The notes below the pieces were generated by a model. That model had not been told where the DNA came from and ran no database searches. It was given only the letters and a program-made list of their open reading frames with translations. Positions 1-64,000 of a stretch of 64,000 nt of DNA are shown here, in pieces. The stretch is from positions 26,663,061 through 26,727,060 of the forward strand of contig NC_084804.1 of NCBI RefSeq assembly GCF_963583255.1, written 5' to 3'. The position numbers were made by a program, and so were the translations under genes. This DNA comes from Pyrus communis (taxonomy: Eukaryota; Streptophyta; Magnoliopsida; Rosales; Rosaceae). Position 1 is the first letter of the stretch. Every line of letters starts with the position of its first letter.

Positions 1-16
1 ACGAAAACAACTAAAC

Positions 17-60
<44 letters not shown>

Positions 61-82
61 AAGGGATTAGCAAATTTTCTAA
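1..82 (-). other. Leader of an off-window minus-strand Athila-type element (E1)
   Basis: Untranslated leader between the PBS and the off-window gag of a minus-strand element. It holds a run of about 36 A (20-55). Its inner edge forms a dyad, GGGATTAG at 63-70 against CTAATCCC at 79-86, the same PBS-side stem seen in the other elements of this window. No coding potential is visible. Confidence 0.7.
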
Positions 83-100
83 TCCCCGGCAACGGCGCCA
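83..100 (-). other. Primer binding site of E1, tRNA-Asp type
   Basis: Read on the minus strand this is TGGCGCCGTTGCCGGGGA, an exact complement of the 3' end of plant tRNA-Asp including CCA. It lies 5 bases inside the LTR end, as expected for a Ty3/gypsy 5' LTR read leftwards. Confidence 0.9.
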
Positions 101-1459
101 AAATTTGATGTGAGAATTACTTGACACTCAAATTAAACCCTCTTTTTGTCAAATTGTAGTATAAGTATAAGTAGGGATCGTTCTGGACCGGGGATTAGGA
201 GGGATTATTAATCACTTGGATTTGACTTAAAAACGTAAAAACATAATATAAAACACTAAACTAGACTCAAAGAATGTAAAACTACACTTTAAAACACTAA
301 AACAAATCAAAAGACTCAAAATGCTTTAAAAACACAAACTAAATTGAATTCTAACTAAAATGAACATTAAAGCAAAAGGGGGATTGAGGTTTTTACGAAA
401 ATTGAAATAACGAAACAAGTTAATAAACTAGACAGAATGTAAATATGGAATTGATGAAATGGAATGAATGGATGATAGAATAGCTAAGGGGTTCATCTCC
501 ATACATGTTACACTTGCATACAAGATTGATTCTCAGTTGGTCTTTCGATAAATTATGAAACTCAACGCCCCGGGTTAATTAGGTCCGCTTAAATTAACCG
601 TCAAGTTCTCCTTAAGTTAATGAATTGGATGGGTTAGCGCAACGCAATTCACCACATTCTCCAAAAGTCCTTTACGTGAAAAGCACAATAAAGATACAAT
701 CAAAGATCATTAAGCATTATGAAAACTATAAGTGTTGACGAGGCATTCGTTACTATGGAATACGCATGAAACTTATGCCAAGAATTCGTTTAACGCGATT
801 GTTTATGAGCAACCTCCACTACTTGTGAATATAAGTTCGTAACGTTTAGGTGAAACTCACTTATATTCTAGCGTCATATTCATGCATGAAAATTAAGCTT
901 GCAATCTCAATGAACATACATAAATAAGTTATCAATCAAACAATTAAACGAATTGAATCCACAACTTATGAAATTCCAACGAAAGTTTAATCAATTCATA
1001 TGCAAGCATAAACATTTATTTCGAATCACCCCCTAGCTAAAGGGGGTTTTAGTTCCTCATTACGTTGAAATCAAAGAAACACCTAAACATTCCAACAACT
1101 CAAACTTGAATTGTATGAACGTTTAGGCACTCTTCTCTTTCATTCCTTATACGTACAAAACAAAGAGAATTAAAATGAAACATTGAAATCAAAGAATCAC
1201 CTAAACATTCCAACAACTCAAACTTGAATTGTATGAACGTTTAGGTCCTCTTCTCTTCCTCTTTATTATGGCACAAGGTCTAAGGTGAGGTTTGGGGGAT
1301 TATGGAAATGGTAGAGGAGTGGTTTGGAGGGTTGGGAAGTGGTGGAAATGGAAAGATGGTTTTGGATTCTAAGGGGACTCACGGCAAAGAGAAGGAATGG
1401 AAGTGTTTGTGGTGTGTTGTGTATGAAATGAGATGTTCTTGAATGAATGAATGCAAGGG

Positions 1460-1467
1460 TATTTATA
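1460..1467 (-). promoter_or_regulatory. Putative TATA box of the E1 LTR
   Basis: TATAAATA on the minus strand, preceded by a C/T-rich stretch as in the homologous LTRs at 8360 and 32209. It would separate U3 from R about 30 bp downstream. Confidence 0.6.
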
Positions 1468-2119
1468 GGAGTAGTGGAGGGAACATATGGTTGTTTGTTT
1501 AAGATGCAAGTGGCTAATTAATGATGGAAAAGTATGTGATTTAAAGGATGCAAAGTGAATGAATCATGAATCATTGTGGATGAAAGGTGGAAGTGCATGT
1601 GTTGATGACTAGGTTAGTGGGTGGAAATCTGAAAATGGCATATAGGAATGGGAGCTCACGGTTTGAATGTGTAAAGTGTGTGTGAATGCATGTGAAGATG
1701 CAATAAATAATGCATGTAGGGTTAGGAAATAATGAAGAAATGCATGTGAGATGTTTGGAAAGGAAATGGGAACCCACGACAATGAAGTTGTTTTGTGTTG
1801 TGAATTATGATGAATGCATGTGAGTTAAAGAGGGAGAATGATGGCTGAATGTGCATGTGAATTAGGTTGTGAAAACATGTGGAATGTGGCTGGAATTGAT
1901 GAGTAATGCACGGTTTTGTTGTTGGTTCTTTGGTGATGAATGCAATGATGAAATGGATGGGAGTGCATGTGTGTTAGGTGGTGTAATGATGAAGTGGGAA
2001 GTGGAAGAATGTGGTTGGAAATGGCTAAGGGGATGCACGGCTAGGAAGAAGAATGAATGATGTGCATGTGTGTGAATGCATGTGTTTAAATGGTTGAAAT
2101 GTGTAGATGATTATGAGTA

Positions 2120-2372
2120 TGATAAGTGATAAGTGAATGATATGTTAAGTGATAAATGAATGATATGTGGTGAGTGATAAGTGAATGGAAGTGATAAGTG
2201 ATAAGTGAATGGAAGTGATAAGTGAATGGTTTGATAAGTGATAAGTGAGTGGAAGTGATAAGTGATAAATGAATGATATGTTAAGTGATAAATGAATGAT
2301 ATGTGGTGAGTGATAAGTGAATGGAAGTGATAAGTGAAAAGTGAATGATATGATAAGTGAATGCTTTAAGTG
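2120..2372. repeat. GATAAGTGAATG minisatellite inside the E1 LTR
   Basis: Degenerate tandem array of 12-14 bp units (GATAAGTGAATGG, GATAAATGAATGATATG and similar) in U3. A shorter form of the same array occurs in the LTRs at about 7780-7850, 31405-31495 and 39575-39650, so the E1 copy is an expansion. Open frames reading SLITSIHLSL through it are repeat artefacts. Confidence 0.8.
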
Positions 2373-2759
2373 TTTAAAATAGGGAACAAAGCCCTTCCTT
2401 GCATGGCAAGGAAGGGGGACACAAGGAAACACAGGACAATGTCCTAAGGTTGCAAGGAATGTTGTTTTTGTGTTCTAAAATGCGTAGGAGTCTTCAATGA
2501 TGCTTAAACATGAGGTCTTTTAGGATTTAACTTTCCTACTTCAAGTCTTTAATTTCGTCCATCCTCTTGGCTCCAAGCATATGATATCCATTCCAATCTC
2601 TAATTTGCTCCAAAAGGCTCCAAAAGTCATTCTTTTGCATACCTTGCCCTTAGAACCTGAAAACACACAAAAGAAGCATAAAGGACTAAAATAACTAGAG
2701 AAACATAACGTAAATGCACGAGAACAAGCCATTTAAGTCGCATGAATATGCTCCTATCA

Positions 2760-4010
2760 GTGCACAATGAGGAACATTCCCAGATGAGCAATTGATGTCC
2801 ATTGAGGTAAGAGAGCCATGGTATGAAGATTTGGTGAATTATTTGGTGTCTAAACAAGTTCCAAACACCCTGAACAAGCACCAACGTGATAAACTCAAGA
2901 AGGATGCACGGTTTTATATGTGGGATGACCCATATTTGTGGAAATATTGCTCTGATTAGATTCTTCGTAGGTGTGTGCATGATTGTGAGTTTAATTCAAT
3001 TTTAACTTTTTGTCACACTTATGCATGTAGGGGTCACTTTGGCATGCAACGCACATCCCTTAAGGTGTTAGAATGTGGATTTTATTGGCCTACAATCTTT
3101 AAAGATGCTAGAACTTTTTGTATGACTTGTGATCATTGTCAAAGAATGGGCAATATAGGTGCAAGGGATCAAATGCCGCAGACCCCTATGTTCAATGTTG
3201 AAATTTTTGATGTATGGGGCATTGATTTCATGGGTCATTTTCCTTCTTCATATGGTTTCACTTATATTTTGCTTGCTGTTGATTATGTCTCAAAATGGGT
3301 GGAAGCAAAAGCCACCCGTACTAATGATTCTAGAGTGGGTGCAAATTTCATCAAAACTAACATCTTCTTTAGATTTGGGATGCCTAGAGTGCTCATAAGT
3401 GATGGAAGGTCTCATTTTTGTAATCGCACCATTGAGGCGCTGCTGAAGAAATATAATGTCACACATAAGGTTTCAACACCTTATCACCCTCAAACAAATG
3501 GCCAAGGCGAGGTTTCCAATAGATAAATTAAGCAAATTTTGAAGAAGACCGTTGGGCCAACAAGAAAGGATTGGAGCTTGCGTTTGGAGGATGCATTGTG
3601 GGCATATCGTACGGCCTACAAAACACCCATTGGGATGTCCCCATTTCGGCTTATCTATGGCAAACCATGCCATCTTCCCATGGAATTAGAACATAAGTCA
3701 CATTGGGCTGTCAAAACATTTAACATGCACATAGATGCGGTCAGAATTCATAGGAAGCTCCAATTGAATGAACTTGAAGAGATTAGGCATGAAGCTTATG
3801 AGAATGCTCGCATTTACAAGGAGAAGACCAAGGCATTCCATGACAAGATGATTCATAGCAAAACATTCTCCATAGGGCAGAAAATGTTACTTTTCAATTC
3901 CCGCCTTCGTTTGTTTCCTGGTAAGTTGCGTTCTAAGTGGATTGGTCCTTTTGTTATTACTAATGTTTTTCCATATGGTGCAGTCCAAATCCAAAGCTTA
4001 AGGAATGGCT
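2760..4010 (+). pseudogene. Element C pol remnant: RNase H tail and integrase (broken)
   Basis: This is the 3' part of an Athila-type pol. Order: the RNase H-integrase linker, an integrase zinc finger (ACRGHFG ... CMTCDHC at about 3013-3140), and the catalytic core with D in WGIDFMG (about 3220), D in LISDGRSHF (about 3402) and E in TNGQGEVSN (about 3512). The C-terminal part has a GPF module (LRSKWIGPF, about 3930-3955). In-frame stops at about 2957 (CSD*ILRR) and 3523 (SNR*IN) make it non-functional. E1 cuts it off on the left at 2759/2760. The 3' UTR follows at once. Confidence 0.92.
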
Positions 4011-5514
4011 AAGAATTCATGGTGAATGGGCATCGTTTGAAGCCATATTATGAGAATGTTGAAGGCCAGATTGTGAAGGATGTACCCCTCCATGATGTGG
4101 GTTCCAATAGAGCTTAAGAAGAGGTATCGTCCGGCTGGAAGACGTTAAAGCAAGCGCTTCTTGGGAGGTAACCCATGCGTTCAAATAAAGAAGACTTAGG
4201 CAATCCAACAATCCACAACCAGATTTGCGTTCCTAAACCCTTATCTTTATTGCTTTTCCTTTGCCATGATAGTTGTGTTTGTTAGTTTATGTTGCTTGTT
4301 TGAATGTGAGTCTTTGCTTAAAATATTGAGGACAATGTTTGATTGATGTGTAAGGGGTGGTACACAAGCTGTTTTTGCATGATTTTCGTGGGATTTTATC
4401 ACCTATCACTTATAATGTTGTTTCTCATTGTTTTTTAGTGTTTTTAGTGTGTTTTGAAGTGTTTTTATGTCTCTTATTCAGAAAATACGAAAATTTGAAA
4501 AAACTTTGACAAACAGTTTTGAAAAACCCAAAAAGAGTTGTTTTAGTGTTGTTTTTGTGTGATTGTTTTTTCCTTAGGGTACCTTCCAACACAATGATGA
4601 GGATTTGGTTTTTAATTGCATGACTATTAAAGAAAGTTACAAACATGCATAGAAGTTTGATTTACTCTTTAGTTTATGCTTAGTTATAGTTGTTGTTTAC
4701 GAATTCACATGTAATCACAAAGAAAAGAATCAGTTTTTGTAACATGCTTGAAGAAAGGAACTCAAACTAACGCTACAACCCCGAGAGACTTGAGCCTAAA
4801 CTTTGTTTGGAGAGTTATAAATCTGTGGATTATTGTTTTCTAAAGTCGTTGCATGACTCATTATTCTTTGCTTGGTTGCTACTTAGAATGCGTTTCATCA
4901 TTATAGTTCCAAATACTAGAACTCATGCCCATTTCATTCAAAGCATGATATTGATTGCATAACATACAATAACATGAAGTTGTTTAGTTAAGCCAAAGCC
5001 AAAAAGCCTAACTATTTTGCATATGTACTGTAGGATTAACCCTTTTGAGCCTTATCTAGCCTATTTTCTTTGTTAACCACATTATCCTCACCTAGCCTAG
5101 ATTAGGACTGTCCATACCCTTGTTCTTAAAGGATAATGAAGCAGGACTTAAGAGGAATTCCTTTTGACTTACATATTGCAGAAAACAATTGTGGGGGAGT
5201 ATAAAAGGGCATGGCGAAGAAAGAAAAAAAAAAGAAAAAAAAGAAAAAAACTAGAAGAAAAGTTGTGAAAAGAAAGAAAAAGAGTTCAGAAATAAGTGAG
5301 AATGAACTCACAAGTATTGATTGTTGAAGAAAGGGTCCAAAAAGTTTGAATTTGACCCTAAGTTTTGTGTCAATCTTCCCTTTGTGTTTAAAAGTTGATT
5401 TATGCATCAAAAGTGAATTCTAAGTGTCAATTTCATTAATTTGCTTCCTATTGCTTTAAGAACCTTTGAGTATCCTTTACCTTTCTTTGTTAGCCAATAT
5501 CTTAGCATCACTAC
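4011..5514 (+). other. Element C 3' untranslated region, first part
   Basis: Non-coding region between integrase and the 3' LTR. It carries the family landmarks in order: a GGAGGTAACCC block (about 4164), TTGAGGACAATGTTTG (about 4326), a block with ACCTTCCAACACAATGATGAGG (about 4570-4600) and a PPT-like tract ATTGTGGGGGAGT at about 5189. It is homologous to 41011-42821 in element A. It is interrupted at 5514 by an LTR in a fold-back and resumes at 11099. Confidence 0.85.
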
Positions 5515-5871
5515 TGATAGGAGCATATTCATGCGACTTAAATGGCTTGTTCTCGTGCATTTACGTTATGTTTCTTTAGTTATTTTAGTACTTTAAGCTA
5601 TTTTCGTGTGTTTGTAGGTCCAAAGGGCTAAAGGAGCAAAAAGATGCATTTTGGAGACTTTTGGAGCACTTTTGGGCTAAGGATGGATAGCTTATGCTTG
5701 GAGCCAAAGTGTTGGACGAAATTGAAGACCTAATTGAAGACCAAAGTGTTGGAACCTTGTTCCCTTTAGTTTTAGGACATTTAAACCTTTCCTAATCCCA
5801 ATCATGCCATGCATTCACACCATTCTCTCCCAAAACCGTGCATCTCCACAATCCCATTCATCACCACTTTC
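5005..5871 (+). repeat. Left arm of an inverted duplication (C UTR plus LTR start)
   Basis: These bases (510 bp of C 3' UTR followed by the first 357 bp of an LTR) recur in reverse complement at 10238-11098 with only scattered differences by eye: poly-T length and one base near the LTR start. The UTR/LTR joint at 5514/5515 is mirrored exactly at 10589/10590, so the whole unit was duplicated and inverted after the LTR was already in the UTR. Confidence 0.85.
5515..5871 (+). mobile_element. LTR 5' fragment (plus strand) within the fold-back
   Basis: Starts TGATAGGAGCATATTCATGCG and follows the LTR for 357 bp. It then switches abruptly, near CATCACCACTTT, to LTR sequence in the opposite orientation. 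No PPT precedes it, so it is an insertion in the UTR of element C and not C's own 3' LTR. Confidence 0.8.
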
Positions 5872-8359
5872 TGGGCAGTATTGAGTATAAACACAAATTT
5901 GGACGAAATTAAGTTGTAACTTGACTCAAGACTCTTAAAAACACAAACTAAATTGATTTCTAACTAATTTGACATTAAAGTAAAGGGGGATTTAGGTTTA
6001 TACGAAATTAAATTAAATGAACAAATTGCAATTAAAACATAATGTAAATATGAAATGGAATGAATGGATGATAGAATAGCTAAGGGGTTCATCTCCATAC
6101 ATGTTACACTTGCATAATAAAATGATTTCCAATTGCATTTCAATAAACCATGACTTCTCAACGCTCCAAGTTAATTAGGTCCGCTTAAATTAACTTTCAG
6201 ATTTCCCTAGATTCATTGGATTGAATGGAATACGCATTACAACCAAATTATTCCTAATCAAAGTCCCTAACTATGGAATACGCATGATAGAGACATTCAA
6301 CAAAGATCATTAAGTTCAACGGAAATCATAAACATCGACGAGGCATTCGTTACTATGGAATACGCATGAAACTTATGCCAAGAATTCATTTAACGCGATT
6401 GTTTATAAGCAACCTCCACTACTTGTGAATATAAGTTCATAACTATGAGGTGAAACTCACTTATATTCTAGCGTCATATTCATGCATGAAAATTAAGCGT
6501 GCACTCTCAATAAACATACATAAATAAGTTATCAATCAAACAGTTAAACAAATTGAATCCACAACTTATGAAACGCAATTAGAAGTAATCAAATCAAAAT
6601 GCAAGCATAAACATATATTTCGAATCCCCCCTAGCCAAGGGGGGTTTAGTTCCTCATACGTACAAAATAAAGAGAATCAAAGAAACACCTAAACATTCCA
6701 ACAACTCAAACTTGAATTGTATGAACGTTTAGGCACTCTTCTCTTCCATTCCTCATTCGTACAAAACAAAGAGTATTGAAATTAAACATTGAAATCAAAG
6801 AAACACCTAAACATTCCAACAACTCAAACTTGAATTGTATGAACGTTTAGGCACTCTTCTCTTCCTCTTCGTTGTAGCACAAGGTCTAAGGATAGTTTGA
6901 TGGTGTGAATGGTTTGGGGAGTGGTGAAAATGGAAGGATGGTGTTTGGATTGTAAGGGAGAGCACGGCAAGGGTGGTTTGATGTCTACATTCTGAATTAG
7001 AAGAGTTTTTGAGACTGAAATGTGTATGAATGAGAATGAATGCAATGGATGCTTATTTATAGGTGAAATGGGGGGAACATGACAGCTAGGAGGGAATGTG
7101 GCTGCATGTTTGAATGATTAAAGGATGCATGTGGGTTGGAATTGCATGTGCAATGAATATGTGGCTGCATGTGCAAGGGGACAATCTGAAAATGCATGTG
7201 AAAACATGTGTTGGCTGCAATGATGAAATGGATGGGAGTGCATGTGCAATGTTTTAAAGGATGGAATGCATGTGAATATGATGGAAATCTGATGGGAACT
7301 CACGGCAAGGATGATTTCTGGTGGTGAATAGGTGTATGTTTGAATGATTAAAGGGACATGTGGGTTGGAAATGATGAAGGAAATTCATGTGAGTGACAAC
7401 TAGATATGTTGATGAATGCATGTGGAATTGGAAATGTGATAGGAGCATATTCATGCGACTTAAATGGCTTGTTCCCGTGCATTTACGTTATGTTTCTCTC
7501 GTTATTTTAGTCCTTTATGCTTCTTTTGTGTGTTTTCAGGTTCTAAGGGCCTAGGGAGCAAGAAAGTGCATTTTGAGGCCATTTGGAGCATTTTTGGGCA
7601 TGGATTGGATAGCTTATCCATGGAGCCAAGAGGATGGACGAATTTGAAGGCCTTGTATGCACTTGAAGACACAAAACAATGGCTCTAGCCCAATCAAACA
7701 CATTATGCCATACAAACCAACCTATTTTAGGCCCATCCTATGTACTTAAACCCTAGCCCTTTAAACTAATTCATTTATCACTTATCAAACCATTCACTTA
7801 TCACTCACCACATATCATTCACTTATCACTTAACATATCATTCATTTATTTCACTTCCATACTCCTCTTAATTCCACATGCATTCTCACACATGCACATC
7901 ATTCACTCACATTTCCACCATTCATTCTTTATTCCTTTCCAAACATCTCACATGCATTTCCACCTTCCTACTTCATCATTTCACCACATTCTCCCTCTTT
8001 AACTCACATGCATTCATCATAATTCACAACACAAAACAACTTCATTGCCGTGGGTTCCCATTTCCTTTCCAAACATCTCACATGCATTTCTTCATTATTT
8101 CCTAACCCTACATGCATTATTTATTGCATCTTCACATGCATTCACACACACTTTACACATTCAAACCGTGAGCTCCCATTCCTATATGCCATTTTCAGAT
8201 TTCCACCCACTAACCTAGTCATCAACACATGCACTTCCACCTTTCATCCACAATGATTCATGATTCATTCACTTTGCATCCTTTAAATCACATACTTTTC
8301 CATCATTAATTAGCCACTTGCATCTTAAACAAACAACCATATGTTCCCTCCACTACTCC

Positions 8360-8367
8360 TATAAATA
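8360..8367 (+). promoter_or_regulatory. Putative TATA box of solo LTR L
   Basis: TATAAATA at the end of a C/T-rich stretch. The RY-rich U3 lies upstream, and the two 46-bp dyads lie about 220 and 340 bp downstream, in the expected transcribed R-U5 part. The matching site in the B1 LTR is at 32209-32216. Confidence 0.6.
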
Positions 8368-8581
8368 CCCTTGCATTCATTCATTCAAGAACATCTCATT
8401 CACAACACAACACACCACAAACACTTCCATTCCTTCTCTTTGCCGTGAGTCCCCTTAAAATCCAAAACCATCTTTCCATTTCCACCACTTCCCAACCCTC
8501 CAAACCACTCCTCTACCATTTCCATAATTCCCCAAACCTCACCTTAGACCTTGTGCTACAACAACGAGGAAGATAAGAGGG

Positions 8582-8745
8582 CCTAAACGTTCATACAATT
8601 CAAGTTTGAGTTGTTGGAATGTTTAGGTGTTTCTTTGATTTCAAAGTTTAAATTCAATTCTCTTTGTTTTGTACGTATGAGGAATGGAAGAGAAGAGTGC
8701 CTAAACGTTCATACAATTCAAGTTTGAGTTGTTGGAATGTTTAGG
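8582..8745. repeat. Tandemly duplicated 46-bp dyad in the LTR
   Basis: Two copies (8582-8627 and 8700-8745) of a segment that begins CCTAAACGTTC and ends GGAATGTTTAGG. It is an imperfect inverted repeat of itself. The 118-bp period is conserved in E1 (1082, 1200), M (6688, 6806) and the B1 LTR (32451, 32568). J has only one copy per LTR (48196, 54158). Confidence 0.8.
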
Positions 8746-10237
8746 TGTTTCTTTAATTTCAAAGTTATGAGGAAATAAACCCCCCCTTTAGCTAGGGGGT
8801 GATTCGAAATAAATGTTTATACTTGCATTTTGATTTGATTACCTTTCGTTGGAATTTCATAAGTTTTGAATTCAATTTGTTTAACCGTTTGATTGATAAC
8901 TTATTTATGAATGTTTATTAAGAATGCGCGCTTAATTTTCATGCATAAATATGACGCTAGAATATAAGTGAATTTCACCTAATCGTTATGAACTTATATT
9001 CACAAGTAGTGGAGGTTGCTTATAAACAATCGCGTTAAACGAATTCTTGGCATAAGTTTCATGCGTATTCCATAGTAACGAATGCCTCGTCAACACTTAT
9101 AGTTTTCATAATGCTTAATGATCTTTGATTGTATCTTTATTGTGCTTTTCACGTAAAGGACTTTTGGAGAATGTGGTGAATTGCGTTGCGCTAACCCATC
9201 CAATTCATTAACTTAAGGAGAACTTGACGGTTAATTTAAGCGGACCTAATTAACCCGGGGCGTTGAGTTTCATAATTTATCGAAAGACCAACTGAGAATC
9301 AATCTTGTATGCAAGTGTAACATGTATGGAGATGAACCCCTTAGCTAGCATTCATCCATAAATTTCATATTTACATTCTGTCTAGTTTATTAACTTGTTT
9401 CGTTATTTCAATTTTCGTAAAAACCTCAATCCCCCTTTTGCTTTAATGTTCATTTTAGTTAGAATTCAATTTAGTTTGTGTTTTTAAAGCATTTTGAGTT
9501 TTTGGTTTGTCTTAGTGTTTTAAACTTTAATTTTGCATTCTTTGAGTCTAGTTTAGTGTTTTAAACTTTATTTTACGTTTTTGAGTCAGTTTCCAAGAGA
9601 TTTGCAATCCCTCCTAATCCCCGGTCCAGAACGATCCCTCACTTATCCATTCTACTACAATTGACAAAAAGAGGGTTTAATTTGTGTGCGTAAAAACCAC
9701 GCATCAAAATGATGAAGGAAATGCATGTGAGTGACAACTAGATATGTTGATGAATGCATGTGGAATGTTTGTGGTGAGTGAATGTGCACAGCAATGAGTG
9801 AATATGGTGGTGAATGTGGCTGATTTGATTTATGGAAGATGCATGTGGATTAAAGGTGAGTGAATGATTATGGAATGCAATCTGAAATGGGAGATGGAAT
9901 GGGATGCACGGCAATGATGGGTTGTTTTGTGTTGGTGGATGATTAAAAGTGCATGTGGGTGAATGTGTGGCTGCATGGGTGAATGATTATAAATGCATGT
10001 GAATTGTGGCTGGAATGAAGGTGTTTTGCATGTGAATTAAAGAGTAAATGCATGTGAATTAAAAAGTGAATGCATGTGCAATGACAGCTAGGTTGAATAT
10101 GCATGTGGAATGGCTGATTTATTTGAAGATGCTTGTGCAATGAAGTGGAATGACAGCTAGGTTATGATGATGAATGCATGTGAATAGGAAAGCATGTGGA
10201 TTTAATGGTTTAAAGGGTGAATGCATGTGGATGCATG

Positions 10238-11098
10238 TGGTGATGAATGGGATTGTGGAGATGCACGGTTTTGGGAGAGAATGGTGTGAATGCATGGCAT
10301 GATTGGGATTAGGAAAGGTTTAAATGTCCTAAAACTAAAGGGAACAAGGTTCCAACACTTTGGTCTTCAATTAGGTCTTCAATTTCGTCCAACACTTTGG
10401 CTCCAAGCATAAGCTATCCATCCTTAGCCCAAAAGTGCTCCAAAAGTCTCCAAAATGCATCTTTTTGCTCCTTTAGCCCTTTGGACCTACAAACACACGA
10501 AAATAGCTTAAAGTACTAAAATAACTAAAGAAACATAACGTAAATACACGAGAACAAGCCATTTAAGTCGCATGAATATGCTCCTATCAGTAGTGATGCT
10601 AAGATATTGGCTAACAAAGAAAGGTAAAGGATACTCAAAGGTTCTTAAAGCAATAGGAAGCAAATTAATGAAATTGACACTTAGAATTCACTTTTGATGC
10701 ATAAATCAACTTTTAAACACAAAGGGAAGATTGACACAAAACTTAGGGTCAAATTCAAACTTTTTGGACCCTTTCTTCAACAATCAATACTTGTGAGTTC
10801 ATTCTCACTTATTTCTGAACTCTTTTTCTTTCTTTTCACAACTTTTCTTCTAGTTTTTTCTTTTTTTTCTTTTTTTTTTCTTTCTTCGCCATGCCCTTTT
10901 ATACTCCCCCACAATTGTTTTCTGCAATATGTAAGTCAAAAGGAATTCCTCTTAAGTCCTGCTTCATTATCCTTTAAGAACAAGGGTATGGACAGTCCTA
11001 ATCTAGGCTAGGTGAAGATAATGTGGTTAACAAAGAAAATAGGCTAGATAAGGCTCAAAAGGGTTAATCCTACAGTACATATGCAAAATAGTTAGGCT
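10238..11098 (-). repeat. Right arm of the inverted duplication
   Basis: Reverse complement of 5005-5871: LTR start (10238-10589), then C 3' UTR backwards (10590-11098). At 11098/11099 the sequence flips back to the plus strand at a point equivalent to 5337, so 178 bp of UTR (5337-5514) exists here three times: 5337-5514 forward, inside this arm inverted, and 11099-11276 forward. Confidence 0.85.
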
Positions 11099-11807
11099 CC
11101 AAAAAGTTTGAATTTGACCCTAAGTTTTGTGTCAATCTTCCCTTTGTGTTTAAAAGTTGATTTATGCATCAAAAGTGAATTCTAAGTGTCAATTTCATTA
11201 ATTTGCTTCCTATTGCTTTAAGAACCTTTGAGTATCCTTTACCTTTCTTTGTTAGCCAATATCTTAGCATCACTACAACCTTTAGACTTCTATCTTGATG
11301 TTATGTGTTCAATATGTGGAGTTTGAAATTGGTATGAGCATATGGAATCCCTGGTTCTCGTTCTAAGTAGTAGCATTCCATTCATGAGATCATATACATA
11401 TCATTTTAATATTTCCAGAAAATGATTTCTTTGTTATAAAATATGTGAGTGCTAGTCTACATGTTTACATCAATCTTCTCACATATACCTAGTGTAGGGA
11501 GTGGAGTCAGAAAATCTATGTGAAAATAGAGAGTACATCTAGTGAGGAATTGAGGGAATTCTCTAAGGCATGTTACTACATTCAAAATGTTGTTTTAATT
11601 GATTAAATGTGAGCTAGTAAGTGGTAGACGTGGTTAAGTGTTTGCTTAAGTGTAAGGAGAGCTAAAATCTGAGGGAGTAGTGTTCTTTAATGTGTCTTGT
11701 TCATTGGAAATCCCTGAGGTAAATGTTGGAAGGTCTAGATTGTGTTTTGTTTGTTTTGTTTGTTTTGTTTTGCTCGAGGACTAGCAAAAGCTAAGTGTGG
11801 GGGAATT
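11099..11807 (+). other. Element C 3' untranslated region, second part, with PPT
   Basis: Continues the UTR of C (compare 42120-42836 in element A) up to the conserved GCTCGAGGACTAGCAAAAGC block. It ends in the polypurine tract AAGTGTGGGGGAATT (11793-11807), which abuts the 3' LTR and would prime plus-strand DNA synthesis. Confidence 0.85.
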
Positions 11808-13729
11808 TGATAGGACATAGTTAGCTTGTTTTCTTACATTTATGTTGTTAGTTCTTAGTTATTTTAGTATTTTGAGCTATTTTCTTGTGTTTGTAGGTCC
11901 AATGGGCTAAAGTGGCAAGAAAGTGCAATTTGGAGCAGTTTTGGGCTTGGAATGGTTAGTACATGCTTGGAGCAAGGTGGATGGACAAAATTGAAGAACA
12001 AAGGAGGCTAGGAATCTGCTAAAGAGATGGAAGAAAATAATTCAAGATTTCGAAGTAAAAAAATCAGCCACAAAGAAGGAAACATGAGTCAAACTTTCTT
12101 ATTTTGACTTTGTTTCCCTAAATCTTTCCTACATGAGTTCCAGCTGCCAAAGAAGGTCCTTAATTAATTTAGGACACTTAAATACAAGTTCTAGAAGCCT
12201 TAATCCCAGCCAAAGGGGGATGCCGCACCCAACTTACCCTTTATCCTTCCTTGCCGAGCAAGGGAAACACCATTCCTTTTCCTATTCTCCTTGCCGCAAG
12301 TTTCCTATCCCTTTTCCCTTGGGATTTTGACTTTAATTCTCCTTTTCCTTCTGGATTTGGGGTCCAATTCTTTCCTAAAACATTTAATTAAAGTTTAGAT
12401 CCTTTCCCTAAAATATATACCTTGTGCCGCACCCATACATACATCTATTCATTCATATACACAACCAGCCATCATTCATCCTTCTACACCTTCATCCGCA
12501 GCCTTCATCACCTTCCATACACCATTCTGCACCTCTTCTTCCAGCATATCTCCCTGCCATTCGTCAATCCTTCACCCTAACACACCACAACCCACTTTCA
12601 CACCCTTAAACCCTTGTACCACAGCATAGCAAGGAATAAGGAGATGAGAAGTAGCCTTGGACGTTTTTGCATTCAAGTTGGATTATTGGAACGTTTTTAG
12701 GTGTAATCTATCTTTTGTTTTCCATGTTTAATTTAAGTTTTCTTTGTTTTGCTGTGAACATGAGAGGCTAAACTTGTTTTAGCTAGGGGAGACTTTGAAA
12801 CCATGATTTTATTTGTGATATGAATTGATTAATTCCAGTTGTGATTTCATAAATTGTGAATGCAATTTACTTAATCGTTTGATTAAGAACTTATTCTTGT
12901 ATGTTGATTAAGAAGGCCTACTTAGTTTGCATGCTTGAATTTGATGCTAGAATATAAGGGAGTTTCACATAATCATTACAAACTTATATTCACAAGTAGT
13001 AAAGGTTGCTTGTCATAGTCATATTAAGTTAAATTCCTGGCATGAGTATCATGATGTCATAGTTACGAATGCCTTGTGAGTGCTTATGATTTTCATGAAA
13101 CTTAATGATCTTTGCTTATGTCTCTATTATGCAGTTCATGTAGGGAACTTGGGAAGAATAATTTGGTTGCCGATGTGTTGTCACGGTTGATCTGGCGTGT
13201 TGAGGTTCATAGTTTATTGAAAAACCAACTGGAAATCAATTTGTGTTCAAGTGTGTCATGTGTGGAAAAGGACCCTCTAGCTAGTTAATCATCCATCCAT
13301 TTACCCAATTTCGTATTAAACTTAGTTTGTTTCTGCAAGTTACTTGTTTTTACTTTAAATTCGTCAAAAACCCAATCCCCTTTACTTTCTTGTGTCAAAT
13401 TAGCTAGAATCTATCCTATTGTGTGTTTTTAAGTGTTTTGAGTCAAAACTAATTCCATTTTCGTCCAAAGTAAGTCCTAGAGTCGAGTTTGAGTCTATTG
13501 GATTGTTTTGTGCTGTTCTGAGTCTTTTTAGTTTGTTTTGAGTCATATAAGTTTAGTTAAGAGTCTTTGAGTTTATTTACGTGTTTTTAAGCCTAGTTTT
13601 GTATCTTTGAGTAAGTTTTTATTAGATTAGCAATCCTTCCTAATCCCCGGCCTAGAACGATCCCTACTTACATCTTTACTACAATTGTCAATAACAGGGT
13701 TTAATTTGAGTGCTATTATTATCACATCA
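11808..13729 (+). mobile_element. 3' LTR of element C
   Basis: Starts TGATAGGACATAG right after the PPT and ends ATCACATCA at 13729; 1922 bp. The start is a variant of the usual TGATAGGAGCAT. It has a possible TATA (AAATATATAC, about 12411) and the palindrome CCTTGCCGAGCAAGG (12249-12263), a one-base variant of a motif found in other LTRs here. It lies inside minus-strand LTR H, so C jumped into H. Small open frames at 12133-12609 lie in U3 and are not supported as genes. Confidence 0.9.
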
Positions 13730-14478
13730 GTAGGGGGTTGTTTTCTGCGGAAAAACATGAATATTTAGGTGTGATGCACGGCAAACCCTAGGGAAATTAG
13801 ACTAAGGTTAGAACTTAGCAGAAATAAAGGACTAAGGCCCTTAGGGTGCGGCATAAGGCTTGGGAAATGAGTCATTGCCCAATTAATTTCTGATATGGAC
13901 TTACACAATCCAAATCCACAAGGAAAAGGGCTAATTCAAATCAAAATCCGAGAGGCAGAAAGTTTAGGGAAATTCGCCAGAAATTAGGGCTTCTAGAAAC
14001 TATGTATTTCGTGGCAGAACTTGGGATTTCTAGAAAGAATAAAGGGGAAGGGTGCGGCACCCTTTTAGGAACAGATAGGGTCTTCTAGAAATCAGTTATT
14101 TAGGTCCCCTTGTAGCTAGAAATAAGGTAGAACAAGATTAGGTTATGATAAGGTTTGGATAAGATAAGGTTAGTTTGATAATGTTCCATGTTTCTTGCTC
14201 TTTCCTTATCTTATTTGTCTTGAACTTGTTTCTATAGATTTGTAGCATGTTCCTAGCCTCTTTTGACTCCAAATTCGTCCATCCACCTTCCTCCATATGC
14301 AAGCTATCCATAATAAACCCAAAACTGCTCTAAAAGGCTCAAAATTGCCTTTTCTTGCCAACTTTGTCATTAAGACCTTCAAACACACAAAAATAGCTTA
14401 AAACAATATAATAAGTAGTATTAGCTAACTAAATGTAAGGAAACAACATAACTAAGTAGCATAAATATGCTCCTATCA
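13730..14478 (-). mobile_element. LTR H, 5' part (minus strand), host of element C
   Basis: Starts TGATAGGAGCATATTTATGC at 14478 on the minus strand and matches the LTRs of element I (46250-47000, 62190-62914), including the blocks with CTTCTAGAAAT and GGTGCGGCACCCTTTT. It ends at 13730, where the 3' LTR of C begins. The rest of H must lie beyond C, off-window. On its right it abuts G pol, so H was itself inserted in G. Confidence 0.82.
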
Positions 14479-15592
14479 TCAGCATAGGGGTGTTGAAATC
14501 TTCGAGAAATCTTTGATAAAACGTCTATAGAATCTTGCATGTCCAAGGAAAGAACGAACCTCTCTCACCAAAGTGGGAGAGGGTAAGTGGTGTACAAGAT
14601 CTATTTTTGATTTATTAACTTCAATTCCCTTTTCTGAAACTATATGAGCTAAAACTATGCCTTGTTTTATCATGAAGTAACACTTTTCCCAATTTAAAAC
14701 AAGGTTAGTTTCAATGCATCGTTTCAATATCAACGTGAGATTATTTAAGCAACCATCAAAAGAGACCACTAAACACACTAAAATCATCCATGAAAGCTTC
14801 AATAATCTTCTCAACAAAATCTGAAAAGGTACTTACCATGCATCTTTGAAAGGTGGTTGGTGCATTACATAAACCAAATGGCATTCGACGATAAGCAAAA
14901 GTACCAAATGGACAAGTAACATTAGTCTTTTCTTGATCATCTGCAGCTATAACAATCTGATTATATCTCGAATAACCATGAAGAAAGAAATAAAAAGAAT
15001 GACCGGCTAACTTTTCAAGCATTTGATCAATGATCGACAGTGGGAAGTGATATTTCCTTGTGGTAGCGTTGAGCTTCCTATAGTCAATGCAAACTCTCCA
15101 ACCTGTTTGGATACAAGTGGGCACAAATTCATTCTCTGCATTCTTCACCACAGTGACTCCAGATTTCTTTGGAACAACTTGAACCGGTGAAACCTAATGA
15201 CTATCTGAAATTGGATAAATCACTCCACAATCAACAAGCTTGATAATCTCTTCTTTCACAACTTCCATCTTTGGAGGGTTGAGTCAATGTTGAGCCTCTC
15301 GAGTTGGTTTAGCCACCTCATCTAGAAGTATGTGATGTATGCATGTTGGACTTATCCCCTCAATATCGGCTAAGGTCCATCCAATGGCTGTTTTGTACTC
15401 CTTCAACATCCTAACCAATTTCTCCTCCTCTCCTGCCGTGAGTGTGGAAGAGACTATAACCAGCAAGGTGTCTTGGTCTTCCAAGAAAACATACATCAAT
15501 TAATTTGGTAACGGTTTAAGCTCGAGGGAGGTGCCTGAATCACTGAGGGTAACAACTTATTAGTAGAAACGGGAATTGGAATTGGAAACAAA
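14479..15592 (-). pseudogene. Element G pol remnant: reverse transcriptase (broken)
   Basis: Minus-strand Athila-type RT, N-terminus at the right. Visible blocks: GWTLADIEGISPTCIH (about 15350), [18 protein letters not shown] (about 15080), [19 protein letters not shown] (about 14890), FMDDFSVF (about 14770) and [19 protein letters not shown] (about 14500). Several frameshifts and stops split it. The [10 protein letters not shown] block has decayed to FLHGYSRYNQ, so the first catalytic aspartate is lost. It stops at LTR H, just after the RT C-terminus. Confidence 0.9.
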
Positions 15593-15670
15593 ACTAACAC
15601 ACAAATTAAACCCTCTTTTAGATAATTGTAGTATGCGTAAGTAGGGATCGTTCTAGGCTGGGGATTAGGT
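15593..15670 (-). mobile_element. Residual LTR 3'-end fragment inside G pol
   Basis: About 80 bp matching the last part of the LTRs in reverse complement (AACACACAAATTAAACCC ... TAGGGATCGTTCTAGGC). It sits between two stretches of G that should be adjacent (protease-RT linker). No start, TATA or PBS accompanies it, so it is the scar of an otherwise deleted insertion. Confidence 0.7.
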
Positions 15671-15876
15671 GGTCTACTAATATGTTATGGCAAGGACTCA
15701 AGGACCGCCACCATCTCGCCAATTTCTGCACAATTAGGCACAACCACTTTAGGTTTGAGTCCCATTCCTTTAGCAATGGTTGTTTCAAGGGCAACCCCAT
15801 GTAAGTCTTCAAGATATTCTTGCGCCAACGAATCGAATACATCAATAGAAAAAACAAGAATGATCATCTCTAGGAA
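15671..15876 (-). pseudogene. Element G pol remnant: protease-RT linker
   Basis: Translates on the minus strand as [13 protein letters not shown], DSLAQEYLEDL and VAVLESLP, the linker after the protease. It ends at 15876, where the truncated 5' LTR of element A begins. The next codons of G continue at 44955 on the other side of A, which fixes A as an insertion. Confidence 0.85.
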
Positions 15877-17848
15877 CATATGGCTAAGGAAGCAAAAAGG
15901 TGCATTTTGGAGCATTTTGGAGCAAAATTGGACTTGGAATGGATAGCTTATGCTTAGAGCAAAAGGAATGGACGAAATTGAAGACCTAAAGGTGTTAGGA
16001 TTCCTAATCACAAGAGGATTCCTAATCAAAAGAGGAATCCTAGTCAAAGAAGGTTTCCTACTTGAAGTAGGAAAGTTAAGCCAAGGTTTCCTATTTTGGT
16101 TTAACCTTTCTTAATCCTTAAAGACTCCTTGTTTCAACATCATTGAAGACTTCTATACATTCTAGGACATAAATCAAGCCTTCCTTGCAACCTAATTTTC
16201 CTTGTCGTGGCCTTCCTTAGTGGTTCCCTTCCTTGCCGTGCAAGGGAGGTCCATTCTATGCCGCCCCTGACATACCTTTTCTATCCCAAATCCTTGCCTA
16301 ATTTCAGCATTTAAATCACATTCCCTTTCTTGCAATTCAAGGCCGCAAGTTACCTTCCCTTTCCCTTTGATTTCTGACTTTGTGTTTCCTTTTCCTTAGG
16401 GATTTGGGGTCTAAAATCCTTTCCCAAACTATGTAATAAACTCTAGGCATCCTTGCTTCCAAATAAATACCAAGGCCACATCTTTCATTCACCCTAATCA
16501 CTATTTCATACAATCTGCCCTCACTCACACAGAAACAAGTCTTTGCCGCAGCCTTCCAACCATTCTTCCACCATTCATACACATTCATACCTTCATCCAA
16601 GCCTCCATACACCATCCCCAACCTTTGCCGCACCATCCTACCATCCTAAATCCATTCACAACCGAGAAAAATCATCCACAAATCACCCTAGACTCTTGTG
16701 CCGTGACTTTACAAGGAAGAAGAGAAGAAACAAGAAGCCTTGGACGTTTGTGCATTCAAGTTGGAGTGTTGAAGCATTTTTAGGTGTAATCTATCTTTTG
16801 TTTACAATGTTTAATTCTATTTTCCATTGTTTTGTTGTGAACATGAGAGGCTAAACTCGTTTTAGCTAGGGGAGACTTTGAAGCCATGATTACGTTTATA
16901 ATATGAGTTGATTAAGTCCAGTTGTGATTTCATAAATCGTGAATGCAATTTATTTAACCGTTTGATGGATAAGTTATTCTTGTATGTTGATTAGGGAGGC
17001 CTACTTAATTTGCATGCTTGAATTTAGTGCTAGAATATAAGGGACTTTCACATAATCGTCACAAACTTATATTCACAAGTAGTTAAGGTTGTTTTCACAA
17101 TCATGTTAAGTAAATTCCTAGCATGAGTATCATGATGTCATAGTTACAAGTGCTTTGTCAATACTTATCATTTTCATTGAATGTAATGATCTTTGATTGT
17201 ATCTCTATTATGATGTCAAGTAGGGAACTTTTGAAGAATGCTTTGGGTTGTCGTATGATGTCATCCAATCCAATAACTTAAGGAAAATTTGAGGGTTAAT
17301 TAGTGATGTCATGGTTAATCTGGGGTGTTGAGGTTCATGGTTTATCAGAAAAGCAATTGGAAATCAATTTATGTTTGAATGTATCATGTGTGGAGAAGTA
17401 TCCCTTGGCTATCTAATCATCCATTGGTTTTTCCAAATTCGTCCAAATCTCTTTTAAGTCTTTTAATTACTTGTTTTTCTCTTAATTTCGTCCAAAACCA
17501 AATCCCCTTTTCTTACTTGTTTCAAATCTGTCCAAAAGTGTGTTTTTGAGTCTTTTGAGTCAAAACCAATTGTATTTTCGTCCAAGTTAAGTCCTAGAGT
17601 CCAAATTGAGTCTTTTTGATTGTTTTGAGTTGTTTTGAGTCTTTTAAGTTTGTTTCGAGTCATACAAGTTTAGTTAAGAGTCTTTTGAGTTTGTTTACGT
17701 GTTTTGAAGCATATTTTTGTATCTTTGAGTCAATTTTCATTAGAATAGCAATCCTTCCTAATCCCCGGCCTAGAACGATCCCTACTTATATCTATACTAC
17801 AATTGTCAAAAAGAGGGTTTAATTTGTGTGCTATCTTTTATCACATCA
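15877..17848 (+). mobile_element. 5' LTR of element A, truncated at its start
   Basis: Matches the 3' LTR of A (42837-44954) from about its base 108 to the end ATCACATCA, followed by a PBS. The missing first 107 bp or so, together with the target duplication, were deleted: the left flank reads AGGAA and goes straight into CATATGGCTAAGG. The palindrome CCTTGCCGTGCAAGG is at 16231-16245. It differs from the 3' LTR by an indel of about 55 bp near 16255, so this is an older insertion. Confidence 0.9.
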
Positions 17849-17854
17849 AATTTT

Positions 17855-17872
17855 TGGCACCGTTGCCGGGAA
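17855..17872 (+). other. Primer binding site of element A (tRNA-Asp, two mismatches)
   Basis: TGGCACCGTTGCCGGGAA, two G-to-A differences from the perfect tRNA-Asp complement. It lies six bases after the LTR end. The dyad ATTAGCAA/TTGCTAAT follows (17872-17889). Confidence 0.85.
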
Positions 17873-17976
17873 TTAGCAACTTTGCTAATCCCCCGTTGTT
17901 TCTTTTTGTTTCTTTTTCATATATCTTTGTTTTAGCTACTGACCTTGTTTCTTTTCTTGTTTGTAGGTACTAGTTT

Positions 17977-20224
17977 ATGACTCGTAGTTCTCAACCAATT
18001 CGTGCAAACATCTTGGATTTTGACGATGATTTTGAGTGCACTTTGAGAAGGAAGAAGAAGGACCCAGAACTTCACCAATCAAGTTCTAGTTCGACTTCTA
18101 ATCTTGGAGGAAGAGGAGCCCACGGCAAGGGAGGAAGAAAAGGTCCAAACCATGGCAGTGGACAACCGTACAATCAAGGAGCTTTCCGCCTCGGGAATGG
18201 ACAATGCCGCACCATTATGCATCCAATACCCAAGGGCAGCTCAAGATAAAATCGACGAATTTGAATTGAAGTCAAGTTTGTTGCACCACATTCCGAAGTT
18301 CCATGGACTGTCCATGGAGTATCCCAACAAGCATTTAAAGGAGTTCGAGGTGATGTGTTCAAGCATGACTCCAATTAATGTTGATAGTAGTATTTTGAAG
18401 ATGAAGGCCTTTCCGTTCTCGCTATTGGAGAAGGCCAAGGATTGGTTATACGAGCTAGCACCCGAAACGGTCACTTCTTGGGAGAGCATGAAGATGGCGT
18501 TTCTTGAGAAGTTCTTTCCTACTTTAAGAGTCATTCTCTTGAGGAAGAAGATTAGCAGAATCCAACAAAGTCAAGGGAAGTCTTTTCCGACGTACTATGA
18601 GCGTTTTAAAGCCCTTGTTGCATCGTGTCCTCAACATCAAATGAAGGAGGAGCTTCTACTTCAATACTTCTATGAAGGTCTTCTTCCCATTGAAAGACAA
18701 ATGCTCGATGCCTCGGCAGGAGGTGTGTTGGTGGACAAACTCCCATGGCAGCCAAGAACCTAATTGCAAATCGTGCCCTTAATGCACAACAATATGAAGG
18801 AATTGGGCAAAGGGACCCCCCACGGCAAGAAGTGCATGAGGTAAGTTCTCAATCCGACATTCAAACTCAGTTAGCTAATTTTACTTCTATTATGTCTCAG
18901 ATGGCCAAAGGAATGAAGATACAAGGACCAATTATATGTGGCGTATGTTCTATCCAAGGACACCCTTCGGAAAAGTGCCCTCAATTGATTGAGAATGGGG
19001 GATGGGAGAGTGCAAATGCCATTGGATTTCCAAGCCAAAATCAGCCAAGGAATGATCCATATTCCAACACATACAATCCGGGTTGGAGAGACCATCCAAA
19101 CTTCAAGTGGAGGGAGCCTCAACAACCTCAACAATACGGAGGCTTTAGGCAACAACCCCCGGGGTTTTACACCAAACCCTACAGCACTAATCCCACTCAA
19201 CCTCAATCTACCCAAAACAATCAAGGTATGTCTTTGGACAATGCTACACTTCTTAAGTTACTTACCAATTTGTCTCAGGGGCAAGAGAATCAAACTAAAG
19301 CCATGCAAAGCCAAGACAAAAAGGTGGACTACTTGGAGAAGCAAATTGGGCAGATTGCGGAGTTTGTAGGACAATTTCGAGACCAAGGCAAGCTCCCAAG
19401 CTCAACCATTGTCAATCCAAAGGAAGGGTTCGAATTTTCCAAAGCAATCACCCTGAGAAGTGGAAAAGAAGTTGGCACTACATCCACACCATCCAAAACA
19501 GGTCCTAATGAAGATAGAACGTTGCAATTGGAAGAGGATGAGGCAAGGGTAGAAACACCCTTGCCGCAAGCACTTAAGGACCCTAATGCATCCAATGCAT
19601 CCCATTCGGCCACCAAAGGTAAGTTGGGTTCAAATTCGATTAATTCTAACCCCGTTCCACCCAATGTTCCTTTTCCTCACAGATTTCTGCAAACAAAGAA
19701 GGAGGAGCATGAGAAAGACATTCTTGAGACGTTTAGGAAAGTTCAAGTCAATATCCCGCTCCTAGATGCCATAAAGCAAGTGCCCAAATACGCAAAGTTC
19801 TTGAAGGAACTATGCACTACAAGGAAGAGGGCTTCAAATAAAGAGGTGGTTAGGGTAAGTGAAAACGTTTCAGCTGTTTTACAAAGAAAGTTACCACCAA
19901 AGTGCAAAGATCCAGGTAGCTTTACAATTCCTTGTATTATTGGCCAAACTAAGTTCGAACATGCTATGTTAGACTTAGGAACTTCAATTAACGTCATGTC
20001 ATACTCTATTTATGCATCCATGAATCTTGGTGAATTGAAAAATGACAGTGTGATTATTCAATTGGCCGATAGATCTAATGCCTATCCAAATGGTGTATTG
20101 GAAGATGTCTTAGTGTAGTGAATAATTTGATCTTTCCGGTGAATTTCTACGTTCTTGAGATGGAAGAAACCACCCATGCTCCATCCTTGCCGCTCCTTCT
20201 TGGGAGGCCATTCATGAAGATGGC
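17977..20224 (+). pseudogene. Element A gag and protease N-part (frameshifted)
   Basis: Begins MTRSSQPIRANILDF, the conserved gag start. Frame changes near 18100 and 18740 break it into three frames. Gag core [18 protein letters not shown] (about 18408), CCHC knuckle [14 protein letters not shown] (about 18939) and protease AMLDLGTSINVM (about 19960, normally DLGAS). A stop follows at 20116 (DVLV*) and solo LTR K interrupts at 20225, after PFMKMA. The frame picks up at 22463 with ARTKIDVFKGT. Confidence 0.9.
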
Positions 20225-22462
20225 TGATAGGAGCATATTCATGCGACTTAATTAGCTTGTGCTCGTGCATTTATGTTGTGTTTACTTAGTTATTTTAGTG
20301 TTTAAGGCCATTTTTGTGTATTTTCAGATTATAAGGCCAAAGTGTGCAAGAAGATGCAAATTGGAGTCTTTTGGAGCGAATGAGGAATGAATGAGTTGAA
20401 GATTTGAAGAAACGACGAATTCCTACTCCAACGATGAATTCTTACCAAAACGAGGAATCCTACTCAAACAAGGTTTCCTACTTGAAGTAGGAAAGTTAAC
20501 CCTAAGTTTCCCGTTTTGGTAACCTTTCCTAAACTTAAACGTCCGTATTTTCTAGCCACTTTGAAGGCCTTGTAGGCACTTTAGGACACAAAACCAAGGC
20601 CCTAGCCCAATTACACAACCTTGCTGTGCCTTAACCCTAATTCCCTTCCCTTGCCGTGCAAGGGGGGGCACTTTTGTCCAATGTTGTGCAATTAAACCTT
20701 ATTTCCCTCTCCTAACCTAACCCTAGCCGCACCCTTTAATTATTCCTTCTTTAATTTCTGATTTTATTTCCTAAATTCTAGTAGCCTTTAGGTGAATTGT
20801 AGTTAATAAAAATAAATTAGGTTTTAAAAATTTCAAAAAAAAACCCTACATTTTACAATTTAGCCGTGCCCCCCCCCCCATTTAATTATCACCCTAATAA
20901 ACCATACATTAGTTTTCTACCCTAAGCCGTGCCTCCTATTTTATTATTTCACCCTAATTCATGCAGCCACCATCCCATCCATTCTCTCCCAAAAACCCGT
21001 GCATTCCATCTCCCAAAACTCAAAGCCGTATTCACCCTAATAACCCTATTTCCCATGCAGCCACTCTCTCCCATTTTTTCCTCCCTAAGCCGTACCCATT
21101 CTCTACACAAAATCCATATTAGCCGCAAGTCCCCATCCATTCACCCTAAGCCTTCTAACTTCTAATCTGGGCCATACCTTTTATTTTTAACCCTAGCTTC
21201 TCTTTCATTTTTTTTATTCTTCTCATAAGCCGCACCATATACCTCTGATTCTAATATTTTTTTTCAGAAAAAAATAATTCCTAACAGCCGCACCTTTCCT
21301 CTACCCTTCCAGCCACCATACCATCCTTCCTCCATAAATCCATCCCTAAACCCGCAAATCATCCACCAACACCATTTAACCTCACTGCCGCAGCAAGAAG
21401 AAAGGAGAAAGAGGAGCTTGGACGCGCCGAAATTCACGTGGATTCGTTGGGCGTTCTAGGTGTAATCAATCCTTTGTGCTTTATGTTTAAATTCAATTGT
21501 ATTTTTCTTTTTGTGAACATGAGAGGCTAAACCCCTATTTAGCTAGGGGGTGATTCAAAACCATGTTTATGCTTGCAATATGAATTGATTACTTTTGGTT
21601 GGAATTTCATGAATGGTGAATTCAATTTGTTTAACTGCTTGATCGATAACTTATTTATGTATGTTGATTGAGAGTGCACGCTTAATTTTCATGCATGAAT
21701 ATGATGCTAGAATATAAGTGAATTTCACCTAATAGTTATGAACTTATTTTCACAAGTAGTGGAGGTAGCTTATAAACAATCGCGTTAAATGAATTCTTGG
21801 CACTAGTTTCATGCTCATCATAGTAACGAATGCCTCGTCAACACTTATAGTTTTCATGATGCTTAATGATCTTTGATTGTATCTTTATTGTGCTTTTCAC
21901 GTAAAGGACTTTTAGAGAATGTTCTGAATTGCGTTGCGCTAACCCATCCAATTCATTAACTTAAGGAAAACTTGACGGTTAATCTAAGCGAACCTAATTA
22001 ACCCGGGGTGTTGAGTTTCATAATTCATCGAAAGACCAACCGAAAATCATCTTGTATGCAAGTGTGTGGAGAAGAACCTTCTAGCTAGCATTCCATCCAT
22101 ATTTTCGTCACATTCATTTTTACATTCTGCCTTTAAATTACAATCTGTGTATTTAGTTTAATTTCGTCAAAACCTCAATCCCCCTTTACCTTAGTGTCTA
22201 ATTTAGTTAGAAAGTGTCTTAGTTTGTGTTTATAAGTGTTTTGTATTCTTTGAGTCTTTTGATTTGTGTTAGTGTTTTATTGTTTAGTTTTGCATTCTTT
22301 GAGTCTAGTTTAGTGTTTTAACGTTTGTTTTACATTTTTGAGTCAGTTTCCAAGTGATTTAGTAATCCCTCCTAATCCCCGGTCTAGAACGATCCCTACT
22401 TGCATCTTTACTACAATTGTCACAAGAGGGTTTTAATTTGTGTGCTTAATTAGTTCGCATCA
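20225..22462 (+). mobile_element. Solo LTR K, 2238 bp, with target duplication ATGGC
   Basis: Runs from TGATAGGAGCATATTC to GTTCGCATCA and is flanked by ATGGC on both sides (20220-20224, 22463-22467). No PBS or PPT. It splits the protease gene of A. It contains an 11-base C run (20869-20879), the palindrome CCTTGCCGTGCAAGG (20649-20663) and many GCCGCACC/GCCGTG motifs. Confidence 0.93.
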
Positions 22463-24748
22463 ATGGCCCGAACTAAGATCGATGTGTTCAAAGGCACTTT
22501 AACAATGGAATTTGATGGAGAAGTGATTGATTTTAATATTTCTGAAACCATGAGATTTCCTAATGATGATCACTCATGTTTCTTTATTGATATTCTTGAT
22601 TCTTTGGCGCAGGCACATCTTGATCAATTACGTGAAGATGCACTTAAAACGGTCCTTACAAATGGCATAGAAGTGATGGATCAAGTGGCTACCACCATAG
22701 CACCCTACGGCACACACATGCAATATCATGCCATGGCCTTTGATGATGAAGTAATTGAGACCGTGGCTGCCCTAGAGTCCTTGCCACGACTCAATGATAA
22801 GTCCCCTAGTCCAATGTCCATTCCAATTTCAACTAACAAGTTGCTTCCTTCTATATAACAACCATCTACCCTTGAGCTTAAACCGTTGCCAAAGCACTTG
22901 AAGTATGTGTTCTTGGGCGAGTAAGACACATTGCCCGTTGTTGTAGCATCATCACTCACGGCACAAGAAGAGGAGAAATTGGTGAGGGTTCTCAAAGAGC
23001 ACAAGACGGCCATTGGGTGGACTTTGGTCGATATCAAGGGCATAAGCCCTACCACATGCATGCACCGAATTCTCATGGAAGAAGGAGCCAAACCATCATG
23101 GGAAGCCCAACGTCGACTCAACCCACCAATGATGGAAGTTGTGAAGAAGGAAATCATCAAATTACTTGATTGTGGCGTCATCTATCCTATCTCGGATAGT
23201 TGTTGGGTTTCACCGGTCCAAGTAGTTCCCAAGAAGTCCGGAGTCACGGTGGTGAAGAATGAAGAGAATGAACTTGTGCCCACACGCATTCAAACCGGTT
23301 GGAGAGTGTGCATTAACTATAGGAAGCTAAATGCCGCAACAAGGAAAGATCACTTTCCTTTGCCATTCATTGATCAAATGCTTGAAAGGTTAGCCGGTCA
23401 TTCCTTTTATTGCTTTCTTGATGTTTATTCGGGTTATAATCAAATTGTCATAGCGCCGGATGATCAAGAAAAGACCGCCTTTACTTGTCCATTTGGTACT
23501 TTTGCATATCGTCGTATGCCATTTGGTTTATGCAATGCACACGCCACCTTCCAACGTTGCATGGTAAGTACATTCTCGGATTATGTTGAGAAAATAATTG
23601 AGGTGTTTATGGATGATTTTAGTGTGTTTGGGGACTCATTTGATGATTGTTTGCATAATCTCACTTTAATCTTGAAAAGATGCATGGAAACTAACCTTGT
23701 TTTGAATTGGGAAAAATGTCATTTTATGGTGAAACAAGGCATAGTTTTGGGTCATATCATCTCTGAAAAAGGAATTGAAGTTGATAAGTCTAAAATAGAT
23801 TTGTACGTTACTTACCCTCTCCTACTTTTGTTAGAGAGGTTTGTTCTTTTCTTGGCCATGCAGGATTTTATAGGCGATTTATCAAGGATTTTTCCAAGAT
23901 TGCACAACCCCTATGCCGTCTCCTACAAAAAGAAGTGGCTTTTGAGTTCAACGAGGAGTGTGAGAAGGCATTCAAGCATCTCAAGGACATGCTTACCACG
24001 ACACCAATTATCCTACCACCAGATTGGACGTTGCCTTTTGAGCTAATGTGTGATGCATCCGATTATGCAATAGGGGCTGTTTTGGGCCAAAGGAAGAACA
24101 AGTAACCACATGTCATATATTATGCTTCCCGGACCTTAAATGATGCTCAATTAAACTACTCTACCACTGAAAAAGAATTTCTTGCCGTTGTATTTGCTTT
24201 AGATAAGTTTCATTCATATTTACTTGGCACTAAAGTGATTGTATATTCTGACCATGCAGCTTTAAGGTACTTATTCACCAAAAAGGAGGCCAAACCAAGG
24301 CTCATTCGATGGATGCTTCTTCTCCAAGAGTTTGACATTGAAATTCGAGACAAGAAAGGGAGTGAGAACGTGGTTGCTGATCATCCAAGTCATTTGGTGT
24401 GCAATGAGGACTCCTTACCCATCCAAGAGACATTCCCTGATGAGCAATTGTTGTCCATTAATGTAAGTGAACCTTAGTATGCCGATTTGGTGAACTTTTT
24501 GGTGTCAAAACGTGTTCCAAGCACCATAGCTAAGCACCAACGTGATAAACTTAAAAAGGAGGCATGGTTTTATGTATGGGATGACCCATATTTGTGGAAA
24601 TTTTGTGCAGATTAGATTGTTCGTCGTTGTGTGCATGATTGTGAATTTAATTCAATTCTAACCTTTTGTCGCACTTATGCATGTGGTGGACATTTTGGCA
24701 CACAACGTACTGCCCTTAAGGTGTTAGAATGTGGTTTTTATTGGCCTA
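22463..24748 (+). pseudogene. Element A pol: protease end, RT, RNase H, integrase start (broken)
   Basis: Continues A after solo LTR K. Protease C-part [16 protein letters not shown] (22465), linker, RT with [20 protein letters not shown] (about 23308), FLDVYSGYNQ (about 23417), [19 protein letters not shown] (about 23486) and FMDDFSVFG (about 23607). RNase H has [16 protein letters not shown] (about 24045) and [12 protein letters not shown] (about 24241). The integrase zinc finger starts and is cut at CGFYWP (24748). Stops at 22856, 22921, 24103, 24475 and 24613 and a frameshift near 23812 make it dead. The next integrase codons are at 39988, beyond insertion B. Confidence 0.93.
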
Positions 24749-24766
24749 TGGCGCCGTTGCCGGGGA
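24749..24766 (+). other. PBS of B1, forming the outer left end of insertion B
   Basis: Perfect tRNA-Asp complement TGGCGCCGTTGCCGGGGA directly after target duplication GCCTA, with no LTR before it. Its 3' part opens a perfect 10-bp hairpin, GGATTAGCAA (24764-24773) with TTGCTAATCC (24776-24785). Confidence 0.9.
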
Positions 24767-24873
24767 TTAGCAACTTTGCTAATCCTTTGTCTTTATTTTT
24801 ATATTTTGTTTTTCGTGCATTCTTATTTCAAATTCTTAGTTTGTTTGTTTCCTTGTTTTTTTAGGTACTGTGT

Positions 24874-26045
24874 ATGACTCGTAGCTCTCGGCCTATTATA
24901 GAGAACATCTCCGACTTTGACGGTGATTTTGAACGCACTTTGAGGAGAACGAGGAGTCAACAAGAGCCACCACAACCTCCACCACAACCTGGGCTTGAAG
25001 AAGACGAAGTAGGTGTAGAAGAAAAGCCCACGGATCAGATTTTTGAAGAAGAACAAGGCATGGCAGCAGATAATAGAACCATCAAGGAGCTTTCGGCCTC
25101 GGGTTTGGATAATGCATTGCCTCTTTGTATCCAATACCCCACGGCTGCAGAGGGGAAGACTGAGGAATTTGAACTCAAATCCAGTTTGTTACACCATATT
25201 CCGAAGTTCCATGGCTTGTCTATGGAAGACCCCAACAAACACTTGAAGGAGTTCGAGGTGGTTTGTTCAAGCATGACCCCCGTCAATGTGGATGGGAGTA
25301 TATTGAAGATGAAGGCCTTTCCATTTTCACTTATGGACAAGGCCAAAGATTGGCTTTACGAACTAGCCCCGGGAACTGTGACTTCGTGGGAGAGTATGAA
25401 GCGTGCTTTCTTGGAGAAATTCTTCCCTACTTCGAGAGTGATTCTCCTACGGAAGAAAATTAGTGGTATTCAACAGAATCATGGTGAGACATTCCCGGCT
25501 TATTATGAGCGCTTCAAGGGCCTTGTAGCTTCATGTCCTCAACATCAAATGAAGGAGGAACTTCTCCTTCAATATTTCTATGAGGGCCTCCTTCCTATCG
25601 AACGTCAAATGCTTGATGCATCAGCGGGAGGAGCATTGGTGGACAAAACACCAAGGGATGCCAAGATTCTCATAGCCAACCGAGCGCTCAACGCTCAACA
25701 ATATGAAGGAGTGGGCCAAAGGGAAGCCCCACGGCAACAAAGTGTAAATGAGGTGAGTGCTATTTCTGAAATTCAATCACAACTTGCTAATCTTAATTCT
25801 CTTGTTTCTCAGGTTGTGATTGGTCCAAAAGCACAAGAACACCAAGTTTGTGGCGTGTGCTCAATTCAAGGGCATCCATCCGACAAGTGCCCTCAACTAA
25901 TCGAGAATGGTGGGTGGGAATCTGCCAATGCAATTGGTTTCCAAGGACAAAATCAAAACAACCCATACTCGAACACTTACAATGCCGGATGGAGGGACCA
26001 TCCAAACTTCAAATGGAGGGAGCCACAACAAGCTGCCCAACAAGG
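24874..26045 (+). pseudogene. B1 gag, C-terminally truncated and fused to integrase
   Basis: Encodes the first 390 residues of Athila-type gag and matches B2 except for one residue (V129 against E129). Acidic Pro/Gln-rich N-part (30-60), gag core with [17 protein letters not shown] (about 148-164), CCHC knuckle C326-C329-H334-C339. The capsid-like part would assemble particles and the knuckle bind RNA. At QAAQQGG the sequence passes out of frame into integrase at a shared CCAACAAGGAGG and stops at 26067. Protease, RT, RNase H and most of integrase are missing. Confidence 0.88.
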
Positions 26046-26597
26046 AGGGATTGGAGCTTACGTTTAGATGATGCACTGTGGGCATATCGTACGGCATACA
26101 AAACACCCATTGGGATGTCACCTTTTCGGCTCGTCTATGGTAAGCCATGTCATTTGCCCGTAGAGTTAGAGCACAAGGCACATTGGGCCGTGAAGATTTT
26201 CAACATGGACATAGATGCAGCGGGAGTTCATAGGAAGCTCCAATTGAATGAACTTGAGGAAATTCAGAATGAAGCCTATGAGAATGCCCGGATGTACAAA
26301 GCCAAGACCAAAGCATTCCATGATAAAATGATTCGAACCAAGACCTTCACAGTTGGGCAGAAAGTGTTACTTTTTAACTCTCGCCTACGTTTGTTTCCTG
26401 GTAAGTTGCGTTCTAAATGGATTGGCCCGTTTGTTGTTACTAATGTTTTCCCTCATGGTGCAGTGCAAATCAAAAGTTCAAGGACGCAGCAAGAATTCAA
26501 AGTGAATGGGCATCGATTGAAGCCCTATTACGAGATGTTTGAGGAGCATGTCGTGGAGGAGGTACCCCTCCATGCCGTGGAACCTAGTCAAGCTTAA
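26046..26597 (+). pseudogene. B1 integrase C-terminal part
   Basis: Starts at [19 protein letters not shown] and runs to the natural pol end ([12 protein letters not shown], stop 26595-26597). It contains the C-terminal GPY/F module ([16 protein letters not shown], about 26400-26450). It has no catalytic core and no start codon in frame with gag, so it is not expected to be made. About 47 bp at its start are also present, inverted, at the end of B2 (33664-33711). Confidence 0.88.
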
Positions 26598-27255
26598 ACG
26601 GAGGTACCGTCCGGCTGCAAGACGTAAAAGAAAGCGCTTCGTGGGAGGCAACCCATGCATCCGAATAGAGAAGAACTTGGAAACCCCTTTAAGAGACTTA
26701 TTTTTATTCCTTTCTTTTTCTTTACTGCCTTTACTTTGCTTTCTTTCTCGTATTTGTTTATTTGCTTGCTCTGTTGTGACTTTCTGCTTAAAACATTGAG
26801 GACAAAGTTTGATTTAAGTGTGGGGGGGTAAACAATTTGTATTTGCATGAATTTCGTGGGATTTATTCACCTATCACTTAGAATGTTGTTTCTTGCTGTT
26901 TTAAGCGTTTTTAGAGTATTTTAATGTGTTTTATAGTTTCTTGGTATAAAACTCCGAAAATTTGATAAAAAAAAAAAAAAAAAAAAAAAATCTTTTGAAA
27001 AACCCAAAAATATGTGTTTTTAGAGTCATTTGAGTCATTTTGGTGTTTGTTTGTTTCTTAGCGCTACTTGGGAGGCAACCCATGCATTCAACAAAGGAAG
27101 ACTTAGAAAGCACTCCAGATCCAGATTTCTAAAAAACTTTTCTCTTTGTTGCTATTTCGTTTCTGCCTTGTTAGGTTGTTTAGTTGTTATTGTTTGTTTG
27201 TTTATTAATTGTGTGAGTCTATGATTGTAACATTGAGAAAATGTTTGATTTATTG
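26598..27255 (+). other. B1 3' UTR, proximal part with a duplicated block
   Basis: Holds the standard UTR landmarks: GGAGGCAACCCATGCATCC (26644), TTGAGGACAAAGTTTGATTTAA (26797) and a PPT-like AAGTGTGGGGGGGTAA (26817), then an A run (26967-26990). A second GGAGGCAACCCATGCATTC begins at 27071. The segment about 27116-27255 is repeated at 29276-29416, so the antisense-gene module that follows is flanked by direct repeats of UTR. Confidence 0.8.
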
Positions 27256-27287
27256 ATAGGCACTGCTAAACAAAGAAAGATGGTGCT

Positions 27288-27995
27288 TCACAAAGGTTGT
27301 TTGCTTGAGGCCCCACTACGTGGCTTTACTCTTGGAGCAGAAGGCGTAGGAACAGAAGGCATCGGAGCGGAAGGCGTAGGAACAGAAGGCATCGGAGCGG
27401 AAGGCGTAGGAACAGAAGGCATCGGAGCGGGAGGCATCGAAGATAGAGCATTCCAGGCCTCAATACTTGGCCAAGCGCTGGATGAGCCAGGAAAAAGGTG
27501 CCTCTGGAGGAAAGACGAAAACCTTTGACGGTCACTGTGAATCCGACCTTCAGACTCTTGCAGCTCATCAAGCTTCCTCTTCATGCCCGTCGAATAGTTG
27601 TTTGCAAGCACGTGCAAACTTCTATTCTCATACTTCAGCTGCTGGATCTCCTGCTTGAGACTTTCCACCTCTGCCATCAATGATTCCACCTGACGGGAGC
27701 GGGCAAGCAGGCGTTGGCCCATGTTGGACACAGAACTCGCACACTGAACACTAAGTGCGAGGGACTCTTGAACGGCCAACTCATCGGACCGTCCTGACAG
27801 CAGCCTACTATCTTTCGGAGTGAGGAGGTTCCTAGCTACTATTGTAGCTGTTGTGGCGTCCTGCATCACGGAGTCTTCACCTGTGAGAGGACCGTTAGAA
27901 GAAAAGAAAGAAGGGCGCCATACGTTACCTTGACGAGGTGCGCCCGTATCACTGCTAAGGCTCAATTCCAAGCTAAGGTTCGATGAGTTTGCCAT
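27288..27995 (-). CDS. Antisense additional ORF, coiled-coil protein (235 aa)
   Basis: Unrecognised protein encoded against the element, between pol and the 3' LTR. It starts MANSSNLSLELSLSSD; the start is supported because J has the same methionine context. Residues about 100-160 (RQVESLMAEVESLKQEIQQL onward) have leucine heptads typical of a coiled coil. A Pro/Ser-rich tail contains the repeat APMPSVPTPS three times, from a 30-bp DNA repeat at about 27340-27430. No transmembrane segment or enzyme motif is visible. The J homologue (49780-50319) is collinear over about 180 codons without an indel, about 8% different in amino acids by eye, which suggests coding constraint. Extra sense or antisense ORFs at this position are known in plant Ty3/gypsy elements. 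Function unknown. Confidence 0.72.
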   Translation of the reverse strand: MANSSNLSLELSLSSDTGAPRQGNVWRPSFFSSNGPLTGEDSVMQDATTATIVARNLLTPKDSRLLSGRSDELAVQESLALSVQCASSVSNMGQRLLARSRQVESLMAEVESLKQEIQQLKYENRSLHVLANNYSTGMKRKLDELQESEGRIHSDRQRFSSFLQRHLFPGSSSAWPSIEAWNALSSMPPAPMPSVPTPSAPMPSVPTPSAPMPSVPTPSAPRVKPRSGASSKQPL

Positions 27996-28002
27996 TTTCT
28001 TT

Positions 28003-29275
28003 CAAAAGTGTTCAAAGAGAAGGGATGGAGTTAAATTTCAAAGGGCCGGAGTCGATTTTCAAGAATGGGAATTCTTCAGAGTGTGTGTGTTGGGGTGTTT
28101 GATAGCTCTATAAAAAGCCAAGGCGACGCGTCCCCCGATTCAAAGAGCCAGATTTTCCGGCGTAATTTAGGCGACGCTTTCTCGGCTTTTCAGAAACACG
28201 TGGAGGCCATCATCGCAACTACACCTCTTTAGCCGACAAGCGCAAAGTTCGGCGACGCTTTCTCTGCTTTTCAGAAAACGCGTGCAGCTTTGTCAAAAGG
28301 AGCCGCATCCGCACTACTACGTGTCGTTCAGAAAGCAAAGGGGCGTCGTTCAGAAATCGAAGGGGCGCCTGCTCAGAAATCGAAGAGGCGTCGTTCAGAT
28401 ATCGAAGAGACATTTGTCGACAAGGGTAAAAACACAGTACCACCACTTGATATTTTCTCTATATATGTCGACCTTCGTCTTTTATAGCAAGGCAAACCTG
28501 AAGAGAATGCCCAACTCTCCCTCACCTCTGAGGGCGCACTCCCAGCAAAGCCTTTCGAAATACTCAATTCTTTCTTCTTCCCCAAAGATGATACCAGATG
28601 CCTGGAGTACATATGACCCAGGAGGAAGCAGCACAACAAATACATGTGCTGATTCATTCACCGCTTCTTCAAAAGCAAAGGTATCTCATATCATCAAGGT
28701 CAAAAGCAAAAGTATCTCATATCATGCTCTTTCCCTGTCTTTTTCTTTGTCCTTGTTCTTACTCGCATGGCAAAGTAAAAGAAGCAATCAGCCGGCACTT
28801 GGAGTCAGTCTTCCGATCTGGAGCCAACTGCCTGGGATCTATTCCTGATTGCTTACCTAGCGTTGCTCTCGAGTAGTCATCTTCAACGGTTGATACACTT
28901 CCGGAGAAGGGACCACTTCTGCAAAGGGGAGCGAGTAAGGCAAGTGAAAATGATACATTGAAGCATGTGGAGACAAGCATAGGCTGAGTTATCCTCCAAC
29001 CCTTTTCAATACGAATTGGAAAGATTGAACAAAGAAACAGACCAAAGGGGTAAGCTCAGACCTTCGGGGAAGACCAAAAGAATCCTCCAGCCCAGTAGCA
29101 CAAAGGAAAATCAACAAGTGGAGGAGACCAAAAGATTCCTGCTGCCCAGTTCAAGAAGTAGCACAAAGGAAAATCAACGATGGGCAGAAACCAGTTCAAG
29201 AGTAAGCCTGTGGAATCACAAAGATCAAAGCCTCAATGCAATTACCAAACAGAAGATGGAATTTATACTCTATAA
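28003..29275. other. Captured non-retrotransposon segment upstream of the antisense ORF
   Basis: About 1.3 kb found only in B1 and J, not in the UTRs of A, C or I. Near 28171-28283 a block GGCGACGCTTTCTC...CAGAAA occurs twice about 80 bp apart. At about 28324-28412 are four degenerate units of about 23 bp (core TTCAGAAATCGAAG). TATCTCATATCAT is repeated near 28682 and 28718. A 60-70 bp unit (ACCAAAAGAATCCT ... AAGGAAAATCAAC) is present twice at 29080-29180 but once in J. Plus-strand frames here differ between copies, so I do not call them genes. It may be a host promoter or gene flank taken up with the antisense ORF. Confidence 0.6.
28105..28202 (-). promoter_or_regulatory. Putative promoter of the antisense ORF (TATA-like and G-box)
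   Basis: On the minus strand a TATA-like CTTTTTATAGAG (28117-28106) lies about 115 bp before the ATG, and a G-box CACGTG (28197-28202) about 85 bp further up. Both are conserved before the J copy (50432-50443 and about 50564). The same AT-rich box read on the plus strand is CTATAAAAAG, so transcription in the opposite direction is also possible. Confidence 0.5.
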
Positions 29276-30279
29276 CCAGATTTGCGTCTCTAAACTCTTC
29301 TCTTTGTTAATTACATTATGCCATGTTTAGTATGTTTAAGTGCTTTTTGTGTATTTACTTATGCTTTGTGTGAATCTATGCTTAAAACATTGAGGACAAT
29401 GTTTGATTTAAGTGTGGGGAGGTAACTAAGTATATTTGATGCAAATTCGTTGGATTTTATCACCTATCACTTCACATGTTGTTTCTCACTGTTTTAAAAC
29501 TGTTTTAGTGTGTTTTGTCTTAAAAATTCGAAAATCCCATAAAAATTTGAAAAATTGTTTTGAAAAACCCAAAAAGAGTTGTTTTAAAGTTGTTTTTGTG
29601 TGTGTGTTTGTGTCTTAGGATACCTTCCAACACAATGATAAGGATTTGGTTTGTAATTGCATGACTGTTAAAAAGAGTTATAAACATAGAGAAAAGTTTG
29701 ATTTACTCTTGGTATATGCTTGGTTATGGTTATAATGTATGACTTCACATGCAATCATAAAAGAAAATTTAGTTTTTGTAACATGCCTGAAGGAAGGAAC
29801 TCAAACAAATGCTACAACCCTGAGAGACTTGAGCCTATAACGTTCTTTGGAGAGTATAATCTGTGATTTCTTGTTTTCTAAAATCGTTGCATGATCTCAT
29901 TATTCTTTGCTTGGTTACTGCTTAGAAGGCGTTTCATCATATAGTTCCAAATGCTAGAACTCATGCCCATTTCATTCAAAGCATGTTATTGATTTGCATA
30001 ACATATATCAAGATGAAGTTGTGTAGTTGCCACCATAGCCAAATAGCCTCGCTTCCCATATTTCGTATATGTTGTAAGTTTTTCCCCCGTTGAGCCATGT
30101 TAACCCATGTTCTTTGTTAACCCACTTTATCTTCACCTAACCTAGAATATGACCGTCCTTACCCTTGTTCTTAAAAGATAGTGAGCATAACTTAATTGAA
30201 TTCCTTTTGAGTTACATTATGAAAGAAAATAAGTGTGGGGGAGAGAATGTTTAAGTGTTTTTGTTTTGAGATTCAAAAG

Positions 30280-30319
<40 letters not shown>

Positions 30320-31069
30320 GAATAAGTGATTGAAGAAAGGTTCCAAAACACCAATTCTGGGCGTAAATTGTCTAAATTCTCCCTTTTTGTTCAAAAGTTG
30401 AGTTTTCATTCAAAAGTGAATTCTAAGTTGATTCAAATGCATGCTCACTATTTCTTTAAGAACCTTTGTTTTCCATATCCCTTCTTTGTTATCCACATAC
30501 CCCAAGCCCCGTTACAACCCTTGACTTCTATCTTGAGTGTTGTGTATTTCAATTTGTGGAGTTTGAACTTGGTATGAGCTTATGGTGTCACTGGTTCTCG
30601 CGTCTAAGTAGTAGCATTCCATTCATGAGATCATATCTAAACTTGATTATTAACTCCAGAATTTGCGTTCTTTGTGATACATATATGTGAATGTCGTTTT
30701 CATGTTTACATCAATCTTCTCACATATGACTAGATTAGGGTGTGTAGTTAGAAAATCTGAGTAAAAAATTGAGTGCATATCTTGAAAGAAATTGAGCAAA
30801 TTCTCTAAGGCATGTTACTACATTCAAAACATGGTTTTAAATGCTTAATTGTGAACTAGTATATGGTGACTATGATTAAGAATGTACTTAAGTGTGAAGA
30901 TGACTAAAATCTGTGAGAATGATGATTTTTAACATGTCATGTGCATTGGAAATCCCTAAGACGGTTGTTGGAAGGTTTAGGTTGTGTTTTACGTGTTTAG
31001 TGTCGTTTTGTTTATTCGTTTTTATTCTGTTTTGCTCGAGGACTAGCAAAAGCTAAGTGTGGGGGTATT
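29276..31069 (+). other. B1 3' UTR, distal part, with PPT
   Basis: Homologous to the UTRs of C and A. TTGAGGACAATGTTTG (29390), PPT-like AAGTGTGGGGAGGTAA (29410), a second PPT-like AAGTGTGGGGGAGAG (about 30231), a 40-base A run (about 30271-30311), GCTCGAGGACTAGCAAAAGC (31033) and the true PPT AAGTGTGGGGGTATT (31055-31069) next to the LTR. No gene seen. Confidence 0.85.
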
Positions 31070-33647
31070 TGATAGGAGCATATTCATGCGACTTAAATGG
31101 CTTGTTCTCGTGTATTTACGTTATGTTTCTCTCGTTATTTTAGTCCTTTATGCTTCTTTTGTGTGTTTTCAGGTTCTAAGGGCCTAGGGAGCAAGTAAGT
31201 GCATTTTGAGGCCATTTGGAGCATTTTTGGGCATGGATTGGATAGCTTATCCATGGAGCCAAGAGGATGGACGAATTTGAAGGCCTTGTATGCACTTGAA
31301 GACACAAAACAATGGCCCTAACCCAATCACATAACACATTATGCCATACAAACCAACCTATTTTAGGCCCATTCTATGTACTTAAACCCTAGCCCTTTAA
31401 ACTAGTTCATTTATCACTTATCAAACCATTCACTTATCACTCACCACATATCATTCACTTATCACTTAACATATCATTCATTTATTTCACTTCCATACTC
31501 CTCTTAATTCCACATGCATTCTCACACATGCACATCATTCACTCACATTTCCACCATTCATTCTTTATTCCTTTCCAAACATCTCACATGCATTTCTTCA
31601 TTATTTCCTAACCCTACATGCATTATTTATTGCATCTTCACATGCATTCACACACACTTTACACATTCAAACCGTGAGCTCCCATTCCTATATGCCATTT
31701 TCAGATTTCCACCCACTAACCTAGTCATCAACACATGCACTTCCACCTTTCATCCACAATGATTCATGATTCATTCACTTTGCATCCTTTAATTCAATCA
31801 CATACTTTCCCATTGTATAATACATCCACATGCATCTTTAACCAACAAACATTACAATCACATGCATTCACACACCATCTTCCCTTTTACAAAACACATT
31901 GCCGTGCCTTCCCTTCACAATTTCAGCTTTCCTCCTTTTAATTCCACATGCATTCACTTCATCATTACACCACCACTCATTCTTTAAATCCACATGCACA
32001 TTCAATCATTCATTCAAGCCCCCTTGTGCCATGTTTCACCCTTTGTTCCCACCTATCACATGCATCATCATCAAATAAACTCTAATTGCCGTGGGTTCCC
32101 TTTGCTCCCCTTATGCAATTCCAGTTTTCACATGTGTCCTAGCTGTTTTTCCATCATTCCTCCACACAAATGCTTAAACAAACAGCCATATGTTCCCTCC
32201 ACTACCCCTATAAATACCCTAGCATTCATTCATTCACTCCCCATTCAATTCATATCTCATATTTCCATTCACAACACTTCACACAACACAAATACACATC
32301 CATTGCCGCAATTCCCCTTCCATTTTCTGTGCAGTTTTTCTCCTTCATTGCAGCCACTATCCAACCACTTCCCATCCCTCCAAAACACTTCACATAATCC
32401 CCAAAGCTCACCTTAGACCTTGTGCTACAACAACGAGGAAGAAAAGAGTGCCTAAACGTTCATACAATTCAAGTTTGAGTTGTTGGAATGTTTAGGTGTT
32501 TCTTTGATTTCAAAGTTTAAATTTAATTCTCTTTGTTTTGTACGTATGAGAAAGGAAGAGAAGAGTGCCTAAACGTTCATACAATTCACGTTTGAGTTGT
32601 TGGAATGTTTAGGTGTTTCTTTGATTTCAAAGTTATGAGGAACTAAACCCCCTTTAGCTAGGGGGTGATTCGAAACTATGTTTATATTTGCAATTTGAAT
32701 TGATTACGTTTGGTTGGAATTTCATAAGTTGTGGATTCAATTCGTTTAACTGTTTGATTGATAACTTATTTATGTATGTTCATTGAGATTGCAAGCTTAA
32801 TTTTCATGCATAAATATGACGCTAGAATATAAGTGAATTTCACCTAATCGTTATGAACTTATATTCACAAGTAGCGGAGGTTGCTTATAAACAATCGCGT
32901 TAAACGAATTCTTGGCATAAGTTTCATGCGTATTCCATAGTAACGAATGCCTCGTCGATGTTTATGATTTCCGTTGAACTTAATGATCTTTGTTGAATGT
33001 CTCTATCATGCGTATTCCATAGTTAGGGACTTTGATTAAGAATAATTTGGTTGTAATGCGTATTCCATTCAATCCAACAAATTTAGGGAAATCTGAAAGT
33101 TAATCTAAGCGGATCTAATTAACTTGGAGCACTGAGTTTCACAACTTATCGAAAGACCAACTGAGAATCAATTTTGTTTGCAAGTGTAACATGTGTGGAG
33201 AAGAACCCCTTGGCTATTCCATCATCCATATTTTCATCACATTCATATTTACATTTTGCCTTTAATTATATTCTGTCTTTTTAATTTAATATCGTCCAAC
33301 CACAATTCCCCCCCCCCTATTTTGTTAAGTCTTAATCATTCGTATTTGTTTTATTTTTGTATCTTTAAGCTTTTGGAGTCATAAACAATTGCAAATTCGT
33401 CTAAATCAAGTTCTAGCTTCTATTTGAGTCAATTTGATTGTTTTAGACAATTTGAGTTTTTCAAAGCCTTTCTGAGTCATAGTAGTCTTGTTAAGAGTAT
33501 GTTAATTTAGTTTTTATGTTTTTAAGTCAATTTAGAAGGTTTTAGCAAGCCCTCCTAATCCCCGGTCTAGAACGATCCCTCACTTATCCATTCTACTACA
33601 ATTGTCCAACGAGGGTTTAATTTGAGTGTCAAGTAAATCTCGCACCA
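31070..33647 (+). mobile_element. LTR of B1, full length, followed by a PBS piece
   Basis: 2578 bp from TGATAGGAGCATATT to CTCGCACCA. It has a PPT on its left, as a 3' LTR should, but spacer AATTT and a PBS piece on its right, as a 5' LTR would. RY-rich U3 (31511-32060), TATA 32209-32216, the 46-bp dyad twice (32451-32496, 32568-32613). Open frames at 31514-32416 are U3/R sequence and not genes. Confidence 0.9.
32209..32216 (+). promoter_or_regulatory. Putative TATA box of the B1 LTR
   Basis: TATAAATA in the same context as at 8360. It lies inside the 1379-bp stretch that is missing from the B2 LTR. Confidence 0.6.
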
Positions 33648-33652
33648 AATTT

Positions 33653-33666
33653 TGGCGCCATTGCCG
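33653..33666 (+). other. PBS fragment at the head-to-head junction
   Basis: TGGCGCCATTGCCG, the first 14 bases of the tRNA-Asp PBS with one G-to-A change. It merges into reversed integrase (TGCCGTACGATATG) through the shared TGCCG at 33662-33666. Confidence 0.85.
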
Positions 33667-36600
33667 TACGATATGCCCACAGTGCATCATCTAAACGTAA
33701 GCTCCAATCCCTCCTTGTTGGTCCAACGGTTTTCTCCAAAATTTGTTTTATTTCTCGGTTAGACACCTCGGCTTGGCCATTTGTTTGAGGATGGTAAGGT
33801 GTGGAGACCTTATGGTTGACATGGTACTTTCTTAGCAACGCCTCAATGGTCCGATTGCAAAAGTGAGACCCTCCATCACTTATGATTACTCTCGGCATTC
33901 CAAACCTAGCAAAAATGTTAGTTTTCACGAAATCTGCAACCACCTTAGAATCGTTAGTACGGGTGGCTTTTGCTTCCACCCATTTAGAAACATAATCAAC
34001 GGCTAGCAAGATATAAGTGAAACCATAAGATGGAGGGAAAGGGCCCATGAAATCAATGCCCCAAACATCAAAAATTTCAACATTAAAGACAGGGGTTTGC
34101 GGCATTTGGTCCTTGGTACCTATGTTACCCATTCGTTGGCAACGATCACAAGACATACAAAAGGTTCTAGCATCCCTAAATATAGTCGGCCAATAAAAAC
34201 CACACTCTAAAACCTTGAGGGCAGTGCGTTGTGTGCCAAAATGACCACCACATGCATATGTGTGACAAAAGCTTAGAATTGAGTGAAATTCATAATCATG
34301 CACACATCTACGTATAATTTGATCTGAGCAATACTTCCACAAATAAGGGTCATCCCAAACATAGAAACGTGCATCATTTTTAAGCTTATCACGTTGGTGC
34401 TTGTTTAGTTCATTTGGAATTTGTTTAGCCACCAAGTAATTCACTAAATCTGCATACCATGGTTCACTTACCTCAATGGAAAGCAGCTGCTCATCGGGAA
34501 AAGTTTCAGGGATAGGTACGGCATGTTCATGCTCCTCATGGATCATTGGGCTTAAATGGTCAGCCACTACATTCTCGCTTCCTTTCTTATCCCGGATTTC
34601 AATATCAAATTCTTGAAGAAGAAGAATCCAACGGATAAGCCTCGGCTTTGCTTCCTTTTTCGTGAGCAAGTACCTCAAAGCTGCATGATCAGAATAAACG
34701 ATTATTTTAGTACCAATTAAATATGAACGGAATTTATCTAAAGCAAAAACCACAGCTAGAAGTTCTTTTTCCGTCGTGCAGTAGTTCAATTGGGCATCAT
34801 TGAGAGTCCGAGAGGCATAGTATATGACATGCGGCCGCTTGTCTCTTCTTTGTCCTAGAACAGCTCCTAATGCATAGTCGGATGCATCGCACATGAGCTC
34901 GAACGGAAGGCTCCAATCTGGAGGTACAATAATGGGGGCTGAGACTAGCTTCTCCTTGAGTTGGTTAAATGCCGAATTACACTCTTCATCAAACTTGAAT
35001 GTCACATCTTTTTGAAGCAATCGGCAAAGAGGGTTGGACATCTTGGAGAAGTCCTTGATAAAACGCCTATAGAACCCTGCATGGCCAAGAAACGAACGTA
35101 CCTCTCTAACCGAAGTAGGAGAGGGTAAGTGACGTACAAGGTCTATTTTTGATTTATCTACTTCAATTCCTTTTTCTGAAACAATATGTCCTAAAACTAT
35201 ACCTTGTTTCACCATAAAGTGACATTTCTCCCAATTCAAGACAAGGTTAGTTTCAACACATCGTTTCAAAATTAAGGTCAGATTATCCAAGCAATTATCA
35301 AATGAACTCCCAAATACACTGAAATCATCCATGAAAACCTCAATGATCTTTTCAACAAAATCGGAAAATATACTTACCATACACCTTTGGAAAGTGGCCG
35401 GTGCGTTGCATAAGCCAAATGGCATGCGACGATAAGCAAATGTTCCAAAGGGACATGTGAATGTGGTCTTCTCTTGATCATCCGGGGCTATCACAATTTG
35501 GTTATATCCAGAGTATCCATCAAGAAAACAGTAAAAAGCATGACCGGCTAACCTTTCGAGCATCTGGTCGATGAATGGCAAAGGAAAGTGATCTTTCCTA
35601 GTCATGGCATTTAGCTTCCGGTAATCGATACATACTCGCCATCCAGTCTGAATGCGTGTAGGCATGAGCTCATTCTCATCATTCTTGATAACAGTTACTC
35701 CGGACTTCTTGGGAACGACTTGAACTGGAGAGACCCAACGGCTATCGGAGATAGGGTAGATCACTCCGCAATCCAAAAGTTTGATTATTTCCTTCTTCAC
35801 CACTTCCATCATCGGAGGGTTGAGATGCCGTTGAGCCTCTCGAGTTGGTTTAGCCCCCTCCTCAAGAAGTATACGGTGCATGCATGTGGTAGGGCTTATT
35901 CCTTTAATGTCGGCCAAAGTCCACCCTATGGCCGTTTTGTGCTCTCGCAGCATCCTCACAAGCTTCTCCTCCTCCATTGCCGTGAGACTTGATGAAATGA
36001 TGACGGGCAATGTTTCGCCTTTTCCCAAAAACACATACTTCAAATGGTCCGGCAACGGCTTAAGTTCAAGCGATGGTGCCTGAACAACAGAAGGTAGCAT
36101 CTTAGTGGAAACTGAATTTGAAAGTGAGAGTGGAATCTTACCATATTGTTGTGGCAATGACTCAAGGGCTGCCACAACCTCAATTATTTCTTCACTAGAA
36201 CCCATTGCAAAGAATTCCTCCTCCTTGCCGTGGCCTTGCATTGGCCCAAATCCTTCATTTTTGCGCTCTATGGCCCTAGTGATGGTTGTTTCCAGGGCGT
36301 CCTCGTTCAATTCTTCAAGGTATACCTGCGCCAAAGAATCGATAACATCAATGGAAAAACAAGAATGGTCATCAACGGGATATCTCATAGTTTCAGAAAT
36401 ATTAAAATCAATCACTTCCCCATCGAATTCCATTGTCAAGGTGCCTTTGTATACATCAATCTTCGTTCGGGCCGTCTTCATGAATGGCCTACCAAGGAGA
36501 ATCGGCAAAGATGTAGAATGGGCTGAATCCTCCATGTCTAGGACGTAGAAATCAGCCGGAAAAATTAAATGGTTCACCTGCACAAGCACATCCTCCAAAA

Positions 36601-38659
36601 CTCCTTTTGGATACGCGTTAGAACGATCAGCCAATTGTATAATTACACCATCTTGTTTTAATTCACCCAAATTCATAGATGCATAAATAAAATAAGGCAT
36701 GACATTTATGGATGCACCTAAATCAAGCATGGCATGTTCAAAACGATTATGTCCAATTACACAAGGAATCGTGAAACTACCGGGGTCTTTGCACTTGGTA
36801 GGCAGTTTACGTTGCAAAACAGCGGACACATTCTCGCTTACCTTCACTACCTCTTTGTTTGCCCTTCTTCTCTTTGTATTGCATAGGTCCTTGAGGAATT
36901 TAGCATACTTTGGAACCTGTTTGATTGCATCAAGAAGCGGTATGTTCACTTGCACTTTCCGGAACGTTTCAAGAATGTCCTTCTCGCTTTCTTCCTTTTT
37001 TTCTTGCATGAACCTGCGAGGAAAAGGTACATTGGGCAGATTAGGACGTGAAGTACATGAGTTTAAATTACCTGATTTGGCCGAGTTAGGGTGATCTGCC
37101 TCAGGTTGTGTCGTCTCTTCATCTACTTTCTGGGCAGATTTGGGATTGTTTGGCTCGGTCCCAACTTCTTTTCCACCCCTTAGGGTGATGGCCTTGGCGG
37201 ATTCGAATCCTCCCTTTGGATTGACTGTGGTTGAGCTAGGAAGTTTTCCTTGCTCTCTAATCTGTCCAAGGAACTCAGAAATCTGCCCTATTTGTTTCTT
37301 CATATCCGTCATCTCCTTCTCGTTATTTACTATCCGGTTGTTTTGATTTTGCAACCCCTGCGAAATAGAGGTTAGTAATTGCATAGCTTGATCACTTTCC
37401 AAGGACGTACCTGAATGAGATGATGTCGAAGGTTGTTGGGGTGCATACGGCTTGGAATAAAAACCATGGGGGTTTGGCCTAAATCCTCCTTGTTGGGCAG
37501 CTTGTTGTGGCTCCCTCCATTTGAAGTTTGGATGGTCCCTCCATCCGGCATTGTAAGTGTTCGAGTATGGGTTGTTTTGATTTTGTCCTTGGAAACCAAT
37601 TGCATTGGCAGATTCCCACCCACCATTCTCGATTAGTTGAGGGCACTTGTCGGATGGATGCCCTTGAATTGAGCACACGCCACAAACTTGGTGTTCTTGT
37701 GCTTTTGGACCAATCACAACCTGAGAAACAAGAGAATTAAGATTAGCAAGTTGTGATTGAATTTCAGAAATAGCACTCACCTCATTTACACTTTGTTGCC
37801 GTGGGGCTTCCCTTTGGCCCACTCCTTCATATTGTTGAGCGTTGAGCGCTCGGTTGGCTATGAGAATCTTGGCATCCCTTGGTGTTTTGTCCACCAATGC
37901 TCCTCCCGCTGATGCATCAAGCATTTGACGTTCGATAGGAAGGAGGCCCTCATAGAAATATTGAAGGAGAAGTTCCTCCTTCATTTGATGTTGAGGACAT
38001 GAAGCTACAAGGCCCTTGAAGCGCTCATAATAAGCCGGGAATGTCTCACCATGATTCTGTTGAATACCACTAATTTTCTTCCGTAGGAGAATCACTCTCG
38101 AAGTAGGGAAGAATTTCTCCAAGAAAGCACGCTTCATACTCTCCCACGAAGTCACAGTTCCCGGGGCTAGTTCGTAGAGCCAATCTTTGGCCTTGTCCAT
38201 AAGTGAAAATGGAAAGGCCTTCATCTTCAATATACTCCCATCCACATTGACGGGGGTCATGCTTGAACAAACCTCCTCGAACTCCTTCAAGTGTTTGTTG
38301 GGGTCTTCCATAGACAAGCCATGGAACTTCGGAATATGGTGTAACAAACTGGATTTGAGTTCAAATTCCTCAGTCTTCCCCTCTGCAGCCGTGGGGTATT
38401 GGATACAAAGAGGCAATGCATTATCCAAACCCGAGGCCGAAAGCTCCTTGATGGTTCTATTATCTGCTGCCATGCCTTGTTCTTCTTCAAAAATCTGATC
38501 CGTGGGCTTTTCTTCTACACCTACTTCGTCTTCTTCAAGCCCAGGTTGTGGTGGAGGTTGTGGTGGCTCTTGTTGACTCCTCGTTCTCCTCAAAGTGCGT
38601 TCAAAATCACCGTCAAAGTCGGAGATGTTCTCTATAATAGGCCGAGAGCTACGAGTCAT
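33664..38659 (-). CDS. B2 gag-pol polyprotein, intact to within integrase
   Basis: One uninterrupted frame of 1,666 element codons on the minus strand (plus ten codons of fused PBS/LTR, stopping at 33629). Start [15 protein letters not shown]. Gag core about 120-260; CCHC knuckle C326, C329, H334, C339; protease DLGAS at 646-650; RT about 940-1210 with D1047 ([10 protein letters not shown]) and F1109-M-D-D1112; RNase H with D1258, E1297/E1299 and D1324; integrase zinc finger H1466, H1473, C1501, C1504; catalytic D1536, D1595, E1631 (D-x35-E spacing kept). The GPF C-terminal domain is absent because the frame is cut after ALWAYRTA. Gag would form particles, protease mature them, RT/RNase H copy the RNA. 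The enzyme core is intact, but without the integrase C-terminus and with a damaged LTR the copy is probably not autonomous. Confidence 0.95.
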
Positions 38660-38766
38660 ACACAGTACCTAAAAAAACAAGGAAACAAACAAACTAAGAA
38701 TTTGAAATAAGAATGCACGAAAAACAAAATATAAAAATAAAGACAAAGGATTAGCAAAGTTGCTAA

Positions 38767-38784
38767 TCCCCGGCAACGGCGCCA
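38767..38784 (-). other. PBS of B2
   Basis: Perfect minus-strand tRNA-Asp complement, five bases inside the B2 LTR end. The adjoining hairpin stems are 38748-38757 and 38760-38769. Confidence 0.9.
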
Positions 38785-38789
38785 AAATT

Positions 38790-39987
38790 TGGTGCGAGAT
38801 TTACTTGACACTCAAATTAAACCCTCGTTGGACAATTGTAGTAGAATGGATAAGTGAGGGATCGTTCTAGACCGGGGATTAGGAGGGCTTGCTAAAACCT
38901 TCTAAATTGACTTAAAAACATAAAAACTAAATTAACATACTCTTAACAAGACTACTATGACTCAGAAAGGCTTTGAAAAACTCAAATTGTCTAAAACAAT
39001 CAAATTGACTCAAATAGAAGCTAGAACTTGATTTAGACGAATTTGCAATTGTTTATGACTCCAAAAGCTTAAAGATACAAAAATAAAACAAATACGAATG
39101 ATTAAGACTTAACAAAATAGGGGGGGGGAATTGTGGTTGGACGATATTAAATTAAAAAGACAGAATATAATTAAAGGCAAAATGTAAATATGCATGTGAT
39201 TGTAATGTTTGTTGGTTAAAGATGCATGTGGATGTATTATACAATGGGAAAGTATGTGATTGAATTAAAGGATGCAAAGTGAATGAATCATGAATCATTG
39301 TGGATGAAAGGTGGAAGTGCATGTGTTGATGACTAGGTTAGTGGGTGGAAATCTGAAAATGGCATATAGGAATGGGAGCTCACGGTTTGAATGTGTAAAG
39401 TGTGTGTGAATGCATGTGAAGATGCAATAAATAATGCATGTAGGGTTAGGAAATAATGAAGAAATGCATGTGAGATGTTTGGAAAGGAATAAAGAATGAA
39501 TGGTGGAAATGTGAGTGAATGATGTGCATGTGTGAGAATGCATGTGGAATTAAGAGGAGTATGGAAGTGAAATAAATGAATGATATGTTAAGTGATAAGT
39601 GAATGATATGTGGTGAGTGATAAGTGAATGGTTTGATAAGTGATAAATGAACTAGTTTAAAGGACTAGGGTTTAAGTACATAGAATGGGCCTAAAATAGG
39701 TTGGTTTGTATGGCATAATGTGTTATGTGATTGGGTTAGGGCCATTGTTTTGTGTCTTCAAGTGCATACAAGGCCTTCAAATTCGTCCATCCTCTTGGCT
39801 CCATGGATAAGCTATCCAATCCATGCCCAAAAATGCTCCAAATGACCTCAAAATGCACTTACTTGCTCCCTAGGCCCTTAGAACCTGAAAACACACAAAA
39901 GAAGCATAAAGGACTAAAATAACGAGAGAAACATAACGTAAATACACGAGAACAAGCCATTTAAGTCGCATGAATATGCTCTTATCA
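38790..39987 (-). mobile_element. LTR of B2, internally deleted, outer right end of insertion B
   Basis: 1198 bp. Matches the B1 LTR in reverse over its first 798 bp (39190-39987) and last 400 bp, lacking the counterpart of 31868-33246 (1379 bp). The joint lies in a shared CAT (CACATGCATATTT). The lost piece contains the TATA box, the presumed R region and both 46-bp dyads, so this LTR should not act as a normal promoter. It ends at the target duplication GCCTA. Confidence 0.9.
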
Positions 39988-41010
39988 GCCTACAGTCTTT
40001 AAAGATGCTAGAACTTTTTGTTTAACTTGTGACCGTTGTCAAAGAATGGGAAATATAGGTGCAAGGGACCAAATGCCACAAACACCCATCTTTAATGTTG
40101 GAATTTTTGATGTTTGGGGCATTGATTTCATGGGCCCTTTCCCTTCTTCGTTTGGTTTCATTTACATTTTGCTTGTGGTTGATTATGTCTCAAAATGGGT
40201 GGAAGCCAAGGCCACCTGTACTAATGATTCTAGAGTTGTTGCAGATTTTATCAAAACTAACATCTTTGCTAGATTTAGGATGCCTAGAGTGCTTATTAGT
40301 GATGGAGGGTCTCACTTTTGCAATCGTACCATCGAGGCATTGCTCAAGAAGTATCAAGTCACACATAAGGTTTCCACACCTTATCATCCTCAAACCAATG
40401 GCCAAGCCGAGGTGTCTAATAGAGAAATCAAGCAAATCTTGGAAAAGACCGTTGGGCCAACAAGAAAAGATTGGAGCTTGCGTTTGGGGGATGCATTGTG
40501 GGCTTATCGAACGGCCTACAAAACACCCATAGAGATGTCACCATTTCGGCTAGTCTATGGCAAGCCATGCCATCTCCCTGTGGAGTTAGAACATAAGGCT
40601 CATTGGGCAATCAAGACATTCAACATGGACATAGATGCGGTTGGAATGCATAAGAAGTTGCAATTAATGAACTTGAAGAGATTAGGCTCGAAGCGTATGA
40701 GAATGCTTGCATTTACAAGGAAAAGACCAAGGCTTTCCATGACAAGATGATCCGAAGCAAAACATTCTCCATAGGGCAAAAAGTTTTACTTTTTAATTCT
40801 CGCCTTCGTTTATTTCCCGGTAAGTTACGTTCTAAGTGGATTGGGCCCTTTGTTGTTACTAATATTTTTCCATATGGCGCAGTTCAAATCCAAAGCTTGA
40901 GGAATGACCAAGAATTCAAGGTGAATGGGCATCGTTTGAAGCCCTATTATGCAAATGTTGAAGGGAAGGTTGTGGAGGACATCACTCTCCATGTCGTGGG
41001 CTCCACTTGA
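39988..41010 (+). pseudogene. Element A integrase, continued (frameshifted)
   Basis: Resumes A integrase exactly where 24748 left it (CGFYWP then TVFKDAR). Zinc-finger cysteines in CLTCDRCQ (about 40027), catalytic D in WGIDFMGPF (about 40124), D in ISDGGSHF (about 40296), E in [11 protein letters not shown] (about 40410). A one-base deletion near 40663 shifts the frame (LQLMNLKRL in place of LQLNELEE). The last part reads on at 40747-41010 with the GPF module and stops at 41008. Confidence 0.93.
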
Positions 41011-42836
41011 GGCTAAGAAGAATGTTCGTCCGGCTGCACAACGTTAAAGCAAGCGCTTCTTGGTAGGCAACCCATGCATTCAACTAGAGAGGATTTGGGC
41101 AATTCAACAATTCATTCCACACAATCAGATTTGCGTTCCTAACTCTCTATCTCTTTATTGTTTTTAATTCGGCTTGTTAGTTAGTTTATGTTGTTTGTTT
41201 GAATGTAAGTCTTTGTTTGAAACATTGAGGACAATGTTTGATTTAAGTGTGGGGGGGGGGGGTAAACAAGTTGTTTTTGCATGATTTTTGTGGGATTTTA
41301 TCACCTATCAGTTCTAATGTTGTTTCTCACTGTTTTTATGAGTTTTTAGTGTGTTTTGAAGTGTTTTTATGTGTTTGTTTGTGTCCTAGGGTACCTTCCA
41401 ACACAATGATGAGGATTTGGTTTTAAATTGCATGACTATTAAAGAATGTTGTAAACATGGATGGAAGTTTGATTTATGCTTTGGTTTATGCTTGGTGATG
41501 GTTATAGCTTATGAATTCACATGTAATCCCAAAAAGAAAATCAGTTTTTGTAACATGCTTAAAGGAAGGAACTCAAACTGACGCTACATCCTTGAGAGAC
41601 TTGAGCCTCTAACGTTCTTTGGAGAGTATAATCTGTGATTTCTTGTTTTCTAAAGTCGTTGCATGATCTCATCATCCTTTGCTTGGTTGCTACTTGGAAT
41701 GCATTTCATTATAGTTCCAAATACTAGAACTCATGCCCATTTCATTCAAATCATGATATTGATTGCATAACATACAATAAGATGAAGTTGTTTAGTTGAG
41801 CCAGAGCCAAAAAGCCTTATCCTTTTTCATATGTATTGTAGGATTACCCATTTTGAGCCTTTTCAAGCCTATTTTCTTTGCTAACCACACCTTCCTTACC
41901 CTTGTTCTTAAAGGATAGTGAAGCATGACTTAGAATGAACTCCTTTTGATCAATTTATTGCAGAAAATGAGTGTGGGGGAAGATAGTAGGGCACGTCAAA
42001 GAAAAAAAAAAAAAAATTTCGTGGAAAAACAAAAAGAAAATAGAAAAGTGGTAAAAAGAAAGAAAAAGAGTTGAAAAATAAGTGAGAATGAACTCACAAG
42101 TGTTGGTTGTTGAAGAAAGGGTCCAAAAAGTTTGAATTTGACCCTAAATGTTGCATGAATCTTCCCTTGTGTTTAAAAGTTGATTTCTGCCATCAAAAGT
42201 GAGTTTAAGTGTCAATTTCATTACTTTGCTTCCTATGGTTTTAAGAACCTTTGTTTATCCTTTACCCTTCTTTGTTAGCCAATACCCTTAGCCCCGTTAC
42301 AACCCTCAACTTCTATCTTGATGTTATGTGTTCAATATGTGGAGTTTGAATTTGGTATGAGCATATGGAATCACTGGTTCTCGTTCTAAGTAGTAGCATT
42401 CCATTCATGAGATCATATACATATCATTGTCATAAATCCAGAAATGCTTTCTTTGATATAACATATGTGAGTGTTAGTCTTCATATTTAAATCAATCTTC
42501 TCACATATACCTAGTGTAGGGTCTGAAGTTAGAAAATCTGTGTGAAAATAAAGTGCATTCTAGTAAGGAATTGAGGGAATTCTCTAAGGCATGTTACTAC
42601 ATTCAAAACGTTATTTTAGTTGATTAAATGTGAACTAGTAAGTGGTAACTATGGCTAAGTGTTTGCTAAAGTGTAAAGAAAGCCAAAGACCGTGGGAATG
42701 ATGCTTTTTAATGTGTCATGTTCATTGGAAATCCCTGAGGTGCATGTTGGAAGGTTTAGAATATGTTTTGTTTTGTTTGTGGTTTCTTTTGTTTTGTTTT
42801 GCTCGAGGACTAGCAAAAGCTAAGTGTGGGGGAATT
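41011..42836 (+). other. Element A 3' UTR and PPT
   Basis: Standard UTR without the antisense module. GGCAACCCATGCATTC (41067), TTGAGGACAATGTTTGATTTAA (41226) followed by a PPT-like AAGTGTGGGGGGGGGG (about 41245-41261), a second PPT-like GAGTGTGGGGGAAG (about 41968), then the true PPT AAGTGTGGGGGAATT (42822-42836) at the LTR. No gene seen. Confidence 0.88.
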
Positions 42837-44954
42837 TGATAGGAGCATGTTTAGGCGACTTACTTAGCTTGTTTTCGTGCATTTATGTTGACAATTCATA
42901 GTTATTTTAGTAGTTTAAGCTATTTTCGTGTGTTTTTAGGTTCACATGGCTAAGGAAGCAAAAAGGTGCATTTGGAGCATTTTGGAGCAAAATTGGACTT
43001 GGAATGGATAGCTTATGCTTGGAGCAAAAGGAATGGACGAAATTGAAGACCTAAAGGTGTTAGGATTCCTAATCACAAGAGGATTCCTAATCAAAAGAGG
43101 AATCCTAGTCAAAGAAGGTTTCCTACTTGAAGTAGGAAAGTTAAGCCAAGATTTCCTATTTTGATTTAACCTTTCTTAATCCTTAAAGACTCCTTGTTTC
43201 AGCATCATTGAAGACTTCTATACATTCTAGGACATAAATCAGGCCTTCCTTGCAACCTAATTTTCCTTGCCGTGGCCTTCCTTAGTGGTTCCCTTCCTTG
43301 CCGTGCAAGGGAGGTCCATTGTTGCCTATTCTAAGTCATTAAACCACATTCCTATTTCACTCTAGTTAATGCGCACCTCACATACCTTTTTTATCCCAAA
43401 TCCTTGCCTAATTTCAGCATTTAAATCACATTCCCTTTCTTGAAATTCAAGGCCGCAAGTTACCTTCCCTTTCCCTTTGATTTCTGACTTTGGGTTTCCT
43501 TTTCCTTAGGGATTTGGGGTCTAAAATCCTTTCCTAAACTATGTAATAAACTTTAGGGATCCTTGCCTCCAAATAAATACCAAGGTCGCATCTTTCATTC
43601 ACCTTAATCACTCTTTCGTACAATCTGCCCTCACTCACACAGAAACAAGTCTTTGCCGCAGCCTTTCAACCATTCTTCCACCATTCATACACATTCATAC
43701 CTTCATCCAAGCCACCATACACCATCCCCAACCTTTGCCGCACCATCCTACCATCCTAAATCCATTCACAACCCAGAAAAATCATCCACAAATCACCCTA
43801 GACTCTTGTGCCGTGACTTTGCAAGGAAGAAGAGAAGAAAGAAGAAGCCTTGGACGTTTGTGCATTCATGTTGGAGTGTTGAAGCGTTTTTAGGTGTAAT
43901 CTATCTTTTGTTTTCAATGTTTAATTCTATTTTCCATTGTTCTGTTGTGAACATGAGAGGCTAAACTCGTTTTAGCTAGGGGAGACTTTGAAGCCATGAT
44001 TACGTTTATAATATGAGTTGATTAAGTCCAGTTCTGATTTCATAAATCGTTAATGCAATTTACTTAACTGTTTGATGGATAACTTATTCTTGTATGTTGA
44101 TTAGGGAGGCCTACCTAATTTTCATGCTTGAATTTGGTGGTAGAATATAAGGGAGTTTCACATAATCGTCACAAACTTATATTCACAAGTAGTTAAGGTT
44201 GTTTTCACAATCATGTTAAGTAAATTCCTAGCATGAGTATCATGATGTCATAGTTACAAGTGCTTCGTCAATACTTATGATTTTCATTGAACATAATGAT
44301 CTTTGATTGTATCTCTATTATGATGTCACGTTGGGAACTTTTGAAGAATGCTTTGGGTTGTCGTATGATGTCATCCAATCCAATAACTTAAGGAAAATCT
44401 GAGGGTTAATTAGTGATGTCACGGTTAATCTGGGATGTTGAGGTTCATGGTTTATCGGAAAAGCTACTGGAAATCAATTTATGTTTGAATGTATCATGTG
44501 TGGAGAAGTATCCCTTGGCTATCTAATCATCCATTGGTTTTTTGCAAATTCGTCCAAATCTCTTTTAAGTCTTTTAATTACTTGTTTTTCTCTTAATTTC
44601 ATCCAAAACCAAATCCCCCTTTCTTACTTGTTTCAAATATGTCCAAAAGTGTGTTTTTGAGTCTTTTGAGTCAAAACCAATTGTATTTTCGTCCAAGTTA
44701 AGTCCTAGAGTCCAGATTGAGTCTTTTTTATTGTTTTGAGTTGTTTTGAGTCTTTTAAGTTTGTTTCGAGTCATACAAGTTTAGTTAAGAGTCTTTTGAG
44801 TTTGTTTACGTGTTTCGAAGCATATTTTTGTATCTTTGAGTCAGTTTTCATTAGCAATGCCTCCTAATCCCTGGCCTAGAACGATCTTTACTTATATCTA
44901 TACTACAATTGTCAAAAAGAGGGTTTAATTTGTGTGCTATCTTTTATCACATCA
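42837..44954 (+). mobile_element. 3' LTR of element A
   Basis: 2118 bp from TGATAGGAGCATGTTTAGG to ATCACATCA, directly after the PPT. Pairs with 15877-17848. It holds the palindrome CCTTGCCGTGCAAGG (43296-43310). After it G resumes at CCTTATAGC. Confidence 0.92.
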
Positions 44955-45043
44955 CCTTATAGCTTCAAAAATGTTAAAATCAAAAATCTCGCCATCAAAT
45001 TCCATTGTTAACGTCCCCTTGAACACATCTATCTTGGTGCAGG
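44955..45043 (-). pseudogene. Element G protease-RT linker fragment
   Basis: Minus-strand reading [22 protein letters not shown] continues G between 15876 and 62915. Its last five bases, GCAGG (45039-45043), are the target duplication of element I. Confidence 0.88.
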
Positions 45044-47000
45044 TGATGTGAAAATTAACTTGACACACAAATTAAACCCTATTTGTGACTGTTGTAGTAT
45101 ATATGCAAGTAGGGATCGTTCTAAACCAGGGATTAACTAGGGATGCTAATCAACTCAAGTAAGACTCAAAAACACTAAACTAGACTCTATAGACTCAAAA
45201 CTAACTTAAAACACTCAGAACAGCAACAAACAATTAAAAAGACTCAAAACTAACTCTATGGAGTTGTTTGGACGAAATTTAACTAACTTAGACTCAAAAC
45301 ACTAATTTGGACAGATTCATACACATTTCTAACTAATCTAACACACTTAATAAAAGGGGGAATTGATTTGGACGAAATTAATTAAACTAATCAGATTGTA
45401 AACCAAACAGATTAGACATTAAATTAGGTGAATTGAATGGGTAAAAGACTAGTTAGAGGGTCTTTCTCCACACATGTATATATGTAACACAAATTGATTT
45501 CCAGTTATTATCCCTTTAAACCATGAATGACAATGCCCCAAATTAATTGTGAGAAGCACAGATTAACTTTCAGATTTTCCTAGTTTCATTGAATTGGATG
45601 GAATACGTATCGACAACCAAATTATTCTTATCAAGTTCCCTACATGAACCGCATAATAGAGATACAATCAAAGATCATTAAGCTTTTTGAAAACCATAAA
45701 CATTGACTAGGCATTCGTAACTATGAACTGCATGATACTCTTGCCTAGAATTTACTTGACACAATCATGACTAGTGATTTTTACTACTTGTGAATATAAG
45801 TTCATAACCATTAGGTGAAATTCCCTTATATTCTAGCATCAAATTCATGCATGAAAACTAAGTATGCACCCTTAATCAACACACAAGAACAAGTTCTCAA
45901 TAAATCAGTTAAGTAAATTGCATTCACCATTCAAGAAACAAAAACTGGAGGAAATCGATTCATATAAAACATAAGTCCATGGCTTTGAATTCACCTCTAA
46001 CTAAGAAAACTTAGTTACACATGTTCATAACAATTGAAAAGCAAATTAAAATAAACATGGAAATGAAACGAGGGAAGAAAGAACTCTGAAAGTCTCCAAT
46101 GGATGCAGATTTCTTGCAGCACAAGGTTGTCTTTCTGCTATGGAAGCCACGGCAACTCCTTTTCCCTAGGTTTGCGGCCCAAGTTGTGTATGGTGTGTGG
46201 TGTGAATGAATGAATGAATTCAAGGATGAATGGCTGCATAGGGTGTGTAAGAGGGTGCGGCACAATTTAGATTCATCAATATATAGCACGGCAAAACCCT
46301 AGGAAATCAGAAATAGGGTTAGACTTAGGAGAAACAAAGGATTAGGGCCCCTAGGGTGCAGCACAAGGCTTGGAAATTATGTCATAGCCCAATTAATTTC
46401 TAATATGGACTTATACAATCCAAATCTAAGAGGAAAAAGGCCAATTTAAATCAGAATCCAAGAGAAAAAAAGGTTAGGGAAATTCGTCCAAAATTGGGCC
46501 TTCTAGAAACAAGGTGTTTTGTGGCTGATTTTGGCGCTTCTAGAAGAAATAAAAGGGGGAAGGGTGCGGTACCCTTTTAGGGTCAGATAAGGCTTCTAGA
46601 AATTATGTTTTTAGGTCCACTTGCAGCTAGAATTAAGGTAGAATAAGATTAGGTTAGGATAAGACAGGATAAGGTTTGGATAAGATAAGGTTGTTAGGAT
46701 AAGTTTCCATATTTCTTGCTCTTTCCTTATCTTCTTTGTCTTAAACTTGTCTCATCTAATTTGTAGCATGTTCCTAGCCTCTTTTGACTCCAAATTCATC
46801 CATCCACCTTGCTCCATATACAAGCTATCCATAATAAGCCCAAAACTGTTCTAAAAGGCTCAAAATTGCCTTTTATTGCCAACTTTGTCATTAGGACCTA
46901 CAAACACACGAAAATAGCTTAAAACACTATAATAAGTAGTAATTAGCTAACTAAATGTAAGGAAACAACATAACTAAGTAGCATAAATATGCTCCTATCA
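45044..47000 (-). mobile_element. 3' LTR of element I (minus strand)
   Basis: 1957 bp. The PPT lies on its right, so it is the 3' LTR of a minus-strand element. Target duplication GCAGG is on its outer side. Possible TATA CTATATATTG on the minus strand at about 46278-46287. Pairs with 60963-62914. The 92-codon frame at 46011-46289 recurs in the sister LTRs and is transcript-leader sequence, not a demonstrated gene. Confidence 0.92.
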
Positions 47001-47296
47001 AATTCCCCCACACTTAGCTTTTGCTAGTCCTCGAGCAAAACGAAACAAACAAAACACTACCTAAACCTTCCAACATTACCTCAGGGATTTCCAATGCAAC
47101 ATGACATAATAAAGATCACCACTCACATAGATTTTAGTTATCCCTACCCTCGAGCACATACTTAATCATAGTTACTACTCACTAGCTAGCATTTAATCAA
47201 TTAAAAACATGATTTTGAATGTAGTAACATGCCTTAGCCCTCAATTCCTCACAAGATATACTCTCTATTTTCACACAAATTTTCTGACTACACTCC
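47001..47296 (-). other. Element I PPT and end of 3' UTR
   Basis: PPT AAGTGTGGGGGAATT on the minus strand (47001-47015), then the conserved GCTTTTGCTAGTCCTCGAGC block and UTR. It is interrupted by J after target duplication ACTCC (47292-47296). Confidence 0.9.
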
Positions 47297-47638
47297 TGAT
47301 AGGAGCATATTTAGGCGACTTACTTAGCTTGTTTTCGTGCATCTATGTTGTTAATTCATAGTTGTTTTAGTAGTTTAAGCCATTTTCGTGTGTTTTTAGG
47401 TTCATATGGCTAAGGAAGCAAAAAGATGCATTTTGGAGCATTTTGGAGCAAAATTGGGCTTGGAATGGATAGCATATGCTTGGAGCCAAAGTGTTGGACG
47501 AATTTGAAAGCCTTGTATGCACTTTGGACATAAAACAAAGGGCCTAGCCCAATCAAACAATCCTTTGAGCCATGCAAAACCTCTAGCCCAATCAACAACC
47601 CTTAGCCACATGCATTTCCACCTTCCTACTTCATCATT

Positions 47639-47880
47639 TCATCATTGCATCACCATTCACACACACATGCACTTACTCTTTCATCATTGCACCACCATTC
47701 ACACACACATGCACTTACTCTTTCATCATTGCACCACCAATTCAACACATGCATTTCCACCTTCCTACTTCATCATTTCATCATTGCACCACCATTCACA
47801 CACACATGCACTTACTCTTTCATCATTGCACCACCATTCACACACACATGCACTTGCTCTTTCATCATTGCATCACAAAT
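47639..47880 (+). repeat. 42-bp minisatellite in the J 5' LTR
   Basis: Units starting TCATCATTGCACCACC at 47639, 47681, 47723 and further on, each containing ACATGCAC. The 3' LTR (53643-53840) has one unit fewer. The LTR length difference (52 bp) equals one 42-bp unit plus one 10-bp unit, ATTTTGGAGC, near 47430. Confidence 0.85.
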
Positions 47881-48006
47881 TCAACACATGCATTCACACA
47901 CCAACAACCTAGCTTTTTTTCCATCATTATTTCATCCACATGCAGTCTCAATCATAACAACCACATTCACTCTTAAACAATCACCCACATATTCTCCCAT
48001 TCCCCC

Positions 48007-48014
48007 TATAAAAA
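48007..48014 (+). promoter_or_regulatory. Putative TATA box of the J 5' LTR
   Basis: TATAAAAA after a C/T-rich stretch; the same site in the 3' LTR is 53969-53976. Confidence 0.6.
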
Positions 48015-49335
48015 CCCATGCATTCATACACAAAAATCACATCTCATTTTCATACACAACACACCACAAACACATCCAATCTTCCCTTATAATCCAAACA
48101 CCACTCCTCATCCATTTCCATAATTCCCCAATCCATTCAACACACCAACAACATCCCTTAGACCTTGTGCTACGACGAAGAGGAAGATAAGAGGGCCTAA
48201 ACGTTCATACAATTCAAGTTTGAGTTGTTGGAATGTTTAGGTGTTTCTTTGATTCTCTTTGTTTTGTACCATGAGGAACTTCCTCTTTCGACATCAGTTT
48301 TGCTTCAAGGGTTCTTTCTTCTTAATCCTATGTTCACTCATGTTATATATTTTTATGTCAAACCTTTTGTAAACATGAAGTGTAACTAATCTCTCTCTAG
48401 GGATTCGATGTAGCCTTGCAAGATTGCCATGTAGTTAATTCGGAATTCTCATTTAATCTATCTATTTCTTGTTTCATTCTCCGATTTAATTGTGACTTAG
48501 TGTGTTGATTTTAATGCTTGATCATCATTTGAATTAACCACAGGTTGTTTAGCCAAGATTAAAGCACACATCATGCATAATCTTGGTAGATATGTGAATG
48601 AATGAAGGGAATGTTTTGCAAACATCCTGCCGAGTGTTCCCTTTGGTTTTGTGAAAGTTTCTTGTGCACTACATAGTCTTGATTAGGAACCAAAGTTGCA
48701 CATCACAATTGGGCTCATGATTAGAGACATTTGATCAAATCCACACATCATATGGCTGATCATATCTAAGTGAAACAAACCCAAGAAATAAGTAGAGGGA
48801 TGAGTATAATCTGACTTAACAAGCATGGACTTGGCTTAGCAATGGTGAAATCGAATCTCTAGCTACATCTCTATTTGTGCTATCTCATTTCATTAGTTGT
48901 TGATTCATTTATTTGCGTCTACTTCATTTTCTTGTGCTTTCAAGTTACAACAACAAATCTGCCTAAATTGATTAGTTTTATTTCTCTTATAGAGTTTTTG
49001 CAAAACAAGTAGTTGTTTAGGTCCAATTAGTCCCTGTGGATTCGACACCCTTATTTGTGCCATTATACTAAAAATATTCTAGCACGAAGAAGGAAAACTT
49101 CAACACCATTTCATCAATTTCATATTTACATTCTGTCTTAGTGTTTTAACGTTTAGTTTCGCATTCTTTGAGTCTAGTTTAGTGTTTTATATTGTTTTTA
49201 CGTTTTTGAGTCAGTTTCCAAGTGATTAACAATCCCTCCTAATCCCCGGTCCAGAACGATCCCTACTTATACTTATACTACAATTGATAAAAAGAGGGTT
49301 TAATTTGTGTGCGTATAAATAACCGCATCAAATTT

Positions 49336-49353
49336 TGGCGCCGTTGCCGGGGA
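49336..49353 (+). other. Primer binding site of J
   Basis: Perfect TGGCGCCGTTGCCGGGGA five bases after the LTR. The following GATTAG...CTAATC dyad is retained although gag is gone. Confidence 0.92.
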
Positions 49354-49461
49354 TTAGAAAATTTGCTAATCCCTTGGATTGTTTTATTTTCGTTTGATCT
49401 TTTTATTTTTTTTATTCCAGATTCTTAATCTTGTTTTGTTTCTTGTTTTAGGTACTAGTTT

Positions 49462-49560
49462 ATGACTCGGAGTTTTCATCCGATTCGTGAACATATCCTG
49501 GAGTGATTGGGTTCTTCGTCCGGCTGCAAGACGTAAAAGAAAGCGCTACTTGGGAGGCAA
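49462..49560 (+). pseudogene. J gag-start and pol-tail scar
   Basis: MTRSFHPIREHILE then a stop (49504-49506). The sequence jumps directly to the pol tail and UTR start (CGTCCGGCTGCAAGACG, GGAGGCAACCC). Everything from gag codon 15 to the end of integrase is deleted. Confidence 0.88.
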
Positions 49561-49776
49561 CCCAATGCACTGAATAAAGCAAAGCATGTTCATAATAAAA
49601 AAAAAGAAAAAAAAAAAGAGATACTAAACATGGAGAAAGGTGGAGCTTCACAAAGGTTGTTTACGTGAAGCCCCACTACGAGGCGTCGGAGCGGAAGGCA
49701 TAGAAGCGGAAGGCATAGAAGCAGGAGGCATCGGAGCAGAAGCCATCAGAGCGGGAGGCATCGGAGCTAGAGCATT

Positions 49777-50319
49777 CTAGGCCTCAATACTTGGCCAAGC
49801 GCTGGATGACCCAGGAAAAAGGTGCCTCTGGAGATAAGCAGCAAGCTTTTGACGGTCACTTTGAATCCGACCTTCAGATTCTTGCAGCTCATCAAGCTTC
49901 CTCTTCATGCCCGCCGAATAGTTATTTGCAAGCACATGCAAACTTCTATTCTCGTACTTAAGCTGTTTGATCTCATGCTTAAGACTTTCCACCTCTCCCA
50001 TCAACGATTCCACTTGGCGGGACCGAGCAAGCAGGCGTTGGCCCATGTTGGACACAGAGCTCGCACACTGAACACTAAGTGCGAGGGACTCTTGAACGGC
50101 CAACTCATCGGACCGTCCTGACAGCAGCCTACTATCTTTTGGAGTGAGGAGGTTCCTAGCTACTATTGTAGCTGTTGTGGCGTCCTGCATCACGGAGTCT
50201 TCACCTGTAAGAAGACCGTTAGAAGATAAAAAAGAAGGGCGCCATACATTACCTTGACGGGGCGCAACCGGATCGCTGCTGAGACTCAAATCTAAGCTAA
50301 GGTTCGATGAGTTTGCCAT
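49777..50319 (-). CDS. Antisense coiled-coil ORF of J (180 aa, shortened)
   Basis: Homologue of the B1 antisense protein, collinear from MANSSNLSLDLSLSSD to SSSAWPSIEA. The next codon, TGG in B1, is TAG here (49777-49779), so the Pro/Ser-rich repeat tail is lost. The coiled-coil region (about residues 100-160) is kept. The frame opens upstream to 50388, but the methionine at 50319 is the one shared with B1. It is the only substantial frame inside J, hence its only candidate product; function unknown. Confidence 0.7.
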   Translation of the reverse strand: MANSSNLSLDLSLSSDPVAPRQGNVWRPSFLSSNGLLTGEDSVMQDATTATIVARNLLTPKDSRLLSGRSDELAVQESLALSVQCASSVSNMGQRLLARSRQVESLMGEVESLKHEIKQLKYENRSLHVLANNYSAGMKRKLDELQESEGRIQSDRQKLAAYLQRHLFPGSSSAWPSIEA

Positions 50320-50321
50320 TT

Positions 50322-51523
50322 TTTCAAAAGTGTTCAAAGAGATGGGGTGGATGAAGTTAATTCTCAAAGGGCCGGAGTCGATTTTCAAGAATGGGAAATC
50401 TTCAGAGTGTGTTTGTTGTGGTGATCAATAGCTCTATAAAAAGCCAAGGAGACGCGTCCACCGATTCAAAAAGCCGGAATTTCCGGCGTAATTTTGGCGA
50501 CGTTTTTTCGGCTTTTCTGAGGACGTGTTCAACTTTGTCAAAAGATTTCTTCTTTTCAGAAAACACGTGGAGGCCATCATCGCAACTACACATCTTTAGC
50601 CGACAAGCGCAAAGTCCGGCGACGCTTTCTCTGCTTTTCAGAAAACGCGTGCAGCTTTGTCAAAAGGAGCCGGATCCGCACTACTACGTGTCGTTCAGAA
50701 AGAAAAAGGGCGTCGTTCAGAAATCGAAGGGGCGCCTGCTCAGAAATCGAAGAGGCGTCTTCAAAGATCGAAGAGGCGCCAATATTTCAAAAAGCCGGAT
50801 TTGCGGGATCAAAACGTCTGTCGACAAGGGTAAAAGAATGGTACCACCACTTGTTATTATCTCTATATATGTCGACCTTCATCTTTTATGGCAAGGAAAA
50901 CCTGAAGAAAATGCCCAACTCTCCCTCACCTCTGAGGGCGCACTCCCAGCAAAGCCTTTCGAAATACTCAATTCTTTCTTCTTCCCCAAAAATGATACCA
51001 GATGCCTGGAGTACAGATGACCCAGGAGGAAACGACGGATTGAAGTGTGCTGATTCATTCACCGCTTCATCAAAAGCAAAGGTATCTCATATCATCAAGG
51101 TCAAAAGCAAAAGTATCTCATATCATGCTCTTTCCCTGTCTTTTTGTTTGTCCTTGTTCTTACTCGCATGGCAAAGTGAAAGAAGCAATCAGCCAGCACT
51201 TGGAGTCAGTCTTCTGTTCTGGAGCCAACTGCCTGGAATCTATTCCTGATTGCTTACCTAGCATTGCTCTCGAGTAGTCATCTTCAACGGTTGATACACT
51301 TCCAGAGAAGGGACCACTCCTGCAAAGATTGAACAAAGAAACAGATAAAAGGGGTAAGCTCAGACCTTCGGGGAAGACCAAAAGAATCCTGCTGCCCAGT
51401 TCAAGATTATGTAGCACAAAGGAAAATCAACGATGGGCGGAAACCAGTTCAAGAGTAAGCCTGTGGAATCACAAAGATAAAAGCCTCAATGCAATCACCA
51501 AGGAGAAGAGGGAATTTACACTC
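50322..51523. other. Captured segment in J (same as in B1)
   Basis: Counterpart of 28003-29275, with an extra copy of the GGCGACG...TTTTC block near 50497 and the degenerate TTCAGAAATCGAAG repeats at about 50691-50785. Plus-strand frames (50391-51020, 50851-51249) do not keep the frame layout of B1. Confidence 0.6.
50432..50569 (-). promoter_or_regulatory. Putative promoter of the J antisense ORF
   Basis: TATA-like CTTTTTATAGAG on the minus strand (50443-50432) and CACGTG about 120 bp further up, in the same order as in B1. Confidence 0.45.
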
Positions 51524-53310
51524 CATAACCAGATTTGCGTCCCTAAACTCTTCTCTTTGTTAATTACATTTTTCCATGTTTAGTATGTTTAAGTGCTTTT
51601 TGTGTGTTTACTTATGTTTTGTGTGAATCTATGCTTAAAACATTGAGGACAATGTTTGATTTAAGTGTGGGGGGGTAACTAATGTTGTTAATGCAAATTC
51701 GTGGGATTTTATCACCCATAACTTCAAATGTTGTTCCTTGCTGTTTTAAGGTGTTTTTAAATTGTTTTAGAGTGTTTTAGTGTGTTTTGTTTTATAACTC
51801 CGAAAATCACATAAAAATTTGAAAAAAAATGTTTTGAAAAGCCTAAAAAGAGTGTTTTAAGTGCTTTTTGTGTGTTTGTGTCTTAGGGTACCTTCCAACA
51901 CAATGATAAGGATTTGGTTTGTAATTGCATGACGGTTAAAAAGAGTTATAAACATGGATGAAAGTTTGATTTACTCTTGGTATATGCTTGGTTATGGTTA
52001 TAATGTATGACTTCACATGCAATCATAAAAGAAAAATTCGTTTTTGTAACATGCTTGAAGGAAGGAACTCAAACAAACGCTACAACCCTGTGAGACTCGA
52101 GCCTAAACATTCTTTGGAGAGTTATTTTATGTCATTCTTTGTTTACTAAAGTTGTTGCATGATCTCATTATTCCTTGCTTGGTTGCTACTTAGAATGCAA
52201 TTGTATCATGCTAGAACTAAATGCTAGAACTTATATCCATTTCATTCAAAGCATTGAATTGCATAACATATATCAAGATAAAGTTGTGTAATTGCCACCA
52301 TAGCCAAATAGCCTTACTTCCCATATTTCGTATTTGTTGTAAGTTTTAACCCCTTTGAGCCTTGTTTAGCCTATGTTCTTTGTTAACCCATGTTATCCTT
52401 ACCTAGCCTAGAATAGGACCATCCATGCCTTTGTTCTTAAAGCATAGTAAGCATGACGGAAAATGAATTCCTTTTTGATTAATATGTTGCAGAAAATAAG
52501 TGTGGGGGAAGGATTATTGATGAGAGTTGTTGTGCCATAGGCACGGCTAAAAAAAAAAAAAAAAAAAATTGAAAAAAAAAAAATGAAAAAGAAAAGAAAA
52601 ATAAGAGTTGTTTGAATTTCCCCTATTAGTCTAAAAGTTGTTTTCCGCGCTCTAAAGGGAATTCTAAGTGCCTAATTCAATACTTTGCTCACTATTGCTT
52701 TAAGAATGTTTGTTTATCCTTCACCTTTCATTGTTAACCAATACCCTAGCCCCGTTACACCCCTTTGACTTCTATCTTGATCGTTATGTGTTCAATAATG
52801 TGGAGTTTGGATTTGATATGAGCTTATGGAATCACTGGTTCTTATTCTAAGTAGTAGCATTCCATTCATGAGATCATATTCATGTCATTATCGTAAATCC
52901 AGAAAATGCTTTCTTTGTTATAACATATGTGAGATACTAGTCTTTCATGTTTACATCAATCTCTCACATATAACTAGTGTAGGGTGTGTAGTCAGAAAAT
53001 CTGTGTGAAAATAGAGTGCATTCTAGTAAGGAATTGAGTAAATTCTCTAAAGCATGTTACTACATTTGAAATGTGTTTTAATTGCTTAATTGTGAACTAG
53101 TATGTGGTGACTATGATTAAGAATGTACTTAAGTGTAAAGATGGCTAAAATCTGTGAGAATAATGATTTTTAACTTGTCATGTGCATTGGAAATCCCTAA
53201 GACGGTTGTTGGAAGGTTTAGGTTGTGTTTTACTTGTTTAGTGTCGTTTTGTTTATTTGTTATTATTTTGTTTTGCTCGAGGACTAGCAAAAGCTAAGTG
53301 TGGGGGAATT
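51524..53310 (+). other. J 3' UTR and PPT
   Basis: Same landmarks as B1 distal UTR: TTGAGGACAATGTTTGATTTAA (51641), PPT-like AAGTGTGGGGGGG (51663), second PPT-like AAGTGTGGGGGAAGG (52497), A-rich run (52551-52585), true PPT AAGTGTGGGGGAATT (53296-53310). No gene seen. Confidence 0.88.
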
Positions 53311-55292
53311 TGATAGGAGCATATTTAGGCGACTTATTTAGCTTGTTTTCGTGCATCTATGTTGTTAATTCATAGTTGTTTTAGTAGTTTAAGCCATTTT
53401 CGTGTGTTTTTAGGTTCATATGGCTAAGGAAGCAAAAAGATGCATTTTGGAGCAAAATTGGGCTTGGAATGGATAGCATATGCTTGGAGCCAAAGTGTTG
53501 GACGAATTTGAAAGCCTTGTATGCACTTTGGACATAAAACAAAGGGCCTAGCCCAATCAAACAATCCTTTGAGCCATGCAAAACCTCTAGCCCAATCAAC
53601 AACCCTTAGCCACATGCATTTCCACCTTCCTACTTCATCATTTCATCATTGCATCACCATTCACACACACATGCACTTACTCTTTCATCATTGCACCACC
53701 ATTCACACACACATGCACTTACTCTTTCATCATTGCACCACCAATTCAACACATGCTTTTCCACCTTCCTACTTCATCATTTCATCATTGCACCACCATT
53801 CACACACACATGCACTTACTCTTTCATCATTGCATCACAAATTCAACACATGCATTCACACACCAACAACCTAGCTTTTTTTCCATCATTATTTCATCCA
53901 CATGCAGTCTCAATCATAACAACCACATTCACTCTTAAACAATCACCCACATATTCTCCCATTCCCCCTATAAAAACCCATGCATTCATACACAAAAATC
54001 ACATCTCATTTTCATACACAACACACCACAAACACATCCAATCTTCCCTTATAATCCAAACACCACTCCTCATCCATTTCCATAATTCCCCAATCCATTC
54101 AACACACCAACAACATCCCTTAGACCTTGTGCTACAACGAAGAGGAAGATAAGAGGGCCTAAACGTTCATACAATTCAAGTTTGAGTTGTTGGAATGTTT
54201 AGGTGTTTCTTTGATTCTCTTTGTTTTGTACCATGAGGAACTTCCTCTTTCGACATCAGTTTTGCTTCAAGGGTTCTTTCTTCTGAATCCTATGTTCACT
54301 CATGTTATATATTTTTATGTCAAACCTTTTGTAAACATGAAGTGTAACTAATCTCTCTCTAGGGATTCGATGTAGCCTTGCAAGATTGCCATGTAGTTAA
54401 TTCGGAATTCTCATTTAATCTATCTATTTCTTGTTTCATTCTCCGATTTAATTGTGACTTAGTGTGTTGATTTTAATGCTTGATCATCATTTGAATTAAC
54501 CACAGGTTGTTTAGCCAAGATTAAAGCACACATCATGCATAATCTTGGTAGATATGTGAATGAATGAAGGGAATGTTTTGCAAACATCCTGCCGAGTGTT
54601 CCCTTTGGTTTTGTGAAAGTTTCTTGTGCACTACATAGTCTTGATTAGGAACCAAAGTTGCACATCACAATTGGGCTCATGATTAGAGACATTTGATCAA
54701 ATCTACACATCATATGGCTGATCATATCTAAGTGAAACAAACCCAAGAAATAAGTAGAGGGATGAGTATAATCTGACTTAACAAGCATGGACTTGGCTTA
54801 GCAATGGTGAAATCGAATCTCTAGCTACATCTCTATTTGTGCTATCTCATTTCATTAGTTGTTGATTCATTTATTTGCGTCTACTTCATTTTCTTGTGCT
54901 TTCAAGTTACAACAACAAATCTGCCTAAATTGATTAGTTTTATTTCTCTTATAGAGTTTTTGCAAAACAAGTAGTTGTTTAGGTCCAATTAGTCCCTGTG
55001 GATTCGACACCCTTATTTGTGCCATTATACTAAAAATATTCTAGCACGAAGAAGGAAAACTTCAACACCATTTCATCAATTTCATATTTACATTCTGTCT
55101 TAGTGTTTTAACGTTTAGTTTCGCATTCTTTGAGTCTAGTTTAGTGTTTTATATTGTTTTTACGTTTTTGAGTCAGTTTCCAAGTGATTAACAATCCCTC
55201 CTAATCCCCGGTCCAGAACGATCCCTACTTATACTTATACTACAATTGATAAAAAGAGGGTTTAATTTGTGTGCGTATAAATAACCGCATCA
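53311..55292 (+). mobile_element. 3' LTR of J
   Basis: 1982 bp from TGATAGGAGCATATTTAGG to ACCGCATCA, with only about five or six substitutions from the 5' LTR by eye. TATA 53969-53976, dyad 54158-54203. Target duplication ACTCC follows (55293-55297). Confidence 0.93.
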
Positions 55293-55297
55293 ACTCC

Positions 55298-55885
55298 CTA
55301 CACTAGGTATATGTGAGAAGATTGATGTAAACATGTAGACTAGCACTCACATATGTGTAATGAAAGAAGGCACCTTCTCATGAATGGAATGCCACTACTT
55401 AGACGCGAGAACCAAGGATACCATATGCTCAAACCAATTTTAAACTGCACATATTGAAACAAATAACAATCAAGATCGAAGTCTAAGGGCTGTAACGGGG
55501 CTAAGGTATTGGCTAACAAAGAAAGGTAAGGATAAACAAAAGTTCTTCAAGCAATAGTAAGCAAAGTAATGAAATAAACACTTAGAATTCACTTTTGATG
55601 CAGAAACCAACTTTAAACACCCAAGGGGGATTCACACAACACTTAGGGCCAGATTCAAACTTTTGGACCCTTTCTTCAACAACCAATACTTGTGAGTTCA
55701 TTCTCTCTTTTTTCAACTTTTTTTTTTCTTTTCTTTTCTTCAACTTTTTCTTCTCTTTTTTTTTTCTTTTTCATATAAACCCTTCCCCCACACTTGTTTT
55801 TTTGCAAGTTGTAGAACAAAAGGAATTCCCTCTAAGTCATGCTTCACTATCCTTTAAGAACAAGGGTATGGGTATTCCTATTCCA
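55298..55885 (-). other. Element I 3' UTR, middle part
   Basis: Continues I after J. Contains a minus-strand PPT-like block (rc of TTCCCCCACACTTG, about 55783-55797) and a T-rich run (55718-55775). The 105-codon frame at 55595-55912 is the reverse of UTR sequence and matches a similar UTR artefact at 10694. Ends where LTR O begins. Confidence 0.85.
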
Positions 55886-56666
55886 GATTTTATCCCTTTA
55901 AACCATGAATGACAGTGCCCCAAATTAATTGTGAAAACCACAAATTAACTTTCAGATTTTCCTAGTTTCATTGAATTGGATGGAATACACATCGACAATC
56001 AAATTATTCTTATCAAATTCCCTACATGAACTGCATAATAGAGATAAAATCAAAGATCATTAAGCTTTTTGAAAACCCTAAGCATTGACTAGGCATTCGT
56101 AACTATGAATTGCATGATACTCTTGCCTAGAATTTACTTAATACAATCATGACTAGTGATTGTTACTACTTGTGAATATAAGTTCATAACGATTAGGTGA
56201 AAGTCCCTTATATCCTAGCATCAAATTCATGTATGAAAACTAAGTATGCATCCTTAATCAACACACAAGAACAAGTTGTCAATAAATCAATTAAGTAAAT
56301 CACATTCACAATTCAAGAAACAAAATCTGGAGGAAATCAATTCATATAAAACATATGTCCATGGCTTTGAATTCACCTCTAACTAAGAAAAACTTAGTTA
56401 CACATGTTCATAATAATTGAAAACCAAATTAAAATAAACATGCAAGTGAAACGAGGGAAGAAAGAACTCCCAAAGTCTCCAATGGATGCAGATTTCTTGC
56501 GGCACAAGGGTCTCCTTCTCCTATGGAAGCCACGACACTCCTTCTTCTCCCTAGGGTTTGCGGCACAAGGGTTTATTTCTGAATGGATGGTGAATGATGT
56601 GAATGAATGAATGAATTGAAGGATGAATGATTGCCTAGGGTGTGTAAGGGGGTGCGGCACCTTAAG

Positions 56667-56704
<38 letters not shown>

Positions 56705-57417
56705 CATGGCAAAAACCCTAGGAATCAGAATTGGGGTTAAACCTAGCAGATACAAGTGATTATGGCCCCTAGGGTGCGGCACATTGCTTGGAATTTAAGT
56801 CTTAGCCCAATTGATTTCTGATATGGACTTATAGAATCCAAATCCAAGAGGAAAAGGACCAATTTAAATCAGAATCCCATCAGAAAAAGGTTTAGGAAAT
56901 TCGTCCAAAATTGGGCCATCTAGAAACTAAGTGTTTTGTGGTTGATTTTGGGTGTTCTAGAAGGCATAAAAGGGGGAAAGCTGCGGCACCCTTTTAGGGT
57001 CAGATAAGGCTTCTAGAAATTAGGTTTGTAGGTCCACTTGTAGCTAGGATTAAGGTGGAACAAGATTAGGTTATATTAAGATAGGATAAGGTTTGGATAA
57101 GATAAAGTTGTTAGGATAAATTTTCATATTTCTAGCTCTTTCCTTATCTTCTTTGCCTTGAACTTTCCTTTTCTGATTTGTAGCATGTTCCTAGCCTCTT
57201 TTGACTCCAAATTCGTCCATCCACCCTGCTCCATATACAAGCTATCCATAATAAGCCCAAAACTGCTCTAAAAGGCTCAAAATTGCCTTTTCTTGCCAAC
57301 TTTGTCATTGGGACCTACAAACAAACGAAAATAGCTTAAAACACTATAATAAGTAGTAATTAGCTCATTAAATGCAAGGAAATAACATAACCAAGTAGCA
57401 TAAATATGCTCCTATCA
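55886..57417 (-). mobile_element. LTR O fragment (minus strand) in the UTR of I
   Basis: Starts TGATAGGAGCATATTTATGC at 57417 and follows the I/H-type LTR leftwards to about 55886, lacking the last 400 bp or so. The target duplication is lost with that end. Its TATA region is a (TA)n run at 56669-56703. Confidence 0.85.
56669..56703. repeat. (TA)n microsatellite at the LTR O TATA position
   Basis: About 17 TA units, where the sister LTRs have a short ATATATAG (46279, 62199). Confidence 0.9.
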
Positions 57418-58016
57418 CTAGGCTAGGTAAGGATAATGTGGTTAACAAAGAAAATAGGCTAAATAAGGCTCAAAGGGGCTAATCCTACAATACATGTACA
57501 AAGGGGTAAGGCTTTTTGGCTCTGGGCTTCAACTAAACAACTTCATCTTGTTATTTGTTATGCTAATCAATTTCATGCTTTGAATGAGACGGGTATGAGT
57601 TCTAGTATTTGGAACCATAGTGATGAAACACATTCTAAGTAGCAACCGAGCAAAGGATAATGAGATCATGCAACGACTTTAGAAAACATGAAATCAAGAT
57701 TAATAACACTCCAAATAACATTTAGGCTCAAGTCTCTCAGGGTTGTGGCGTTAGTTTGAGTTTCTTCTTTCAAGCATGTTACAAAAACTGATTTTTTTCT
57801 TTTGTGATTACATGTGAATTCGTAAATGTCAACTACAACTAAACATAAACCAAAGAGCATATCAAACTTCCATCCATGTTTGTACTTTCTTTAATAGTCA
57901 TGCAATTAAAAACCAAATACTCATCATTGTGTTGGAAGGTATCCTAAGACACAAACAAACACAAAAACAAAAACGACTCTAAAAACAACTCTTTTTGTGT
58001 TTTTTAAACACTCTTT
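57418..58016 (-). other. Element I 3' UTR, proximal part
   Basis: Continues the UTR with the block CATCATTGTGTTGGAAGGT (about 57925-57943). The stretch between the pol tail and this block, about 300 bp in A, is missing. No gene seen. Confidence 0.8.
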
Positions 58017-58165
58017 TTAACGTCTTCCAGCCGGACGAGACCTCTTTTTAGGCTTCATTGGAGCCCACGGCATGGGAGGGGGTATATCCTCCACTACATG
58101 CTCCTCAAAATGCTCATAGTATGGCTCAATGAGTAGGAGGGGATAGTGATCCTCCCTGATTGTGG
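58017..58165 (-). pseudogene. Element I pol tail (integrase C-terminal end only)
   Basis: Minus strand EPYYEHFEEHVVEDIPPPMP through RPAGRR, the last 40 or so codons of pol. It is joined directly to the protease-RT linker at about 58165, so RT, RNase H and the integrase core are all absent. Confidence 0.85.
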
Positions 58166-60752
58166 TGTTTTGGTACCTGCACCAAAGAAGGTAACAACCT
58201 ATTAATTGAAATGGGAATTGGAATTGGGGTTGGAGGCTTACAAACATATTGTGATGGAGGCTCAAAAGTGGCATCCCTATCAACAATGTCACTATGGCTA
58301 CTCTCGGCCAGATTGGGTGGTTTTAGGGCAACCACTCCAATTCCCTCTTCAATGGTGGTTCTTGATGCATCCTTCTTGACAGGTGTGGATTGGTCCTGCC
58401 CTATATCCTTATGCACATCAATGGCAAAACAAGAACAAAAATCATTAGGATTCTTAATAGAGTCATAAACATGGAATTTACTTATATCACCACCAAACTC
58501 CATTGTTCATACTCCCTTGGCCACATCAATCTTTGTTTGGGCTGTTTTCATGAATGGTCTTCCAAGTAGGAGTGGCAAGGGTGGAGAGTGAACCGAGTCT
58601 TCCATTTCAAGCACATAAAAATCAGCCGGAAAGATTAAATGATCAACCTGCACCAAAACATCTTCCAAAACCCCTTTTTGATATGCATTAGAATGATCAA
58701 CTAATTGAATAATAACTCCATCATTTTTAAGCTCTCCTAAGTTCATAGATGCATAAATAGAGTAAGGCATGACATTAATTGAAGCTCCTAAGTCTAACAT
58801 AGCATATTCAAACTTAGTATTGCCAATAACACAAGGAATTGTAAAACTTCCAGGATCTTTGCATTTAGGAGGCAATTTCCATTGTAACATTGTAGAAACA
58901 TTCTCACTTACATGCACCACTTCCTTGTTCGAAATCCTCTTCCTTGTTGTGCAAAGCTCTTTCAAAAATTTGGCATACATAGGAACTTATTTGATTGCAT
59001 CAAGGAGAGGGATATTGACTTGAACTTTCCTAAAGGTTTCCAGAATGTCTTTCTCATGCTCTTCTTTCTTTGATTGCCTAAACCTGCTAGGAAAGGGCAC
59101 AGTTGGTGCAATCACATTAGAAACAATTGAATTTGGACCTACCTTACATTTGTTGGACGACATAGGAGCTTGAAGTGGCTGCGGCAAGGTTGCTCTACCC
59201 TTGTCGTGGCTTTGCCCTTGTTCTCTTCCTCTTGCAGTAGCCTTTCATCCTCTTCTTGGCTTGATTTTGGTGGTTGTAGGGTTGTTCCAAATTCCTTGCC
59301 ACTTCTTAAGGTAATTGCATTGGCGGCTTCAAAACCTCCCTTCGGATTGACAATTGTTGAACTAGGCAATTTACCTTCTTCTTTGAATTGGCCCATGAAT
59401 TCCGCCATTTGCCCAATTTGTTTCTTCACTTCCCCCATCTCTATGGCTTGATTTTGTAATCCCTGAGTCAAAGAAGTTAGTATTTGAAGCATTTTATCAT
59501 TGTCCAAAGACGAACCTGAATTTGGTTGGGCAGATTGTGGTGGAAGTTGTGGTGGTGCGTATGGCTTTTGATAAAGCCTAGGAGGTGGTTGTCTATATCC
59601 TCCGTGTTGTTGAGGTTGTTGAGGCTTCCTCCACTTGAAGTTTGGATGATCTCTCCAACCCGGATTGTACGTATTTGAGTATAGATCGTTCCTTTGCTAA
59701 TTTTGGCCTTGATAACCTATGGCATTGGTGCTTTCCCATCCTCCATTCTCTATCAATTGAGGACATTGATCATTGAGATGCCCTTGCATGGAGCACACTC
59801 CACATATGGCCGCACCTAGCACTTTGGATCCATCGACCACCTGTGACACAAGAACAGTGAGGTTAGCCAATTGAGCTTGAATTTCAGAAATTGCACTTAC
59901 CTCATTCACTTGTTGTTGTTGTTGTGGGGGTTTTCTTTGTCCAACACATTCATATTGTTGTGCATTCAATGCTCGGTTTGCAATTAAGACCTTGGCAACC
60001 ACCGGTGTTTTGTCAACCAAAGCACCTTTCGCTGAAGCATCTAGCATTTGTCTCTCAATTGAAAGGAGTCCCTCATAGAAATAGTGAATTAAGAGTTTTT
60101 CCTTCATTTGATGTTGAGGACATGATGCAACTAGAGTCTTGAAATGCTCATAATACGCTGGAAAAGACTCCCCTTGATTTTGTTGAATTCCGCTAATCTT
60201 CTTCCTCAATAGAATCACTCTTGAAGTTGGGAAGAATTTCTCCAAGAATGCTCTCTTCATGCTTTCCCAAGAAGTGACGGTCCCAGGTGCCAATTCATCG
60301 AGCTAATCCTTAGCCTTTTCCACAAGAGAGAATGGAAAAGCTGTCATCTTCAAAATATTCCCATCCACGTTAATGGGTGTCATGCTTGAGCATACAACTT
60401 CAAACTCCTTCAAATGCTTGTTTGGATCTTCCATGGATAGCCCATGGTATTTGGGAATATGATGCAGCAAGCTTGACTTCAATTCGAATTCATCGGTCTT
60501 GCATTGAGCTGCCATAGGGCATTGAATGCAAATAGGCATGGCATTGTCCAACCCCAAGGCAGAAAGCTCCTTGATTGTTCGATTATCCGCAGCCATGGCT
60601 TGTTCTTCGTCTTCCACTTCTTCTTCTTCAGATTCGACCTCAGAGCTGGGTGGACTAGGTTCCAGATGCCTCCTTTTTCTTCTCAACATTCGTTCAAAAT
60701 CGTCGCCAAACTCTAATATATTCTCACAAACAGGATGAGAACTACGAGTCAT
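58166..60752 (-). pseudogene. Element I gag-protease (broken by stops)
   Basis: Starts MTRSSHPVCENILEF at 60752. Gag core with MTAFPFSLVEKAKD (about 60350), CCHC knuckle CGVCSMQGHLNDQC (about 59785), protease [15 protein letters not shown] (about 58790) and linker to LLPSLVQV (58166). Stops at about 60303 (KD*LDELAP, W in B2), 59697 (GQN*) and 58988 (IK*VP), a frameshift near 59140-59190 and KGV*TMEF near 58505. Gag and protease were retained longer than pol, but none can be made now. Confidence 0.92.
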
Positions 60753-60939
60753 ACACTTGTACCTAAAACAATGAAACAAAACAAATCAGCAATCCTCTTA
60801 GAAGGCGCGACACACAAACAAAAACAAGGAATGAGGCACAAAAAACACAAATAGAAAGAAACAAATAAACTCACAACACTCTTGACCTTAAGACACACTT
60901 TGACACGACACAAACAAAAGGGATTAGCAAGTTTGCTAA

Positions 60940-60957
60940 TCTCCGGCAACGGCACCA
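60940..60957 (-). other. Primer binding site of element I (three mismatches)
   Basis: Minus strand TGGTGCCGTTGCCGGAGA, five bases inside the 5' LTR. The hairpin GGATTAGCAA (60921-60930) with TTGCTAAT follows. Confidence 0.85.
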
Positions 60958-60962
60958 AAATT

Positions 60963-62914
60963 TGATGTGTAACTTAAACACACAAATTAAATCCTATTTG
61001 TGACAATTGTAGTATATATGCAAGTAGGGATCGTTCTAAACTGGGGATTAACTAGGGATGCTAATCAACTCCAATAAGACTCAAAAACACGAAACTAGAC
61101 TCTATAGACTCAAAACTAACTTAAAACACTCAAAACAGCTACAAACAATTAAAAAGACTCAAAACTGACTCTATGGAGTTGTTTGGACGAAATTTAACTA
61201 ACTTAGACTCAAAACACTAATTTGGACAGATTCAAACACTTTTCTAACTAATCTAACACACTTAATAAAATGGGCAATTCATTTGGACGAAATTAATTAA
61301 ATTAATCAGATTGTAAACTAAACATATTAGACACTAAATTAGGTGAATTGAATGGGTAAAAGACTAGTTAGAGGGTCCTTCTCCACACATGCACATATTT
61401 AACACAAATTGATTTCCAGTTATTATCCCTTTAAACCATGAATGACAATGCCCCAAATTAATTGTGAGAAGCACAAATTAACTTTCAGATTTTCCTAGTT
61501 TCATTGAATTGGATGGAATACGCATTGACAACCAAATTATTCTTATCAAGTTCCCTACATGAACCGCATAATAGAGATACAATCAAAGATCATTAAGTTT
61601 TTTGAAAACCATAAACATTGACTAGGCATTCGTAACTATGAACTGCATGATACTCTTGCCTAGAATTTACTTGACACAATCATGACTAGTGATTTTTACT
61701 ACTTGTGAATATAAGTTCTTAACGATTAGGTGAAATTCCCTTATATTCTAGCATCAAATTCATGCATGAAAACTAAGTATGCACCCTTAATCAACACACA
61801 AGAACAGGTTCTCAATAAATCAGTTAAGTAAATTGCATTCACCATTCAAGAAACAAAAACCGGAGGAAATCAATTCATATAAAACATAAGTCCATGGCTT
61901 TGAATTCACCTCTAACTAAGAAAAACTTAGTTACACATGTTCATAACAATTGAAAAGAAAATTAAAATAAACATGGAAACGAAACGAGGGAAGAAAGAAC
62001 TCTGAAAGTCTCCAATGGATGCAGATTTCTTGCGGCACAAGGTTGTCTTTCTCCCATGGAAGCCACGACAACTCCTTCTTCTCCCTAGGTTTGCGACACA
62101 AGTTGTGTATGGTGTGTGGTGTGAATGAATGAATGAATTCAAGGATGAATGGCTGCATAGGGTGTGTAAGGGGGTGCGGCACAATTTAGATTCATCAATA
62201 TATAGCACGGAAAAACCCTAGGAAATCAGAAATAGGGTTAGACTTAGCAGAAACAAAGGATTAGGGCCCCTAGGGTGCGGCACAAGGCTTGGAAATTAAG
62301 TCATAGCCCAATTAATTTCTGATATGGACTTATACAATCCAAATCCAAGAGGAAAAGGGCCAATCTAAATCAGAATCCAAGAGGAAAAAGGTAGGGAAAT
62401 TCGTCCAAAATTGGGCCTTTTAGAAACAAGGTGTTTTGTGGCTGATTTTGGCTTTTCTAGAAGAAATAAAAGGGAGGGTGCGGCACCCTTTTAGGGTCAG
62501 ATAAGGCTTCTAGAAATTATGTTTTTAGATCCACTTTCAGCTATAATGAAGGTGGAACAAGATTAGGTTAGGATAAGATAGGATAAGGTTTGGATAAGAT
62601 AAGGTTGTTAGGATAAGTTTCCATATTTCTTGCTCTTTCCTTATCTTCTTTGTCTTAAACTTGTCTCATCTGATTTGTAGCATGTTCCTAGCCTCTTTTG
62701 ACTCTAAATTTGTCCATCCACCTTGCTCCATATACAAGCTATCCATAATATGCCCAAAACTGCTCTAAAATGCTCAAAATTGCCTTTTCTTGCCAACTTT
62801 GTCATTAGGACCTACAAACACACGAAAATAGCTTAAAACACTATAATAAGTAATAATTAGCTAACTAAATGTAAGGAAACAACATAACTAAGTAGCATAA
62901 ATATGCTCCTATTA
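60963..62914 (-). mobile_element. 5' LTR of element I (minus strand)
   Basis: 1952 bp, pairs with 45044-47000. The outer end reads CTCCTATTA (the other LTR has TATCA), then target duplication GCAGG (62915-62919). TATA at about 62198-62207. Together the two ends define I as 45044-62914. Confidence 0.93.
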
Positions 62915-63293
62915 GCAGGCTGTTTTCAAGAAAATTCTCCCAAGTAAGATCGGCAATGGTGTAGAATAGGCCGAATCTTACATGTCAAGCACATAAAAAT
63001 CTACTGAAAATGTCAAGTGGTTAACCTGCACCAAAACTCCTTTCAGATATGCATTAGAAAGATCAACTAATTGAATAATAACACCATCGTTTTTAAGCTC
63101 TCCTAGGTTCATAGATAATTCAATAATCACACCATCATTTTTCAATTCTCCTGGGTTCATGGATGCATAAATAGAGTATGGCATGACATTAATGGAAGCA
63201 GCTAAATCTAGCATAACATGTTCAAACTTAGTATTGCCAATAACACAAGGGATTGTGAAACTACCTGGATCTTTGCATTTAGGAGGCAGTTTC
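62915..63293 (-). pseudogene. Element G protease fragment
   Basis: Minus strand: [16 protein letters not shown] (about 63290), [18 protein letters not shown] (DLGAS decayed to DLAAS), then a local duplication of the MNLGELKNDGVII block (about 63065-63155). Continues G beyond I and ends at the copia LTR. Confidence 0.88.
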
Positions 63294-63635
63294 TGATGAG
63301 TATGGTCACATGGCAATATTACATATATTTGCCATGTCAGCAAATCAGTTGGATTTGGTTGTAAGGACAGTTGGATATAGTTGTAAGATTTGGTTAATTG
63401 GATAAGATTTGATAAGATTTAGTGAGATGTGTTGAGGGGTAGCTTAGTCATTAAGAAAGTAGTGGTAGTCCTTTATATTGGATTCTCTTGTAATAACTCT
63501 TCAATTAATAAAAAATACAAGAGTCGTGAAGTATTTTTCCTCTCTGAGTTTTCTGAGATTTTTCCCTTGATTCTTCGACCTTCTTTCATTCTCTAAGATT
63601 CTTGATCAATGTCAAACTCTGTATTTCTAGTTAAT
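63294..63635 (+). mobile_element. Putative Ty1/copia LTR
   Basis: Starts TGATGAGTATGG inside G and ends just before an initiator-Met-like PBS. A TATA-like CTTTATATT (about 63471), AATTAATAAAAAA (about 63501) and a T/C-rich end resemble short copia LTRs of about 340 bp. No similarity to the long LTRs here. The end reads TTAATA, not CA, so the exact border is uncertain. Confidence 0.65.
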
Positions 63636-63636
63636 A

Positions 63637-63649
63637 TGGTATTTAGAGC
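63637..63649 (+). other. Putative PBS of the copia element
   Basis: TGGTATTTAGAGC resembles the plant copia initiator-Met PBS TGGTATCAGAGC with a small change. Confidence 0.55.
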
Positions 63650-64000
63650 TGTCGGTCCTTCTGTGGTTCGTAGTTTCTTGGGGCGGTTTCTCTGAGAGTT
63701 TGATCAGGGTTCTTGGTGTTTCTTGGTTCTTTTTGCATCGGGTTTTTGGATTTCTGGAGTTCTGTTAGTGTAGCTTTGATTCTTTGTTTTGTGGCTTATG
63801 ATATCAGTTGAGGCACGAAGCTAATTCAAGATTGTGTAGTAGGCACGAAGCCATCTAGGTAATTTTCCATTTGGGTAATTTGTCATATCATGATTGTGTA
63901 GTAGGCACGAAGCCAATTCAAGATTTTGTAGCAGGCACGAAGCCATCTGGGTAATTTTCTTGCAAGAATTGTTGTTTAGTAGGCAATTTAGTTGATAATT
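63650..64000 (+). other. Copia leader with AGGCACGAAGC repeats
   Basis: No frame is open. AGGCACGAAGC occurs at 63811, 63841, 63903 and 63933, as part of a roughly 92-bp duplicated unit that includes GTAATTTTC. gag would start beyond the window. Confidence 0.6.

Follow-up and report, generated by a model that had tools for sequence, protein, structure and literature searches.

A head-to-head Ty3/gypsy insertion with a primer-binding-site end in Pyrus communis, probably integrated from an aberrant cDNA

The insert at positions 24749-39987 of the window (the whole 64,000-nucleotide stretch that was analysed) was interpreted, with a probability of about 0.8, as the outcome of one integration event of an aberrant plant Ty3/gypsy cDNA, the primer-binding site (PBS) end of which was used by integrase. 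The insert is 15,239 bp long and is bounded by GCCTA on either side; on the left it starts with base 1 of the PBS, with no LTR ahead, and on the right it stops at the U3 terminus of an LTR, in agreement with the duplication and the two ends given by the first-pass annotation. The GCCTA repeat is exactly 5 bp, the adjoining bases being unlike on both sides. Joining of the flanks (59 and 60 bp) through a single GCCTA gave 39 integrase codons without a stop, so that the integrase is indeed restored by removal of the insert and one GCCTA, as had been claimed, and the rejoined host frame closely resembles the integrase encoded by the inserted unit. In the 487-Mb assembly the 18-base left junction is found a single time, and each of the window's other three exact PBS copies stands behind an LTR end and AATTT. 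The PBS is presumably of the tRNA-Asp type; no tRNA genes were found within the window. By self-comparison, the insert was resolved into a head-to-head composite of two units in opposite orientation, with the following features.

24744-24748 (unstranded): GCCTA, left copy of the 5-bp target-site duplication, from sequence and flank joining
24749-24766 (+): PBS TGGCGCCGTTGCCGGGGA, with base 1 forming the left border of the insert
24749-26048 (+): unit 2, from the PBS through the leader into the start of gag; differs from unit 1 at 2 of 1299 positions
26037-26048 (+): deletion joint from gag to integrase, with the 12 shared nucleotides CCAACAAGGAGG
26049-31069 (+): unit 2, last part of integrase and the 3' region as far as the polypurine tract (PPT; G-rich, about 31057-31069)
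31070-33647 (+): LTR1, 2578 bp, TGATAGG...CACCA
33648-33666 (+): AATTT spacer followed by PBS nucleotides 1-14, with one G-to-A difference at 33660, closing unit 2 at its 3' end
33662-33666 (unstranded): inversion joint J, with the 5-nt microhomology TGCCG
33662-38784 (-): unit 1, PBS (38784-38767) and gag-pol, with integrase broken off at J
38790-39987 (-): LTR2, 1198 bp, the U3 terminus of which is the right end of the insert
39988-39992 (unstranded): GCCTA, right copy of the target-site duplication, from sequence and flank joining

The order of unit 2 is thus PBS, gag, deletion, PPT, LTR, AATTT and 14 nt of PBS, with PBS sequence at both termini, and these are the termini expected of a cDNA before second-strand transfer. 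The open frame of unit 1 (38659-33629, 1676 aa, minus strand) continues through J, the sequence of which occurs once in the genome; microhomology of at least 5 nt, as J has, is expected in 0.7% of random inverted joints. The two units share an inverted repeat of 1.3 kb (24749-26052 versus 38784-37482), and the two LTRs are oppositely oriented; neither the head-to-head structure, nor the inverted repeat, nor the opposed LTRs had been part of the earlier description. A reading of the insert with one LTR was ruled out by the two opposed units. LTR2 is about 1.38 kb shorter than LTR1, and the missing stretch lies between 11-nt imperfect direct repeats. A nested insertion in LTR1 was rejected as the source of this gap; most of the extra sequence is present in other LTR copies in the window, and LTR2 therefore carries a deletion.

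Gag, reverse transcriptase, RNase H and integrase follow one another in one polyprotein, the order of the Ty3/gypsy group, with Pfam matches to Retrotrans_gag (148-240), RVT_1 (1004-1159), RNase H (1224-1351), H2C2 (1459-1510) and rve (1531-1624). LTRs of the form TG...CA, a PBS and a polypurine tract are likewise present, and an LTR at each outer end is lacking, the left end being the PBS. The insert counts as a defective derivative of the Ty3/gypsy family, not as a normal member; the element may belong to the Athila or Tat clade.

The first-pass annotation had proposed a genome search for the PBS directly behind unrelated DNA with a 5-bp duplication, and three further cases were obtained in this way, two of them simple PBS-to-LTR insertions. 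Twenty sites in the genome were without the usual bases ahead of the PBS, of which four were PBS-terminated insertions with 5-bp duplications (the window insert, the two simple PBS-to-LTR insertions and one palindrome of PBS, LTR and inverted LTR), 13 were ordinary spacers and three were other rearrangements. PBS base 1 lies at the border of the duplication, with no LTR ahead, in the window and at the following three loci.

C12, 10417795-10425055: duplication GTAAG, PBS to LTR end CTCGCATCA; the flanks rejoin a pol frame
C13, 15409137-15423916: duplication ATTAG, PBS to LTR, of a different LTR family
C1, 28617132-28626656: duplication TTGGT, inverted-LTR palindrome of 2122 bp with 0 differences; the empty site matches window positions 41988-42228

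The duplications at these loci can be read 1-3 bases longer because the element end and the host share letters, and the length of 5 bp was set by the TG/CA rule. At C13 and C1 the candidate 5 bp was known before the search for the right end, which was made for CA followed by these bases, and the ends landed on LTR termini, recognised by likeness; C13, with no empty-site comparison, is the weakest case. Two initial candidates (L051 and L061) were dropped for antisense LTR sequence behind the PBS, a call made by eye and less certain than the four cases. At L056 a tRNA copy is joined precisely to PBS base 1, which independently supports an end of the minus strand at this base. Four such insertions among 3669 exact PBS copies is a lower bound, because close examination covered 20 copies. 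Of the other copies, those with flanks ending TT (3454 by subtraction) were read where they fell within the stretches examined, and 29 of the 195 with flanks ending AA (by subtraction, 203 less 6 and 2) were looked at, all of which end AAAA behind seemingly one LTR family. As a control, the first T of the PBS was replaced so as to find ends lying slightly inside it, which gave seven sites, and a duplication-flanked insertion was demonstrated at none of the seven; ordinary LTR spacers accounted for 5/7, L063 and L066 being the other two. No report of PBS-terminated insertions of this kind was found among the matches listed in the literature search.

For the formation of the window insert, the following order of strand transfers is proposed. 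Minus-strand synthesis, with an internal jump from gag to integrase, would stop normally at PBS base 1 and leave ...GGCGCCA-3'. The LTR-AATTT-PBS end of unit 2 would then skip its transfer to the PBS complement and join plus-sense integrase sequence through the 5-nt microhomology, with subsequent copying back to the U3 terminus. The resulting composite would end in U3, as is ordinary, on one side and in the PBS on the other, and the PBS end would be treated by integrase like an LTR end, probably because the CA at its 3' terminus, which comes from the tRNA CCA, is what integrase requires there. For the right half, the template must have been plus-sense and have contained a complete LTR, and at least two molecules or further switches would therefore have been involved. 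The insert had earlier been described as the integrated product of failed second-strand transfer; the termini of unit 2 and the further loci support this, with the amendment that in a composite with a second, inverted unit the transfer was misdirected rather than merely absent. A cDNA integrated without second-strand transfer would be represented most directly by the simple PBS-to-LTR insertions.

An origin of the composite from two cDNAs of one particle is unlikely, though it deserves to be weighed. In that case one cDNA would have been joined to the target by its PBS end and the second, 5 bp away, by its U3 end, and the loose ends then connected at J by the host through microhomology; integrase use of the PBS end is kept, and solely the origin of the composite differs. 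The 5-nt microhomology and the broken-off integrase end at J are what end joining leaves, and several RNAs per particle were inferred for tobacco Tnt1 in the available part of PMC2923131. On the other hand, the position of J within 60 nt of the gag-integrase deletion in integrase would be chance (a closeness that is fully explained by none of the models considered), the C1 palindrome without differences is reached more easily by fold-back copying than by end joining, and no second molecule is needed at C12 and C13.

Assembly is difficult for inverted repeats and copies of high identity, and all evidence for the insert and the other loci comes from one assembly; false joining of similar elements in the assembly, or a fold-back artefact of sequencing, is nevertheless very improbable, with 0 N in the window, a clean 5-bp duplication and a restored frame that an artefact would not be expected to give, and agreement of C12, C13 and C1. 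Later loss of a left LTR by deletion, inversion or gene conversion would fit the frequent rearrangement of plant LTR elements and the inverted repeat inside the insert, but is scarcely credible, as in each of the four separate loci the lost stretch would have had to run precisely from the duplication to PBS base 1. End joining of a broken cDNA by the host, with a repeat of 5 bp arising fortuitously, has a counterpart in the aberrant one-ended integrations of HIV and ASLV vectors, which share one abnormal viral DNA end with the window insert, but is just as hard to credit: in the available part of that source (PMC5041404) the bad end was joined by host enzymes without a clean integrase-type repeat, and the integrations were accompanied by deletions of host DNA, large duplications or rearrangements of other kinds, whereas 4/4 loci here have 5-bp repeats (three readable slightly longer), and a 5-bp match between two random window positions has a chance of about 0.0015, a figure for the window junction that is not valid as such at C12, C13 and C1, because their ends were sought over a range.

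Solo LTRs and recombinant complexes between LTRs also have an LTR number unlike that of a normal element, but are formed after integration. To our knowledge, neither places a PBS at the border of a duplication. The recombinant complexes are without a flanking duplication (PMC1950507). The template-switching complexes described in Triticeae, rice and maize by Sabot and Schulman in 2007 (PMC1950507) are composite LTR-retrotransposon insertions from aberrant reverse transcription and were argued to be single events from the flanking 5-bp duplication; a single duplication likewise surrounds the whole composite in the window. At both outer ends of those complexes stand complete LTRs of high similarity, with a third LTR inside, and mutually inverted units were undescribed, whereas the window insert has a PBS at one outer end, no left LTR, and two inverted LTRs in head-to-head units. 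For HIV-1 proviruses with asymmetric LTRs, internal deletions of the minus strand and unusual transfer of plus-strand strong-stop DNA were proposed to give unequal LTRs, and inversions were found in two proviruses; in contrast to the window insert, the deleted LTR was mostly the 3' one, and a PBS end is undescribed in the available part of that report (PMC9278108).

The apparent integration of the four copies through a PBS end suggests that integrase may paste an unfinished DNA copy when the tRNA has left the right last two letters, and that LTR retroelement integration may need only a terminal CA, supplied free by the tRNA primer, and not two LTR ends. Tentatively, every tRNA-primed LTR retroelement might have a built-in second integrase-competent end at the PBS (from the tRNA CCA), and genomes might thus accumulate a recognisable PBS-ended class, including head-to-head forms from plus-strand fold-back, as a readout of how often second-strand transfer fails in nature. 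The stage that precedes this transfer, normally invisible in genomes, would become countable from assemblies. Such copies add a class of insertions that annotation based on paired LTRs would be expected to miss or to call truncated, and they pose a direct question for end recognition by integrase.

The insert, a Ty3/gypsy composite, was examined together with its borders, and its parts in the window were as follows:

24749-39987: the insert, between two copies of GCCTA.
Left part, + strand (unit 2): PBS, gag start, a deletion into integrase, 3' region, G-rich polypurine tract, LTR1, AATTT and 14 nt of the PBS.
31070-33647, + strand: LTR1, belonging to unit 2.
Right part, - strand (unit 1): LTR2 from 39987, AATTT, PBS at 38784 and a gag-pol frame of 1676 aa.

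The GCCTA repeat was exactly 5 bp, with no extension possible on the left or on the right, and joining of the 59- and 60-bp flanks with a single GCCTA gave 39 stop-free codons through a conserved integrase stretch. The left border was base 1 of the PBS TGGCGCCGTTGCCGGGGA and not an LTR, and all three other exact PBS copies in the window were preceded by an LTR end and AATTT. The left junction occurred once in the assembly (487 Mb, 29 contigs). The duplication, the restored integrase and the PBS end described in the first-pass annotation were thus confirmed.

Comparison of the window with itself revealed inverted matches of 24749-26052 with 38784-37482 (99.8%), of 31070-31867 with 39987-39190 and of 33236-33666 with 39200-38771. 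The deletion from gag to integrase in unit 2 lay at 12 nt common to both sides. The gag-pol frame of unit 1 was broken off in integrase at the inversion joint (33662-33666), where the PBS copy and integrase had TGCCG in common; among random inverted joints drawn from the window, 0.7% shared at least 5 nt, and the joint occurred once in the genome. The integrase end of unit 1 lay 60 nt beyond the entry of the unit 2 deletion into integrase (26037-26096 versus 33662-33721), an apparent coincidence. Of 802 protein relatives, the best 120 were considered; the named matches among them with at least 95% coverage of gag-pol were from Malus and Prunus (72-80% identity), and an ENA protein was 98% identical. 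The host is likely to be a member of the Rosaceae.

The gag arms differed at 2 of 1299 positions and LTR1 and LTR2 at 3 of 798 in their first block, and the second block (431 columns) contained one difference within the repeat at the deletion edge, one homopolymer of differing length and a G/A in the PBS at 33660. Therefore, the event looks young, and at a substitution rate of 1.3e-8 per site per year its age would be on the order of 0.1 million years. LTR2 was about 1.38 kb shorter than LTR1 (31857-33246 versus 39190-39200), so that the LTRs were unequal within one insertion; this was attributed to a deletion, because most of the absent segment was found in other LTR copies, and its edges were 11-nt imperfect direct repeats.

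For the genome-wide search proposed in the first-pass annotation, 3669 exact PBS 18-mers were located in the assembly and selected by the preceding base (C or G, 6 sites; A not AA, 2; T not TT, 12), and the junctions of all 20 were read. PBS-terminated insertions with 5-bp repeats were found at four, namely the window and three further loci. On visual inspection of 70-80 bases, 13 others (L035-L038, L049, L052-L055, L057-L060) were taken as normal LTR spacers carrying variant letters. Flanks ending in AA (195 sites) or TT (3454 sites) lay outside the searched set, and the 29 AA sites viewed all had an ordinary-looking AAAA spacer. If base use is even or AT-rich, simple calculation puts the share of random flanks within the searched set at about 80 to 88%; the actual count of PBS-ended insertions may therefore be a little larger, and PBS copies with mutations would raise it further. 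The three further loci were as follows:

C12:10417795-10425055: 7261 bp, repeat GTAAG, single LTR of 2314 bp with the end CTCGCATCA.
C13:15409137-15423916: 14,780 bp, repeat ATTAG, LTR of about 1444 bp with the end CTCTATCA.
C1:28617132-28626656: 9525 bp, repeat TTGGT; PBS, internal region, LTR of 2122 bp, AATTTTGCCAAAATT and the same LTR inverted.

The C12 insertion sits in pol of a sister element, the frame of which was restored; repeat lengths of 4 to 7 were tried, several fitted, and 5 was taken by TG/CA. In parts, the C13 LTR was about 78% like those of L035 and L038; the best LTR match within 3 kb upstream of this insertion was only 22 nt, and no sister copy for the empty site was present among the sequences compared. 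The two inverted LTR copies of C1 showed no differences, and its empty site was restored against window 41988-42228. The right ends of C13 and C1 were sought by scanning the retrieved stretch for the five candidate bases behind a CA; since the candidate repeat was known, the match by itself is not striking. At C13 it coincided with an LTR end resembling those of L035 and L038, and at C1 with the LTR terminus identified separately by BLAST.

The control search with PBS base 1 replaced gave seven sites, five of them ordinary spacers. At L063 (C1:28247104, ~1500-1565), DNA without recognisable LTR character preceded a PBS in which the first T was replaced by C; after 10 nt of leader came the final 35-40 nt of an LTR and then another PBS. 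This site may be a fifth insertion with a PBS end, or its end may lie one base off, and it weakens the base-1 control. At L066 (C4:20821333, ~1480-1520, reverse complement), the inverted U3 terminus CTATCA directly abutted a PBS without its first T, and could represent the joined ends of a PBS/U3-ended cDNA. In the main set, L061 (C13:10710332) and L051 (C2:24980995) carried the PBS 18-mer followed by antisense LTR, with an apparent joint, by eye, at shared CCGGGGATT(A/C)G, which resembles the outcome of inverted template switching between the PBS and an LTR.

The usual PBS copy at the plus-strand end is 18 nt, and position 58 is a methylated A in many tRNAs. One further site had this order:

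L056 (C9:14361516), ~1448-1520: LTR, AATTT, PBS of 18 nt, a tRNA-Asp copy continuing for another 37 nt, and the PBS again.

L056 is a genomic fossil of primer tRNA read-through, in which the plus strand copied the tRNA beyond its usual stop at 18 nt. Opposite position 58 the letter was A, where T is presumably expected from canonical tRNA-Asp. The junction of the tRNA copy with the PBS falls precisely at PBS base 1; this marks the minus-strand end point and gives independent support.

Titles and abstract beginnings dealing with integration by a PBS or with one LTR, as well as with inverted or self-primed forms, in which subscription literature was thinly covered, yielded no report of PBS-terminated insertions, and a prior description is possible.

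Because the tRNA ends in CCA, the minus strand ends in CCA-3', and thus in the CA used by integrase on LTR ends; integrase would recognise this tRNA-derived CA at the PBS end. The inverted U5 terminus of the subfamily (TGGTGCG) and the PBS end (TGGCGCC) are alike at 5 of 7 bases, a likeness that is suggestive only. The termini of unit 2 were PBS base 1, exactly, and an LTR-AATTT-PBS end in a 14-nt form, 18 nt being usual. The proposal that the insert arose by failed second-strand transfer is supported by this anatomy and extended from one locus to four, each with a PBS end and a 5-bp repeat. At C12 and C13, the PBS end paired with a U5 end would be the plain product of an absent second transfer. 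In the window and at C1, the PBS end is paired with a U3 end behind an inversion, and the plus-strand strong-stop end would have been misdirected, probably onto integrase sequence as template in the window and, by folding back, onto its own LTR at C1.
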